Origin: Verrucomicrobiota bacterium
Lineage (GTDB): Bacteria; Verrucomicrobiota; Verrucomicrobiia; Limisphaerales; UBA9464
Assembly: GCA_947471985.1 (NCBI GenBank)
Contig: CANIZL010000022.1
Location: forward strand, 1-64,000
Direction of reading: 5' to 3'
DNA length: 64,000 nt
Both the position numbers and the translations under genes were made by a program. This document shows, piece by piece, positions 1 to 64,000 of the stretch (position 1 is the stretch's first letter; each line of letters begins with the position of its first letter). Under the pieces are notes generated by a model. That model worked only from the letters and a program-made list of their open reading frames with translations, ran no database searches and was not told the DNA's origin.

Positions 1-119
1 AGTGATGGAGTGATGGAGTGATGGAGTGATGGAGTGATGGAGTGATGGAGTGATGGAGTGATGGAGTGATGGAGTGATGGAGTGATGGAGTGATGGAGTG
101 ATGGAGTGATGGAGTGATG
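1..119. repeat. 8-bp tandem repeat array (AGTGATGG)n
   Basis: About 15 nearly perfect head-to-tail copies of AGTGATGG fill the first 119 bases, and the array probably continues past the left edge. It stops five bases before the start codon of the S23-type four-helix-bundle gene. One more unit (GGAGTGATGA) overlaps that gene's stop codon, and near-complementary copies (CCACCACTCCA) follow at 650-676. The array is a simple repeat with no spacers. Confidence 0.95.
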
Positions 120-123
120 ACTT

Positions 124-627
124 ATGAGTGCTGAACGACGAAACAAGAACCGCGGATATCAGCAATTGCTGGTCCGGCAGGATGCTGTCGAATTGTATGG
201 ACTCGCTTTGTCCGCGGTCCGCGGCTGGCCTTTTGAGCTGAAGAAGATTGCCTCGCAGGCGATAGCCTCCAGTGATTCTGTGCACCGCAACATTGCCGAG
301 GGCTACTGCCGCCGCACTATTCGCGAGTATCTCCAGCATCTGAATATTGCGCTCGGTTCGCTTGGGGAGACTCTTTCGGGTTTCATTGCCTATTCCCGCA
401 ATGGCCAGATCGAATCTTCCACCTTTGAGCAGCTCGATTCGCTGATTTTCCGGTTGGAGAATCGTCTCCTAAAACTCGTGGAATCCCTCGAACGCAAGCG
501 CAACGCCAATGACTGGACTGAAACCCTTATCGTTGACGAAGACCCCATCGAATACGGCTCCGACCCCGCCATAACCCACGACCTCCGTATCCTCCGTGAT
601 GGCGTACTTCGGCCGGGATCGGAGTGA
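124..627 (+). CDS. four helix bundle protein (23S rRNA intervening-sequence / S23 type)
   Basis: A 167-residue protein of the S23P-like four-helix-bundle family, best known from open frames inside 23S rRNA intervening sequences and from stand-alone copies in Bacteroidetes and Verrucomicrobia. The molecular role is unknown. The family signature is visible: an N-terminal helix with [20 protein letters not shown], then the core [21 protein letters not shown] and [12 protein letters not shown], then a heptad-rich final helix around [14 protein letters not shown]. The last 40 residues are an unusual acidic tail. The ATG at 124 directly follows the tandem array, which supplies GGAG sequences usable as a ribosome binding site. 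The gene is bracketed by array units on the 5' side and complementary units on the 3' side. Confidence 0.85.
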
Positions 628-676
628 TGAAGAATCAGCACACAGAACTCCACCACTCCAGTCCTCCACCACTCCA
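621..676. repeat. 3' repeats complementary to the upstream 8-bp array
   Basis: GGAGTGATGA at 621-630 repeats the upstream unit across the stop codon. CCACCACTCCA then occurs twice, at 650-660 and 666-676. Each copy is the reverse complement of the upstream array unit TGGAGTGATGG with one mismatch. In a transcript the two sides could pair and enclose the whole four-helix-bundle gene in a stem, like the layout of rRNA intervening sequences. The pairing is inferred. Confidence 0.6.
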
Positions 677-691
677 ACCCCTCTGCTCCCC

Positions 692-2065
692 ATGAACTAC
701 CTCTCCCAACCCTGGTTGATCAACCGCCGCCATGCGCTCCGCGCGCTGGGCACTTTCATATCCCTGCCGCTGCTGGACTGCATGATCCCGCTGCGGGCGG
801 CGGAAAATTCCACCGCCACGCCCCGGCGCAGCGCCTTCATCTACCTCGCCAACGGCGTCCACTCGCTCAACTACCAGATCCTCAAGTCCGGCAACGACTA
901 CCAGTTCTCCCGGTCGCTGAAGCCCCTGGAAAAACACCGCGACGTCATCACGCCCATCAGCGGACTGCACCACCCGGGAGCGCTCAGCCACCACCACAAC
1001 TGCATCAATGTCTGGCTGACCGGCGGAAAACTCGGCCCGTCCGACCGCAACACCATCTCACTGGACCAGAAGATGGCCGAGATCACCGCGCAACACACGC
1101 GCGTCGCTTCGATGGAAATTGCGCTCACGGGTGATTCCCTCGCCTGCACTGCGGATGGGGTACGTCTGCCCGCGATGCGTCGTTGCAGCGAGATTTTCGC
1201 CTCCCTGTTCGAGGAACCGAAGGGCGGCAAAACGGCCCAGCGGAGATCCCTGCGCCGCAAAGGCAGCGTGCTGGACGCCAACCTCGCCGAGGTGCGCCAG
1301 CTTGAGCAGAAAATGGGCGCGGCCGACAAGGGACGCATGGAGCAATACCTCACCTCCGTCCGTGAAGCGGAGATCCGCACGCGTCGGGCCGATGCCTGGA
1401 TCGACACGCCGCTGCCCGCCATCTCCGAAGCGGATCGCAAACGCACCAACCGCGACATCGCCGCCACCATGGCGGGGGACTATTTCCGCACCGTCTACGA
1501 CCTCATGGTTCTCGCCTTCCAGACGGATGTGACGCGCGTGGCCACCTTCAGCCTGGGCGGAGAAGGCGATGCCTTCGCCATTCCCGAGATCGGGATCACC
1601 GAGTCGCGCCATCAACTCAGCCACCACGGCGGTGATGCCGGCTACATCGAGAAGCTCACCAAATACGACACGTTCGCCATCGAGCAGTTCAGCTACTTCC
1701 TCACCCGGCTGGCGGAGACCAAGGACCTGGGCGGCCGGCCGCTTCTCGGCTCCACGATGGCTCTCTTCGGCAGCGGCATGTGCTACGGCCACAGCCATGG
1801 CAATGCGAACCTGCCACTCGTGCTCGCCGGCGGATCCGACCTGCGCCTGAAGCACGGCCGCCACGTCGACTTCAACAAAGAGGCCCCGGACTTCCGAGGC
1901 TACGACGTCGGCGCGGACGGAGCGCTCTCCAGTGCCCATTACCAATTGTGCAGCCGCCCCGCGAACACGGACGCCCACATGAGCAATCTCCTTCTCCTCA
2001 TGGCCCAGCGCATGGGTGTGGAGACCGACCAGTTTGGCGACAGCAATAAGGTCGTTACTATATGA
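692..2065 (+). CDS. DUF1552 domain-containing secreted protein
   Basis: A 457-residue protein of the DUF1552 family, expanded in Planctomycetes and Verrucomicrobia and usually found with DUF1588/1592 or DUF1501/1553 cytochrome-like proteins; its biochemical role is not established. The chosen ATG gives an N-terminus with a twin-arginine-like stretch ([11 protein letters not shown]) and hydrophobic FISLPLLD, typical of exported family members. Family landmarks include [27 protein letters not shown], a central [17 protein letters not shown] and the late [16 protein letters not shown]. The length fits the family. The stop overlaps the next start (ATGA at 2062-2065), so the next gene is probably translationally coupled. 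Confidence 0.88.
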
Positions 2066-3384
2066 AGTTTTCGGTTCTTGGTTCATTGTTCTTCGTTCCT
2101 CGTTCTTGGTGGTTGCTGTGTGCGTGTTGCCTCGTTCAAGGCACCGCCTTCAGCGAAGAACCAAGTACCAAGAACCAGGAACAAAATTCCGAAATCTTCC
2201 GTCCCGAAGCCGGAAAATTTCCCCCATTGGAAAAAGCCCACTCCTATCGGGGTGAACTTGTCTTTGTGGACCATGCGAACCGCCGCGGGAGCATCCGGGT
2301 GCAGGGATCCGGCATGTTTTTCCGCAACGACCCGCACCCCTTCGCCCTGCTGCCTTACGCCATCGTCCGCTATCACGGTGCACCGGCGGATTTGCGGGAC
2401 ATCCCGCTCGGCACTGTGCTGCACGTCCGCGCCTTTCTCCCGCCCGACCCGAAGATTTCGGCCGTGCCGGTTTTGCCCATCGACAACAAGAAGATGGATG
2501 CAAACCACAATCGGGGCGCCGGCATCCTTCCGGCCGAGAACCACGTGCTCCTGCTCGAAGATGAACCCAGCCGCTGCCAGCGCGAGGGATGGGTCTGGAA
2601 GCTCAAGGAGGTGGACCTCAAGAACAACGAGGGAATGATCGTCGCCACCCTTACAGCGAAACCAGGTGGAGCTAGCGCAGCCGCCGAGGAAAAACTGACC
2701 TTCGATGCCGCCACCCGCGTCTGGCGTGGCCGCGAATGCCTCTCCATCAAGGAGCTGATTACCGAGGGTGCGTGGCCCGCCGAGGGGAAGAAATCCCTCG
2801 CCGGCCAGGAGGTCCTGCTCGGCATCACCTGGAAACCCACCCCGGATGGCGTGTTCACGCGCTTTCACATTTCTGACCTTTGGCTGGATGACGCCGCGAT
2901 GCTACGAGCCGCGGGGCATCAAACGGAGACCCACAAGGCCTTCATCCGCAGCCGCTGGATGCCCGCGTGGATCGACGCCGTCGAGTACGGCAAGTTTGGC
3001 CGCGCCACGGTGACCGCCACCCTGTTCGGCGGGATGGATGATTCGCTTTATGCCGATTTTAAAAAGGGTGACTCCGCCATGATGAATGCGGTCGAGAACA
3101 CCCTGAAGCACGCCCACGGCGCCTACGGACCCGCGCACATGGCTTCCCGCGGATCCATTCTGGAGGTCACCCAATCGCCCGGCCCGGCGCCTCTGGGCAG
3201 CAGCGGCATCCAGATCCGTTTTGAGACCGACCTCATCATCGAGGGCATCCGTCCCGGCCGGACGGTGCGGGTTCGCTCCGGCAACTGGCCCCAGGTCCAG
3301 GTGCCGCGGGAGGAATACCTCAACGATGGCTCCTCCAGCATGGAGGAGCGCTTCCCGAGCCCGGCCATCTTCCCCAAATACTGA
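2062..3384 (+). CDS. secreted protein of unknown function, coupled to the DUF1552 gene
   Basis: A 440-residue protein not recognised as a named family. The N-terminus has a hydrophobic stretch ([16 protein letters not shown]) resembling a signal peptide, so export is likely. Residues 60-130 ([20 protein letters not shown], then [16 protein letters not shown]) look like a small beta-barrel, possibly OB-like. The rest is mixed alpha/beta with no recognisable catalytic motif. The start overlaps the DUF1552 stop by four bases, suggesting joint work at the cell envelope. Oddity: the DNA for the first 45 residues is a large imperfect inverted repeat built from GTTCTTGGTTC-type units, so the leader peptide is partly repeat-derived. 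Confidence 0.7.
2067..2192. repeat. imperfect inverted repeat of GTTCTTGGTTC-type units inside a coding start
   Basis: The left arm at about 2067-2112 is made of GGTTCTTGG/GTTCTTCGTTC-like units. The right arm at about 2154-2192 has the complementary CCAAGTACCAAGAACC-like units. The arms could form a long irregular hairpin around the signal-peptide coding region of the secreted protein. Similar TTCTTCGTTC-type repeats occur between genes in related genomes, from memory of such sequences. Confidence 0.55.
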
Positions 3385-3828
3385 CACTGAAGTCTCGCCC
3401 GGTGAGGTTACCGCGAATCGATGCCCGACATCGCCTGCCTCCGAGCGGGTTCATTTTGAACCCAACTCCATCAGCGCACTCAAGACGCCAAATCGACTAT
3501 CCAAAAAAACCGGAACGCTATCCGGATTGAATCGGAGCACGGTCCGACATTCCTCGGACTCCTTTCCGAATTGCACCGGAATACGCATTGGGTTTCATAC
3601 CCTTGTGACTTCTCACGGGTGGGCCCGCCAAAAAACTTCCACCGCTGGGAAATGGGTGCGCACACGTCCCCCGCACCCGCACCGTCACCCCGAAAAGGCA
3701 ACCTCACTATGGCGTTGACCGGGGAACCTCCTGCCCCAGGGAAGCCCGATCTTTGTTCTCCGTTCACTTGACCAAACCAGACTCCGACTCCGGCTCCGCA
3801 GCGGCTCCGCCAACCTCCTGGTTTTAGC
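3385..3828. other. 444-bp stretch without a supported gene
   Basis: This lies between the convergent ends of the unknown secreted protein and the SUMF1-fold gene. No reading frame on either strand gives a recognisable protein. A short imperfect direct repeat (CTCCGACTCCGGCTCCG, then CGGCTCCGCC) occurs at about 3781-3810. No clear Rho-independent terminator is visible. Confidence 0.5.
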
Positions 3829-4923
3829 TCACCGAACTGAACTGAGCGCGACGCGGAAACCCAGATTGACGCTCCAACCGCTCGGTTCGACCGCGTCACG
3901 CGTCGCCGAACGAGCGCTCGCGGCGTCGAACTCATAGCATCCGCCGCGGTACACTCGGATGACACCCACACTCGGCCCGGTGGGATCGGTCACGGGGAAA
4001 GTCGGGTAATCCCAACGCCAGTCCGAGCACCACTCCCACACATTCCCGAGCATGTCGTAAAGGCCCCAGGCATTGGCAGTCTTCTGCTTGACCTCATGTG
4101 TCGAGTGGTCGGAGTTGTCGGCATACCATGCAATCGCGTCTAAATCCCCATACCAAGGCCCCGTTGTCCCTGCTCTTGCCGCATACTCCCACTCCGCCTC
4201 CGTCGGCAACCGATACGCCTGCTGTGCCGTAATCCGTCCGGCTCCTTGATCTTGCAACGTCAGCTTCCGGCAATAGGCCACGGCGTCGTTCCAAGTCACA
4301 CTCTCCACTGGACGGTTCGATCCACCAAATGCCGACGGATTAACCCCCATTATCGCTTCATATTCTTCTTGCGTCACCTCGTGGTCACTCAGCCAGAAAC
4401 CCTGCGTCAACTTAACCGTGTGTTGGACCTCATGAAGGTCGCGGCCGATTTCGCTCGTCGGGCTTCCCATCACAAAAGTCCCTGGGGCAATCCACACGAA
4501 GCCAGCTGGACCCGGAGTATCTTCGACCGCCACCGCACGGTAAAAACGAATCCCGGAACCCGGGGATAAATCCACTAGATCCAACCCAGGCGCACTCACC
4601 GTCACATTGGTCCACGTCGTCCAAGGTCCGGTCACGCTCCCGGCAAACTCCACCCGGGCAACACTCCCCTCCGGACCGTCCAAGGTCAGTTTTGGAACCC
4701 GTTCCGACGTCAAACTCACGGTCAGGCCCAAAGCCTTGAGCGCTGCCTCAATCACCGCCGCCGGTTCGGACGCGTATCCCCTTCCCGCTACCGCCACGAC
4801 GACGGAATCCTTATCGCCGCCAGGGACCGCAGTCGCCGTTGCTGATTCGCTCGCCCCAAGTCGAAGAACGATTCCGAAAAGTATCGCCATCCGGAAGGGA
4901 TTTCGGGTTAGAAACCTGCACAT
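3829..4923 (-). CDS. secreted SUMF1 (FGE/EgtB/PvdO-fold) protein, probably not an FGE
   Basis: A 364-residue protein. The start at 4923 is preferred because GGAG lies five bases upstream and a signal-like MAILFGIVLRLGASES follows; an upstream in-frame ATG at 4968 also exists. Residues ~85-140 form the Verrucomicrobial beta module ending in RFYRAVAV. The C-terminal 215 residues are a SUMF1 domain: GTFVMGSPTSE, LTQGFWLSDHEVTQEEYEAI, RPVESVTWNDAVAYCRKL, YRLPTEAEWEYAARAG and NAWGLYDMLGNVWEWCSDW. At the FGE catalytic position the sequence is RGGCYEFDAASARSA: one cysteine, shifted, instead of the paired active-site cysteines. It is therefore unlikely to convert sulfatase cysteine to formylglycine; a binding or structural role, or another oxygenase-like role, is more likely. 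Confidence 0.85.
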   Translation of the reverse strand: MCRFLTRNPFRMAILFGIVLRLGASESATATAVPGGDKDSVVVAVAGRGYASEPAAVIEAALKALGLTVSLTSERVPKLTLDGPEGSVARVEFAGSVTGPWTTWTNVTVSAPGLDLVDLSPGSGIRFYRAVAVEDTPGPAGFVWIAPGTFVMGSPTSEIGRDLHEVQHTVKLTQGFWLSDHEVTQEEYEAIMGVNPSAFGGSNRPVESVTWNDAVAYCRKLTLQDQGAGRITAQQAYRLPTEAEWEYAARAGTTGPWYGDLDAIAWYADNSDHSTHEVKQKTANAWGLYDMLGNVWEWCSDWRWDYPTFPVTDPTGPSVGVIRVYRGGCYEFDAASARSATRDAVEPSGWSVNLGFRVALSSVR

Positions 4924-5252
4924 CGACGCTCCGTGGAAAGAGAGAATTGCTTGGGTGGATGGGTTCATCAAGCGGTTTTACGCCGATGGAGCCGGCGCCG
5001 CAAACACTTTAGAGAAATCGCGGATTAATGTCGATGAGGTGGGCGCAATTGGTCGGCCGGCATTGGGTGAGCGATTTCGGAGAAAAGAGGGCTTTGGCGA
5101 AGCGTCATCGCGGGGAACGAGCCGGCAAGGCCGCACGAGGGAATCTTTGTATTCACGACGGATTCGTGGACGAACCTGGGAGGGACAAGGAAACGGGGCA
5201 ACCGTGTTCCCAATCGAGTGTAAGGAATTGCCACTCCACCCGACATTACCGA
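4924..5252. other. 329-bp divergent gap containing a dispersed-repeat copy
   Basis: The gap lies between the divergent SUMF1 and HEAT-TlpA genes. It holds a segment (about 4961-5075) that aligns with 22965-23095 and is listed separately. Open frames cross it but show no protein family. Promoters for both flanking genes must lie here, but no confident -35/-10 pair was seen. Confidence 0.5.
4961..5075 (+). repeat. dispersed repeat, copy A
   Basis: By eye the segment aligns with 22965-23095. Both have GGTTCAT, then a core GATGGAGCYGGMGCCGCAAA followed by YRCTTTMGAG, then GCGGA, GAGGT and GGCGCAAT at matching spacing. The best 30 bases are about 80-85% identical. It sits just outside the SUMF1 start. 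Function is unknown; it may be a decayed mobile or extragenic element. Confidence 0.5.
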
Positions 5253-6521
5253 ATGACTCCGCTTCATCGAAAGAGACTTCAGTACTGGTTCGCCGCCGGC
5301 GTCGTGGTCATCGCCGCGGCCGCGTGGCTGCGGCCCTCGTGGATGCATTCCCGGGCGGTGCGGGATGCCCTGGTGGCGGATACCCTGGACGAATCCGACC
5401 TGGCTGAAACCTCGCTGCGGACTCTCTCTGCTACCGAGGCCCAGCGACTCTGGGATACGGGCCGATTGGGACATCGGCGCGCGCTCCTGCTGGATTGGAT
5501 TTCGCGTCGCGATCATCTCGCCAGCGGGCCGATGGACGCGGACTGGAATCAGGTGGGATCGCGCTGGCTCCTCGAAGCGGCGGGCGACCCGGATCTGGAA
5601 CTGCGCACCCGCGCGTTGGGCGGGTGGCGCGATTTGGCGTCCCCTGAATCGGCCCGTGCTCTACGCACCCTGTTGGAGGATGCGGATTCGGAGGTGCGCC
5701 GTCTCGGTCTTCAGACCTTGCGTCACCGCGGCGGGACGAACCAAATCGACTGGGTCCTCCCTCGGCTCGACGATTCGGATCCCTCGGTGGCGCTCGCTGC
5801 CGACGCGGTACTTCGTCAGTGGACGGGCATTGATTCCGGGCTCCGCCTGTCCCGCGTTCTGCCCAACGCCAATTCCCTGGTCAAACCCGAGCTTTCCGAC
5901 ACAGATCGGGACGCCATCCGGACAGCCACCCGGCAGTGGCGCGAACGATTCCCGAATTCGGATCCGACCGGCCGATGGGTGCCGGATCCCCCCCGCAGGC
6001 TGCCAACGACCGAATTCGTGTTGGAGGATCTCCAGGGGCGTCCCGTGAAGAGTGCCTCCCTGCGGGGAAAGCGGGTCTTGTTAAACCTTTGGGCCACCTG
6101 GTGTCCGGCCTGCCTGATCGAATTTCCGGTGCTGGACGCACTGCAGCGACGGCATCCCGAGGATCTGGTGGTGTTGGGCATCAGTCTTGATTCTCCCCAT
6201 GGGACCGAACCGGCGGAGGGGCCGCTCGACGACGCCGCGCTGCGGGATTTGCGGAAAACCGTCGGGACGATAGCCGCCCGTCATCGACTGGGCTTCTCGG
6301 TGCTGCTGGATCCCGAGCGACGTATCGGCCGCCGCTTCAATGGCGGGGAGTTGCCAACCCAAGTGTTGTTGGATCGGGACGGCTGGGTGCGACGGCGTTT
6401 CGTTGGGGGCCGATCGTTGGAAACCTGGGAAGCCCTACTCGAGGACGCCGATCGGCCCGCAGTGTCCACAGCAGGCGGGATCAAATCCGGCGAAGCGATC
6501 GGTTCCGGTCCGACGCGATGA
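5253..6521 (+). CDS. membrane-anchored TlpA-like thioredoxin with N-terminal HEAT-like region
   Basis: A 422-residue protein. The ATG at 5253 is followed by a hydrophobic anchor (YWFAAGVVVIAAAAWL), placing the bulk outside the membrane. Residues ~95-200 are helical with HEAT/PBS-like repeats (LEDADSEVRRLGLQTLRHRG, then DDSDPSVALAADAVLRQW). Residues ~250-400 are a TlpA/redoxin domain: RGKRVLLNLWATWCPACLIE has the redox pair WCPAC at about residues 282-286, then VVLGISLDS and the cis-Pro region GELPTQVLLDRDG. TlpA-type proteins reduce periplasmic disulfides, for example in cytochrome c maturation. A HEAT-like scaffold fused to TlpA suggests a dedicated partner. There is a short low-complexity tail. 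Confidence 0.85.
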   Translation: MTPLHRKRLQYWFAAGVVVIAAAAWLRPSWMHSRAVRDALVADTLDESDLAETSLRTLSATEAQRLWDTGRLGHRRALLLDWISRRDHLASGPMDADWNQVGSRWLLEAAGDPDLELRTRALGGWRDLASPESARALRTLLEDADSEVRRLGLQTLRHRGGTNQIDWVLPRLDDSDPSVALAADAVLRQWTGIDSGLRLSRVLPNANSLVKPELSDTDRDAIRTATRQWRERFPNSDPTGRWVPDPPRRLPTTEFVLEDLQGRPVKSASLRGKRVLLNLWATWCPACLIEFPVLDALQRRHPEDLVVLGISLDSPHGTEPAEGPLDDAALRDLRKTVGTIAARHRLGFSVLLDPERRIGRRFNGGELPTQVLLDRDGWVRRRFVGGRSLETWEALLEDADRPAVSTAGGIKSGEAIGSGPTR

Positions 6522-6923
6522 AGCGAGGGCCTAAAGCATAGCCGGCATTCGCAGAATGGATACGGTCATCAGTTGGCCGCCCTCATAGCAGAATCGGCCT
6601 TCTCGGCGCTCCGCGGAATACCGTGCCCAGAAACATACCACGCACTGGGATTGGGTCCGTCGTACCCAATCCAATCCCGGCCGGTACCGTCCATATCCGG
6701 ATAGGGCTTTAAGGCGGCGCGGATCCGCCCACTTCGACCAGGAACCATTCCGATGGCGACGGGCTCCTCGCGACGAAAACCTGAGTCAATGCTTCCACCC
6801 CGACGAATCCCAGGCCGGGTTCACTGAGCGTCCGGCCGAGTGCACCCTCCCCTCCCCATCAAAATGTGACGTCAGCCTTTTCGTTCCCTACCAGTTTTCG
6901 ACATCACAGTAATCCAAACGTTA
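6522..6923. other. 402-bp stretch without a supported gene
   Basis: No complete gene is seen. At 6588-6612 the sequence CCTTCTCGGCGCTCCGCGGA resembles segments at 12409 and 22929. On the minus strand a frame of about 50 codons ending at TAA 6711-6709 reads TLSEPGLGFVGVEALTQVFV then SEWFLVEVGGSAPP. It looks protein-like but has no start codon, so it may be the tail of a decayed gene. The 8-bp palindrome TGACGTCA is at about 6866. Confidence 0.4.
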
Positions 6924-9900
6924 ATGAAATCCTGGGTGCTCGCGTTCGTGGCCGTTTGGGGCCTCGGTCTGCAGTTATTGGCTCAGCCCGACAACGATCA
7001 CTTCGCGAATCGGCAACGGCTTGCTGGAGCCTTCGTCACCACGCCCTTCTATCTCTTGGATGCCACCGAAGAGCCGGGGGAAGCGGCCATTCTGGAAACT
7101 CATGGGGAATCGATCTGGTTTGAATGGATCGCTCCCGGAGATGGCCATTTTCAAGTTCGTGAACCTCACGATCCACCGCGAAACTCTCGTACCATCCTGC
7201 TCCGAGGAGGAACCTTTGCCCAACTCCAGCGGGATCATCCCACTCTCGGTTCCCCCAGTCCAATCTGGGAATGTCGACGCGGCGAAACTCTCCAAATCGC
7301 CCTGGTAAACCCACCCCCCACTCAAGGATCGGGACTATCGCCCGACTATTCCTACACTGGAGTTTTGGAGATCGAGTACCTTCCCCGACCGACGAATGAC
7401 CGCTTTGAGAATAGGATTCCGCTTGGAGGCGATAACGTTGTGTTGAATGCCTGGGTAGCGAGTGCGGAAAAGGACCCCCGGGACCCGAACCAAGTCTACG
7501 GACTTGCCTGGTGGTCGTGGACCGCCCCGGGAACGGGTGAAGTCGAAATCACGGCTCGCCCCAATTCCCCAACTCCATGGATCGGCGTTTTTCAAGGTAA
7601 TCAGCTCGGGAAGCTTCAACTCGTAGCCTCAAACAACTGGGCCCAGCCACGCCTAAGCTTTCCTGTGGTAGCCGGACAGGATTATCAGCTCGCCGTGGCG
7701 GACGGGTTCTACGGCCGAACTCAGCTAAACTTGTCCCTAACCCGCCCCCTCCGGCTCACTGGCGTCGATTTGACCGGAATCCTTCAACCACCGCTGAGCG
7801 TCGAACTCGGGCTCGATGGCATCGTTCATCCCGCTTTGGTTACCAACCTACAATGGCGCTGGTCCAACGGGACGAAGCTGAACTCCGATCGACTAGTCAC
7901 CTGGGCCATTCCGGAACTGATCGCTGGCGATCATTTCTTTACCGCGTGGGCCGATTGCTCGAATGGGACCCGCTATCATCTTCCGGAGACGACGATTCGT
8001 CTTGCCTACACCAACGACAGCTTTGCCACTCCAGGACTGCTTCAGGGTGATCGGATCGAGTTCACCGCGGATACCCGAGGGGCGACTCAAGAACCCGGTG
8101 AACCGCCGCTTCCGGGGCAACCTGGCTCGCTTTGGTGGCGTTGGGTCGCCCCCTATTCCGGGCGCATCGGTGACGCGCAGCCCGGATATAATATGGAGTT
8201 TTGGTCCGGGAACGAAATCGATCAACTTACAACCGTAACGAACGGGATCGTGGAGGAAGGCGCCGTCTATCGATTTCGGATCGCGGGGGATATTGGATTC
8301 AGCCAGTACCATTTTGAGTTGGCGCCCCTGCCAGTGCCCAATGATTCGATCACCAACTCCCTGACTCTGACGCCGAATGGCGCCACCAATCGGGTCGAGC
8401 TGGGAGCCGCCTCCCTCGAACCCGGAGAAGCGGGCTTGGCGGATGGCGCCAGTATTAAACAATCCGTATGGTATTCTTTCAAGGCACCCCAATCGGGAAT
8501 CATACGTTGTGAAGCAATCTGCCGACAACCAGTACGCTGGGAAGTTTTTGCCGATGGTTCCACGAATTCGCTCCCGCCGGCATTTGGACGAGCAACGGAA
8601 TACACCAAGGTTGCGGCCAATACGTTGTATCGGATCAGACTGGCGGGTAATTTGGACATACCCGAAACCCGGGCGGAATTCCGATTCAATTACCTCCCGT
8701 CACCACCGAACGATGATTTCGCCTCGGCCACCCCTTTGGAAGGGCAACACGTCTCGTTCGCCGCTGATTTGGGCGGCGCCACGCTCGAAACCGGGGAGCC
8801 TTTCGGGAAGCCTGGGGCTTGGTGGCGCTGGGTCGCTCCCCGCGTCGGTTGGGTGGTACTGCAACCTGCGGACGGGTCGCATCTTTCCGGACCACGCACT
8901 TCGGGAACCGTGCTCGAGTATGGCGTCTTCTCCGGATCCGCGGTGGATAAGCTCAGCTGCGTCCCAGTGGCACCCGCGAGTGGGGAGGCCGTCGGCTTTT
9001 TAGCCCGCACGAACGAGATCTACTTCATTCGCATTTCCGGCGCCGCGGGAGATCGTCCGGTGAATGTCCGACTCGACTTCAGTGAGACCTTCCTGGCCGT
9101 GGAGCAAGCTGGCGTCCTGGTCCCGCCGGATTACCTGCGGGTTTACCAGCAACCGTGGGATTTTTCACTCCGCATTGCGGTCGCTTCAAAGGCGAAGATT
9201 CTCGCCGGAGAATCCGTCACCCTGCGCGCCCTGATGCCTGGTGATTCGACCCAAACGCTGATTTCATGGCGGCAAAAGATCGCCGTCCAAGCCGTTCCCC
9301 GTTTCGTCAGCACCAAGAATCTCGCGACCGACGTCAGTGCCGCCCTGCCCTTCGTAGTCACCAACTTGCCGGCCGGCTGGAACGAATTCGAGGTCGCAAC
9401 CACCACCGCCGAGGGGACAGTCCTACCGTCTCTACCGATTGCCCTGCTGGTTCGACCCGAGAACGACGACTTCGGCCATGCGAAATCCATCGTGGGCTAC
9501 GGCGCCTCGACACCGGGAACACTCGAAGCGGCCACCGTGGAATCCAGGGAGCCTGGCACCAACACACCGGCAACCACCCGGAGCGTTTGGTTCCGGTGGC
9601 AGGCGCCGGCGAGTGGCAGCGCCTATTTTCGCGTCCTTTTTGGAAGCCCCCGATTGGCAATTTTCCAAGGCGCTGAATTCGCAAGCCTCCACCCAGTAAT
9701 CACCGAAAGCTCCCAGCTATCCACAGGTTCGCCCTGGTTTCAGTTTCCTGCCGAAGCCGGTGGAGTCTATTGGATCTCCGTCGGGAAGGCTGTCGATCCA
9801 AACACCGAACTGCAAAGTCCATCCTTCGAATTAGAGCATTTCTTGAGCACGACTCGTTGGGCCAAATCCCAATCCGTCGATTGGGTTGAAGGCGATTCGA

Positions 9901-11837
9901 TCCGGTTGGAACTGGAATCCACGGTACCCACCAGTGCCATCGACTACTGCGAGTTCATTGCCGACGGAAGCCTGTTCTTCTCAGGCTACTCGTTGGGGCG
10001 AACTTACTCGCCTCCCTGGCGGTTGGATTGGCGGAACGCCGCACCTGGATTCCATCCCATCACGGCTCGAATCCACCTTACGTCCGGCGAGGATCTGTAT
10101 GTTTCGAGTATAAACTTACGTATTCGCGCGCGGAATTTAAATCCGGAAACTCCCAGCACGATCACCAACGCCCTCGGCGTATTACCCTATCGACCGGATC
10201 CCCGCCAATATGGCGCCACCAATCGGGCGTATTACCAATGGTCAGCGCCCGCGGAAGGTCTGTTAGTGATCAAACGCCGGCTCGACTTCGAGGTGTATCC
10301 GATGGATTCCAACCAAGTCAGCACCAACCTTCCCAACGTGGCACCGCCGGACGCGTATTGGCGCGCCTTTCGCGTCGTGGCGGGGAAAGACTACCGTTTG
10401 GCGGTGGAAACCAGCGAGGAAATCGCCTTCGAATTTATTCCGCCGATTTTGAACGACAATTTCGAGAAGGCCACCGCGATTATTGGAGACCAATTTGAAC
10501 TTCGTGCCATTCCGTGGCTCGCAAGCGCCCAGCCGGGCGAGCCACCCCATCTGGGCGTCCCGGCGCGGCACAGTCAGTGGTGGCGTTGGACCGCCCCAAG
10601 CGATGGATATCTCCGGGACTTAACCGTCTACCAGGGGGATAGCATCAACCGTTTGATTCGAATCTCGCCGAACCCTCAGATCGGCCTACCGTCGCCAATT
10701 CCGTCCAGCGATTCGCGAAGAACCCGGGTGACGAAAGGGGCTCAATATCGCCTTGTCTTGGACGACGGAGCCGTTGTCTCGGCCGGAAACTACGAAATCA
10801 TCGCACACAACCCGTTTACCCCAATGCTGGCCAACGACCAATTCGCCAACCGCATTCCGCTCACCGGGCGAAGGATCTCTTTTTCGGCGAACCTTGATCT
10901 GACCACGGCAGAGCCCAACGAGCCGCCTTTTAGCCCGAACAACCTGGACCACACCGCCTGGTGGACTTGGACCGCCCCAGTCTCGGGACCTGTCCGGATA
11001 CGGCAAACGCCCAACGGAACATCGTTCGGATCCGGACTCACGCTCACCACGCCGCTCCGTGTCGGCGTCTTTCGCGGCACAAATTTATCACCCGACATGG
11101 CGCAAGTGAGCGAGGGAACTATTGACCGTAGTTCCGAGTTAACGTTTCCCGCCAATACGGGTGAAAGCTTCCAAATTCGCGTAGGAGCGAGTTACCAAGG
11201 TTTGTTCTTTCCATCGACTCTGGAACTCATTTCTGAAGCATCGCCCGCGAATGACAACTTCGCCGACCGCCAGACAATCCCCACCGGTGGCGGGTCGATC
11301 CCGGGTTGGAATATCGGGTCCAGTCGGGAGTTCAAAGAACCCTCACATCGAAGCCAGTTCGGTGGACGCTCTGTATGGTATCGCTGGCAGCCGACCGAAT
11401 CCGGCACCGCCATCATCAAAGTAAAAGGCGAACTCTCCCCGTCGCTCCTGGCGGTTTATCAGGGAACTCGAGTCGACCAACTTCGCTCCGTCGACGGTCT
11501 GCAATTCTTGAACGATGGCACTGCGTTCTTCAACCCGATCGTTGGTCATGAATACGCCATCGCGGTGGACGGCCTCTTCGGTGCGACTGGCGATTTCACC
11601 CTCGAAACGGCCGTTCAATCTGTCGCGGCGGCACCGCCGCTGACCTTCGTATGGTCGAATTTCGGTCCCCGCCTCCGCTTTCCCGGCCATCCGTTATTGC
11701 CGTTACAACTTCAGGCCACCACCGATCTGGTTCTGTGGGAACCGATCGCCAACTTCACCGCGGGGTCCGTCCTGAACGAATTCGTCATGCCCACAAACTC
11801 CCCGACCCAATTCTTCCGCCTTTGGCTAAGCCAATGA
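6924..11837 (+). CDS. giant secreted repeat protein (about ten beta-sandwich repeats)
   Basis: A 1637-residue exported protein; the signal peptide is MKSWVLAFVAVWGLGLQLLA. The mature part is built from about ten repeats of roughly 130-150 residues. Each begins with an NDxFxxxxxL motif (NDHFANRQRL, NDRFENRIPL, NDSFATPGLL, NDDFASATPL, NDDFGHAKSI, NDNFEKATAI, NDQFANRIPL, NDNFADRQTI and two degenerate ones). It continues ATxEPGEP, then a W-W-W-W-AP-SG strand (TAWWTWTAPVSG), LxVYxG and a closing YxIxV strand. Two Ig-like insertions occur after repeats 2 and 5. The C-terminus (LQATTDLVLWEPIANF ending FFRLWLSQ) is the same module type as in the SUMF1 protein. Such proteins are presumed surface or adhesion factors; no enzyme motif is seen. 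Confidence 0.82.
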   Translation: MKSWVLAFVAVWGLGLQLLAQPDNDHFANRQRLAGAFVTTPFYLLDATEEPGEAAILETHGESIWFEWIAPGDGHFQVREPHDPPRNSRTILLRGGTFAQLQRDHPTLGSPSPIWECRRGETLQIALVNPPPTQGSGLSPDYSYTGVLEIEYLPRPTNDRFENRIPLGGDNVVLNAWVASAEKDPRDPNQVYGLAWWSWTAPGTGEVEITARPNSPTPWIGVFQGNQLGKLQLVASNNWAQPRLSFPVVAGQDYQLAVADGFYGRTQLNLSLTRPLRLTGVDLTGILQPPLSVELGLDGIVHPALVTNLQWRWSNGTKLNSDRLVTWAIPELIAGDHFFTAWADCSNGTRYHLPETTIRLAYTNDSFATPGLLQGDRIEFTADTRGATQEPGEPPLPGQPGSLWWRWVAPYSGRIGDAQPGYNMEFWSGNEIDQLTTVTNGIVEEGAVYRFRIAGDIGFSQYHFELAPLPVPNDSITNSLTLTPNGATNRVELGAASLEPGEAGLADGASIKQSVWYSFKAPQSGIIRCEAICRQPVRWEVFADGSTNSLPPAFGRATEYTKVAANTLYRIRLAGNLDIPETRAEFRFNYLPSPPNDDFASATPLEGQHVSFAADLGGATLETGEPFGKPGAWWRWVAPRVGWVVLQPADGSHLSGPRTSGTVLEYGVFSGSAVDKLSCVPVAPASGEAVGFLARTNEIYFIRISGAAGDRPVNVRLDFSETFLAVEQAGVLVPPDYLRVYQQPWDFSLRIAVASKAKILAGESVTLRALMPGDSTQTLISWRQKIAVQAVPRFVSTKNLATDVSAALPFVVTNLPAGWNEFEVATTTAEGTVLPSLPIALLVRPENDDFGHAKSIVGYGASTPGTLEAATVESREPGTNTPATTRSVWFRWQAPASGSAYFRVLFGSPRLAIFQGAEFASLHPVITESSQLSTGSPWFQFPAEAGGVYWISVGKAVDPNTELQSPSFELEHFLSTTRWAKSQSVDWVEGDSIRLELESTVPTSAIDYCEFIADGSLFFSGYSLGRTYSPPWRLDWRNAAPGFHPITARIHLTSGEDLYVSSINLRIRARNLNPETPSTITNALGVLPYRPDPRQYGATNRAYYQWSAPAEGLLVIKRRLDFEVYPMDSNQVSTNLPNVAPPDAYWRAFRVVAGKDYRLAVETSEEIAFEFIPPILNDNFEKATAIIGDQFELRAIPWLASAQPGEPPHLGVPARHSQWWRWTAPSDGYLRDLTVYQGDSINRLIRISPNPQIGLPSPIPSSDSRRTRVTKGAQYRLVLDDGAVVSAGNYEIIAHNPFTPMLANDQFANRIPLTGRRISFSANLDLTTAEPNEPPFSPNNLDHTAWWTWTAPVSGPVRIRQTPNGTSFGSGLTLTTPLRVGVFRGTNLSPDMAQVSEGTIDRSSELTFPANTGESFQIRVGASYQGLFFPSTLELISEASPANDNFADRQTIPTGGGSIPGWNIGSSREFKEPSHRSQFGGRSVWYRWQPTESGTAIIKVKGELSPSLLAVYQGTRVDQLRSVDGLQFLNDGTAFFNPIVGHEYAIAVDGLFGATGDFTLETAVQSVAAAPPLTFVWSNFGPRLRFPGHPLLPLQLQATTDLVLWEPIANFTAGSVLNEFVMPTNSPTQFFRLWLSQ

Positions 11838-12005
11838 CTTACCCCGGCCGGAAATGCACTTGAATCGCACGCATGCACCCGCTCGGGGAGGAACCGGGAT
11901 TCTACACCGTTCCACGACCGGTTGAGTTGATCCAATGGGGCGGGCGGCCCCGACGTTGCCGGCGGCCGGATCGAAGGTAGGTTGGTGGCGGAAACAGATC
12001 GAACC

Positions 12006-12401
12006 ATGAACGATTGTCTGTCGGATATCCGTGACGCGCTGCTCGACTTGCACAAAACGCTGGTCGATTCCGAGCGTGTCGGGTACGAGCAGACCCTCGG
12101 TCCCATCCGGTCGCCGAACCATTTTCTGCAATTGCTCACCGGCGATCCCTGGTTCGCTTGGTTGCACCCGTTGTCCCAGCTTGTCGTCGCGATGGACGAG
12201 TTTTTGGACGCCAAGGAACCACCACCGAGCGGTACCCGGGAGGCCCTGCTGGGGCAGGCGCGCCAGCTGCTGGTCGCGTCCGAGGAAGGCCAAGGATTCT
12301 CCCGCCATTACTTCGACGCCCTGCAACGCGATCCGGAGGTGGTGCTCGCCCACGCCAAGGCGGTGAAACTCGTCAACCCACATCGTCGCCCGGGAAATTG
12401 A
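12006..12401 (+). CDS. small conserved protein of unknown function
   Basis: A 131-residue soluble, mostly helical protein. The ATG at 12006 (MNDCLSDIRDALLDLHKTLV) is preferred over an in-frame TTG 24 bases upstream. It contains GDPWFAWLHPLSQLVVAMDE and GFSRHYFDALQRDPEVVLAH. I recall similar proteins annotated as hypothetical in Proteobacteria, but no function is known to me. It stands alone next to the mobile-element remnants, so acquisition with them is possible. Confidence 0.65.
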   Translation: MNDCLSDIRDALLDLHKTLVDSERVGYEQTLGPIRSPNHFLQLLTGDPWFAWLHPLSQLVVAMDEFLDAKEPPPSGTREALLGQARQLLVASEEGQGFSRHYFDALQRDPEVVLAHAKAVKLVNPHRRPGN

Positions 12402-12408
12402 TCAAATT

Positions 12409-12432
12409 TGCCTTCTCGCCGCTCCGCCGAGA
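12409..12432 (+). repeat. short dispersed module (CTTCTCGCCGCTCCGCCGA)
   Basis: It resembles 6588-6612 and 22929-22953 (CTTTCTCGACGTTCCGCGGA). It follows directly after the small conserved gene and precedes the IS66 remnant. With about 24 bases and several mismatches, common origin is plausible but unproven. Confidence 0.35.
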
Positions 12433-12602
12433 TAGAAATCGATGTGCAAGCTGCGGACCACCGCGTTTACTCCGCCGGTCTGGGCCAACTGAGACGCGCC
12501 CCCCCCCGCCCAGAGTTTCCGGGGGAAGACGGCTGCGGCCTGTCCTCATCCGTCCGGGGAAGGACGTCTATCCGCCGGGACGGCGGGCGTTAGTATTCCG
12601 GG

Positions 12603-13037
12603 ATGAATTCTCGACCAGAGCGACGCAGGCAGCCCACTCCCAGCCAACGGGCTGAACTTCTCGCAAAATTTCACCAAAGCGGTCTGACGCAGCGGGAGTT
12701 TTCCGCTCGGAATGGGTTGAGCCTGTCCTGCCTCAACGTTTGGCTCCGAAAGGCTCGGAACAAATCCCTGAGCACGGCGCCGGCTACCCTGATCCGGGTG
12801 CCGGTGGATTTAACGCCCAGCGAGAAGTCGCGGCGGGTGTATAAAATTGAATTTCCCCGTGGCCACAGTGTGGAGGTATCCGCTGGATTTCATCCCGATG
12901 AGTTGCTCGAACTCTGCCAACTTCTGAGGCGACTATGCTTCCCACCGGACCCGCGACCCAGGTATATTTGGCGCTCGGCACAACCGATCTCCGCAAAGGG
13001 TTTGAGGGACTTGGCGACCTGGTCCGACATCAAATGA
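12603..13037 (+). CDS. tnpA: IS66-family accessory protein TnpA (remnant element)
   Basis: A 144-residue reading of the IS66 OrfA type: a basic N-terminus, then a helix-turn-helix (LAKFHQSGLTQREFSARNGL and LSCLNVWLRKARNK), and the C-terminal half with IEFPRGHSVEVSAGFHPDEL and LELCQLLRRL. In complete IS66 elements TnpA and TnpB assist the DDE transposase TnpC. Here TnpC is absent and TnpB is truncated, so the element is dead. The frame runs past the usual TnpA end and overlaps tnpB by about 100 bases, suggesting that the native stop is lost. Confidence 0.75.
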   Translation: MNSRPERRRQPTPSQRAELLAKFHQSGLTQREFSARNGLSLSCLNVWLRKARNKSLSTAPATLIRVPVDLTPSEKSRRVYKIEFPRGHSVEVSAGFHPDELLELCQLLRRLCFPPDPRPRYIWRSAQPISAKGLRDLATWSDIK

Positions 13038-13185
13038 AGGAGGACCCGAGCGCGGGTATCTGTCTGTCTGTCTTTACCAATCGAAATCGAACCCGCATCA
13101 AGTTGCTCTATTGGGACGGATCGGGAACCTGGCTGCTGACCAAGCGGCTCGCGAAGAGCCGGTTCAGTTGGCCCCAGGACGAGGG
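12935..13185 (+). pseudogene. tnpB: IS66-family TnpB, 3'-truncated
   Basis: The frame starts with ATG at 12935 and reads VYLALGTTDLRKGFEGLGDL, CLSVFTNRNRTRIKLLYWDG and TWLLTKRLAKSRFSWP. This is the conserved core of IS66 TnpB (IS66 Orf2 family). Similarity stops at about codon 83, where sequence belonging to an IS5-type transposase begins in another frame. The normal C-terminus is missing. It overlaps the end of the tnpA frame, as in intact IS66 elements. Confidence 0.75.
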
Positions 13186-13421
13186 CGGCGTGCCGGCAAC
13201 GGATTTGGGACGAGGGCAGCTGTCCGCGCATGCCACCCCTGAAGAACCGCAAGGCACCCGTGCGCTGACACCGGGGCTACTACCGGTTACGGCACCGCGT
13301 GGAGAATTTCTTTCAACGGATCAAGCGCTTTCGCAGGGTCGGGACTCGCTACGAGAAGCTGGCCTTGCACTTTCCGGGCTTTGTCCAACTCGCTGCCATC
13401 CTCGATTGGCTGAGTTCCTAA
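13186..13421 (+). pseudogene. IS5-family transposase C-terminal fragment
   Basis: In the frame ending at TAA 13419-13421 the translation reads IWDEGSCPRMPPLKNRKAPV, a TGA, then HRGYYRLRHRVENFFQRIKR and FRRVGTRYEKLALHFPGFVQ. The YRxRHxVENFFxRxKxFRRxxTRYxK motif carries the catalytic glutamate region of IS5/IS427-type DDE transposases. The in-frame TGA at 13266-13268 and loss of the N-terminal two-thirds show that it is inactive. The 5' boundary near 13186 is estimated from where similarity to TnpB ends. Confidence 0.8.
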
Positions 13422-13436
13422 TTTGAAGACACGCCC

Positions 13437-13460
13437 TAGGTCGACAGTCATCCGGTTCAT
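13437..13460 (-). pseudogene. possible 5' stub of a NarL-type response regulator gene
   Basis: Immediately downstream of the receiver-kinase stop the minus strand reads ATG AAC CGG ATG ACT GTC GAC CTA (MNRMTVDL), then breaks into the IS5 remnant. The same arrangement (MKRMTVEL) follows the decayed kinase at 21783. NarL-type regulators commonly begin MKRITVLLADDH. This suggests a regulator start whose body was lost. Eight codons are weak evidence alone; the support is the parallel between the two loci. Confidence 0.35.
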
Positions 13461-13465
13461 AACGT

Positions 13466-14709
13466 TCAAGTCCGGGATTCAGCGGCTCCGCCTGCCCCGG
13501 CCGCTTTGCCGAGTGGAATGCAGACCTCAATCTCCGTGCCGGTGCCGCGAAGGGATTTGATCTTGAAGTCGCCACCTGCGGAGGACGCGCGCTCGCGCAT
13601 GGCGAGCAGACCCAGGCTGCCGTTTCCATTTTGCTTGGCCCAGTGACGGTGCACGTCGAAGCCGGCCCCGTCGTCGGTGATATTCAACTGCACGAGCCCG
13701 CCCGACTGCGCCAGGCCCACGGTCACCTGCCGGGCGCGGGCGTGCTGCTCCACGTTGGCCAGGGCTTCCTGAAGAATGCGGTAGAGCGCCATCTCGATGT
13801 TGATGGGCAGGCGCTCCTCCAGCTTCATGCAGTCGAGTTTGACGGGCAAACCCGTCCGCTCCGTGAACTCCGCGCTGGTGGCGCGCAGGACGGCGGCCAG
13901 CCCCAGTTGATCCAGCACCCCGGGCCGCAGATTGCGCGAGATGCGCTCGGCTTCATTGGCGGCCTCGCCGAGCAACTCGCGCAGTTTGATCGCATCTAGT
14001 CTCGGTGCCCCGGCCCCCGCGGAAAGCTTGTCCGCCAGCACCTGGCTGCGAACCAGGATGGCGCAGAGCATCTGGGTGACGTTGTCGTGCAAATCCAGGG
14101 CCACGTTCCCGCGCTCGGTTTCCTGGGCTTGCACCACGCGGTGCGTCAAAGCCCGCAGCGCCTCCTCGGCCCGCCGGCGCTCGGCTACTTCGGCGAGAAG
14201 GGTGCGGTTGGCCTGCGCGACCTCGCGGGTCTTGCGGTGCAGCTCGGCAAAGACGGCCACCTTCGAGCGGAGGATGGCCGGACTCACCGGTTTGTGAAGA
14301 TAGTCCACCGCGCCGGCGCCATAGCCTTCGAGCACGCGCTGGTCTTCGGCGTAGTGGGCAGTGAGGAAGATGATCGGCACCTGGGCGGTCTTCTTGCGCC
14401 CCTTGATCATCTGCGCCAGCTCGATGCCGGACATGCCGGGCATGCGGATGTCCAGAATGAGCAGGGCGAATTCCTCGACCACCAGCGCGAGCAGCGCCTG
14501 GTCGGCGGACTCCGCGCGGACAAGCCGGTAGCCGGGGTCGTCGAGCACGCTTTCGAGCACGGCGAGATTTTCCGGCCGATCATCCACGATCAGGATGTTG
14601 ATGGCGTGTTCGTGAAAGACAGACGCGGGAGCGGACTGATCCGCGCGAGGCCGGGTTGGTGGGCCTGGCACCTGAACGGCCGACATGGTGCGGGTGGCGA
14701 TAGTTGTTT

Positions 14710-14713
<4 letters not shown>
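13466..14713 (-). CDS. receiver-histidine kinase (REC-HisKA_3-HATPase), NarX/DegS class
   Basis: A soluble 415-residue protein. An N-terminal receiver covers residues ~38-155 ([20 protein letters not shown]; phospho-acceptor in [13 protein letters not shown]; conserved lysine in DYLHKPVSP). A coiled-coil linker ([20 protein letters not shown]) follows, then the HisKA_3 box with His in [19 protein letters not shown], and an intact HATPase_c ([40 protein letters not shown]). Its start overlaps the stop of the 2290-residue kinase (ATGA at 14713-14710), so the two are co-translated and this receiver probably takes phosphate from it or acts with it. The 3' flank resembles the 3' flank of the decayed kinase at 21.8 kb. 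Confidence 0.9.
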
Positions 14714-21582
<6,869 letters not shown>

Positions 21583-21759
21583 ATTTCAGGAACAGGGTCC
21601 GAGATTACGGTGGCTGGCGTTGACCGCCCGCAGTGTCTTCCGCCAACCGGACGAAGGTTCATTTGTTAATTCAGTTCTGTGAGTCGCCGCTTCACTGGTT
21701 GCGAAGCCGCTGCGGGTGGTCTTCGACACCGCCGCGCTCCGGAGGCGGGGCGCATTGGT

Positions 21760-21783
21760 CAGTTCAACGGTCATTCGCTTCAT
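21760..21783 (-). pseudogene. possible 5' stub of a second response regulator gene
   Basis: Downstream of the decayed kinase the minus strand reads ATG AAG CGA ATG ACC GTT GAA CTG (MKRMTVEL) and then continues with no receiver sequence. It is the counterpart of MNRMTVDL at 13460. The flanks from here into the 3' ends of both kinase genes are recognisably alike. This is an inference only. Confidence 0.3.
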
Positions 21784-21802
21784 AACATTTCAAGTTTTGG
21801 CT

Positions 21803-22920
21803 TCAGCGGCCTCCGCCTGCCCCCCCCCGCGCAACTTTGCCGAGCGGAAGATGGGCCCCGATGGTCGTGCCCTGGCGAGGCGCGGATTCGAAATCGAAAC
21901 ATCCGCCGACCATCTCCAGCCGCTCCCTCATGCCGAGCAGGCCGAGGCGTCCCTTCCCTGTCGTTCGCAGCACGCGTTCCGCGTCGAAGAATTCGCCGTC
22001 CTCCTTGAGCTTCAGGCAAATGCTGCCGGGCAGTTTCTGAATGCTCACGTCCACATGGCTGGCCTTCGCAGGGCGCGCGACGTTGGTGAGTGCCTCCTGC
22101 GCGACGCGAAAAAGGACCGTGCGCCGGACGCCATCCAGCTGTTCCACCGCAGCAAAGGCTGTCAATCGAGTGCGAACGCCGGTGCGCGTGGTGAACTTTT
22201 TTTATGAAGCCATGCAGCGCAGGGATCAGCCCGAGATCGTCCAGCACCGACGGGGGCAGCTCGCGGGCGAACTGATGCACGATGTCCACCAACTTTTCCA
22301 CCAGCCGCTGCGGGAGGGTGATGTTGCGGTCGAGATTCCTGGTGTCCAGCACGGCTCCCTTCTTCAACGCAGCCAGCCAGACGTTGATGCGGGTCAGCGT
22401 TTGGGCGATGACATCGTGCAGCTCACGGCCGATTTCCCGGCGTTCCTCTTCCCGCGCGGTCAGAATCTGACGGGACAATTCCCGCAACTGTTCCTGCAAG
22501 AGATGCGACTGCTCCAGGAGCCGCCATTGGTCTTGCTCGCTTTTCCAGAGGGAGCTTTCCAGCGTCTGCCGACGGACGATTTCCTTTTCCAGCTTCTGGT
22601 TCGAAGCGGCCACCACTTCGAGGCGGCGCTGCGTTTCCTCGGCACGCTTCCGCTCGGTGATGTGGTTGACGGTGATGTGGTTGAAGAAGCACCCCACGCC
22701 ATGTCCGCCGGCGGGCAAAATCACGCTTTGAATCTGCCATTCGTAAATCTCCTTCACGCCGAGATCCTGACGTCGCGCGGTGAACCCGGGCGATTGATAA
22801 GGCTCGTCGGTCTTGAGCGTGTGCCGGAATCGTTTCTCGACCTGATCCGCGACCCACTTCCGCCAGAGCAGGTGAACCACTTCGCCCAGAGCAGGTGAAC
22901 CACTTCGGCGAAATCAGTGA
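21803..22920 (-). pseudogene. decayed PAS-HisKA_3 sensor histidine kinase
   Basis: The N-terminal frame starts inside a PAS domain (VEKRFRHTLKTDEPYQSPGF, KEIYEWQIQSVILPAGGHGV), then a coiled coil and HisKA_3 box (LTAREEERREIGRELHDVIA). At a 7-A run (22203-22197, coding strand) the frame breaks. The HATPase_c continues in another frame: LFRVAQEALTNVARPAKASH, RLGLLGMRERLEMVGG. The usual DNGxG box is altered (KEDGEFFDAERV). Near the 5' end a 23-bp tandem duplication (22864-22909) shifts the frame; removing one copy restores ITDFAEVVHLLWRKWVADQV. Beyond about 22920 kinase sequence is replaced by a dispersed repeat. With the missing 5' part and at least two frame lesions it is almost certainly inactive. 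Confidence 0.8.
22864..22909. repeat. 23-bp perfect-but-one tandem duplication
   Basis: The unit CAGAGCAGGTGAACCACTTC plus three bases occurs at 22864-22886 and 22887-22909 with one mismatch. It lies inside the remnant kinase frame. Since 23 is not a multiple of three it causes a frameshift; deleting one copy makes a continuous PAS-domain reading. Confidence 0.85.
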
Positions 22921-23095
22921 TAAGAATTTGCTTTCTCGACGTTCCGCGGAAAGGGAGATTTGCTTTCGCGGATTGGTTCATTTGAAGGCAGGTTGCGGCG
23001 ATGGAGCTGGAGCCGCAAATGCTTTCGAGGACCCGCGGACCATTTTGGAGGTCGCGTTGGCGCAATCGGGCCGCGGGCGAGGAGTGAACGGGTAA
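22916..23095 (+). repeat. dispersed repeat, copy B with adjoining module
   Basis: At 22929-22953 lies TGCTTTCTCGACGTTCCGCG, like 6588 and 12409. From 22965 to 23095 the sequence aligns with copy A at 4961-5075, sharing the GATGGAGCYGGMGCCGCAAA core. An open frame through it reads LVHLKAGCGDGAGAANAFED and DPRTILEVALAQSGRGRG, but copy A does not keep a comparable full-length frame, so coding is doubtful. It replaces the 5' part of the decayed kinase. Confidence 0.5.
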
Positions 23096-23672
23096 AGGTT
23101 GCTTTTTGAGTGACTGTTAAACGCGTTGGTGCGGCCTGATGCTGTTTGCAATCAATCAGTTATCACATTCTCGCAGTCGGGCATCGTATCGTACTCTATT
23201 CAAAAATCCGGTTCGTTCGGCTCACGATCGCACTTGGGTGGCGGACAGGCCGGGGCAAAGGCGGCCGGACCACACCAGTGATTGAGGTGACGGAGAATTT
23301 TCTCGACCACATCCGGGTTGTCGATGAAGGCGATCACCCGCATCAGTTTCTGGCAAACCGGGCCTTGCAGCGGGTCGACATGCCACGCCTGGCGAATCAG
23401 GCCCCCCCGCTTTCAGGACGGGAGTTTGCGGGCCGCGGGGGCAAGGTGTGGTTCTCAGAAAGGCGAGATTTCAAATCCGCCCCCCCCCGGCGGGTGTGCC
23501 CAGCGCCTTGGCGTACGCGACCGCACATGCTGTTGAAGCACAAGCCATGGGGCGGGATCCTCTGCACCTCGCCCTCGCTGCCTAACCGAAGGATTCTGTC
23601 CCACCCCCGGCTGTCTGAAGGTCGAAACCGGAATTGAATCCCGGCCGCCGTCCCCCCACCCTACCTCCTGAC
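22921..23672. other. 752-bp gene-poor remnant region before zwf
   Basis: It holds dispersed repeat copy B (to 23095), an IS91-family transposase tail on the minus strand (23200-23406) and otherwise unassigned sequence. Long cytosine runs (for example near 23401 and 23480) mark the decayed part. No promoter for the downstream glucose-6-phosphate dehydrogenase gene was recognised with confidence. Confidence 0.6.
23200..23406 (-). pseudogene. IS91-family transposase C-terminal fragment
   Basis: In the minus-strand frame ending at TGA 23202-23200 the translation contains LIRQAWHVDPLQGPVCQKLM and RVIAFIDNPDVVEKILRHLN. This matches the C-terminal region of IS91-type transposases, where a V/W-x-x-DPLxCPxC zinc knuckle is followed by MRVIAFIDDPxVVEKILRHLGLW. 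One zinc-knuckle cysteine is replaced (GPVCQK). Upstream the frame ends at a TGA beside a run of seven cytosines. The catalytic HUH/tyrosine part is absent, so this is a dead tail. Confidence 0.78.
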
Positions 23673-25229
23673 ATGAGCGAATCCGCGGATCACCTTGATG
23701 AACTCCTCGCCAGCCGGGCCACCAAGCCGACGCGCCAAGTGGACCCTTGCACCATCGTCATTTTTGGTGCCTCCGGGGATCTCACGTTCCGCAAGCTGAT
23801 TCCGGCGTTGTACCATCTGGCCCTCGAAAAGGCCCTCCCCACTCCCTACCGGATCATCGGCTACGCACGCCGGGACAAAACGGACGACTCCTTCCGCCAG
23901 GAACTGCGCGAGGCACTCACGCAATTCTCCCGCACCAAGCCGGTCAACGACGACGTGTGGACGGAGTTCGCCAAAAACATCGTTTATTGTCAGGCCGACA
24001 TCTCCGACCCCGCCGGCTACGAGAAGTTGCGCCAGATCATCCAGTCCAGTCCCGAGCCCAGACTCAAGGAGAACCTGCTTTTTTATCTGTCGGTTCAACC
24101 CAGTCTCTTCGGCGAAATCGCCTCGCGCCTCAGCACCGTCGGTCTGCTGAAGAAGGAGGAGGGATTGACCCCGGACCGGTTGATCATCGAAAAACCCTTC
24201 GGCCACGACCTCGCCAGCGCCCAGGAGTTGAACGCGGAACTGATCCGTTTCTGTCACGAGCGCCAGATCTTCCGCATCGATCATTACCTCGGGAAGGAGA
24301 CGGTGCAGAACATCCTGATGTTCCGCTTCTCGAATGCCATTTTCGAACGGTTGTGGCATCGCGAATCGATCGACCACGTCCAGATCACCGTCTCGGAAAA
24401 GATCGGCGTGGGCAGCCGCGGCGGTTACTACGAGGAAGCCGGGGCCATGCGCGACATGGTGCAGAATCACATGCTCCAGATCCTGGCCCTGGTCGGCATG
24501 GAACCGCCGGCTTCGGTCGAGGCGGAGAACATCCGCGACGAGAAGGTCAAACTCCTGAAATCCGTGCGGCCGATGACGCCGCAGCAGGTCTTGGAGAACG
24601 TGGTGCGCGGACAGTATTTCGCCGGTGAAGTGGATGGCGAAGCGCGCCCGGCGTATCGCAGCGAACCCAAGGTAAAGCCCACCTCCAACGTCGAAACCTA
24701 CACGGCGATACGCCTGTTCATCGACAACTGGCGCTGGGCCGGCGTGCCATTCTACCTGCGAACCGGCAAGAACCTGCCATTGAGCGCTTCCGAGGTGCGC
24801 GTGCAATTCAAGGCGGCGCCCAACATTCTCTTCTCGGCCCGCACCCAGTTGGATCCCAACTCCCTGACCCTGCGGTTGCAACCCAACGAGGGCATCACCC
24901 TGCGCTTCAACGGCAAGGTCCCCGGCGCCGGCACCGAACTGCGTCCCGTGCGAATGCGGTTCAGTTACGATTCCGAATTCGGCGCCTACACCCCGGAGGC
25001 CTACGAACGGCTGCTACTGGAAGCCATTGCGGGGGATGCCACGCTGTTCATCCGTCGCGATGAGGTCGAAACCGCCTGGTCCATCGTGGACTCGATCCGC
25101 ACGGCATGGATCGGAAAATCGCTGACCAACCGCGAATTCTACTCGGCCGGCACATGGGGGCCGAGCGCCGCCGACGACCTCCTGGCGCGGGATCAGCGCG
25201 AGTGGCGGAATCCGCAGCCGGCGAAATAG
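23673..25229 (+). CDS. zwf: glucose-6-phosphate 1-dehydrogenase
   Basis: A 518-residue cytosolic enzyme that oxidises glucose-6-phosphate to 6-phosphogluconolactone with NAD(P)+, the entry step of the oxidative pentose phosphate pathway. The N-terminal nucleotide-binding motif is IVIFGASGDLTFRKLIPALY. The substrate-binding lysine is in LIIEKPFGHDLA and the active-site signature is RIDHYLGKETVQNILMFRFS. The C-terminal half keeps GVPFYLRTGKNLP and the tail EFYSAGTWGPSAADDLL. Length is normal. The start at 23673 (MSESADHLDELL) is chosen because the family N-terminus begins shortly after it. It is followed 54 bases later by a DEAD-box helicase gene on the same strand. Confidence 0.96.
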   Translation: MSESADHLDELLASRATKPTRQVDPCTIVIFGASGDLTFRKLIPALYHLALEKALPTPYRIIGYARRDKTDDSFRQELREALTQFSRTKPVNDDVWTEFAKNIVYCQADISDPAGYEKLRQIIQSSPEPRLKENLLFYLSVQPSLFGEIASRLSTVGLLKKEEGLTPDRLIIEKPFGHDLASAQELNAELIRFCHERQIFRIDHYLGKETVQNILMFRFSNAIFERLWHRESIDHVQITVSEKIGVGSRGGYYEEAGAMRDMVQNHMLQILALVGMEPPASVEAENIRDEKVKLLKSVRPMTPQQVLENVVRGQYFAGEVDGEARPAYRSEPKVKPTSNVETYTAIRLFIDNWRWAGVPFYLRTGKNLPLSASEVRVQFKAAPNILFSARTQLDPNSLTLRLQPNEGITLRFNGKVPGAGTELRPVRMRFSYDSEFGAYTPEAYERLLLEAIAGDATLFIRRDEVETAWSIVDSIRTAWIGKSLTNREFYSAGTWGPSAADDLLARDQREWRNPQPAK

Positions 25230-25283
25230 CGGCTTTTGTTGAATCCCCTTCCTCCCCCCGGGGTTGGTCGGCTAACATCCACC

Positions 25284-26507
25284 ATGCAGTTTTCCGAATT
25301 GGGACTCCGAATCGCGTTGCAGGATGCGGTGGCGGAGCTGGGTTACAAGGAAGCGACACCCATTCAGGCGCAGGCGATTCCGCTTTTGCTCGATGGCCGG
25401 GACGTCATTGGGTCCGCCCAGACTGGCACCGGCAAGACCGCCGCTTTTGCCCTGCCGATCCTGTCGCGCCTCGGGCCCCACGGACCAGGCCCCCGCTGCC
25501 TCGTCCTCGAGCCCACCCGCGAACTGGCCGTCCAGACGCACGAAAACTTCCTCAAGCTGTCCAAGTACACCCGCCTCCACTGCGGCCTCGTGTACGGCGG
25601 CGTCGGCTACGGCGCCCAGCGCGATGCCTTCAAACAAGGCGTGGACATCATCACCGCCACGCCCGGCCGGTTGTTGGATCATCTGCAGGAGGGCGCGGTG
25701 AAATTGGATTTGGTGCAGTTCCTCATCCTGGATGAAGCCGACCGCATGCTCGACATGGGGTTCCTTCCCGACGTGAAGCGCATCGTGATGAAGTGCGGCA
25801 AGGAACGGCAGACTGCCCTCTTCTCGGCCACGATCCCGCCGGCGATCGAGACGCTGATCCAATGGGCCATGAAGGATCCGGTCACCGTGGAAATCGGGGC
25901 CCGACGTTCGGTGGCCGAGACCGTGAAGCACGTCGTCTACCCGGTCGCCGAACTCCAAAAGCAGGACCTCCTGCTGGCGCTGTTGGATAAGATCCACTGG
26001 GAGAGCGTCATCGTTTTCTGTCGTACCAAACGGAGCGCGGACGACGTCTTGTACTCCCTCAAGCGGGCCCGTCACAAGGCCGCCGTAATCCATTCCGATC
26101 GTTCCCAGAAGGAACGGCAACAGGCCTTGGAAGGATTCCGCGAAGGGTATTACGAAGTGCTGGTGGCTACGGACATCGCCGCACGCGGCCTCGACATCGC
26201 GGATGTCAGCCACGTCATCAATTACAATGTCCCGGAACATCCCGAGGACTACGTGCACCGGATCGGCCGCACCGGGCGGGCCCACGCCAGCGGCGACGCC
26301 TTCACGCTGTTCACGGCGAGCGACGCCCAGGACCTGCAGAGCATCGAGCGCTTCATCAGCAAGAAGATCGAGCGGGTCAAACTCGAAGGATTCCCGTACC
26401 AGTACACGGTGCTGTTCGACGAAGCCAAGTTGGGCCCGGTGGCTGGAAAGAGCCGCGGCGCCCGCATTGGCAAAGGCTACTTCTTCGGCCCCGCCAAGCG
26501 GCGCTAA
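25284..26507 (+). CDS. DEAD-box ATP-dependent RNA helicase (RhlE-like)
   Basis: A 407-residue RNA helicase that unwinds or remodels RNA at ATP cost, acting in ribosome assembly or RNA turnover. The order of motifs is complete: Q motif (FSELGLRIALQDAVAELGYK with TPIQAQAIP), motif I (AQTGTGKTAAFALP), Ia (LEPTRELAVQ), GG, Ib (TPGRLLD), II (DEADRMLDMGF), III (SAT), IV (VIVFCRTKRSADDV), V (VATDIAARGLDIADVSHVIN) and VI (HRIGRTGRAHASGDA). It lacks the long basic tail of many RhlE proteins and ends with a short basic segment. The ATG at 25284 places the Q motif at the very N-terminus, as usual. Confidence 0.93.
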   Translation: MQFSELGLRIALQDAVAELGYKEATPIQAQAIPLLLDGRDVIGSAQTGTGKTAAFALPILSRLGPHGPGPRCLVLEPTRELAVQTHENFLKLSKYTRLHCGLVYGGVGYGAQRDAFKQGVDIITATPGRLLDHLQEGAVKLDLVQFLILDEADRMLDMGFLPDVKRIVMKCGKERQTALFSATIPPAIETLIQWAMKDPVTVEIGARRSVAETVKHVVYPVAELQKQDLLLALLDKIHWESVIVFCRTKRSADDVLYSLKRARHKAAVIHSDRSQKERQQALEGFREGYYEVLVATDIAARGLDIADVSHVINYNVPEHPEDYVHRIGRTGRAHASGDAFTLFTASDAQDLQSIERFISKKIERVKLEGFPYQYTVLFDEAKLGPVAGKSRGARIGKGYFFGPAKRR

Positions 26508-26561
26508 AGTCCCTCTCCTGGCCCTCCAGCGGAGGTCGGACCCGGATCGGACGCCCGCGGA

Positions 26562-28469
26562 CTATCGGCTCTGGCTCGCCGGCGCCGATCGCAGCCAATC
26601 CGCCAGCTGCCCCACCGCCAACGGACTCAGGACACCGTCCCGACCAAACTTCGGCATCCGATCATTCCGCTTGCCGTAGAAGCGATCGTGGGTGGGATCC
26701 GTGATCATCCCCACCAACCATTCGCGCGATCCCCAGCCCGTCAGATCCGGGGCGGTGGCATCCTCGTCGGGCCGCCGAAACGCATGACAATCGGTGCAGC
26801 CGAGACTTTCCCGCAGCGCCTTGCGGCCGGCTTCAATGCCGGCGGCGTCGCGCAGATCCGCCTCCGCCTGCGCCGGCAATTGCGCCTCCGCGCTCACCGC
26901 CTGAATCACCTGCTGCAACTGCTCCCGTTGGGCAGGCGAGTACTTGGGCACTTTTTCACGGACGTACTTCACCATCTTGCCGTCCTTGAATTTCGTGCCG
27001 CCATAGAAGTGGAGTCCGGCGATCTGCGCTGGATCCATCATTCCCGCCAGCCACGCCCGCGAACCGAAGCCCGCCAGGTCGGAGGCCGAAATCAGCTCCG
27101 GTACGCGAAGTTTTGTCCCCGCGGCGACCGTTCCCACCTGCGGATTCATCGCCCGCAGCTGTGCCTCGGAGCTGGACCGGGCGGCCGCCAGCGACGCCCA
27201 AGTATCCCCGGTAGCGGCGGTGATCTCCTCGGTCCGCGCCTGGCCCAATCCGTCGTGGCCATCGAAGCGATGGCAACTCGCGCAGTTCCGCGCGAAGAGT
27301 TTGGGCCCTTGGGTCAGCGGATCCTGCCGCAGCATTGCCGCCGCGCCTTCCGGCGGAATTCCTCCGCTCTGCTGCACCAGACTGACCGCCCGGGCGGCGT
27401 CCCGCTCCGCGCGCTGCACGGCCATTTGAAATTCAGGGTTACCCCGATCTTCCCGCCGGGCTTGCCAGGTCAAAAAGCCCGCACCCGCGAGTAGCAAGCC
27501 CAGGAAAACCAGATTGAACCGATGTCCCATCCGCCAGCGCGCAATCAAGGGCATGGCCCCCAGGACCACGGCCAACAGGCTCGGGATGATAATCGCCCCC
27601 CAGACCTCCGTGTGGCCGCTGAAGTATTTGAGGAACTGGAACAGAAACAGGAAATACCACTCCGGCCGCGCCGGGTATTCTTCCGACGGATCCGCCGGAG
27701 CGCTCAATTCCGCCCCGTGGTGGCGCACCGTGAAAAATACGACCGTGGCCAGAACCGCCAAACACGCCACGGCATCCGCCAGCACCTGATCGGGCCAGAA
27801 GGCCGCATCCGGTTTGCGCAACGGCCGCTTGGGCGTGATCCCGTGTCGACGGAAGAGCGCCACGTGTCCCACCACCAACGCCACAGTGGCCGCCGGAAGG
27901 ACGCCGGCGTGCAGGGCGAAAAAGCGGGTCAAGGTGTGATGCCCGTAGTCGGCCCCGCCCACGATCAATCGCTGCACCTCCGGCCCCACGAACGGGGTGA
28001 GGGCGGCGAGATTCGTCGACACCTTGGTGGCCCAATAGCCCTTCTGATCCCACGGCAGCAGATAACCCGTCAGTGACAGGGCCAGGGTCAGAAACAGGAG
28101 GCCGACGCCAAACCACCAATTCACTTCCCGCGGCGCCTTGTAAGCGCCGTCGATCACCACCTGCAGCAGGTGCAGCACCAGGAGAATGCTCATCGCCTGC
28201 GCCATGTAATGATGCAAACCGCGCAGGAACCATCCGCCGGCCGCCACGTGCTGGATGTGGTAGACGCTCTCCCACGCCGACGTCGCGCTCGGCGAATAGT
28301 ACATCCACAGGAACATCCCGGTAACGAACTGCGCCACGAGCGCAAACGTCAGCGTACTGCCCCAAACGTACCGCCAGCGCGCCCCACCCGGGATGTTCTC
28401 GGACAAGGCCTCATGGGCGATGCGCCGCCAACCGGTGCGGTCATCCAACCAATCGAACAGGGATTTCAT
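26562..28469 (-). CDS. cytochrome b fused to a di-haem cytochrome c (bc-complex subunit)
   Basis: A 635-residue membrane protein combining the cytochrome b and c subunits of a quinol-oxidising bc-type complex. The N-terminal ~330 residues are cytochrome b: about eight membrane segments, haem-ligand regions (HIQHVAAGGWFLRGLHHYMA; RFFALHAGVLPAATVALVVG) and the Qo motif PEWYFLFLFQFLKYF. After a last membrane helix (LVFLGLLLAGAGFLTW) the C-terminal ~280 residues hold two c-type haem sites, CASCH at ~396 and CTDCH at ~556. Both are followed by similar blocks (GFGSRAWLAGMM and GWGSREWLVGMITDP), so the c part is an internal duplication. It lies 36 bases downstream of the Rieske gene; no separate cytochrome c1 is present. 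Confidence 0.92.
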   Translation of the reverse strand: MKSLFDWLDDRTGWRRIAHEALSENIPGGARWRYVWGSTLTFALVAQFVTGMFLWMYYSPSATSAWESVYHIQHVAAGGWFLRGLHHYMAQAMSILLVLHLLQVVIDGAYKAPREVNWWFGVGLLFLTLALSLTGYLLPWDQKGYWATKVSTNLAALTPFVGPEVQRLIVGGADYGHHTLTRFFALHAGVLPAATVALVVGHVALFRRHGITPKRPLRKPDAAFWPDQVLADAVACLAVLATVVFFTVRHHGAELSAPADPSEEYPARPEWYFLFLFQFLKYFSGHTEVWGAIIIPSLLAVVLGAMPLIARWRMGHRFNLVFLGLLLAGAGFLTWQARREDRGNPEFQMAVQRAERDAARAVSLVQQSGGIPPEGAAAMLRQDPLTQGPKLFARNCASCHRFDGHDGLGQARTEEITAATGDTWASLAAARSSSEAQLRAMNPQVGTVAAGTKLRVPELISASDLAGFGSRAWLAGMMDPAQIAGLHFYGGTKFKDGKMVKYVREKVPKYSPAQREQLQQVIQAVSAEAQLPAQAEADLRDAAGIEAGRKALRESLGCTDCHAFRRPDEDATAPDLTGWGSREWLVGMITDPTHDRFYGKRNDRMPKFGRDGVLSPLAVGQLADWLRSAPASQSR

Positions 28470-28505
28470 GCGGGAAGAAGACGCGAGGATTCCGAAGGGT
28501 GGCCG

Positions 28506-29075
28506 TCAGGAAAGCGCAACTTTGTCCGCCCGTCCGGTCTGGAAATTCTGGAACTGAACCCAGATTTCCCGGCCGCGGATCTCCACCGCCAACTCGTCCA
28601 GACCCCGGGGACTCGGGCTCGAGGGCATGTCGATCGCCCCGTTCACCGCGAACGTGCTGTTATGGCACGGACAAAAATATCCCGTGCGCGAGGCCTGATA
28701 ATCGACAAAACACCCCGCGTGCGGGCAGACCACGTTGAGGGCGGTCACCTTTCCCGGGCCGGTGCCATCGGACGTCCGACGCAGATAGACGGCCCCAACC
28801 GGCGTCTGGGGCGTACGGGTCCAGGCGTCGATTTTTTCCGCCACCACGGCAAACCGCCGGGGCACGCCATCGGCCGGCAGGGATTCGAGGGTCGCGACCC
28901 GCAGGAACGCGCCGGCCCCGGAATGGGTGCGACGCCGCACGGGGTCCAGCCAGACCCACACGCCCGTCAGTACGGGCACAAGCCCCAAAACGCCGCCAAT
29001 GGCAGCGGCGGCAGCGGCCTTAAAAAAAATTCGGCGCGGTTCTCCGGGAACCACTGGACCGGACGACAACTTCAT
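28506..29075 (-). CDS. Rieske [2Fe-2S] iron-sulfur protein of the bc complex
   Basis: A 189-residue membrane-anchored Rieske protein that passes electrons from quinol to the c-type haem. It has an N-terminal RR-containing leader (PRRIFFKAAAAAAIGGVLGL) consistent with Tat export and a signal anchor. Cluster-binding motifs are CPHAGCFVDY and CPCHNSTFAVNG, giving two Cys and two His. A strong GGGGGG stretch directly precedes the ATG on the coding strand and can serve as a ribosome binding site. It is the first gene of a two-gene operon with the fused cytochrome b/c subunit. Confidence 0.93.
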   Translation of the reverse strand: MKLSSGPVVPGEPRRIFFKAAAAAAIGGVLGLVPVLTGVWVWLDPVRRRTHSGAGAFLRVATLESLPADGVPRRFAVVAEKIDAWTRTPQTPVGAVYLRRTSDGTGPGKVTALNVVCPHAGCFVDYQASRTGYFCPCHNSTFAVNGAIDMPSSPSPRGLDELAVEIRGREIWVQFQNFQTGRADKVALS

Positions 29076-29141
29076 CCCCCCACCCTAAAAGATTAGGTAG
29101 CGACTCCTAGTAAATGTAAGGCGCAACTCGTAGTGAAGCCG

Positions 29142-29168
29142 GGGGACCCGCGAAGTATTCGCGTCCCC
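29142..29168. terminator. hairpin between ileS and the Rieske gene
   Basis: Nested stems GGGGAC/GTCCCC (outer) and GCGAA/TTCGC (inner) surround a GTA loop, separated by a CC bulge. It lies downstream of the ileS stop and upstream of the Rieske start, both on the minus strand. There is no long T run after it in either direction, so it may be a Rho-aided or weak terminator. Confidence 0.45.
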
Positions 29169-29272
29169 ATTTCCCGCCACTCGGGCGCGGAACGTTCAAC
29201 GTTTCCGCGCCCGCAGGGACCCAACCGGCAGCCGCGCAGCGGGTCAAATCGGGCCGACTTCCGCGCTGGGAA

Positions 29273-32152
29273 TCAACCGACCGCCACCACCGCGATGACG
29301 CAGCGGGAACAGAGGCCCGGGTGTGCCGGATTCTGGCCCGTGGACGGCTCGCAGTGCCAGCAACGCTCGCACTTGGGCCAGTTGAGTTCGCTGGCCACCT
29401 GCACCCGCACGCCGGCCGTCAGCGGATCCTCCACCACGTGGATGCAGACCCCGGACACGTTGGCGAGTTCCCGCAGTTCCTCCTGCCGGCTTTGCGCTAT
29501 CGCCGATTCCTCCGTCACCAGATCGAAGTGCAACACGGCATCCAGACTCTTGCCGATGAGCTTCGCCTGCCGCGCTTTTTCCAATTCCGGCAGGGCCCGC
29601 TCCCGCAGCGTAAACAGCGTCTTCCAGGTCGCCCGATCCGCCTCGGTCTGGCCGTCCACACCCGGCTCCCAGCGACTGAAATGCACCGACTTGGTCGGCG
29701 CGCCCGTCAGACATTCCCAGGCCTCCTCCGCCGTGAAGGCCAACATCGGCGCCAGCATCTGACACAACCGCTGCACCATCCGATGCAGAGCCGTCTGCGT
29801 CGCCCGGCGCCGCGTGGACGCGGCCGCATCGGTGTACAACCGGTCCTTCACCACGTCGTGGTAGATCGAACTCAATTGCACGGCGATGAACTGCGAGAGC
29901 AGCTGATAAACATGATGAAACTCGTAGGCATCGTACGCCGCGGCGACGGCCTGTTCGAGTCGGGCGAATTCGCTGAGGATCCATCGGTCCAGGCCCGTCA
30001 ACGCGGCATCCGGCACGGCGTGCTGCGCCGCATCGAAATCGTACAAATTCGAAAGCTGGTACCGCAGCGTGTTACGGATGAGTCGGTAGGTTTCGCCCGC
30101 CTTTTCCACCCGATCGTCGCCCACCCAGATGTCCCCGCGGAAATCCTGGGAGGCCACCCACAAGCGCACGACATCGGCCCCGAACTGTTTGAGATAGCGT
30201 TCGGCCGTCTCGGGTTTTTCGTAGGTGCCCTGGGCACTCTTGCTGACCTTTTCCTTCTGCTTCGGATCCAGCTTGCTGGCCTTCACCATGAAACCGTGCG
30301 TGAGCACCGTCTTGAATGGCGCGTGGCCATTGCCCGCCAGCGAAAGCAGAAGGGAGGATTGGAACCAGCCGCGATGCTGATCGGACCCTTCGAGATACAC
30401 GTCCGCCCGCCAGGCGGTCGGATCGCCCGCCGACGCCGGGCCCCGGTTCAACTCGGGACGGCGCATCAGCACCGCGCGACTGGAGCTGCCGGAATCGATC
30501 CACACGTCGAGGGTGTCCTGGCTCTTACTGACCGCTTCCGGACCGGTCCAACCCGCGGGGCGGCACGCCTGCCACAATTCCGCGGCGCTGCGTTCGAACC
30601 ACACATTGGAACCGTGGGCTTCGATCAGAGCTGCCGCCTGCCGGACGCTCTCGGCGTTCAGGATGGGTTCGCCCTGGGCGTCATAGAAGGCCGGGATCGG
30701 GACGCCCCAAGTGCGCTGGCGCGAGATGCACCAATCGGGACGCGACTCAACCGCGCCCTGGATCCGGTTCTGCCCCCAGGCCGGCACCCATTGGACATCG
30801 CGGGCGATGACCTCCAGGGCCTGCTGACGAAACGTCTGCGTCTTCCCGGGCACCGTGTGGTCGATGCGGATGAACCACTGGTCCACCGCGCGGAAAACAA
30901 TCGGCGTCTTGCTGCGCCAGCAATGCGGATAGCTGTGGGTGTAATCCTCGCGGAAGACGAGCGCCTCGATCTTCAGGAGCAGCTCCAAGACGGCGTCATT
31001 GGCGTCGCTGCGATTGTTCTTCTCCAGAACGGATTTGCCGAGCAATTCCGCGGGCATTTGCTGCTCCGCCGGCAGATCCGACGTGTGCACCAAACGGCCT
31101 TCGTCATCCACCGGACAATACACCGGCAGACCCACGGTCCGCCCGAGACCATAATCCTCCGTACCGTGGCCCGGGGCGATGTGAACGAAACCGGTACCGG
31201 TGGAATTCTCCACGAATTCCGCCGGATACAACCGCCCCGTGCGGGCGCAGAAAGGATGCTCGTAGCTCAGGGACTCCAGCTCCTCCGGCTGCACGGTGCG
31301 AACGATCTGGTAATTCTCCCAACCGCACTTGGCCGCGACGGCCCCGATGAGTGCATTCGACAACAGGTACGTGGCCCCGGCGGCGAACACGTAGGAGTAA
31401 TGAAATCCGGGATTGAACGCGACCGCGAGATTCGCGGGCAGGGTCCAGGGCGTGGTGGTCCAGATCAGGACATACGTATTGGGTTCCCCGGCGAGACGGA
31501 ACCGCACGTACACGCTCTGGCTGACGTGATCCTTGTATTCCACCTCGGCCTCGGCCAGGGCGGTCTTGAAGGGAATGCTCCAATAAACGGGCTTTTTGCC
31601 GCGATAGACGAAGCCCTGATCCACGACGTCCGCAAACATCCGCAGCTCGTCCGCTTCGTACTTCCGGTCCAGCGTCAGATACGGCTGATCCCAGACGCCA
31701 AATACGCCGAGGCGACGAAACTGACTGCGCTGCAAATCCAGATACTTGCGCGCATAGGCGTCGCAGGCGGAGCGGATGGTGGCCGCATCGGCATCGGTAC
31801 GTCCGGCGGCGCGCAGCTCCTGCGTCACCTTGGATTCGATCGGCAGACCGTGGCAATCCCATCCCGGCACATACGGCGTGCGATAGCCGCGCAGGGTCTT
31901 CGATTTCAGGATCAGGTCCTTGAGGATCTTGTTGAGCGCGGTGCCGATGTGGACGTCCCCGTTGGCGAAGGGCGGGCCGTCGTGCAGCACGAAGGTGGGG
32001 GCGTCGGCGCGGGCGGCCTGGATCTGACCGTAAATATCCGCCGCCTCCCATTGGGCGAGGCGTTGCGGTTCGCGCTGAACAAGGTTGGCCTGCATCGGAA
32101 AATCCGTGCGCGGCAGGTTCAACGTGTGCTTGTAATCCGGCTTTTGACTCAT
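29273..32152 (-). CDS. ileS: isoleucine--tRNA ligase
   Basis: A 959-residue class I aminoacyl-tRNA synthetase charging tRNA-Ile, cytosolic. The start at 32152 (MSQKPDYKHTLNLPRTDFPM) fits the family. The HIGH motif appears as GDVHIGTALNKILKDLIL. WDCHGLPIESKV begins the editing/catalytic region, and the KMSKS loop is KVSKSAQGTYEKPE with V replacing M. The C-terminus keeps the zinc motif CERCWHCEP and CSRC. Anticodon-binding helices include LDRWILSEFARLEQAVAAAY. Length is normal for bacterial IleS with the zinc tail. It appears monocistronic; lspA, a frequent neighbour elsewhere, is not adjacent. Confidence 0.97.
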   Translation of the reverse strand: MSQKPDYKHTLNLPRTDFPMQANLVQREPQRLAQWEAADIYGQIQAARADAPTFVLHDGPPFANGDVHIGTALNKILKDLILKSKTLRGYRTPYVPGWDCHGLPIESKVTQELRAAGRTDADAATIRSACDAYARKYLDLQRSQFRRLGVFGVWDQPYLTLDRKYEADELRMFADVVDQGFVYRGKKPVYWSIPFKTALAEAEVEYKDHVSQSVYVRFRLAGEPNTYVLIWTTTPWTLPANLAVAFNPGFHYSYVFAAGATYLLSNALIGAVAAKCGWENYQIVRTVQPEELESLSYEHPFCARTGRLYPAEFVENSTGTGFVHIAPGHGTEDYGLGRTVGLPVYCPVDDEGRLVHTSDLPAEQQMPAELLGKSVLEKNNRSDANDAVLELLLKIEALVFREDYTHSYPHCWRSKTPIVFRAVDQWFIRIDHTVPGKTQTFRQQALEVIARDVQWVPAWGQNRIQGAVESRPDWCISRQRTWGVPIPAFYDAQGEPILNAESVRQAAALIEAHGSNVWFERSAAELWQACRPAGWTGPEAVSKSQDTLDVWIDSGSSSRAVLMRRPELNRGPASAGDPTAWRADVYLEGSDQHRGWFQSSLLLSLAGNGHAPFKTVLTHGFMVKASKLDPKQKEKVSKSAQGTYEKPETAERYLKQFGADVVRLWVASQDFRGDIWVGDDRVEKAGETYRLIRNTLRYQLSNLYDFDAAQHAVPDAALTGLDRWILSEFARLEQAVAAAYDAYEFHHVYQLLSQFIAVQLSSIYHDVVKDRLYTDAAASTRRRATQTALHRMVQRLCQMLAPMLAFTAEEAWECLTGAPTKSVHFSRWEPGVDGQTEADRATWKTLFTLRERALPELEKARQAKLIGKSLDAVLHFDLVTEESAIAQSRQEELRELANVSGVCIHVVEDPLTAGVRVQVASELNWPKCERCWHCEPSTGQNPAHPGLCSRCVIAVVAVG

Positions 32153-32272
32153 GGACGTAATCCCCGCGGCGCCTGCCGCCGCGAAGACGGGGACAATCAC
32201 GTTTCACAGCGCACACGCAAGGCGGGCGTGAGCCTGACCGATCCCGGGCAGCAAGCGGACCCAGACATGCGA

Positions 32273-32301
32273 AGTCCCAGGAAGCGATGCCTCCCGGGAC
32301 T
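32273..32301. terminator. hairpin in the gap between the esterase gene and ileS
   Basis: Arms AGTCCCAGGAAG (32273-32284) and CCTCCCGGGACT (32290-32301) can form an 11-12 bp stem, including G-U pairs, with a 5-base loop. It lies between the stop of the esterase-propeller gene and the ileS start on the same strand. It may terminate the first transcript or be part of the ileS leader. No T run is present. Confidence 0.4.
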
Positions 32302-32356
32302 CGTCAACCGCTGAACAACCGCTGAATAAGATCTCGGACCTGCCGTTGGACGACCC

Positions 32357-34126
32357 TCAGAGCCGCGGCGAGGGCGGAACGATCGGCGTGCCGGCGGTCA
32401 CCAAACCGCGCACAGCCAGCTTGCGCTTCCACACCTTCTTGCCCGCGGTGAGGTACAATTCGTCGAAGTTTTTGCCCCCAAAGCAGACATCGCTCGCCCA
32501 GGCATCCGGCTCCGGCTTGCCAATGATTCCATTCACCCGCCCCGCCTGATCGCAGAACTGAATGCCCACCGGCGTCGCCACATACAGTCGGCCGTCGCGA
32601 TCCACACACAGGCCGTCGGCCCCGGAGCCGCGGGGATTGTCCGTCAGATGCAGGTGGAAATACGGCTGTTTGTAGGCCAGGGAGCCGTCGGTCTGGATCT
32701 GAAAGCTGTAAACCAATTGCCCCACCAGATCGGTGACGTAGAGCAGCGATTGATCCGGGGAAAGGCACAGTCCGGCGGGGAATTCGATCCCGGTGTTCAG
32801 GGTGACGATCCGGCCCTTCACCAGACTCTTCACCGACCGGGTCTGGGGATCCGTAAAATAGAGGCTGCCATCGAAGCGGAGGGTCAGGTCCTTGCAGAAG
32901 CTATCGGTGGCGAGGATCTGTTCATCCGCCTTGCCGCTGTAGCGCACCACTCGATGCGCCTCGGGTTGGGTGGCGTAGATCGCCCCTTCCGGCCCGGTGG
33001 CCAGAGCCTGCGCCCCGCTGGTGTCACTGCGGAACGTCGACACGGAACCATCCGTCGCCACCTTGTAGACGCGGGACTGGGTGGTGTCCGCAAAGAAGAC
33101 CTCGCCTTGGGCATTGGCGGTCAGGCCGCCCGGAAATTCGTACCCCTGCCCCACCACTTCCCAGCCTTCCCCCGGCAAAAGCACCTGGCCGACCGGAGAA
33201 CGGTTGGTGTGGGCCGAGTGGATGGGCGTGCCCCAGCCCTGCCACAACCAGCGCAAAGCATCCGGGAGGATCGCCCCGCCCTGCTTGCCGTCATGACCGC
33301 CGGTGCCCCACTCCTTCTGCACCTCGTAACCGGCCCAGTTCAGGGCGCTGAACATGTCCTGATTCGCAATCCACCAATTGCCGCCATAGATATTTTGATC
33401 GTTGTAGCCGTCCTGCAGGAAGACCTTCAACGGACGCGGCTCGCACTTGCGGATCAGCGTGGGGTATTCATTGCCGCCCCGGAGGCCGACGTAGGTGCCG
33501 ATTGTACTGAACACGCGGCGGAACAAATCCGGCCGCTCCCACGCCGCCGTAAACGCCGCGATCGCACCGGAACTGGAACCCGCGATGCCGCGGAGATTCG
33601 GATCCAAGGTGATCAGGTATTTCGCCTGAACTTCGGGCAACAGTTCCTCCGCCAGGAAGCGCACGTAAGCATCCCCCAGACCGTCATATTCATAACTCCG
33701 ATTAAAGCGCGGCAGCGCGTTGGTGCCGAGCAGCGAGGGCACGACGCCTGGATTGATGAACACCCCGATGGTCACGGGCATCTGGCCGCGGGCGATCAGA
33801 TTGTCAAAAACGAGCGGCACCCGCCAGCCGCCATTGGTGGAGATGTAACCACCCCCGTCCTGAAAAACCATCAACGCGGCGGGTTTGTCGCCCGTGTATT
33901 GCGCGGGCACGTACGTCCAGTAGTCCCGCACCGTGCCGGGAAACGCCGAATTCGCGCCGGCCGCGAATTGCTGTTTGGTGACCACGCCGTGGGGCACCTT
34001 CGGATCGTACTGGGAATCCGGGCCCAGCTTGTAGTCATTATCCCCCGGCTGTTGAGCCAGGGCACCGGCGATCGTCGAGCCGACCAGAAGAGCCACCGAG
34101 ACGGGGCGCGAAAAAATGCGGAACAT
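32357..34126 (-). CDS. secreted esterase (Fes/esterase D type) fused to an SMP-30-like propeller
   Basis: A 589-residue exported protein. The start at 34126 is chosen because it gives the signal peptide MFRIFSRPVSVALLVGSTIA with AGALAQ cleavage region. Residues ~30-310 are an alpha/beta-hydrolase of the putative esterase family: YWTYVPAQYTGDKPAALMVF, nucleophile elbow GIAGSSSGAIAAF, and the late histidine in GTGGHDGKQGG. Residues ~320-585 form a six-bladed gluconolactonase/SMP-30-like propeller: EFPGGLTANAQGEVFFADTT, KDLTLRFDGSLYFTDP, GADGLCVDRDGRLYVATPVG. Carbohydrate-ester cleavage followed by lactone or sugar-acid processing is plausible but inferred. Such fusions are common in Verrucomicrobia and Planctomycetes. 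Confidence 0.85.
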   Translation of the reverse strand: MFRIFSRPVSVALLVGSTIAGALAQQPGDNDYKLGPDSQYDPKVPHGVVTKQQFAAGANSAFPGTVRDYWTYVPAQYTGDKPAALMVFQDGGGYISTNGGWRVPLVFDNLIARGQMPVTIGVFINPGVVPSLLGTNALPRFNRSYEYDGLGDAYVRFLAEELLPEVQAKYLITLDPNLRGIAGSSSGAIAAFTAAWERPDLFRRVFSTIGTYVGLRGGNEYPTLIRKCEPRPLKVFLQDGYNDQNIYGGNWWIANQDMFSALNWAGYEVQKEWGTGGHDGKQGGAILPDALRWLWQGWGTPIHSAHTNRSPVGQVLLPGEGWEVVGQGYEFPGGLTANAQGEVFFADTTQSRVYKVATDGSVSTFRSDTSGAQALATGPEGAIYATQPEAHRVVRYSGKADEQILATDSFCKDLTLRFDGSLYFTDPQTRSVKSLVKGRIVTLNTGIEFPAGLCLSPDQSLLYVTDLVGQLVYSFQIQTDGSLAYKQPYFHLHLTDNPRGSGADGLCVDRDGRLYVATPVGIQFCDQAGRVNGIIGKPEPDAWASDVCFGGKNFDELYLTAGKKVWKRKLAVRGLVTAGTPIVPPSPRL

Positions 34127-34193
34127 CGCGGCGAAAATGGCGAGGACCGGGCCGGGGAGCAAGCGGGGAGGCGAAGGCCTCTCCCGCCGGTCC

Positions 34194-35924
34194 TCACGGC
34201 GGCCCCACTTCGACGTGCAGCGTGACCCGGCGATCCCGGGGATTGGCCCGCTCCGGACCCGCTTCCTGCGTGGATCGATTCACGGCCCGCAGAATTTTGG
34301 CGGGCACACCGCGTTCCTGCAGTGCGGTTACCACGGACTGGGCGCGCAGGCCCGCAATCCGCTGATTCACCTCCGGCGTGCCCTGTCGGTCGGCGTGCCC
34401 CCGGACCTCCACCTGGACCCGTTGTCGCCCGGCCGCCTCTACCAGCGCGGCAATTTCAGTGGCGAGATGATCCAACACGTTGGTGGCGGTCACCGCCGTC
34501 CCGCTGCCTTCGGTAAAAAACAACGTCACCGCTTCCACACGTCGCCGGGCCTCAGCGAGGGCTTGCTGGGACGAATCGAGCAACTGCGCGGTATTGAGGC
34601 GATTAATTCCCGGCAGCATCGGCGCGAGGGCGCGCGCACTGTCCAACCAAGCCGCCGGCGCGGACCCCTCGGCCACCAGCGTTTCGCCTTCCAACCGCAG
34701 CGTCACACCCGGCGGCGGGGCCAGGCGCTGCGTCGCCCGTTGCAGGACCAAACCCGGCGACAACGACCAAAACGGGGTGAATTGAAACACCACGTGATTG
34801 GTGGGCAGCGGGTGCCGGGCCAGCACCTCGGCCGGGGCCATCGACAAGGGATCGCGCAGTCCGCGGAAGTACCAGCGACCCTGGAGTTGAGCGGCTTCCG
34901 TCAGCACGATGCCCTCGGTTTGCGCCAGTTCGTCGCGGAAGTCCTGCCACACCCGCGCCTGGCGATCGCGCCAAACCAACAGACCCACCACCAGCAATCC
35001 CACGCATCCGAGCAGCACCCACAACAGGCGCGGAGAGGTTTTGGTCGACGTGGCCCCGTGCTGTTCCATCACCAAACACCGCTCCAACGCCGGCGCCAGA
35101 TCGGCAAACCGCGCGTTGTCGCCCGAGAATCCCGTCAACGCCGCGGCATGCGAGGCATGCAAATCCTCCAGGGTTTGCTGCAGCCGGGGCCGCAGGGATT
35201 CCGGCGCGTGACCGCGGATGGCCGCCACCAGAGTGGCGCGGGGCCCGTGCTCCAACCACAGCGTCAGTTCACCAAATTCCACGGTGTTCAAGCCGTCCTT
35301 CCGATCGGTTCGGAAAGAATCCCGCATGAAATCCTGAATCGCCGCCAGCATGGCCGAGACCTGATCCGCGTCGCGGGTTTCCGTCCGCGCCGCCCGCACC
35401 TCGGCCAGCAACAGGCTGGTCTCGTTGTGGATGAGCAGTACTTGTTCCACCTGATAAACCAGCGTCCGGGCCAGCACGACTTCGGCAAACGATTTACCCG
35501 TGCGCCACGCCTCCCAGCGCCAGCCAAAACCGCGGACGGACAGGCTATGCTCCAGCGTGCGATTGAACGACTGGGTCAACTCCCGAAACAGAGCCGCGAT
35601 GCTCTTCCGGATGGCCGGACCAATAATGGGAAAAATCGCCTCGGCCAAGGGAGCGGGATCCCGTTGGATCGATTCCTTCAGGGCCGTTTCGATGGTGGGC
35701 GCCAACGCGCGTCCCAAACGTTGATCCCGTTGATTGGCGAGCAGCACGGCCTCCGGCAGGACGAGGCCAACCGCTTGGGCATGCAGCTGTGGGTCCTGGA
35801 TCGTCGCCTGGACTTCGGCCAGTTGCTTCTGTTCCGGCGCCAATAGCAGCCGGCGCAATTCATCCAGTGCCGCTGATTCCTCAGCGGTGGATGTTTTGGC
35901 CGGATCCGAAGGGGGCTGTCCCAC
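34194..35924 (-). CDS. single-pass membrane protein with C-terminal OmpA domain
   Basis: A 576-residue protein. It has no signal peptide: residues 1-300 are helical and hydrophilic (for example SAALDELRRLLLAPEQKQLA, LGRALAPTIETALKESI). One membrane helix follows (LLWVLLGCVGLLVVGLLVW, ~305-325), then a middle segment resembling a BON-like region (ARHPLPTNHVVFQF, VTLRLEGETLVAEGSAPAAW). The last ~130 residues are an OmpA-family peptidoglycan-binding domain: VTLFFTEGSGTAVTATNVLD, VQVEVRGHADRQGTPEVNQR and AVNRSTQEAGPERANPRDRR. Topology therefore puts a large helical domain in the cytoplasm and the OmpA domain in the periplasm. A role linking envelope state to the cytoplasm is inferred. Confidence 0.82.
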   Translation of the reverse strand: MGQPPSDPAKTSTAEESAALDELRRLLLAPEQKQLAEVQATIQDPQLHAQAVGLVLPEAVLLANQRDQRLGRALAPTIETALKESIQRDPAPLAEAIFPIIGPAIRKSIAALFRELTQSFNRTLEHSLSVRGFGWRWEAWRTGKSFAEVVLARTLVYQVEQVLLIHNETSLLLAEVRAARTETRDADQVSAMLAAIQDFMRDSFRTDRKDGLNTVEFGELTLWLEHGPRATLVAAIRGHAPESLRPRLQQTLEDLHASHAAALTGFSGDNARFADLAPALERCLVMEQHGATSTKTSPRLLWVLLGCVGLLVVGLLVWRDRQARVWQDFRDELAQTEGIVLTEAAQLQGRWYFRGLRDPLSMAPAEVLARHPLPTNHVVFQFTPFWSLSPGLVLQRATQRLAPPPGVTLRLEGETLVAEGSAPAAWLDSARALAPMLPGINRLNTAQLLDSSQQALAEARRRVEAVTLFFTEGSGTAVTATNVLDHLATEIAALVEAAGRQRVQVEVRGHADRQGTPEVNQRIAGLRAQSVVTALQERGVPAKILRAVNRSTQEAGPERANPRDRRVTLHVEVGPP

Positions 35925-36041
35925 TGCGGCAAGCTGTCACATCCGCCCCCGGTGAATCCAGTCGCACTGCTCCCCGTCGACGCCAGGCAACGGCGGGGCA
36001 ACACCCATTGCCAGCGGGCTCACAGTTTCCGAGGGTGGGGC

Positions 36042-37457
36042 ATGCCGATCCCTGTTCTCACCGTGGAGCAAATGCGGGCTTGGGAAACTGCGTCATGGGC
36101 CGCCGGTATCCGCGCGATCGACGTCATCGCCCAGGTGGGGCACCGGATCGGTGATTGGCTGCTCACCCATTCGACACCGGAGGACGCGTTCATCTTCCTC
36201 GCCGGCCGGGGACACAACGGCGACGACGCACGCGCGGCCAGTCACTGGATCGGCTGGCGCCGGAACCAGCGGATGATCTCCGTGACGGACCCCATCGCGG
36301 CCACCGCGGAAATCGCGACGGAATTGCCGCGGGCAGCTGCCCGAGCTCCACGGGTCTGGGTGATCGATGCTTTGTTTGGGATTGGCCTCAATCGTCCCTT
36401 CACACGCCCGTGGTGCCAATTGATCGAGGAACTGAATCGCCAAACGGCCGGCCGGGCTTTCCGAGTTGTCGCCGTCGATGTTCCCTCCGGACTGACCGAT
36501 GACACTGGTGGGACAGCCGGGGCCTTGGTGATCGCCACCGACACCCTGACCGTGGGTGCGCCCAAACGGGGATTGGTGGGATTAGCCGCCGCCGGACGGA
36601 TCGAAGTGCTCACCGACATCGGTCTGGCGCCCGCGGGAGGCCCCCACGAACCCGCCAGTCCGCTGGACTGGTGCACCGAGGCCGACTTCACCAATTTCCC
36701 ACCCCGACGGCTCACCGCCGCTCACAAGGGGACCCAAGGGCATTTGTTGATCGTCGCCGGTAGTCCGGGTTATCACGGCGCTGCCGTATTGGCGGCCCGG
36801 GCAGCGCTGAGAGCCGGTCCGGGTTTGGTGACCGTGGTGTGCGATCCCGCCGCTTACGGACCGGTGGCCGCCCAACTCGCCCAACCCATGGTGCACGCCT
36901 GGCGGGAAGGATTCGCGCCCCCCGTTTCGGTGACCGCCGCTGTCGTCGGCCCGGGTTTGGCGGCACCCGAATTGCCGCCGGGACTGCAACGCTGGGTTCA
37001 ATCGCTGTGGCGGGACTTTCCCGGACCGGTACTTGCGGACGCGACGGCGCTCGATTGGCTTCCGGGACGGCCCACGCCCGCCGCGCCCCGGATACTCACT
37101 CCGCATCCCGGCGAAACGGCACGTTTGCTCGGTGTATCGACCCAGTCCGTACAAGCGGACCGGGTGTCCGCCGTCCGGGAACTCTCGCAACGCTTCCGCG
37201 CCCTCGCCGTTCTGAAAGGTTACCAAACCCTGATCGCGGACGCCGCCACGACCACCGTGAATCCCACCGGCAATGCCGGACTGGCCCAAGGCGGCACGGG
37301 CGACGTCCTGGCGGGATTCATCGGCGGGTGGCTCGCCCGGGGGATCCCCGCCGAGCGTGCGGTAGCCTACGGGGTTTGGGCACACGGTGCGGCCGCGGAC
37401 CGGCTCACCAGCCACAGCACTTGGACCACGGAGGAACTGCTGGCGGAATTGCGCTGA
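36042..37457 (+). CDS. nnr: bifunctional NAD(P)HX epimerase / ADP-dependent NAD(P)HX dehydratase
   Basis: A 471-residue cytosolic repair enzyme that epimerises and dehydrates damaged NAD(P)H hydrates. The ATG at 36042 follows a GAGGGTGGGG ribosome binding site. The N-terminal epimerase (YjeF_N) half has PVLTVEQMRAWETASWAAG, DALFGIGLNRPF and VVAVDVPSGLTDDTGGTAGA. Its nucleotide loop is GRGHNGDDARAA, where most homologues have GxGNNGGDGxxxAR. The C-terminal dehydratase has HKGTQGHLLIVAGSPGYHGA, LTPHPGETARLLG, VLKGYQTLIADA and the NTGNAGLAQGGTGDVL-like PTGNAGLAQGGTGDVLAGFI. It is divergently placed from the OmpA-domain gene. Confidence 0.92.
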   Translation: MPIPVLTVEQMRAWETASWAAGIRAIDVIAQVGHRIGDWLLTHSTPEDAFIFLAGRGHNGDDARAASHWIGWRRNQRMISVTDPIAATAEIATELPRAAARAPRVWVIDALFGIGLNRPFTRPWCQLIEELNRQTAGRAFRVVAVDVPSGLTDDTGGTAGALVIATDTLTVGAPKRGLVGLAAAGRIEVLTDIGLAPAGGPHEPASPLDWCTEADFTNFPPRRLTAAHKGTQGHLLIVAGSPGYHGAAVLAARAALRAGPGLVTVVCDPAAYGPVAAQLAQPMVHAWREGFAPPVSVTAAVVGPGLAAPELPPGLQRWVQSLWRDFPGPVLADATALDWLPGRPTPAAPRILTPHPGETARLLGVSTQSVQADRVSAVRELSQRFRALAVLKGYQTLIADAATTTVNPTGNAGLAQGGTGDVLAGFIGGWLARGIPAERAVAYGVWAHGAAADRLTSHSTWTTEELLAELR

Positions 37458-37479
37458 AGCTCCTCAGGAAGGTCGGCCC

Positions 37480-38061
37480 TTATTTCCTCGCCTGGAGCTT
37501 CGCCTTGGTCGCCGCCTGCAGATCTTCGACGTCCGGCTTCACCTCGCTCCGGGTCGTGGAATCCATGCGGTCGATGAACAAAATCCCATTCAAGTGATCG
37601 ACCTCGTGCTGCACCGCCCGCGCCAGCAGACCGCCCGCGCGGAAGGAGAACTCTTCTCCGCGCTCATTCGTGGCCGTGACCTCGACTTCGGCGGGCCGCT
37701 CGATATCGCCAAAAATCTCCGGAAAACTGAGGCATCCTTCCGGACCGCGCGCGCGCGGCCCGACCGGAGTGATCTGGGGATTGATGAGCGCCAGCGGCAT
37801 GAAGGAATCCACGTCAGCCGGCTGACCACCCACCCACAGCTGCGAGGGCCGATCCTTGACGCCGCGCACGTCGACCACGCACATCTGCCGGGCCACGCCG
37901 ACTTGCTGCGCCGCGAGTCCGACGCCCCGGGCCGCATACATCGTCTCCATGAGGTCGGCGAGGAATCCCCGCACTTCGTCATCCACCCGTTCCACACGGG
38001 CACCTTTCTTGCGCAGCACGGGCTCGCCGTACTTAACCACAGTCAACACCATGAGGGGCAT
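37480..38061 (-). CDS. def: peptide deformylase
   Basis: A 193-residue metalloenzyme that removes the N-formyl group from nascent proteins. All three motifs are present: GVGLAAQQVG (motif 1), EGCLSFP with the metal-ligand Cys (motif 2) and QHEVDHLNGILFID with HExxH-type QHEVDH (motif 3). The chosen start gives MPLMVLTVVKYGEPVLRKKG; a second ATG nine bases downstream is equally possible. The C-terminus is slightly extended (STTRSEVKPDVEDLQAATKA). It ends 22 bases from the converging NAD(P)HX repair gene and its 5' end diverges from the M42 peptidase. Confidence 0.95.
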   Translation of the reverse strand: MPLMVLTVVKYGEPVLRKKGARVERVDDEVRGFLADLMETMYAARGVGLAAQQVGVARQMCVVDVRGVKDRPSQLWVGGQPADVDSFMPLALINPQITPVGPRARGPEGCLSFPEIFGDIERPAEVEVTATNERGEEFSFRAGGLLARAVQHEVDHLNGILFIDRMDSTTRSEVKPDVEDLQAATKAKLQARK

Positions 38062-38146
38062 GATAAGGCATGTCCCGCCCCGGAAACAACAAAGACCCGC
38101 TCGGGTCCACTTTGCCCCCGGCCGTTCATCCGCTACCGATCCGCCG

Positions 38147-39217
38147 ATGCGTGCTGAATCACTCCGTTTTCTGGAAGAATTGGTCAACACACCCAGCCCG
38201 GTGGGGCATGAGGTGCGCGGGCTCCGGTTGTGGCGGGATTACGCCGGCAAATTCGCCGACGAAACGTTTTCCGACAGTTACGGCAATACCGTGGCGATCG
38301 TGAACAAAGGCCGCGGCCCACGCCTCATGCTCGCGGCGCACGCCGACGAAATCGCCATGGCCGTGAACTACGTCAATGACGCCGGCTACATTTACGTCAA
38401 ACGGATGGGCGGCATCGACCCCGGCATCACCAAGGCGCAGCGGGTCACCATCCACACGCGCGGCGGCCCGATCCTCGGCGTCGTCGGCAACGTGGCGATC
38501 CATCTCACCAAGTCGGAAGGGGATGCGAAGCTGCCCAAGATCCACGACCTGTTCATCGACATCGGCGCCCGCAATCGGGAGGAGGCCTTAAAACTCGTGC
38601 GGGTGGGGGATCCGATCACGCTCAACGACCGATTTGAACTGCTCCGCAATGACCTCGCCGTGGCCCGGGCCTTTGATAACCGCATCGGCACCTGGGCCGT
38701 GGCCGAGACGCTGCGATTGCTCCAGCCCCACTTGAAGAAACTGGCGTGCGAAGTCTGCGCCGTGGCGAATGTGCAGGAGGAAGTCGGACTGTTTGGAGCG
38801 CGCCAGATCGCGTATTCCCTGCAGCCGGACGTGGCGCTGGTAGTGGATGTCACTCACGCCACCGACTACCCGACGGTGAGCCGGGAACAACACGGCGACG
38901 TCCGCCTCGGCCAGGGGCCGACGGTCGTTCACGGCGGCTGCAATCATCCCGAAGTCGTGGCGCGTCTGGAGACGGTGGCCGCCGACAAGGGTATTTCGCT
39001 CCAGCACGAAGCCATGAGCGCCACCAGCGGCACGGATACCGACGTCATTTTCTGGACGCGGGGCGGCATTCCCAGCGCGTTGATCAGCCTGCCGAACCGC
39101 TACATGCACTCGCCGGTGGAAGTGGTGAACCTGAAGGATCTTCAACAAATTCCCGAGCTAATGGCCGCCTTTGCCCTGAGCCTGAAGAAGGGCGAGTCCT
39201 TCCGGGTTGCGGTGTAA
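38147..39217 (+). CDS. M42 family metallopeptidase (glutamyl aminopeptidase-like)
   Basis: A 356-residue cytosolic dinuclear-metal aminopeptidase of the M42 (TET/FrvX/PepA) family. Metal and active-site motifs are RLMLAAHADEIAMAV (His, Asp), the bridging Asp in VARAFDNRIGTWA, the general base and metal Glu in VANVQEEVGLFGARQ, the Asp in VVDVTHATDYP, and the last His in LPNRYMHSPVEVVNL. AMSATSGTDTDVIFWTRGGI is the usual C-terminal signature. Length is normal. It is the first gene of a run 38.1-42.9 kb on the same strand; the ATP-grasp gene begins 41 bases after its stop, so a co-transcribed supply of free amino acids or peptides is conceivable. Confidence 0.93.
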   Translation: MRAESLRFLEELVNTPSPVGHEVRGLRLWRDYAGKFADETFSDSYGNTVAIVNKGRGPRLMLAAHADEIAMAVNYVNDAGYIYVKRMGGIDPGITKAQRVTIHTRGGPILGVVGNVAIHLTKSEGDAKLPKIHDLFIDIGARNREEALKLVRVGDPITLNDRFELLRNDLAVARAFDNRIGTWAVAETLRLLQPHLKKLACEVCAVANVQEEVGLFGARQIAYSLQPDVALVVDVTHATDYPTVSREQHGDVRLGQGPTVVHGGCNHPEVVARLETVAADKGISLQHEAMSATSGTDTDVIFWTRGGIPSALISLPNRYMHSPVEVVNLKDLQQIPELMAAFALSLKKGESFRVAV

Positions 39218-39258
39218 TCCCGCGACGATCCCACGACTCCGCTGATCCGATCATCGCC

Positions 39259-40527
39259 ATGAGCGTGACTGCCTCCCCGTCGGTGCTGGTGCTGGGTGTT
39301 GGCGCCTTCACCCAGGGTTTCCTCCACATCCTGCGCGAAGGGGGTGCCGACGTGCGCGGTTATCTGACCCGCTCCTACGGCCACTATGGACCGCGCTTGG
39401 AAGCGCCCTGCCAATCGGTGGACGATCTGCCGAATCCCTGCGCGTGGATCCGTGAACAGCAGCCCGACCTGCTGGTTCCGATGTCCATCGAATGGGCGAT
39501 CAAGCCGTGGACGGAGGAGTTTCTGGCCCTGAACCCGCCCCTGCTCTGCGCCACGGGCGAGGGACTCCGACTCGAGCGTGAGCGGGATTTCGCCCGGGAA
39601 TTGTGCGAACGCTTCGGCATTCCGTTTCCCCGCGCCCGTTTCGCCCCGACCCGCGCCACCGCCGAGCATTGGGTTCGCACGGAAAATCGGGCGTTTGTCA
39701 TCAAGAATCCCCTCTGCTCGCCGACGAGCCCGATTCATACGATCGTCTGCGAAACCCCGCAGGACACATTGGCCTGGCTGCCGCGTATGGATGATTCCGA
39801 AGGTATCTTCCTCCAGGAATACCTCGGTCGTCGCGAAGCGGGACACATCGCCCTGGTCAGCGCCGGGGAAATCTACCCGCTCGTTACCAATCAGGAATAC
39901 AAGCGGGCCTTCAACGGCAACCTGGGCATCGTCGCCGGCGCCCCGCTGGGCGGCCTGGTGGAACGGGACGAAAACGACCGCTACGGCCTCGTCCGGGAAC
40001 TGCTGGAGCCCTTGCGGCCCTGGTTCCGGGAGGTGGGCTTTCACGGTCCCGTGCAGGTCACCGCCATCCGCCACGAAAATCGTTGGCACGTGCTTGAGTA
40101 CAACGTTCGCCTCGGCGTCACCAGCGGACCGATGATCCTCCGGCTTTTGGCGAATCCGTTGGCCACCCTGCTCGCCTGCGCCCGGAACGAACCCCTGCGG
40201 CCCGTCTGGCGCGAGAACCTGCGGTACGGCTGCAATCTCACGCTCGCCGGCTACGGCTACCCCTTCACTCAGCTCAATGGTCCGCCGATACCCGTAAACG
40301 TCGCCCGCCCACCGACGTGCGACGTTTGGTGGAATGAGGTCGCCGCAGCCGCCGACGGAACGGGAATCGACGCCACGGGCCACCGGTTGTGTGATGTCGC
40401 GGCCCTGGGCACCACTCTCGAAGAGAGCATCGCCACCGCGTACGCCAACATCCGCGGCATTCGATCGCTCGGTTCGTATTACCGGACCGATGTGGGACAA
40501 TCCCTCTGGCCCCCCGGTGCAGAATGA
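39259..40527 (+). CDS. PurD-like ATP-grasp ligase (not canonical GAR synthetase)
   Basis: A 422-residue ATP-grasp protein resembling phosphoribosylamine-glycine ligases. The N-terminal Rossmann-like region (SVLVLGVGAFTQGFLHILRE) has GVGAFTQGF where PurD has GxGGREHA. The lid region has ARELCERFGIPFPRARFAPT. The ATP-binding strands include RAFVIKNPLCSPTSPIHTIV and GIFLQEYLGRREAGHIALVS. The metal-binding end is GFHGPVQVTAIRHENRWHVL then EYNVRLGVTSGPMILRLLAN, equivalent to the E-x-N-x-R motif. The tail (LEESIATAYANIRGIRSLGS) matches the PurD C-domain. The altered N-terminal signature and the context (start of alr overlaps its stop by four bases) argue for an amine/carboxylate ligase of other specificity. 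The true substrate is unknown. Confidence 0.8.
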   Translation: MSVTASPSVLVLGVGAFTQGFLHILREGGADVRGYLTRSYGHYGPRLEAPCQSVDDLPNPCAWIREQQPDLLVPMSIEWAIKPWTEEFLALNPPLLCATGEGLRLERERDFARELCERFGIPFPRARFAPTRATAEHWVRTENRAFVIKNPLCSPTSPIHTIVCETPQDTLAWLPRMDDSEGIFLQEYLGRREAGHIALVSAGEIYPLVTNQEYKRAFNGNLGIVAGAPLGGLVERDENDRYGLVRELLEPLRPWFREVGFHGPVQVTAIRHENRWHVLEYNVRLGVTSGPMILRLLANPLATLLACARNEPLRPVWRENLRYGCNLTLAGYGYPFTQLNGPPIPVNVARPPTCDVWWNEVAAAADGTGIDATGHRLCDVAALGTTLEESIATAYANIRGIRSLGSYYRTDVGQSLWPPGAE

Positions 40528-41678
40528 GCGCCCCGTTCCTCACCAGCGACCCCCGACCTCCCCGGCCGGCCTGGGTCGAGGTCGACCTGGATGCCGTGGA
40601 GCACAATCTGCGGCAAATCCGGTCCGACCTTCCCGCACACGTCCGACTGATGCATGTCGTGAAGGACGAAGCCTACGGACTCGGGGCGCTGGAAGTGGCG
40701 CGCTGTTCGGTGCGTTTGGGGGTTGATGCCCTGGCCACCTTCACCGTGGGCGAAGCCATGCGCCTCCGCACCCGCGGCATCGAGGCTCCGATCCTGCTGC
40801 TGGGCGAAAGGACCGAGGAAGAATTCCCATGGCTGGTGGACCACCGGCTCATGACGTGCGTCGGCTCGCTCGCGGTGGCGGAGGCCCTGAACGCCTTTGC
40901 CGCCCGCGAGCAAAGACGGATCACGGTGCACCTGAAGATCAATTCGGGTATGAACCGCTTTGGTTTTCCGTGGCGTTCCGCCGCTGACTGGGCACCGGCC
41001 GTCGCCCGGCTGCCGCATCTGGAAATTGCTGGCGCCCTGACGCACTTCGCCCAGAGCGACGAACTGATAAAGACGTTCGCCCGCCAGCAGCTCGCCAACT
41101 TCCAGGAAGCCGTGGCCATCCTGCGACAGTCGGGAGTGCCCGTGCCCTGCCTGCACACCTGCAACAGCGGGGGCTTTCTCGATCTGCCGGAGGCCCACGC
41201 CGACATGGTCCGGGTCGGCATCCTGGCGCTCGGTGTTTATCCGTCCGCCGTGTGCCGTCGACTGCCCGACTTGCGGCCGGTCATGACCGTCAAGGCCCGG
41301 ATCACTGCGCTACAGCACCTCGAACCCGGCGACACGGTGGGTTACGGCATGCGATACCGGGCGGAAACCCCGCGCCGGATCGCCGTCCTGCCGCTGGGTT
41401 ATGGCGACGGTTTCCCGCGCGTGCGGAACGAAGGCGCCGCCTTGATTGGCGGACAGCGCGCTCCGTTGGTGGGCGGCACCGCCATGGATGCCATTACGGT
41501 GGATGTCACGGACATCCCAACCGCGCAACTGGGCGATGAAGCCGTACTCATGGGACGGCAAGGAGACGCGGAGATTACCGCCCACGATGTGGCGGCCTTG
41601 AAGCGGAGTGTCAGCTACGACGTGCTCGCGGGCTGGCGCGGCCGGCTGCCGCGGCTCTACGTTCGCCGCGGCCGATGA
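40524..41678 (+). CDS. alr: alanine racemase (PLP-dependent)
   Basis: A 384-residue fold-type III PLP enzyme that interconverts L- and D-alanine or another small amino acid. The catalytic PLP lysine is K47 in HVVKDEAYGLGALEVA, where most alanine racemases have VVKANAYGHG. The second base is the tyrosine in VGYGMRYRAE at about residue 273. The phosphate-contacting region includes LHTCNSGGFLDLPEAHADMV and RVGILALGVYP; LPLGYGDGFPRV is the usual late motif. Length is normal. The start overlaps the ATP-grasp stop (ATGA) and its stop overlaps the next start (ATGA), so the three genes are translationally linked. Whether it supplies D-Ala for peptidoglycan or a pathway-specific D-amino acid is not clear. 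Confidence 0.9.
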   Translation: MSAPFLTSDPRPPRPAWVEVDLDAVEHNLRQIRSDLPAHVRLMHVVKDEAYGLGALEVARCSVRLGVDALATFTVGEAMRLRTRGIEAPILLLGERTEEEFPWLVDHRLMTCVGSLAVAEALNAFAAREQRRITVHLKINSGMNRFGFPWRSAADWAPAVARLPHLEIAGALTHFAQSDELIKTFARQQLANFQEAVAILRQSGVPVPCLHTCNSGGFLDLPEAHADMVRVGILALGVYPSAVCRRLPDLRPVMTVKARITALQHLEPGDTVGYGMRYRAETPRRIAVLPLGYGDGFPRVRNEGAALIGGQRAPLVGGTAMDAITVDVTDIPTAQLGDEAVLMGRQGDAEITAHDVAALKRSVSYDVLAGWRGRLPRLYVRRGR

Positions 41679-42502
41679 AACTGGTATTTTCCGAAGCGCC
41701 GCCCGACTACACCCGGTATGCGTTTCCGTACGTGGTTTGGGGCTTTCCCGAGCCGGGCGAAACTCCGGCTGATTTCTTCGCCGCCGGTTTCCTGCCCTCC
41801 TCGCCGCAACTCACGCGCTTTTATCTCTGCCGCCAATTGCGGGTGGGATTGCGGGACTGGCAGCCCAGTTCGGAGAATCGTCGGGTCCTGCGGAAAGGCG
41901 CGTCGGTCCGCTGCGAGCTGCTGCCGCGTGCGAATTTCGACTACCACGCGGAACGCCGGGCGTCCTGGCTCCGCTTCGCCGAAGAACGTTTCGGGGCCGG
42001 CGTCATGCCGGGCGAACGCCTGGACCGATTGATGGCTGCCCCAGTGATTTCCCATGTTCTGCACTTCCAGGACGCCACCACCGGAGCCGAATTGGGAACC
42101 GTATTGCTGTATCTGCAACCGCCCCGCGTCGCCTATTACTACTTTGCGTTTTATGATCTCGCGCAACGGGCCAGCCAACCCGGCATGCTCTTGATGACCC
42201 GCGCGATCGAGTATTTCGCCCACCTCGGCTGGGATCATCTGCACCTCGGCACCTGCTACAATGAGCGGGCGCTCTACAAAGCCCAGTTTCCGGGAACGGA
42301 GTATTTCACCGGCTGGAAGTGGTCCACCGACCTCACGGCCTTGAAGAGTCTGGTCCGCCAAGCCCCCACCACGGGACATCTGCTGGAAGACCCCACCCAC
42401 CCGGCCGGTGGCGGTCCGGACCCGGCGCATATCGGCGCCACCAGCCTGTTCCGAACCCCCAGCCTCACCCCCGCCGCGAGAGCGGACGGGTTTTTCGGTT
42501 GA
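41675..42502 (+). CDS. arginyl/leucyl-tRNA--protein transferase-like GNAT protein
   Basis: A 275-residue protein resembling the C-terminal GNAT domain of ATE1/Bpt amino-acyl-tRNA:protein transferases. Matching blocks are YHAERRASWLRFAEERFGAG, AYYYFAFYDLAQ, MLLMTRAIEYFAHLGWDHLH and LGTCYNERALYKAQFPGTEY followed by FTGWKWSTD. The N-terminus lacks the cysteine-rich C-x-YLP motif of true Bpt/ATE1. The C-terminal 45 residues are Pro/Gly-rich and probably disordered. It overlaps the alanine racemase by four bases. It may transfer an amino acid from tRNA or a ligase product to a small-molecule or protein acceptor; this is inference. Confidence 0.75.
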   Translation: MKLVFSEAPPDYTRYAFPYVVWGFPEPGETPADFFAAGFLPSSPQLTRFYLCRQLRVGLRDWQPSSENRRVLRKGASVRCELLPRANFDYHAERRASWLRFAEERFGAGVMPGERLDRLMAAPVISHVLHFQDATTGAELGTVLLYLQPPRVAYYYFAFYDLAQRASQPGMLLMTRAIEYFAHLGWDHLHLGTCYNERALYKAQFPGTEYFTGWKWSTDLTALKSLVRQAPTTGHLLEDPTHPAGGGPDPAHIGATSLFRTPSLTPAARADGFFG

Positions 42503-42534
42503 ATCCACCGGCGGAATCGTCGACAGAGGGAGCC

Positions 42535-42891
42535 GTGCAACCGTTTCAGATCATCTTCAATCCGACGAGCGCCGCGGAGTTGGCCAAGTTGCCCAAGGAA
42601 CTTCAGCTCTATGTGCTGGGACAGTTCCGCGGCCTGCCGCAAGAGGTGCAGGCCGACTCCGGCTTCGGCAGCCTGACCCGCGGCGGCCGCACGATGAAGC
42701 GGTATCATCTGGGGGATTACCGCGTATACTTTGAACGCCACCCGCTGGGAGTCGTAGTCCATCGGATCTTGAGTCGGAATACCCTGAAGGATTTCCTCTT
42801 TCGCTCGAGTTTGCCCACCGGTGAGGACGAAGCGTTGCAGGAGAATCCCCGATTTTGGGAGTTGATTGAGCAGGCGAAATCAACCCGTTAA
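42535..42891 (+). CDS. RelE/ParE-fold toxin-like protein, GTG start
   Basis: A 118-residue protein starting at GTG 42535, with GAGGGAG a few bases upstream. The N-terminal 75 residues look like a RelE-type domain: FQIIFNPTSAAELAKLPKEL, then LTRGGRTMKRYHLGDYRVYF and VVVHRILSRNTLKDF. RelE toxins cleave mRNA in the ribosome or inhibit gyrase (ParE). The C-terminal extension (LPTGEDEALQENPRFWELIE) is atypical, and no antitoxin gene is beside it. It begins 32 bases after the GNAT gene, so it may be the last member of that operon and not a toxin-antitoxin locus. Moderate certainty. Confidence 0.7.
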   Translation: MQPFQIIFNPTSAAELAKLPKELQLYVLGQFRGLPQEVQADSGFGSLTRGGRTMKRYHLGDYRVYFERHPLGVVVHRILSRNTLKDFLFRSSLPTGEDEALQENPRFWELIEQAKSTR

Positions 42892-43086
42892 GAAGACCGT
42901 TTCACCGGCGGATTCCGGGTGGTAAAGAATGAACAGGGCGGTGTCGGCCCACGGAGTCCCGGCGAGGGACGTGCCCGGTGACACGGGGGTAGTAGTTGAG
43001 GAAATAAGTCACAATCGCATAACTGTCAGTTGGTTATGGATATCACTGCAACTTTCGCCGGGCGACGACCTTCCCGAAAACCCGCC

Positions 43087-43116
43087 TTGACGCTAGGCCG
43101 ACGGAAAACCTAACGT
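43087..43116 (+). promoter_or_regulatory. candidate sigma-70-type promoter of the nusA operon
   Basis: TTGACG at 43087-43092 is separated by 18 bases from TAACGT at 43111-43116. The first box matches TTGACA in five of six positions; the second is a weaker TATAAT match. Transcription would begin near 43123, leaving a leader of about 100 bases with a hairpin before nusA. Confidence 0.4.
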
Positions 43117-43159
43117 ATCTTTCGTTAACAGTTCCCGGGCCGGGAGTACGCGGCAAGAG

Positions 43160-43189
43160 AAAGTCGGAGCCAAAACTGCCGACTTTTTT
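43160..43189 (+). terminator. terminator-like hairpin in the nusA leader
   Basis: Perfect 8-bp arms AAAGTCGG (43160-43167) and CCGACTTT (43179-43186) enclose an 11-base loop and run into a six-T tract (43184-43189). This is the form of a Rho-independent terminator, though only moderately GC-rich. It lies 37 bases upstream of the nusA ATG and downstream of the candidate promoter, so it could attenuate the operon. NusA-stimulated termination in its own leader is known in Bacillus subtilis, as I recall. Confidence 0.6.
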
Positions 43190-43226
43190 GTTACCCGTAA
43201 CGGGTCGGGGATCGTGGCTAAGCACA

Positions 43227-44495
43227 ATGAATGCTGAATTAATCGCAGGCGTGGAGTTCTGGGAGAAGGAAAAGGGCATCAGCCGGGAGCGGCTGTTTGC
43301 TGCCATCCAGGAATCCCTGCTGGCTGCCGCCAAAAAGGCGGTCGGCCCGGCGCGTGAATTGCGGGTGACCATCGACCCCAAGACGGGCGATATTCAGGCG
43401 TGGGCTAAGCTGATCGTGGCCGAACGGGTGCTCTCCAAGCATGACCAAATCTCGCTCTTTGACGCCCGCCGGCTGAAAGCCGACGTGCAACTGGGCAATG
43501 AGATTGAAAAAGAGGTCACGCCGGCTGGCTTCGGCCGGATTGCGGCCCAATTCGCCAAGCAAGCGCTGCTCCAACAGGTGCGGCGGGCCGAAAAAGAACT
43601 CGTCTTCAGCGAGTTCAAGGATCGCGAAGGGGATATTGTCAGCGGCACCGTGCGGCGTTTTGAGCGCTCGGATGTCTACCTGGATCTCGGCAAATTCGAG
43701 GCCGTCATGCCGAATCGCGAACGCGTCCCCACCGAGGAATACCAGATCGGCGAACGCATCCGCGCTTACGTGAAGGCCGTCGAAAAGACGGACCGCGGCC
43801 CGGAAATCATCCTGTCCCGATCCACCATCGATTTCGTCATCAAGCTGTTTAAACTTGAGGTGGCCGAGCTGACCGATGGCACGATCGAGATCAAGGCGAT
43901 GGCCCGTGAGCCCGGTTTCCGGACCAAGCTCGCGGTGTTCAGCCGGGATCCGAAAGTGGACCCGGTGGGCGCCTGCGTCGGGATGCGCGGACAGCGGGTC
44001 AAGAACATCGTCCGCGAGCTGAACAATGAGAAGGTGGACATTTTCCCTTGGTCAGCGGATATTCGCCAGCTGGTTTCAAATGCGTTGAACCCGGCGCGGT
44101 TGCGGACGGTGAAGGTCGATGAAGCGCGAAAGCACATCCTGGTGACCTGCGCGATGGATCAACTTTCCCTCGCCATCGGCAAGCGCGGGCACAACACCCG
44201 GTTGACCGAGCGGTTGACCGGCTGGAAAATCTCGGTTGAGGGCGAGGAAGACGTCGTCCCCGGATTTGCCGGCAAGGTGGCGCATGCGGAAGCGGAATTG
44301 GCGGCTGTGCCGGGCATCACGCCCGAACAGGCCAAGCTGCTGGTGAAGTCGGGCTTCCATTCCGTGGCCGAACTGGCGGAAGTGGATGCGGCGGACCTCG
44401 CCGAAATTCCGGGCATTGGCGACGCCGCGGGAACAATTTTGATTGCGGCTCAGGGCGAAATGGCTCGTCGGAAGACGGAGCCACCCGTCGCGTAG
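43227..44495 (+). CDS. nusA: transcription termination/antitermination protein NusA
   Basis: A 422-residue RNA polymerase-binding factor that controls pausing, termination and antitermination. Domains in order: N-terminal RNAP-binding domain (NAELIAGVEFWEKEKGISRE), S1 (REGDIVSGTVRRFERSDVYL), KH1 and KH2 (GACVGMRGQRVKNIVRELNN, MDQLSLAIGKRGHNTRLTER) and one C-terminal helix-hairpin-helix region (AAVPGITPEQAKLLVKSGFH, then DLAEIPGIGDAAG). The ATG at 43227 aligns with family starts. It is the first gene of nusA-infB-rbfA-nrnA and may regulate its own leader hairpin. Confidence 0.97.
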   Translation: MNAELIAGVEFWEKEKGISRERLFAAIQESLLAAAKKAVGPARELRVTIDPKTGDIQAWAKLIVAERVLSKHDQISLFDARRLKADVQLGNEIEKEVTPAGFGRIAAQFAKQALLQQVRRAEKELVFSEFKDREGDIVSGTVRRFERSDVYLDLGKFEAVMPNRERVPTEEYQIGERIRAYVKAVEKTDRGPEIILSRSTIDFVIKLFKLEVAELTDGTIEIKAMAREPGFRTKLAVFSRDPKVDPVGACVGMRGQRVKNIVRELNNEKVDIFPWSADIRQLVSNALNPARLRTVKVDEARKHILVTCAMDQLSLAIGKRGHNTRLTERLTGWKISVEGEEDVVPGFAGKVAHAEAELAAVPGITPEQAKLLVKSGFHSVAELAEVDAADLAEIPGIGDAAGTILIAAQGEMARRKTEPPVA

Positions 44496-44514
44496 TGGGT
44501 CTGCGGAATAGACT

Positions 44515-44556
44515 CCGCCCCGCTGAATTCGGCTGATGACAGCCGCAGCGGGGCGG
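44515..44556 (+). ncRNA. intercistronic stem-loop between nusA and infB
   Basis: Outer arms CCGCCCCGCTG (44515-44525) and CAGCGGGGCGG (44546-44556) pair perfectly over 11 bp. Inner arms CGGCTG (44530-44535) and CAGCCG (44540-44545) pair over 6 bp with an ATGA loop; AATT forms a bulge. No T run follows. It sits just before the infB ribosome binding site (AGGAAAAGGG), so it is more likely an RNA processing or stability element than a full terminator. Confidence 0.65.
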
Positions 44557-44579
44557 TGGAATTTAGGAAAAGGGCATAC

Positions 44580-47519
44580 ATGCCGATTCGGATTTACGAC
44601 ATCGCGAAGAAACTGAACTTGGAAAGCAAGTTCGTCCTGGCGAAAGCCAAGGAGTTGGGTATCACCGCCGCCAAGGTCCCCTCGAGCTCGCTCGACAAGA
44701 TCACCGGCGAATACCTCGAGGAGACCCTTCGACCGATGGCCCGGGGGGCCGGGGATGGTGCCGCGACTGGCGCACACCACCCGGGACCCGCCGAAGAGGC
44801 ATCCGCCGCCAACGTCGAGACGTCGGCACCAGCGGTGCACGGACACCACCACCCCAGGCCGCCGGAACCGCCGCCCGTAGTGCTGATACCCGCGCCCGAA
44901 CCAGCGGCCCCGGTTGTCGAACTGATCCGCGCTCCCGAACCCGAGCCTGAGCCTGAGCCGGAACCCGAGCCGGAACCCGAGCCCGAGCCCGAACCCGAAC
45001 CTCAGCAGGAAGCTCCCGCCGACGATACCGTCGAGCGCGCTACCGCGCCCAGCGCCGCCCACGAGCCATCCCCCAAACCCATGGAGACTGCCACCTCGAT
45101 ACCCGAGGCATCGGCAGGAACGCCGCCGCCGACGGCGGCACCGGCGGAGCCTCCCAAAGCCCAACTGGGTCAGAAGATCGGCTCCATCGATCTCTCGAAA
45201 TTCGGTTATGGGCGCCGCACCGGTGGCGGCAACGAGCGTCGCGAGGAATCCCGCTCAGGGCCTCCCCGCCCCGGACAACCCCCGCAGTCCGGCCCGCCCC
45301 GCCCCGGCCAGCCCAATGCACCGCGGCCGGGTCAAACCGGCCAGCCCGCGCCCACCGGGCAATCCGGCTTCAACTCGCCGCGCCCCGGTCAGCCTGGTTT
45401 CAATGCCCCGCGCCCCGGTCAGCCTGGTTTCAATGCCCCGCGCCCCGGTCAGCCCGGCTTCAATTCGCCGCGCCCCGGTCAGCAGCAACAAACCTTCGCC
45501 CGTCCCGGCGGGGGAATCGGTGGCGGCGGTACCGGCCAACGGGGCAATTTCGGCGGCCAACAGCGTAATAGTGGTGCTTTCGGCAACCGCGGCGGCGGCT
45601 CCTTCAACCAGCAGCGCGGGCCCGCCGGTCGGGATGATCGTCGCGATGATCGCGGCAACCCCCAGCGGGGCGCACCCGTATCCAGTGCCGCCGCAGCCCG
45701 GCTGGCTTTGGCCGATGGCGCGCCGACCATCACCCTCCGCCCCCCCATCGTGGTCCGCGAGCTCGCGGAAAAGATGAACAAAAAGCCCTTCCAGATCATT
45801 GCTGATCTGATGCAAATGGGCGTTTTTGCCACGGTCACCCAAACCGTCGACACCGAGGTCGCCATCAAACTTTGTGCCAAGCACGGCATCCGGTTTGAAA
45901 CGGAGAAGCGCGACAAGGCGGCCCACAGCGTCAATGTTCCGCGCGAAGAAAAAGTCGAGCTGGATCAGGAAGACACCCCCGAATCGCTCAAGCCCCGGCC
46001 GCCCGTGATCACCATCATGGGGCACGTCGATCACGGCAAAACCACCCTGCTCGACAAGATCCGCAAGGCGAACGTTGCCGCGGGCGAATCCGGTGGCATC
46101 ACCCAGCATATTGGTGCGTATACCATCGCGTATCCGCATCCGATCACTGGCGCGTCCACCCAGCTAACCTTCCTCGACACCCCGGGCCATGCAGCCTTCT
46201 CGGCGATGCGCGCCCGCGGGGCCAACGTCACCGACATCGTCATTCTGGTGGTGGCGGCCAATGACGGGGTCATGCCCCAGACCTTGGAGGCCCTTTCACA
46301 CGCTCAGGCCGCCAAGGTTCCCATCATGGTCGCCGTCAATAAGTGCGATCATCCGGCAGCCAACCCCATGCGGGTCAAGCAACAGCTTCAGGACCGGGGT
46401 CTGATTCCCGACGACTGGGGCGGCGACACCCTCTATGTCGAGTGCTCAGGGCTCACCGGAGCCGGCGTCGAGAAACTGATCGAAGCCATCCTGTTGCAGG
46501 CGGAACTGCAGGAGCTCAAGGCCAACCACGATCGCAAGGCCAAGGGCAATGTCATCGAATCCGGTGTGGAACCGGGCGGTCCGGTGGCAACGGTCCTCGT
46601 TCGCAAGGGCACGTTGCGCCTGGGCGACGTCATCCTGTGCGGTGAGCACTACGGTCGCGTCCGCGCCATGATGAACGAGGATGGTCAGCGCCTGAAAGAG
46701 GCCACGCCGTCCTACGCTGTCCGGGTCCTCGGACTCAACGGTGTGCCCGAAGCCGGCTCCGAATTCAGTGCGGTCGAAAACGAACGCGCCGCCCGGGACC
46801 TGGCCGAGGAACGCTTCGGCGTCCGCAAAAAAGCCGACCTCGAAGGCGTCCGGCCGAGACGCCAGTCGCTCGAAGACTTGTTCGGTCAGATCAACGACCT
46901 CACGGCCAAAGTGCTCAAGGTTATCGTCAAGGCCGACACCCAAGGCTCGGTCGAGGCGATTTGCGAGGCCTTGCGGAAGATTGAGACCAAGAAGGTCACG
47001 CTCGAGATCATCCACAACGCGGTCGGTGCCATCACCGAATCCGACGTCCTGCTCGCCGCGTCCGGCAACGCCGTGATTCTCGGTTTCCACACTCGGGTCG
47101 ACAGTTCCGCGGCGGAAGCCGCCAAGCGTGAAGGCGTTCAGGTCAAACTGTACGCCATCATCTACGAACTCATCGATCAGGTGAAAGAAGCCATGGCGGG
47201 TCTGCTCGATCCCCTGCTCACCGAGGTCAATGTCGGTTCCGCCGAGGTGCGCAAGGTGTTCGAGCTCTCGAAGGGCGGCAAGGTTGCCGGGTGCTATGTC
47301 ACCAACGGCAAGCTCGTGCGCGGCAAATTGCGCGTCCGCCGGGCTGGCCACGTCATCTACGAAGGCGTGTCCCAGACCCTCAAACGCTTCCAGGACGAGG
47401 TCAACGAGGTCCGGGTCGGCATGGAATGCGGTTTGCGCCTGGAGGGTTTCGATGATCTCCAGGAAGCTGACATCGTCGAGTGCTACGCCGTGGAGAAAAC
47501 CACCGCCAAGTTGGAATAA
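44580..47519 (+). CDS. infB: translation initiation factor IF-2
   Basis: A 979-residue GTPase that brings fMet-tRNA to the 30S subunit. The ATG at 44580 starts the IF2_N motif ([20 protein letters not shown]). Residues ~75-390 are a disordered linker: a run of Pro-Glu repeats near residues 120-140 and a 10-residue GFNxPRPGQP repeat (four copies, ~263-302). A second IF2_N ([20 protein letters not shown]) precedes the G domain with [25 protein letters not shown] and the switch region [10 protein letters not shown]. Domains II-IV follow, with [12 protein letters not shown] near the end. Second gene of the operon. Confidence 0.97.
45366..45485 (+). repeat. 30-bp coding repeat in the IF-2 linker
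   Basis: Four tandem copies of a 30-base unit encode [20 protein letters not shown]. The second and third copies are nearly identical at DNA level. The unit is part of the proline-rich linker of IF-2. Confidence 0.85.
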
Positions 47520-47523
47520 GCCA

Positions 47524-47562
47524 CCGGGGCGGCGGGCGAGGATCGCCCCGCCCCCGCCCCGT
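47524..47562 (+). ncRNA. intercistronic GC-rich stem-loop between infB and rbfA
   Basis: GGGCGA/TCGCCC form a perfect inner stem with a GGA loop (about 47534-47548). Further GGGGCGGC and GCCCCCGCCCC segments can extend it outward with bulges. A pyrimidine-rich tract (GTCTCTCCTTTCTTCC) follows, ahead of rbfA. It could act as a processing element or a leaky terminator. Confidence 0.45.
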
Positions 47563-47593
47563 CTCTCCTTTCTTCCCTGCCCTTTACTTATCC

Positions 47594-48007
47594 ATGACGA
47601 CACCCAAGCCCCCCAGCCGCCGCCTGCAACGGGTGTCCGAACTGATCAAGCGCGAGCTGGCGGAATTGATGCGGCGCGAGTTATCGGTCGAAAAGGTCGG
47701 CTTGCTCAACATCAACGAGGTCAAGGTCGCCCCCGACCTGAAGAACGCTCTGGTCTTCGTGGGCCACGTCGGCACGAGGAATCAACGCTTGCAGGCCACC
47801 GCCGTATTGGAGACCAATTCCAAGCGATTAAACCTGCAACTTGGTGCGGTCCTGCGGCTGAAATGGACCCCGATTCTCCAGTTTCGCCTCGACGACTCGG
47901 TGACGGAGGCCAATCGCGTCCTCGCCATTCTGGAGGAATTGGACCAAAGCCGTCCGGCGCCGGCACCGGCGACGCCGCCCGCGCCCCCTGCCGCGCCGGC
48001 GGCTTAA
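47594..48007 (+). CDS. rbfA: 30S ribosome-binding factor RbfA
   Basis: A 137-residue KH-fold protein needed for late 16S rRNA 5'-end maturation and cold adaptation. Recognisable blocks are RLQRVSELIKRELAELMRRE, NINEVKVAPDLKNALVFVGH and LKWTPILQFRLDDSVTEANR, ending ILEELDQ. The C-terminal 20 residues are an Ala/Pro-rich tail. The ATG at 47594 is preferred because the family begins close to this residue; the frame remains open upstream across the infB end. Third gene of the nusA operon. Confidence 0.93.
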   Translation: MTTPKPPSRRLQRVSELIKRELAELMRRELSVEKVGLLNINEVKVAPDLKNALVFVGHVGTRNQRLQATAVLETNSKRLNLQLGAVLRLKWTPILQFRLDDSVTEANRVLAILEELDQSRPAPAPATPPAPPAAPAA

Positions 48008-48017
48008 CCGCCCCAAC

Positions 48018-48037
48018 CCGGGGCCGCTCCGGCCCGG
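48018..48037 (+). ncRNA. intercistronic stem-loop between rbfA and nrnA
   Basis: CCGGGGC (48018-48024) and GGCCCGG (48031-48037) can pair, with one mismatch, around a 6-base loop. It is the third hairpin found in successive gaps of this operon, and lies just before the TTG start of the DHH phosphoesterase gene. Confidence 0.4.
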
Positions 48038-48046
48038 CATGCTCCT

Positions 48047-49033
48047 TTGAAAAACTGCCCCAAAGTAGTTGAACAGATTCTGGAACGGCTGAGCGCGGCC
48101 CGGACCATTTGCATTGTCGGCCACGTCCGCCCCGACGGGGATTGCATCGGCTCCCAGCTGGGCCTGGCGCTGGCGCTGGAAAATGCCGGCAAGGAACTCA
48201 CGATCTGGAATGAGGACGTGGTGCCCGACAAATTGCGGTTTCTCGATCCGGATAAGCGTTTTCGGAAGCCCTCCAGCGGCCGGGAGTTTGATGTCGTGGT
48301 GGCCACCGATTGCGCCGCCTACGAGCGCTTGGGCCGTTGCGCCGACCACATCGCCGCCCGCGGGTGCTTCATCAACATCGATCACCACGCGTCGAACACG
48401 AAGTACGCGGACTTGAACTGGGTCTCCCCCCGCGAACCCAGCACGGGCGAACTGATCTTTGATCTCTGTCAGTGGGCGGGCTGGAAAATCACCAGTCCGA
48501 TCGCGAACTGCCTTTTCACCGCCGTCAGTACCGACACCGGCAGTTTCCAATATCCGAGCACGACCCCGGACACCTTGCAAACGGCGGCCTTGCTGGTTGA
48601 GCGGGGCGCCGAACTGGGGCGGATCTGCCAGGAGGTCTACCAAAGCTATCCCCTCACCCGCGTCAAATTGCTGCGCCATGTGTACAGCAAATTCCGGCTG
48701 ACCCACGGGGACCGCACCGCCTATTTCTGGCTGCGCAAGCGCGACTACGCGCAGGCGGGCGCCAGCACGGAGGAAAGCGAAGGCCTTATTGACCACATCC
48801 GGGCCATTGAGGGCGTGGAAGTCGCCCTCGTCTTCGAAGAATCCGCCGAAAACCTCACCCGGGTGAGCTGGCGCTCCAAGGATCCCCGGGTCGACGTGGC
48901 CGCGATTGCCCAACTCTTCGGCGGTGGTGGCCACAAGGCGGCCGCGGGAGCGCGGATCGCCGGCAGTCCTCTCGGAGTGCAACGTCGGGTCCTGACGGCC
49001 GTAAAAAAGGCGCTCGCCGCCGCAGTGCGCTAA
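48047..49033 (+). CDS. nrnA: DHH-DHHA1 phosphoesterase, NrnA-type oligoribonuclease/pAp phosphatase
   Basis: A 328-residue enzyme degrading short RNA oligonucleotides and 3'-phosphoadenosine-5'-phosphate. The start is TTG at 48047; a nearby ATG at 48039 is out of frame and hits TGA after three codons. Metal-binding motifs are GHVRPDGDCIGSQLGLALAL, VVVATDCAAYERLG, FINIDHHASNTKYADLNWV and TAVSTDTGSFQYPSTTP. The DHHA1 end has VSWRSKDPRVDVAAIAQLFG then GGGHKAAAGARIAG. Its place behind rbfA is common in several phyla. Fourth gene of the operon. Confidence 0.92.
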   Translation: MKNCPKVVEQILERLSAARTICIVGHVRPDGDCIGSQLGLALALENAGKELTIWNEDVVPDKLRFLDPDKRFRKPSSGREFDVVVATDCAAYERLGRCADHIAARGCFINIDHHASNTKYADLNWVSPREPSTGELIFDLCQWAGWKITSPIANCLFTAVSTDTGSFQYPSTTPDTLQTAALLVERGAELGRICQEVYQSYPLTRVKLLRHVYSKFRLTHGDRTAYFWLRKRDYAQAGASTEESEGLIDHIRAIEGVEVALVFEESAENLTRVSWRSKDPRVDVAAIAQLFGGGGHKAAAGARIAGSPLGVQRRVLTAVKKALAAAVR

Positions 49034-49043
49034 GCCACCTCTT

Positions 49044-49068
49044 CGCGCCGCCGAAGACGATCGGCGCG
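49044..49068. terminator. hairpin between convergent nrnA and glycosyltransferase genes
   Basis: Perfect 7-bp arms CGCGCCG (49044-49050) and CGGCGCG (49062-49068) surround an 11-base loop in the 35-base gap between two converging genes. No T run is present on either strand, so it may act as a weak bidirectional terminator. Confidence 0.45.
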
Positions 49069-50307
49069 TCAGCCGCGGGATTCACGACGGCGCGATTCCA
49101 CGAAATCCACCGCATTCCGGGCGATGATCCGCCAATCCAGCTCCGCCGCCACCCGCTGACTCGCCTGACGACCGGCCCGCGCACGCTCCTCCGTCGGACA
49201 CGCCAGCCATTCCAGAATCGCCGCCCCAAAACTCTCCCCATCGAACCCACTGAAGCGCAGCGCCGGTTCGCCTCGGAAGTACGCTTGCAGGTTCTCCAAC
49301 GGCGTACTCACCACCGGCAGACCGCAGCCCAGGTATTCCACTGCCTTGGCGACAAACGCGCAGTGGGTGCCCCGGGATTCCTCGTACGGTACGATCCCCA
49401 CTGAGGCGCCCTGTAATTGGCGCGCCACTTCGGCATACGGCACAAAACCGGTGAGTTCCAGCTGCGCCTGCGGCAACACCGTCCGGACGTCCGTCGCAAA
49501 CCGCTGCAATCCCTCCGTCACCTGCCCCACAAAGCGAAACACGACCTCCGGGCGACGCCGCACGACCTGCATCACGGCCTCGCGCGCAATACGCCCCAAA
49601 TGATGCTGATCAAAGGATCCGTGCATCACCACCACCGGCGGGCCACCGGGCGGTTTTTCTCCGGGTGAAAACAAAGTGGCGTCGTAGCCGTATTGGATGG
49701 CTCGTAGCCGTTCCCGGGGATACCCCGTCGCCGCCAGCCGGTCCGCCAGCGGCTGGCTAACCGTCATGACCCCTTCCACATCATAGCGGCGCGGCAGATT
49801 CAGTTCGAAGCGGTTCAAGGCAGGCACCAAGCCACTCCGCGTGAACACCGCGGGCCAGGTTTCCATAAACCCGGTGAGAAAGTCGAGATAGTTCAAGACC
49901 ACCGGCACGCCCAAACGGCGGCGCAAGCGTCCGGCCGCCACGGCGGAAATGGTGTGTTGGGCCACCAGCATATCGAAGCGCCAGTCGGCCCCGTATTGAC
50001 GCTGGGCCGCGCAGACGGTCCGCCGCACCAGCGCCGCCAAGGCGCTCGGATACAGCAGATACTTGAGATTCCGCCGGGCCGTGTAGCGACCCATGGCCCA
50101 CCGGGTGAACGGATGCAGCGTGATGCCAAAACGAGCCGCCACCGACGAGGAGTCCGCAAACTCGGGGCAAAAGAGGTGCACTTCATGCCCGCGCCGCACG
50201 AATTCCTCCACCAGATACACGGCCTCCGCCGATCCACCGCCGCTCGGCGGATAGAACGGTTCATGTGTCAGAAACGCGACTCGCACCGGGCGCACCCTAA
50301 TTCCCAA
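49069..50307 (-). CDS. glycosyltransferase family 4 protein
   Basis: A 412-residue GT-B fold enzyme that probably transfers a sugar from a nucleotide-sugar to a cell-surface glycan or other acceptor at the inner face of the membrane. The N-terminal domain has RVAFLTHEPFYPPSGGGSAE and AVYLVEEFVRRGHEVHLFCP. The C-terminal Glycos_transf_1 part has VVVMHGSFDQHHLGRIAREA, FRFVGQVTEGLQRFATDVRT and the donor-binding stretch EYLGCGLPVVSTPLENLQAY. Possible starts are TTG at 50307, GTG at 50295 or GTG at 50286; none has a clear ribosome binding site, so the first few residues are uncertain. It diverges from fabF. Confidence 0.85.
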   Translation of the reverse strand: MGIRVRPVRVAFLTHEPFYPPSGGGSAEAVYLVEEFVRRGHEVHLFCPEFADSSSVAARFGITLHPFTRWAMGRYTARRNLKYLLYPSALAALVRRTVCAAQRQYGADWRFDMLVAQHTISAVAAGRLRRRLGVPVVLNYLDFLTGFMETWPAVFTRSGLVPALNRFELNLPRRYDVEGVMTVSQPLADRLAATGYPRERLRAIQYGYDATLFSPGEKPPGGPPVVVMHGSFDQHHLGRIAREAVMQVVRRRPEVVFRFVGQVTEGLQRFATDVRTVLPQAQLELTGFVPYAEVARQLQGASVGIVPYEESRGTHCAFVAKAVEYLGCGLPVVSTPLENLQAYFRGEPALRFSGFDGESFGAAILEWLACPTEERARAGRQASQRVAAELDWRIIARNAVDFVESRRRESRG

Positions 50308-50361
50308 CCCGCGGCGGGGAAATCACGGATTATCCCGCTCGCCTGGCCGTCCGCACCCGAC

Positions 50362-50383
50362 GCCCACGAAGGATTTCGTGGGC
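50362..50383. promoter_or_regulatory. perfect 9-bp hairpin/palindrome in the fabF-glycosyltransferase divergent gap
   Basis: Arms GCCCACGAA (50362-50370) and TTCGTGGGC (50375-50383) flank a GGAT loop. It lies between the divergent fabF and glycosyltransferase starts. It has no T run. As a DNA palindrome it could be an operator for a dimeric regulator; as RNA it would be a stable leader hairpin. Confidence 0.5.
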
Positions 50384-50471
50384 ATAGGTGCCAAAACCCA
50401 CCCAACAACGTTGTCCAGCACGAAAAAACCTTTGCCTACCGTGCCCGCGTCCAACCTCATTGGCGTCAACT

Positions 50472-51731
50472 ATGGGAAGCAATTGGTCTGACCGACGCGT
50501 GGTGGTAACTGGACTGGGCTGTGCCTCGAGCCTGGGCTTGGACGCCGATCCACTTTGGAAGAACATCATCGCCGGGAAGTGCGGCGTGAGCCGCGTCGAA
50601 AACTTCGATATCAGCGCGTACGACTGTCAGATCGCCGCCGAGGTGAAGAACTTCGATCCCACGCCCGCCTTTCCCTCCCCGAAGGAAGTGCGCCGCACGG
50701 ATCGCTTCACCCACTTCGGCGTCTACGCCGGCTGGGGTGCGTTGAAGGATTCCGGCTTGGACTTGGGGCGCGTCGATCTCACCCAGGTGGGGGTCTTCCT
50801 CGGCTCCGGCATTGGCGGACTCTACACGACCGAGGAGCAGCACAAGATTCTGCTCAACAAAGGGCCGGGCCGGGTCAGCCCGTTCATGATTCCCATGCTG
50901 ATCCTCAACATGGCGTCCGGACTGCTGGCGCTGTATCACGGACTCAAGGGACCGAATTTCGCCACCTGCTCCGCCTGCGCCACCTCCACGCACGCCTTGG
51001 GCGAAGCCTGGGCCGTCATCAAGCGCGGCGATGCCCAGGTGATGCTCGCCGGTGGTACGGAAGCCACCATTGTTCCCCTCGGTATGGCCGGCTTCGCGGC
51101 CATGCGGGCGATGTCCACCCGCAATCAGGATCCCCTGCACTCCAGCCGGCCCTTCGACAAGGACCGTGATGGCTTCGTCATGGGCGAAGGTGCGGCGGTG
51201 CTGGTGCTGGAGGAACTTGAGCACGCCCGGGCCCGCGGCGCGCGCATTTACTGCGAAGTGGTGGGCTACGGCAACACCTGTGACGCCAGCCACATGACCG
51301 CACCCGATCCCGAGGGCGAAGGCGCCGGACGGGCGATGCACATGGCCTTGCGCCACGCGGGCCTGCCGACCGAGGCGGTGGATTACGTCAACTGCCACGC
51401 CACCAGCACGCCGGTGGGCGATGTCTGCGAATCCCAGATGCTGAAACACGTGTTCGGGGATCACGCCCGCAAGATGGCCATCAGTTCCACCAAGGGGGCG
51501 ACCGGTCACATGCTCGGCGCCGCGGGCGCCATCGAAATGGTGATCTGTTGCAAGGCGGTGGAAGCCCAGGTGATTCCCCCCACGATCAATCTCGAGAACC
51601 CGGACCCGGCCTGTGATCTGGACTACACGGCCCACACCGCCCGGGAGCGGAAACTGGACGTGTTCGCCAACAACTCCTTCGGCTTCGGCGGGCATAACGC
51701 CATCGTCATCGGACGTAAGTTCCAAGGCTGA
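50472..51731 (+). CDS. fabF: beta-ketoacyl-ACP synthase II
   Basis: A 419-residue thiolase-fold enzyme that condenses malonyl-ACP with acyl-ACP in fatty-acid elongation. The catalytic triad is present: Cys in GPNFATCSACATSTHALGEA, His in YVNCHATSTPVGDVCE and His in SSTKGATGHMLGAAGAIEMV; the gatekeeper end is FANNSFGFGGHNAIVIG. Around the nucleophile the usual TACATG reads SACATS. ATG 50472 (MGSNWSDRRVVVTGLGCASS) matches family starts. No acpP or other fab gene is adjacent, so it may serve general lipid synthesis or a specialised acyl product. Confidence 0.93.
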   Translation: MGSNWSDRRVVVTGLGCASSLGLDADPLWKNIIAGKCGVSRVENFDISAYDCQIAAEVKNFDPTPAFPSPKEVRRTDRFTHFGVYAGWGALKDSGLDLGRVDLTQVGVFLGSGIGGLYTTEEQHKILLNKGPGRVSPFMIPMLILNMASGLLALYHGLKGPNFATCSACATSTHALGEAWAVIKRGDAQVMLAGGTEATIVPLGMAGFAAMRAMSTRNQDPLHSSRPFDKDRDGFVMGEGAAVLVLEELEHARARGARIYCEVVGYGNTCDASHMTAPDPEGEGAGRAMHMALRHAGLPTEAVDYVNCHATSTPVGDVCESQMLKHVFGDHARKMAISSTKGATGHMLGAAGAIEMVICCKAVEAQVIPPTINLENPDPACDLDYTAHTARERKLDVFANNSFGFGGHNAIVIGRKFQG

Positions 51732-51800
51732 GTTCTGCTCTGCCGACGAACGTGACGGAGGGAGCGAATCGGATTCCCGATCCAGCGTCACCCCGTCACC

Positions 51801-54362
51801 ATGCATCCGTCGCACCGCACCTCGCGGGCCGATCTCCGGCCGACGTGGTGGCTTGGTTGTCTCCTCTGGCTCGGGGCGCAGCTCCTGACCTTGGCCGCCC
51901 CGGCGACGTTGCGGGTTGATTTCGGCCGCGTGATCGGCACGAATCGTCCACTGCACGGCATCAACAAGGGTCCGCGAGTGCCCGGCGGACTGACCGATCT
52001 CACGGTCGGACAGCAAGCGTTGTCGATCCCCTTCACGCGCCTGCATGACTGTGGCTGGCCGAACCCCTCCGTGGTGGATATCCACGCGGTGTTCCCGCAA
52101 CCATTCGCGGATCCCGCGCGCCCCGAGAGCTACGACTTCCGCGAGACCGACGAATACATTTCCGCGGTGCAGGCGACCGGTGCGCAGATCATCTACCGGC
52201 TGGGAGAGAGCATTGAGCACACGACGGTGAAGCACCACGTCCATCCGCCCGCCGATCCGGCGAAGTGGGCGGCCATCTGTTGCGGGATCATCCGCCACTA
52301 CAACGAGGGCTGGGCCGGGGGCTTTCACAAGGGGATCCGCTACTGGGAGATCTGGAACGAGCCGGAAAACCGGCCCGCCATGTGGAGCGGTACCGATGCC
52401 GACTATCTCCGGCTTTACGCCGTGGCGGCGACCGCCATCAAGCGCGAATTTCCCGACCTCAAAGTGGGTGGACCGGCGGTCGGCGCCAGTGGCCGATGGG
52501 TGAATGGGGCCCTGCAACCCACGGCTTTTGTCAGCAACTTTCTGGCCCACTGCCGCCGCGAGCGACTGCCGCTCGATTTCTTTTCGTGGCATTGCTACAC
52601 CGCCGACACGACGGAGCTCACCGGCCGCAGCCGGACCGTGCGCCAGCTCCTGGATGCCGCGGGATTCACCGCCACGGAAAGCCATCTCAACGAATGGAAT
52701 TTCCTGCCCGGCAACTCCTGGCAACCCCTGTCGCCCAATAGCACCCCGACCGCCCGTCGCCACTTCTACGAAACGATGGCCGGCGATGAAGGGGCGGCCT
52801 TCCTCGTGACCGCCTTGTTGGAGTTGCAGGATTCGCCGGTGGATGTGTGCGCCCTGTTTCACGGGGAACTCGGTGGCTTCGGCCTGTTTGATGAATACGG
52901 GGCTCCGCAAAAGAACCACGCGGCGCTGCGGGCCTTCCAAGATCTGGTGGCAGCGTCGCAGCGCGTCGCCACCCAGGGAGCGGTCCCCGGACGACTCGGG
53001 CTCGGCGCCGGCCGCTCTTCGGACGGCCGCAACGCGACCATCGTTCTCAGCAACTTTTCCGATCCCCACTCCGAGTTCACCATCGATGCCTCGCAACTTC
53101 CCTGGTCCGGCGAGACGCTCGCCGAAGTGCGGGTGTCCACCGCGCCCCAAGGGCTGCTCGGTCCCCCGGTGACCTCTCGGCTGACCGGCCCGGCGTCGAT
53201 CCCGCTTTCCTTGAAATCGCCGGGCGTGGCCTGGATCCAACTCCTCCCAGCTGCCCCAACTGAAGTCCCGCCGGCACTCGCGCTTACCTCTCCCGGCAAT
53301 CGTCTGGTCTTTCAGCGGAATATCGCCGGTCAGGCCCGGGTTCCCGTGTCGGGCACTTGCCGCTGGTCCGACGCGGTCCTGGAAGCCCGGGCCCGAAGTA
53401 TCTCGCCCGGCCCGCCTGACAGCGATTGGATCGACTTGGGATCGGTCGGAACCAACGGAACTTTTACCGGCCAGATCGAGCTGTCCACCGGCTGGTACGA
53501 ACTCGACGTGCGTGCGCGCCGTCGCGAAGGGGCAGTCACCAACGTGACGGTGCATCGGGTGGGCGTGGGTGAAGTTTTTGTCGTGGTTGGACATTCCGTC
53601 GCCCAAGGCGGAGAAATCAACCTGCCGGGTGCTGCCGATGATCGCATCAACACGATCGCCTGGCCGCCGGAGGCCGCCGCTGCGCGCCGCGACTATGAAC
53701 GCACCGGTGAAGCCCGATTTCTGCCGGGCCCCATGGGTACCCAATTCGGCTCGGGAGTCGTTCCGGGGCCCTTCGGACACGGGACTTATTTTTGGGCCCA
53801 ATTCGCCCAATCCGTGGCGGAATCGCAGCAGACGCCGGTTCTGATCCTGAATGCGGCCTTTGGCGGAACGAGCCTGGAACATTGGGCCAAATCCGCACGG
53901 GGCGAGGCCTTTGAACACTCCTTTGTAAAAGCCGGGCTACGGATGCCGTACCTCAACCTGCAGAGAACGCTGGAGCGGTATATTTCGCTCACCGGCGTCC
54001 GGGCCATCCTCGCGGATCAAGGACAGAACGATCGTCTGGATACCGATGAAAACCGGATCTTCGCCAACTATCAGGACTGGGTCGCCCAAGCCCGCCGTGA
54101 TCTCGGCTTCCCGGCGCTGGCAGTGGTGGTGAATCGACAGACCCCAACCGACGGACGGCAACAAATCCGGCGGGTGCAGGACCGCATGATTCGCGAAGTG
54201 ACCGCCTGTTATCCCGGCCCCGACTACGACACGTTGGCACCGTCAGATCGGCCGGACGGAATCCATTTAAGCGAAGCAGGAGCCCAAAAAGCGGCGCTCT
54301 TGTGGGCCGCCGCTTTGGATCGGACTTTTTTCGAAAGGGCCATCCCGTACCAACCCCGGTAG
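51801..54362 (+). CDS. secreted GH39-like glycoside hydrolase fused to an SGNH/sialate-esterase-like domain
   Basis: An 853-residue exported protein; the signal segment is TWWLGCLLWLGAQLLTLAAP. Residues ~35-480 resemble GH39/beta-xylosidase-type TIM barrels: the acid/base Glu is in IRYWEIWNEPENRPAMWSGT, the probable nucleophile Glu in ATESHLNEWNF, followed by a small beta domain (NATIVLSNFSDPHSEF). Residues ~580-845 form an SGNH-like domain of the SASA (sialate O-acetylesterase) type: FVVVGHSVAQGGEINLPGAA has the Ser, LILNAAFGGTSLEHWAKSA the Gly/Asn, and SDRPDGIHLSEAGAQ the Asp-x-x-His. The combination suggests removal of acetyl groups plus glycan cleavage. Specificity cannot be read from the sequence. 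Confidence 0.8.
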   Translation: MHPSHRTSRADLRPTWWLGCLLWLGAQLLTLAAPATLRVDFGRVIGTNRPLHGINKGPRVPGGLTDLTVGQQALSIPFTRLHDCGWPNPSVVDIHAVFPQPFADPARPESYDFRETDEYISAVQATGAQIIYRLGESIEHTTVKHHVHPPADPAKWAAICCGIIRHYNEGWAGGFHKGIRYWEIWNEPENRPAMWSGTDADYLRLYAVAATAIKREFPDLKVGGPAVGASGRWVNGALQPTAFVSNFLAHCRRERLPLDFFSWHCYTADTTELTGRSRTVRQLLDAAGFTATESHLNEWNFLPGNSWQPLSPNSTPTARRHFYETMAGDEGAAFLVTALLELQDSPVDVCALFHGELGGFGLFDEYGAPQKNHAALRAFQDLVAASQRVATQGAVPGRLGLGAGRSSDGRNATIVLSNFSDPHSEFTIDASQLPWSGETLAEVRVSTAPQGLLGPPVTSRLTGPASIPLSLKSPGVAWIQLLPAAPTEVPPALALTSPGNRLVFQRNIAGQARVPVSGTCRWSDAVLEARARSISPGPPDSDWIDLGSVGTNGTFTGQIELSTGWYELDVRARRREGAVTNVTVHRVGVGEVFVVVGHSVAQGGEINLPGAADDRINTIAWPPEAAAARRDYERTGEARFLPGPMGTQFGSGVVPGPFGHGTYFWAQFAQSVAESQQTPVLILNAAFGGTSLEHWAKSARGEAFEHSFVKAGLRMPYLNLQRTLERYISLTGVRAILADQGQNDRLDTDENRIFANYQDWVAQARRDLGFPALAVVVNRQTPTDGRQQIRRVQDRMIREVTACYPGPDYDTLAPSDRPDGIHLSEAGAQKAALLWAAALDRTFFERAIPYQPR

Positions 54363-54378
54363 CCCCACCTCCCGGGGT
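54353..54378. terminator. hairpin between convergent GH39-like and DUF1501 genes
   Basis: ACCCCGG (54353-54359) and CCGGGGT (54372-54378) form a perfect 7-bp stem with a 12-base loop, overlapping the TAG stop at 54360-54362. The two genes converge here. No T run follows on either strand. Confidence 0.45.
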
Positions 54379-54405
54379 CGGGACTGCGCGGCGCGGCGTT
54401 GCCCC

Positions 54406-55878
54406 TTACGCCAGCAGGTCCTTGATAATCTTCGTGGGTTCCACGCCGGTCAGGCGCATATCCAAGCCCTGCCGCTTGAAGGTGAACCGCTCATGATTCA
54501 TGCCCAGAAGGTGCAGGATCGTGGCGTGAAAATCCCGTACGTGCACCGGGTCCTTGACGATGTTGTAGGAGAATTCGTCCGTCTCCCCGTAAACCGTGCC
54601 GCCTTTGATGCCGCCCCCCGCCATCCACATGGTGAAGCAGCGCGGATGATGGTCGCGCCCATAGTTCTCGTGGGTGAGACCACCCTGACTGTACACCGTG
54701 CGCCCGAATTCACCCCCCCAAATGATCAGGGTGTCTTCCAGCAGACCCCGTTGCTTGAGATCGTTGATCAATCCGTACGTCGCCTGATCCACGTCCTTGC
54801 ACTGCGCCGGCAATCGACCGGCGGCATTGCCGTGGTGATCCCAGTTGTTGAGGTAAACCTGCACAAAACGGGTGCCCCGTTCGAGCAGACGACGTGACAG
54901 CAGCGCCGTGTACGCAAAAGTTCCCGGCTTGCGCGCTTCCTCGCCATATAGGGCGTAGGTGGAATCGGGTTCCCCGGCGATATTGGTGAGTTCGGGCACG
55001 CTGGCCTGCATGCGGAACGCCATTTCGTACTGTTGAATTCGCGTATGGGTCTCGGGATCACCCACCGAACCGTAAGTCAGTTCATTGAGCGCCTTGAGCC
55101 CGTTCAACTGGGTGCGGCGCAAATCCGGCGTCACACCCGGCGGATTGTTGATATAAAGGATGGGCTCGCCATTGCTGCGGAAACTGACGCCCGCGTGTTC
55201 GCCGGATAAGAACCCGCTGGACCAGAGCCGGGCGGAGATCGCCTGGATCTGCTCCTTATTCGTCGGCTCCGCCACCAGCACCACAAACGTCGGGAGATTG
55301 CGATTCAAGGAACCCAGTCCGTAGCTAACCCAGGATCCGAGGCACGGACGGCCCGTGACCTGATTGCCCGTCTGCATCGCGCAGATGGCGGGCTCATGAT
55401 TGATCGCCTCGGTGTGCATCGAGCGGATGAAGGCCATATCCCCGACGCATTTGGCCGTGTGGGGCAGAAGCTCCGTGTTCATCCACAGTCCGTTTTCTCC
55501 GACCGGACTGAATTTGAATTTCGTGGGTGCGATGGGAAACCGCTTCTGACCGGACGTCATGGTGGTCAGCCGTTGTCCATTGCGGATGGAATCCGGCAGG
55601 TCCTTGTCATACCAATCCCGCAATCCCGGCTTGTAATCAAAGAGGTCCAATTGCGAGGGGCCGCCCACCATGTGCAGGTACAGGACCCGTTTGGCCTTCG
55701 GGGCAAAGTGGCTCGGCAAAGCGGCCTCGATGGCTTGATCCGCGGTGGCGGAATCCGCCAGCGCTGCCAAGCGGGGACCCAGCAGTGAAGTGAGGGCCGC
55801 GTAGCCCAGCACATTCTTGCCGCGCCCAAGGAACTGGCGCCGCGTCTCGTTCCGAAGGTATTCCTGGATCAGACTCAT
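54406..55878 (-). CDS. DUF1501 domain-containing secreted protein
   Basis: A 490-residue protein of the DUF1501 family, distantly related to sulfatase/alkaline-phosphatase-like folds and almost always paired with DUF1549/DUF1553 proteins in Planctomycetes and Verrucomicrobia. The N-terminus has a Tat-like leader NETRRQFLGRGKNVLGYAAL. Family blocks are RVLYLHMVGGPSQLDLFDYK, HTEAINHEPAICAMQTGNQV, RPCLGSWVSYGLGSLNRNLP, LIIWGGEFGRTVYSQGG and YGRDHHPRCFTMWMAGGGIK. The end (FKRQGLDMRLTGVEPTKIIK) is typical. An in-frame ATG 15 bases upstream is an alternative. It follows the DUF1553 gene by 37 bases; both likely act together outside the cytoplasm. Confidence 0.92.
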   Translation of the reverse strand: MSLIQEYLRNETRRQFLGRGKNVLGYAALTSLLGPRLAALADSATADQAIEAALPSHFAPKAKRVLYLHMVGGPSQLDLFDYKPGLRDWYDKDLPDSIRNGQRLTTMTSGQKRFPIAPTKFKFSPVGENGLWMNTELLPHTAKCVGDMAFIRSMHTEAINHEPAICAMQTGNQVTGRPCLGSWVSYGLGSLNRNLPTFVVLVAEPTNKEQIQAISARLWSSGFLSGEHAGVSFRSNGEPILYINNPPGVTPDLRRTQLNGLKALNELTYGSVGDPETHTRIQQYEMAFRMQASVPELTNIAGEPDSTYALYGEEARKPGTFAYTALLSRRLLERGTRFVQVYLNNWDHHGNAAGRLPAQCKDVDQATYGLINDLKQRGLLEDTLIIWGGEFGRTVYSQGGLTHENYGRDHHPRCFTMWMAGGGIKGGTVYGETDEFSYNIVKDPVHVRDFHATILHLLGMNHERFTFKRQGLDMRLTGVEPTKIIKDLLA

Positions 55879-55915
55879 AGGGATGAATGGCAAAGGGGTT
55901 TTCCGGAGTGGGCGA

Positions 55916-58900
55916 CTACTTGTTCAACACTTCATCGAGATTCAGCAATTCGTTGGCCAGCAGGGTGAAGGCCGCGAGGGAAACGGGCGGCAGGGAGGCA
56001 TCGGACTTCGACTCGCCCACCGCAATAAGCTGCCGGGCCGCGTCGGGCCGCGCCTCATAATAGGCCCGGAATTCCGCGAGGGAATTTTTGACCAACGACA
56101 GCTCCTCGGCCCGCAGCGGCCGCCCCAACAGGCGCCCCGCCAAATCATTCAAGGCACGGTCAAGATCGTCGCGGCCGGATTTCAGTGCCAATTCAGCCAA
56201 GTGCCGCGCCGCCTCGATGAACTGCACATCGTTGAGCGTGTTCAACGCCTGGAGCGGCGTGTTGGTACGTTCCCGTCGGAGGCAGGAGGTCTCCCGGCTC
56301 GGCGCATTGAAGATGTCCATGCCGGCCGGTGGTGCCGCGCGTTTCCAGAAGGTGTACAGCGAACGGCGGTACAGCGATTCCCCGCGGTCGCGCTCATATT
56401 TCTTGGTATTGCTCTCCGGCATGGCCACGGGCTCCCAGACGCCGTCCGGTTGATACGGTTTGACGCTGGCGCCGCCGATCTTGGGAACGAGCAACCCCGA
56501 CGCGGCGAGCGCATAATCCCGCACCATCTCGGCATCCATCCGGAAACGCGGCCCCCGCGACAACCAGCGATTCGCCGGATCCTTGTCCAGCTTCTCCGGA
56601 GTTGCCGTGGCGGCCTGACGATACGTGGCGGAGGTCACCAGCAAGGTGAAAAGACGTTTCACGTCCCAGCCGTTCTCCCGAAATTCCACCGCCAGCCAAT
56701 CCAATAATTCCTGATTCACCGGAACATCCCCCATGATGCCAAAATCCTCGGCCGTCTTGACGAGGCCGGTTCCGAAAAGTTCCTGCCAGAACCGATTGAC
56801 GGTGACGCGGGCCATCAGCGGATTCTCCGGCGAAACCAGCCACCGGGCGAGTCCCAGGCGACTGGCGGGCGCACCGGCCGGCAGCGGATTCAGGGCACCG
56901 AAAACGGCGGGTTTCACCTCGTCCTTGGGCTGGTCGTACTGGCCGCGATAGAGGATTCGCGCCGTGGGCATGGAATCCGTCTTCTCGCGCTGCACATGGG
57001 TTACCGGGAAACGCGAACGGATGCTCTCCCGCTCCTTTTCCAAAACGCTCAACTGCCCCAGCGCCGCGGCCACAGCGGGCACTTGAATCGTCAGATAGTA
57101 CTCAAACAGATCGTTGCGCAGCTCCTTGTCCCACATCGCGACCGGCTGATAAAATGCCTGCCGCCACGCCGCCGCCCGGGCCACTCCCCGCACCTCGGCG
57201 GGCTGGAGCACGCGCGGATACAGACGCAGATCCTGGACCCCGCCCCCCACAAAATGATGTCCCTCGTGCCGCTGACCCACCGTAAACGAAACGTCGGTGT
57301 GGATGCTGCCGGTGACCGCCGGACCATTGGCCACTTCGGTGTCCACCCGCCGGCCATCAAAATAGAACTGAATGCCCTCCGGTTTTCCGGAGCCGTCGTA
57401 GGTCACCAAAACATGCTGCCACTCGCCCTTCTTGGCGACGCGCTGCCGGGTCTTCACTTTGATCGCATTGTCCGGCCAGTGATGCACCAGATGCGTCGCG
57501 AAGCTGCCGTCTTCATACCACAGATCCCAGCCGCGATACGCCGCCCCGGGATCCATCCGGCCAAAAACACATGAGGGTTCACTGTAGCCCGGCGCGACAT
57601 AGATCCACGCGCCGTACGAGAAGGCCTGATCCCGTTCGAAATCACCGGCGCCCGGAATCTCCAGGTGCGCCTGGTTGGTGAACACCAAGCCCGGTCCCAA
57701 CTTGCCCTTCTCCGGTGCCGTCCAAATCGCACCGGCCGTGGGCGCCACGGACACCTCGCCGGCGGGCATCTGGATCGTCACGGGATTCTTCCCTTCGGTG
57801 AGTGACGCCCGCAAGGCCAAGTCGGCATCCAACCGGCGGGAAGCCGTATCCGGTTGGGCTTCGGCGGCCCATTTTTCAAAGGGCGATTGCGCGGCCGAAC
57901 GGCGGGCCTCCCATTCCTTCCGGGCCCGCTCCACCTCCGCCGGCAACGCCTCGTAGCGTTTTCGCAGCGGACCGTCCTGGATTACCACAATGCTCGGATT
58001 GGAATCTTTGACGTTGCCGTCGAATCCGCCCTGCACCGTGTTGCGAAAGAAAGCGCTCATCGCATAGAAATCGCGACTGGGCAGCGGATCAAATTTGTGA
58101 TCGTGACAGACCGCGCAATTCGCTGTCAGGCCCAGCCAAACCCAAGAGGTCGTCTCCACCCGGTCACGCGCATACGCCGCCAGATTCTCGTCCTCGATGG
58201 TCCCGCCCTCGTTGGTGGTCACATTGCAGCGATGGAATCCGGTGGCGATGATCTGGTCCTGCGTGGGTTCGGGCAGCAGATCACCAGCGACCTGCTCCAC
58301 AGTGAATTGGTCAAAGGGCTGATTCCGATTGAAGGCCGAAATGACCCAATCCCGGTACGGCCACATCTCCCGGTAATTATCGAAATGCAACCCGTGGGTA
58401 TCCGCATAGCGGGCTGCGTCCAACCAGTAACGGGCGCGGTGTTCCCCCCAGTGCGGTGATTCCAGATAGTGCCGCACTAGTTTCTCGTAGGCGTCCGGCG
58501 CAGTATCCGCGACGAAGCCTTCGACCTCGGCGGGAGTCGGGGGCAGACCGGTGAGATCCAAGGCCAGGCGGCGAGCCAGGCTGCGTCGATCCGCCTCCGG
58601 CGCCGGTTTCAATCCCTTCGCCGACAGACGCTGCAGAACAAAGGCATCAATGGGATTGCGCCGACTCCCGGCTCCCGGCACTTCGGGCACGGGCGATCGC
58701 TCCGGTTTGATAAAGGACCAGTGCGGCTGCCAGGGGGCTCCGGCTTCGATCCACGACTTGATTCGCGCAATCTCCTCCGGCTTGAGCTGTTTGTGCGAAG
58801 CGGGCGGCGGCATGACCTCCTCGGTGTCTTTGGAAATCAATCGCTGATAGAGCGGGCTGGACTCCGGTTTGCCCACCACCACCGGGGCGCCGTGCTTTTC

Positions 58901-59128
58901 GCCCGGGGCAAAAAAACTCTCCTTGAGATCCAGTCGCAGTCCGGCCTTCCGCGAACCGGGATCCGGTCCGTGACAGGCGAAACAATTGTCGGTAAGGATC
59001 GGCCGGATATCCCGATTGAAGCCCACGGCCGCACCGGCGGCGGCGGCGACAGCCCAAGCCATTTGCGCTCCGGCCGTGAAAACCACGGCACGACGCCAAA
59101 CCGACGGACGGCAGTAGGAACTCAACAT
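55916..59128 (-). CDS. PSCyt1-DUF1549-LamG-DUF1553 secreted cytochrome-like protein
   Basis: A 1070-residue protein. The start at 59128 gives a leader (WRRAVVFTAGAQMAWAVAAA). PSCyt1 carries a haem c motif in ILTDNCFACHGPDPGSRKAG with a distal MPP segment (EEVMPPPASHKQLKPEEIAR). DUF1549 has RRNPIDAFVLQRLSAKGLKP, WGEHRARYWLDAARYADTHG and GFHRCNVTTNEGGTIEDE. A LamG/concanavalin-like insert (ERDQAFSYGAWIYVAPGYSE to FTVGQRHEGHHFVGGGVQDL) lies at ~480-640. DUF1553 ends with ARVTVNRFWQELFGTGLVKT, RGPRFRMDAEMVRDYALAAS and LNLDEVLNK. Domain order is typical of the family; proposed roles include an extracytoplasmic redox or polysaccharide-processing complex with DUF1501, without proof. Confidence 0.93.
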   Translation of the reverse strand: MLSSYCRPSVWRRAVVFTAGAQMAWAVAAAAGAAVGFNRDIRPILTDNCFACHGPDPGSRKAGLRLDLKESFFAPGEKHGAPVVVGKPESSPLYQRLISKDTEEVMPPPASHKQLKPEEIARIKSWIEAGAPWQPHWSFIKPERSPVPEVPGAGSRRNPIDAFVLQRLSAKGLKPAPEADRRSLARRLALDLTGLPPTPAEVEGFVADTAPDAYEKLVRHYLESPHWGEHRARYWLDAARYADTHGLHFDNYREMWPYRDWVISAFNRNQPFDQFTVEQVAGDLLPEPTQDQIIATGFHRCNVTTNEGGTIEDENLAAYARDRVETTSWVWLGLTANCAVCHDHKFDPLPSRDFYAMSAFFRNTVQGGFDGNVKDSNPSIVVIQDGPLRKRYEALPAEVERARKEWEARRSAAQSPFEKWAAEAQPDTASRRLDADLALRASLTEGKNPVTIQMPAGEVSVAPTAGAIWTAPEKGKLGPGLVFTNQAHLEIPGAGDFERDQAFSYGAWIYVAPGYSEPSCVFGRMDPGAAYRGWDLWYEDGSFATHLVHHWPDNAIKVKTRQRVAKKGEWQHVLVTYDGSGKPEGIQFYFDGRRVDTEVANGPAVTGSIHTDVSFTVGQRHEGHHFVGGGVQDLRLYPRVLQPAEVRGVARAAAWRQAFYQPVAMWDKELRNDLFEYYLTIQVPAVAAALGQLSVLEKERESIRSRFPVTHVQREKTDSMPTARILYRGQYDQPKDEVKPAVFGALNPLPAGAPASRLGLARWLVSPENPLMARVTVNRFWQELFGTGLVKTAEDFGIMGDVPVNQELLDWLAVEFRENGWDVKRLFTLLVTSATYRQAATATPEKLDKDPANRWLSRGPRFRMDAEMVRDYALAASGLLVPKIGGASVKPYQPDGVWEPVAMPESNTKKYERDRGESLYRRSLYTFWKRAAPPAGMDIFNAPSRETSCLRRERTNTPLQALNTLNDVQFIEAARHLAELALKSGRDDLDRALNDLAGRLLGRPLRAEELSLVKNSLAEFRAYYEARPDAARQLIAVGESKSDASLPPVSLAAFTLLANELLNLDEVLNK

Positions 59129-59386
59129 ATCTTCAAGGGTGGACGTGAACGTAGGCGGCTTTCTTCGGACTACGAAGCTTTCGCGTCGAACTGCGGCAAC
59201 GTTTCCCGAGACTCCATGGATCAAATCCGCCTCCGGCTCAACGACGGGTACGGAAGACGTCTGGTATCGAAAAAACCTACGGCTATCAACGGTTGTCGGA
59301 CAATCACCAATTCACGTCGGACAGCACTCCATTCCTTGCTTGGAGCGAGGACAATTTTCGCCCGCTCTTGGGGGCCGCGTGACCGC

Positions 59387-60205
59387 TCAAAGCGGGGGCG
59401 GGCTATCGAGGTATAGTTCCCACGGATAATCTTCGCGGTTCAACGGAACCGTGATGGTGTCCCCGTTCACGCCGTTACCTTCGCGGGCTCCGCGCGAGCG
59501 GAAAACCTTGCGGGAAACCACCGCGCCGTCGCGTTGACCGCGCAGGGTCCAGCCCTCGAAATCCGCATAGCTGGCCTCCGCCGCGGAGGAGGCGATGCGG
59601 AGGCCGTGCAACTGGCACGCGGCATTGCCGGCCTGATTCCCGGCGCCCAGGCGGGTAAACGCGGCCCGCTGCCAGGTGAAGACGTGCAGGTACGAAAAGC
59701 GGTTCGTCTCCGTGGTCTCCCGCAATTCAGCTTCCCAAGTCCCCGCTTCCGGATTTTTTTGATCCAGAAATCGCGGGGGTTCCTGGGTACTGTTGGCCCG
59801 ATTGCCCCAGAGCGTCCAAAGGTTGGGCTTCACATTCGCCGGGGGACGGCGCAACCCGGGATCATCGGGACAGACCAGCGCCTTTTCATGCGCCAACCAG
59901 CTCGGACGGGCAATCAGGCGCGACAGGGTGCGCGGCCGATGGCGGGTATCCTCCTGATACATTTCCACCGCGTAGGTGATCTGCCGCAAATTCCCCCGGC
60001 AGACGACCTGATTGGCTTTGGTTCGCGCCTTGGAAATCGCCGACAGGGTCAGCGTCGACAGAATGCCGATGATGGCCACCACGGTGAGCAATTCCAGCAG
60101 GGTGAAGGCCGCCTGCCGCGGCAAGATCGGACGAAAACGAAATCCGGCACCAGCGACCCCCGGGGCGGTAAACGTGAGAGCAGGTCGCTGATGCTCCTTC
60201 GTCAT
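59387..60205 (-). CDS. type IV pseudopilin-like (prepilin N-terminal motif) secreted protein
   Basis: A 272-residue protein. After a 30-residue basic leader ending LPRQAA, the prepilin cleavage/methylation motif appears as AFTLLELLTVVAIIGILSTL, with the +5 Glu and the hydrophobic pilin helix, then SAISKARTKANQVVCRGNLR QITYAVEMYQ. This is the DUF1559/H-X9-DG-like architecture common in Verrucomicrobia and Planctomycetes. Usually FTLIEL is preceded by Gly; here it is Ala. The ATG overlaps the stop of the upstream giant propeller gene (ATGA), so the two are translationally coupled. It may assemble in a type II secretion-like pseudopilus. Confidence 0.85.
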   Translation of the reverse strand: MTKEHQRPALTFTAPGVAGAGFRFRPILPRQAAFTLLELLTVVAIIGILSTLTLSAISKARTKANQVVCRGNLRQITYAVEMYQEDTRHRPRTLSRLIARPSWLAHEKALVCPDDPGLRRPPANVKPNLWTLWGNRANSTQEPPRFLDQKNPEAGTWEAELRETTETNRFSYLHVFTWQRAAFTRLGAGNQAGNAACQLHGLRIASSAAEASYADFEGWTLRGQRDGAVVSRKVFRSRGAREGNGVNGDTITVPLNREDYPWELYLDSPPPL

Positions 60206-63200
60206 GGCTGCAACGACCCGGTTCCGGGTCGGATATTCCACAGACCGTACGCCCCACGCGCCAGCCACAAGCCCGAGGCGGGCGTGGCGTCACTGTTTCG
60301 CCAGTCGGGCAGCAAACCACATTGCCCATTGCCCACCCCCAAGGAGGTCAACGCGTCCGGTCCTTCAGAAGCCCAGAAGGAAAAACCGGCCCCCGGCAAT
60401 TCCGCGATCACCAAGCCCTCCGCAAACGCATGCAGCCCGGACGCAGGACCCTGCGCCAACACCTGACGGGCGTATTGATGCCAGTGCGCGTCCGTGCCCA
60501 ACGCCCACGATTCGATCGTGGCCGGACTATTGGTGGTGCCCATCGGGGCGAAGACCATAACCCCGTTCGGACGCACCACCGCCGGGGCCGAATTCAACGG
60601 CAGCGAGTCGACCAGATTGACCTCCAACCCGTCGTAGCTCAACGCGTGCATTTGATCCACCCACGTCCCGGTGGCATCGCCGCCACCGCGGGCATAGAGC
60701 AATGCCCCCTGATGGCTGACGCCGACCAGCGGCCCGGGCAAGGGCCGCGTCGGACGGACTTGCACCTCCACCGGATCCGTGAGGTCGAGGACATCCAAAT
60801 GGTGGTGGGTCTCCCAGCGGGCGTAGTTCAGCCAAGGAGTGAACACGAGGCTGCCGATAGCCGGCTGGGCGATCGTCCCGGGCTTGACGACCACGTCATT
60901 GGTCACCGTGGTCTCCGGCAGCTGTTTCCGGGTTTCGTGGCTGAAGTAAATTCGCCCCTCGAGGGCAAATGCCGGGTGAACCGCGCTCCATTCCTGATTC
61001 TGCCCAACGGTCACTGATTTACCGATGGAGGGTTGCGCTGGATCCACCAAGAGAACCGGCAAAAAATGGGCCTGCACCGACGCGCCCCAGCCAAAGCCAC
61101 GCCAATTCCAGTCGTCAATAATCGGCAAGGCCACCAATCCCACGCCCGGGGTCACAAATCCCGTCCGAGCCATCATCGGGCCATAGTACATCCCGCCAGC
61201 AGCCGTGTCCGTATCCGTCCAGACCAGCTGGTCCGGCGCGGGCCACACGGCGGTCAGCGATCCTCCGTTGAAAAACAACCCTTCATCCGACCGGGTCTGC
61301 CCCAAGATCCGGGGAGTCTCCCCCGAGCAATCCACCACGCTGGCGAGCAGGTAACCCGGCACTTGAACCGACACGGAATATGTCCCGACATACCAGTTGG
61401 TTTGGAGCACTGGCGGCAAGGCGTACCAGTTCGTCACGATCGTGATGGAATTGGTGATGAGCCGCCCGGGAATTTCATCCACCGCCCGGTGTACCACTTC
61501 ATTGGTCACGAGCAAGTCCGGCTGGGGGATTTCCGGACCGTAAACGTACGTGCGATTGGTCCGCACCAGGGGCGGCAGTTCGACCCAGACAACTTTGGAA
61601 AACACGTTGGTCACGCACTCGGTCAGATCCGGCGGACAAATTCGGTTGGTCAAATAGGGTACCAGCGTCGGAAACAACGGGTATTGAATCGTCACCACCG
61701 ATTCATTGGTGGCCAGGATTGGCTTGATCGGCGTCTGCGCGAAGGATTCCACCACCACATTGGTCGTCAGCGTGACGCGATATTCCGGGGGAAGCCGGGT
61801 CAGGCTCACATTGGTTTCCCGGCGCGGCTCCGAACGTTCAACCCACCCGGTCACCACATTGGTGAACCCTTGGTCTTCGGTGCGATAGGTCATCGGCGCC
61901 TGCTGCAGCACATGCAATCGATCGCCCTTGAGCTCCAGACCGAGAGTGGATAAGCCCGGCGGCAGGCTCAGCGTGCCGGTGGAACGTTCGGGGGCCGTCG
62001 ACGCGGCCAGCGAAATCCACGGCCGACTGGACAGTCCGTTGGAAATGGATTCCGTGGCCAAATGCACCAAGCGATTGTTCAGAACCCAGACGCGATCCAC
62101 TTGGTATTGCAAGGGAAGCCGGGCCGAGATCGTGGGCTGGTCGCGGTCCTGGATCGTCACGCTGAGCAGTTCAGCCGCGGCAATGGAAATCACGCGGTCC
62201 CCCAGGACGGTCGCCCGCCGGGCGGTGACGGCATGATCAATGACGCCCCGACGACGCAAGACGTCCTCCTTCAAGTCCACCAACTGGATGGTCTGAAAGG
62301 ACTGCCCGTTGTTCCAGCCCTGCCACGGAAACAGGATCAGCCCCGCCTCAGCCGAATACTGAAACGCCTTTTCGTCATTGTTGGCCTCGCTGTAACCCCA
62401 GCCGTTCTGCGCCTTCAAGTCCACCTTGCTCAGCAAGCGGGGGTGGGTGAGATCCGCGACATCAAAAAGGGAGACAATGGGCTGACCATTTTCCAATCCC
62501 ATCGCCAGCAACCGGGTATCGCCCAGCGGGGAGAGATACGTGGAAAAACCGGGAACTTCGAGCTCGCCACGGACCCGCGGGTGAACCGGATCACTTAGAT
62601 CGATCAGCATTAAGGGATCCACGCGGCGGAACGTGACGACATAGGCCCGGTCACCCGCAAAGCGGGTGGCGTAGAGCTGCTCGTTTTCCTTGATCAGGAG
62701 TTCGCCGAGTTTCAGCGGGGCGGCCGGGTCGTTGAGGGAGTACGTTTCCATCCAGGCCTGCGCGGGCAGCACGGTCACATCCAGCCTCACTTCCGGGCGG
62801 TAATTCTCCAAATTCGCCGGCGCCGGCAGACCGGCTGTGCCCCCGCTCACCGCCATCAGACTGCCGGTCACCCGGGAAAACCAGTTGGTAACGGCCACCA
62901 GCTGGCCGACGGAATTGCGGAACGAGACCACCCGCAAAACCGCTCCGTCCTGGGAAATTTTAAACTTATCCGCCACCCCACCCCGCGTCGCCACGGAGCC
63001 GCGGTGAATCATCCGACCCGAAACGTCGGAAATATCAATGATCTCGACGGCATTGGCGCCCGGAATGGTCGTGGAAAACGTCGGATCGTAAACCGACGGC
63101 CGCGTGGTTGCGACGAAGAGAAACTGATCCGTGGCCTGGATGGCGTCGGGATTCGCCGGCAGGGTGAGCACTTCCGGCACCAAGTCGTGGGCGGCCGGCT

Positions 63201-64000
63201 CCGACAGACGATACGACGTCACCACCGTGTCGCTCTGCCATTGGAAGACGCCGGTCGTTACCTGTCCCATGGAGTTCGTGTCACTCCGGGTGATTCCATG
63301 CCACCAATAGGCCGCCAGATAGAGCGCATCCCCCACCAACCGACTCTCGCGGAGCTGACCGGCAAAGGGGAGTTGGTTGACCAGATTCAGCTGACCATCG
63401 GCCGCCACCCGCACCACCATGACCGAACCGCCGTCGCTACAGCCACTCGCCAGCAGCAGCGCAACATAACGCGCGTCGTCTGCACCTTTGGCCGGCAGCA
63501 GATACATCTGTTCACCGTAAGCCGCCACCGGCAATTCACCGCGCAATCGCGGTGCATCCGGATTGGACAGATCAATGACCTGCAATCCGCGACCTTGGTT
63601 GAAAAAATAGAGGGTTTGGTTGTCGATGCGCCAGATATCCGATTCAGCCACGGTTCGGGTTCCGGTTGCGCCGGGCGCCGCGCCGACATTGAACTGCGAT
63701 GCCGAAATCGAATCGAACATGAACCGGCCGGAGACATCCATCCCGGAGCTGGTTCCCGGGAGCGCAACCACCGAGGTGGGTGCATTGGTCGCCACCCAGC
63801 CGGCGAATTGGGATTTCCCGGTGTAGAACCCCGCCGGCAGAGGCAGCTCGTTCAAGGATTCGGCCCGAACCCGCATCAGTTCGAGCTCCCGCCGGTTGGA
63901 GAGGCGAAACTCGACCTCCCCCGGTCGTCCATCCAAAATCTGACGGCTCTCCGGAACCCAGGCGCCCGGGCCGAGGCGCGGGCGGCATTCCAAGGTGACC
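60202..64000 (-). CDS. giant secreted beta-propeller protein, 5' end beyond the window
   Basis: The visible 1263 residues are open to the right edge, so the true start and signal peptide are outside. The first ~450 residues read as a C-terminal-type secreted propeller (PF09826-like): ESDIWRIDNQTLYFFNQGRG, LQVIDLSNPDAPRLRGELPV, EIIDISDVSGRMIHRGSV, and LVIVD-like repeats such as PLMLIDLSDPVHPRVRGELE and SLFDVADLTHPRLLSKVDLK. The middle (~730-900) is Asn/Thr/Val-rich with NV-repeats (TLTTNVVVESFAQTPIKPIL, VVTNEVVHRAV). The end has another propeller-like stretch (HHLDVLDLTDPVEVQVRPTR). No catalytic motif is recognised; surface binding or protease-related roles are possible. Coupled to the pseudopilin gene. 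Confidence 0.78.
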   Translation of the reverse strand, partial: VTLECRPRLGPGAWVPESRQILDGRPGEVEFRLSNRRELELMRVRAESLNELPLPAGFYTGKSQFAGWVATNAPTSVVALPGTSSGMDVSGRFMFDSISASQFNVGAAPGATGTRTVAESDIWRIDNQTLYFFNQGRGLQVIDLSNPDAPRLRGELPVAAYGEQMYLLPAKGADDARYVALLLASGCSDGGSVMVVRVAADGQLNLVNQLPFAGQLRESRLVGDALYLAAYWWHGITRSDTNSMGQVTTGVFQWQSDTVVTSYRLSEPAAHDLVPEVLTLPANPDAIQATDQFLFVATTRPSVYDPTFSTTIPGANAVEIIDISDVSGRMIHRGSVATRGGVADKFKISQDGAVLRVVSFRNSVGQLVAVTNWFSRVTGSLMAVSGGTAGLPAPANLENYRPEVRLDVTVLPAQAWMETYSLNDPAAPLKLGELLIKENEQLYATRFAGDRAYVVTFRRVDPLMLIDLSDPVHPRVRGELEVPGFSTYLSPLGDTRLLAMGLENGQPIVSLFDVADLTHPRLLSKVDLKAQNGWGYSEANNDEKAFQYSAEAGLILFPWQGWNNGQSFQTIQLVDLKEDVLRRRGVIDHAVTARRATVLGDRVISIAAAELLSVTIQDRDQPTISARLPLQYQVDRVWVLNNRLVHLATESISNGLSSRPWISLAASTAPERSTGTLSLPPGLSTLGLELKGDRLHVLQQAPMTYRTEDQGFTNVVTGWVERSEPRRETNVSLTRLPPEYRVTLTTNVVVESFAQTPIKPILATNESVVTIQYPLFPTLVPYLTNRICPPDLTECVTNVFSKVVWVELPPLVRTNRTYVYGPEIPQPDLLVTNEVVHRAVDEIPGRLITNSITIVTNWYALPPVLQTNWYVGTYSVSVQVPGYLLASVVDCSGETPRILGQTRSDEGLFFNGGSLTAVWPAPDQLVWTDTDTAAGGMYYGPMMARTGFVTPGVGLVALPIIDDWNWRGFGWGASVQAHFLPVLLVDPAQPSIGKSVTVGQNQEWSAVHPAFALEGRIYFSHETRKQLPETTVTNDVVVKPGTIAQPAIGSLVFTPWLNYARWETHHHLDVLDLTDPVEVQVRPTRPLPGPLVGVSHQGALLYARGGGDATGTWVDQMHALSYDGLEVNLVDSLPLNSAPAVVRPNGVMVFAPMGTTNSPATIESWALGTDAHWHQYARQVLAQGPASGLHAFAEGLVIAELPGAGFSFWASEGPDALTSLGVGNGQCGLLPDWRNSDATPASGLWLARGAYGLWNIRPGTGSLQP

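Follow-up and report, generated by a model that had tools for sequence, protein, structure and literature searches.

Modules that combine an ATP-grasp ligase, a GNAT transferase and a racemase are known from cell-wall and antibiotic chemistry, and the ATP-grasp ligase PylC works with methyl-D-ornithine. The NAGGN osmolyte system contains a GNAT, an ATP-grasp protein and an M42 peptidase. RacD and Aslfm are the racemase and the ATP-grasp ligase of the D-Asp cross-bridge (PMC2922099). The residues with which PurD of A. aeolicus binds ATP and glycine, including K143, K214 and R287, have been described (PMC8880213), and ATE proteins carry a metal-binding cluster of the form CX2CXnCC (PMC10115844). 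In the literature searched, no such module assembled from enzymes of the purine and N-degron pathways came to light: text searches of titles, abstracts and passages of open-licence PMC articles returned no description of an ATP-grasp ligase together with an alanine racemase and an arginyltransferase.

Here we describe a locus in a 64,000-nucleotide stretch of DNA from a Verrucomicrobiota bacterium (contig CANIZL010000022.1, the window), in which three genes, encoding a PurD-like ATP-grasp ligase, a second Alr-type racemase and an ATE-like GNAT, form a conserved unit. Together they probably make an undescribed D-amino-acid-containing compound or conjugate. The open reading frames at all five positions described in the first-pass annotation are present in the window sequence, which also bears out the order and the ATGA overlaps of the three genes (Table 1). 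None of the five proteins was matched to anti-phage defence by PADLOC.

Table 1 Features of the cassette region (window coordinates)
Feature	Coordinates	Strand	Basis
PurD-like ATP-grasp ligase, 422 aa, first gene of the conserved cassette	39259..40527	+	TIGR00877, predicted fold, homologues
Fold-type III PLP racemase, 384 aa, second alanine-racemase-type gene of the genome	40524..41678	+	TIGR00492, invariant catalytic residues
ATE/Bpt-like GNAT aminoacyltransferase homologue, 275 aa, without Cys cluster	41675..42502	+	PRK01305, predicted fold
ATGA start/stop overlap, ATP-grasp to racemase	40524..40527	+	sequence
ATGA start/stop overlap, racemase to GNAT	41675..41678	+	sequence
M42 family aminopeptidase, 41 bp upstream of the cassette, outside the conserved unit	38147..39217	+	Pfam Peptidase_M42, E 6e-82
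RelE/ParE-like small protein, downstream of the cassette, outside the conserved unit, GTG start assumed	42535..42891	+	ParE_toxin, E 0.0048, below cut-off

The cassette-type ATP-grasp gene is carried by 131 of the 320 genomes of the order (41%) and is patchy beyond it. The cassette also occurs in G199, a complete genome from another family of the same class, and in two MAGs with the labels Calditrichia and Deferribacteres, whose proteins nest among the verrucomicrobial ones in all three trees. The order ATP-grasp, Alr, GNAT on one strand is kept at 46 of the 71 loci read, 12 of which show the 4-bp overlaps; 18 loci have an adjacent ATP-grasp and Alr pair, one (L197) has the three genes together in another order, and at six the ATP-grasp gene lies apart from its partners. 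Among 78 relatives, 42 encode a full-length close homologue of the ATP-grasp protein, and the cassette ligase and racemase occur in identical sets of genomes, namely these 42 and G033, counted beside them and cut by a contig end. The proposal that the three overlapping genes form a conserved unit is thus upheld in dozens of relatives. The genome also has a canonical alr on contig C116 and a canonical purD on contig C18, so neither cassette copy is the sole one; a sole alr and purD with no linkage in relatives, which the first-pass annotation had named as grounds for abandoning its reading, is the opposite of what was found.

The five-gene operon originally proposed holds for the three overlapping genes but does not extend to the two outer ones, for the M42 peptidase and the RelE-like protein, which adjoin the cassette only in the window's genome among the loci read and were rejected as parts of the system for want of conservation with it elsewhere. 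RelE-like homologues of 80% identity sit kilobases from the cassette in L089 and L090, and the label itself is weak, the ParE_toxin match reaching 17.9 bits (E about 0.005) against a Pfam cut-off of 23. The NAGGN osmolyte system was considered because it too has a GNAT, an ATP-grasp protein and an M42 peptidase; it was rejected, as the M42 protein scored 44 bits against a cut-off of 397.75 bits and is not conserved with the cassette. No other conserved flanking genes were seen at the cassette loci examined.

The racemase is the one cassette protein with a strong family assignment, the Pfam and NCBIfam assignments of the others being weak, which was counted against a joint module. It scored 330 bits with TIGR00492 (cut-off 168) and exceeded the cut-off of both Pfam alanine racemase domains. 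The catalytic Lys and Tyr and the Arg that pairs with the PLP nitrogen are all present (K47, Y274 and R230), and these, R145 and Y365 are invariant across 20 racemase homologues, while ten positions invariant in the cassette racemases differ in the genome's own Alr. The KDEAYGLG sequence highlighted in the first reading is correct for the window protein but is not a family trait: most homologues read KDxAYGHG, so the change of His to Leu was discarded as a functional signature.

The ATP-grasp protein scored 82 bits with TIGR00877 (80.7 in the genome search), far under the NCBIfam equivalog cut-off of 288. Its predicted structure (pLDDT 89) is closest in the PDB to PurD (3lp8, Z 37; 2yw2, Z 36), and its similarity to PylC (Z 23.6) is no better than that to PurK or biotin carboxylase. 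The ATP and acyl-phosphate residues are retained. The residues corresponding to PurD K143, K214 and R287 (K149, K215 and R284) are all kept and invariant, while Asp212 is replaced by Glu213 and Glu292 by Ser289, and the glycine-binding Glu is lost. As first noticed, the GGREH(A) signature is missing, with GVGAFTQ in its place, and GPxxPL (GPDNPL) is replaced by PMSIEWA; both motifs belong to the phosphoribosylamine side of PurD. A large set of ligase positions is invariant across distant genomes.

The GNAT matches the arginyltransferase model PRK01305 (E 1e-8). ATE_C (PF04377) matches 15 of 20 homologues, down to E 6e-9, and the G199 protein exceeds its cut-off (31.7 against 25 bits); the window protein was not listed at E 0.01. 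Searching the GNAT profile against the sequences of solved structures found nothing, and the protein was placed by fold comparison: the predicted structure (pLDDT 86) best fits human ATE1 (8tzv), with residues 1-272 of the model giving Z 16.5 over 247 residues (rmsd 4.8). MprF/A-PGS, FemX and streptothricin synthases, mostly users of aminoacyl-tRNA, come next. The Arg-rich SENRRxLRK and the LYKxQF motifs align with motifs in true ATE proteins of the phylum, of which L127 and L128 have the CX2CXnCC cluster; the GNAT family does not, in agreement with the first description.

These folds, the motifs kept and lost and the fact that racemase and ligase strictly co-occur lead us to favour, tentatively, a dedicated three-enzyme module. 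It would use two aminoacyl groups, one activated by ATP and the other by tRNA, to make a peptide or conjugate that contains a D-amino acid. The racemase is an Alr paralogue whose catalytic residues are all present, and it would supply a D-amino acid; our guess, from a single conserved residue, Tyr365, is D-Ala or a small amino acid related to it, for instance D-Ser, which would fit best. The PurD-derived ligase would then phosphorylate a carboxylate with ATP, most likely that of this D-amino acid, as PurD does with glycine, and join it to an amine bound in its remodelled N-terminal domain in place of phosphoribosylamine. Finally, the GNAT may move a second aminoacyl group from aminoacyl-tRNA onto a free amine, for which the alpha-amino group of the newly added D-residue is a plausible candidate, giving an aminoacyl-D-aminoacyl-X compound. 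We infer all the substrates, the order of the steps and the product, as well as the use of aminoacyl-tRNA, which we read from the fold of the GNAT; that other GNATs use acyl-CoA was counted against the module. The earlier idea that an amino acid is racemised, activated by ATP and attached agrees with the residue losses and with fold matches that fit a tRNA-dependent transferase, but does not hold for the peptidase and the RelE-like gene.

The distribution of the GNAT bears on an alternative that we regard as unlikely, in which the operon joins two systems: the ligase-racemase pair would make a D-aminoacyl conjugate alone, and the GNAT would independently transfer aminoacyl groups to protein N termini and so supply the ClpS N-degron pathway. 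ClpS is found in the window's genome and most relatives. In the window's family 45 of 47 genomes carry the GNAT, 12 of them lacking the pair, so the protein may have a role of its own; that it can work alone was counted against a dedicated module. The pair occurs without a detected GNAT in three relatives (G035, G041 and G047), also counted against it, and at five f2 loci from five genomes. Nearly all conserved residues are kept in the GNATs of the 12 pairless relatives (checked in 10). Beyond synteny among close relatives, no conserved partners were seen for GNAT genes that stand apart. Against two systems, however, the GNAT occurs outside the window's family only with the pair (in 7 of 8 genomes that have it and 0 of 23 that do not), it adjoins the racemase at the 46 loci described above, it lacks the ATE Cys cluster, and the change L200R, in a motif that does not vary elsewhere, is common to six genomes of a single genus that lack the pair.

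The production of a small antibiotic-like or signalling dipeptide by a secondary-metabolite mini-cluster, tailored in some lineages, is improbable. It is suggested by the patchy distribution, by the aminoacyl-tRNA-using GNATs of the streptothricin, dehydrophos and pacidamycin pathways (PMC12945691) and by three f2 loci at which a flavin-dependent halogenase/monooxygenase-like gene (Trp_halogenase, 53 bits against a cut-off of 21) directly follows the racemase, in the GNAT's place. However, no exporter, resistance gene or regulator was found conserved at the cassette loci, and presence in so large a part of the order, and in the majority of genomes within one family, is more like core metabolism.

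Quite improbable is a role in cell-wall modification, the pair, like the enterococcal aspartate racemase and Aslfm, providing the peptidoglycan stem or cross-bridge with a D-amino acid and the GNAT, like FemX, adding an L-amino acid. Gram-positive cross-bridges would share this logic of a D-amino acid added by an ATP-grasp enzyme and an L-amino acid by a GNAT (PMC2922099), and FemX is among the fold matches, but FemX has two GNAT domains and the cassette protein a single one nearest ATE1, the ligase is nearest PurD (Z 31-37), cell-wall genes are not enriched around the cassettes, and presence is patchy within one order. Hardly credible is a reading of the pair as surplus housekeeping genes, a further alanine racemase and a further purD drifting with no new joint role. 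Both genes do have housekeeping homologues in the genome, but their strict co-occurrence, conserved order, many invariant ligase positions in distant genomes and the loss of the PurD acceptor motifs speak against it.

Returning to the three-enzyme module, we consider it possible that a hybrid pathway, with the D-isomer activated by ATP and the other amino acid by tRNA, yields a new small peptide or aminoacyl-sugar conjugate, is used across much of the order and has moved between phyla as a three-gene unit. The order is represented in the present data mostly by fragmented, MAG-like genomes, and the frequency of the cassette there points to an undescribed, widespread metabolite or conjugate. That the members share one function is itself an assumption, as they are about 46-80% identical. 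The cassette can be tested directly, since many copies are intact and one genome, G199, is complete. It may offer natural cases of an acceptor change in PurD and of an ATE-type transferase that lacks the metal cluster.

Compared with PurD (phosphoribosylamine-glycine ligase, GAR synthetase), the cassette ligase shares the full-length fold, the ATP/Mg site, the carboxylate-binding Arg (R284) and a QEYKR sequence resembling PurD QDHKR; it differs in lacking GGREH, GPxxPL and the GDPE Glu, in having KNPLCSPTSPIHTI for the ATP loop KADGLAxGKGV, and in coexisting with a separate canonical purD. With alanine racemase (nearest solved structures 8zpe and 5irp, both named Alanine racemase 2) the second protein has in common fold-type III, the catalytic Lys/Tyr pair and the PLP-binding residues, and it is set apart by the cassette-specific invariants W150, E180, K183, P298, R301, N302, D327 and R372 and by its fixed partnership with the ligase. 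The GNAT resembles the ATE1/Bpt arginyl-/leucyl-tRNA-protein transferases in fold over nearly its whole length, in the ATE_C matches of most members, in the Arg-rich helix and in LYKxxF, but has neither the metal cluster nor the CPYLPGR segment. Sba18, DhpH and PacB, aminoacyl-tRNA-dependent natural-product enzymes, share with it the GNAT fold superfamily and the presumed chemistry, but are FemX-like with two GNAT domains, whereas the cassette protein is ATE-like. In the RacD/Aslfm and PylC systems, too, an ATP-grasp amide ligase receives a D-amino acid made by or supplied from a partner, but the ligases belong to another subfamily and no ATE-like GNAT accompanies them.

The open reading frames that the first-pass annotation had described as a five-gene operon (38147-42891) are present at the positions it gave, and both of the ATGA overlaps that it reported were found, one between the genes for the PurD-like ATP-grasp protein and the alanine-racemase-type enzyme (Alr) and the other between the latter and the gene for the arginyltransferase (ATE)-like GNAT. 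The M42 peptidase gene ends 41 bp upstream of the ATP-grasp gene; nusA and IF-2 genes lie downstream in the window. The RelE/ParE-like protein has counterparts in other genomes with ~80% identity between genomes, which is unusually high for a toxin. The assembly to which the window belongs as contig C22 comprises 6.4 Mb in 180 contigs and is 96% complete. The first-pass annotation had named, among the findings that would refute its reading, that these are the sole alr and purD genes of the organism; further copies of both are present on other contigs, a canonical PurD (495 bits) on C18 and, among five loci matching the racemase N-domain, a canonical Alr with the motif KANAYGHG on C116, so that the cassette enzymes are paralogues and this refutation does not apply.

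Coordinates of the cassette genes and of other features in the window and in loci of relatives (L numbers)
Feature	Location	Strand	Remark
YjeF-type NAD(P)H-hydrate repair enzyme	window 35952-37457		upstream of M42 peptidase
Peptide deformylase	window 37480-38142	-	convergent, after YjeF-type gene, just upstream of M42 peptidase
PurD-like ATP-grasp	window 39259-40527		
Racemase (Alr-type)	window 40524-41678		
GNAT	window 41675-42502		
RelE/ParE-like ORF	window 42535-42891		starts ~32 bp downstream of GNAT
RelE/ParE-like ORF	L089:13165-13521	+	
RelE/ParE-like ORF	L090:4349-4705	-	
Flavin-dependent halogenase/monooxygenase-like	L066:2342-3844	-	Trp_halogenase 53 bits
Flavin-dependent halogenase/monooxygenase-like	L166:2-1384	-	
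Flavin-dependent halogenase/monooxygenase-like	L169:2341-3843	-	

Most of the relatives, which were retrieved by sequence, are MAGs that carry the label Verrucomicrobia or Verrucomicrobiales. In 42 of 78 the ATP-grasp protein has a close homologue of full length, and the cassette-type racemase was found in the same 42 and in G033, a genome whose ATP-grasp gene is truncated by a contig end. The order ATP-grasp, Alr, GNAT on one strand was seen at 46 of the 71 loci read around the ATP-grasp gene; one locus (L197 of genome G600) has the rearranged order Alr, GNAT, ATP-grasp, also on one strand, and the incomplete units, namely an adjacent ATP-grasp and Alr pair (18/71) or ATP-grasp alone within the stretch read (6/71), are upper bounds because some stretches stop at contig ends. 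When neighbouring ORFs were clustered, only the three cassette families and their antisense shadows were widely conserved, the neighbours at other loci being unrelated and mostly housekeeping (Era-like GTPase, CarB, NADH dehydrogenase, ABC transporters, SpoU-type methylase). There is strong evidence that the cassette is a dedicated module.

Within the order of the window's genome the ATP-grasp protein is encoded by 131 of 320 genomes. The phylum sample gave three of 387: two members of the order, one of them the genome of the window, and G199, a complete genome from another family of the class that carries the whole cassette. The cassette was also found in two MAGs labelled Calditrichia and Deferribacteres; of 40 genomes within the phylum of the former, only 1 has it. 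The proteins of the two MAGs are nested among verrucomicrobial sequences in each protein's tree (two of the trees with one outgroup sequence), and the distances of the three proteins are correlated, with r 0.76-0.79 for the whole set and 0.61-0.87 when the window's family is left aside, which supports, short of proof, transfer of the cassette as a unit.

The predicted structure of the ATP-grasp protein (from 20 homologues, pLDDT 89) matches PurD 3lp8 over its full length (Z 37.0, 394 residues, rmsd 3.0), far above PurT (Z 25), PurK (24) and PylC (24). Its residues were read by alignment with the genome's own PurD and with A. aeolicus PurD, in which K143 and K214 bind ATP, R287 the carboxylate, and Asp212 and Glu292 glycine (PMC8880213). 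The first three are retained as K149, K215 and R284, whereas the glycine-binding residues are replaced by Glu213 and Ser289 and the GGREH and GPDNPL motifs are substituted; the ATP-side loop, KNPLCSPTSPIHTI, is nearly invariant across the family. This pattern of residues suggests that the carboxylate-phosphorylating chemistry has likely been kept and that neither the amino acid pocket nor the amine acceptor is still that of PurD.

The cassette racemase is a full Alr-type enzyme with an invariant PLP lysine, PLP arginine and catalytic tyrosine; also invariant is Tyr365, the residue by which the pocket of alanine racemases is narrowed. Ten further positions are invariant in the family and different in the genome's own Alr. 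We take the enzyme to be active, alanine or serine being our guesses for the substrate.

The window GNAT matches arginyltransferase models weakly; Pfam ATE_C is matched by 15 of 20 homologues, that of G199 scoring above the cut-off. Its predicted structure (pLDDT 86) is closest to ATE1 (8tzv, Z 16.5) over nearly the whole length, followed by MprF/A-PGS (Z 13), FemX (10) and streptothricin peptide synthases (10). The Arg-rich SENRRxLRK segment and LYKxQF are shared with genuine ATE proteins from the phylum (L127 and L128), but the Cys cluster and CPYLPGR-like segment of the latter are absent from the family. More ATE_C-type genes occur in the class (L132 of genome G143, L133, L135-L138); L132 also lacks the Cys cluster, so the cassette GNAT is not alone in having lost it.

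Whether the GNAT is a true member of the cassette has to be weighed. Its gene was found in 52 of 78 relatives (one a fragment at a contig end), comprising nearly all pair-bearing genomes and also 12 genomes of the window's family without the ATP-grasp and racemase pair, and this persistence speaks against membership. In favour are the linkage, the 4-bp overlaps and the strict partnership outside the window's family, where, in a sample of one genome per family, the GNAT accompanies the pair in 7 of 8 genomes and occurs in 0 of 23 without it. Membership is further supported by L200R in the otherwise invariant ALYK, shared by six pairless genomes of genus g7 (GNAT loci L106, L107, L109, L110, L111 and L114) and possibly a single event; three pair-bearing relatives in the genus have Leu. 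At three loci of f2, a family other than the window's (L066, L166, L169), the GNAT is replaced by a halogenase/monooxygenase-like gene directly after the racemase, which suggests that racemase and ligase form the core and that the third enzyme is a variable modifier. By sequence reading, CrcB-like and CarB-like ORFs come next at L066 and L169.

The best-supported reading of the module is that the racemase would make a D-amino acid, the ATP-grasp enzyme would couple it, using ATP, to an amine, and the GNAT would extend or cap the conjugate with an aminoacyl group from tRNA; our confidence in the chemistry of each step is moderate. Literature searches confined to open-licence PMC papers returned no description of this set of three enzymes. 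The same logic, built from other enzyme subfamilies, is found in Gram-positive cross-bridges, where ATP-grasp enzymes add D-residues and GNATs add L-residues (PMC2922099), and in the known tRNA-dependent antibiotic enzymes (PMC12945691).
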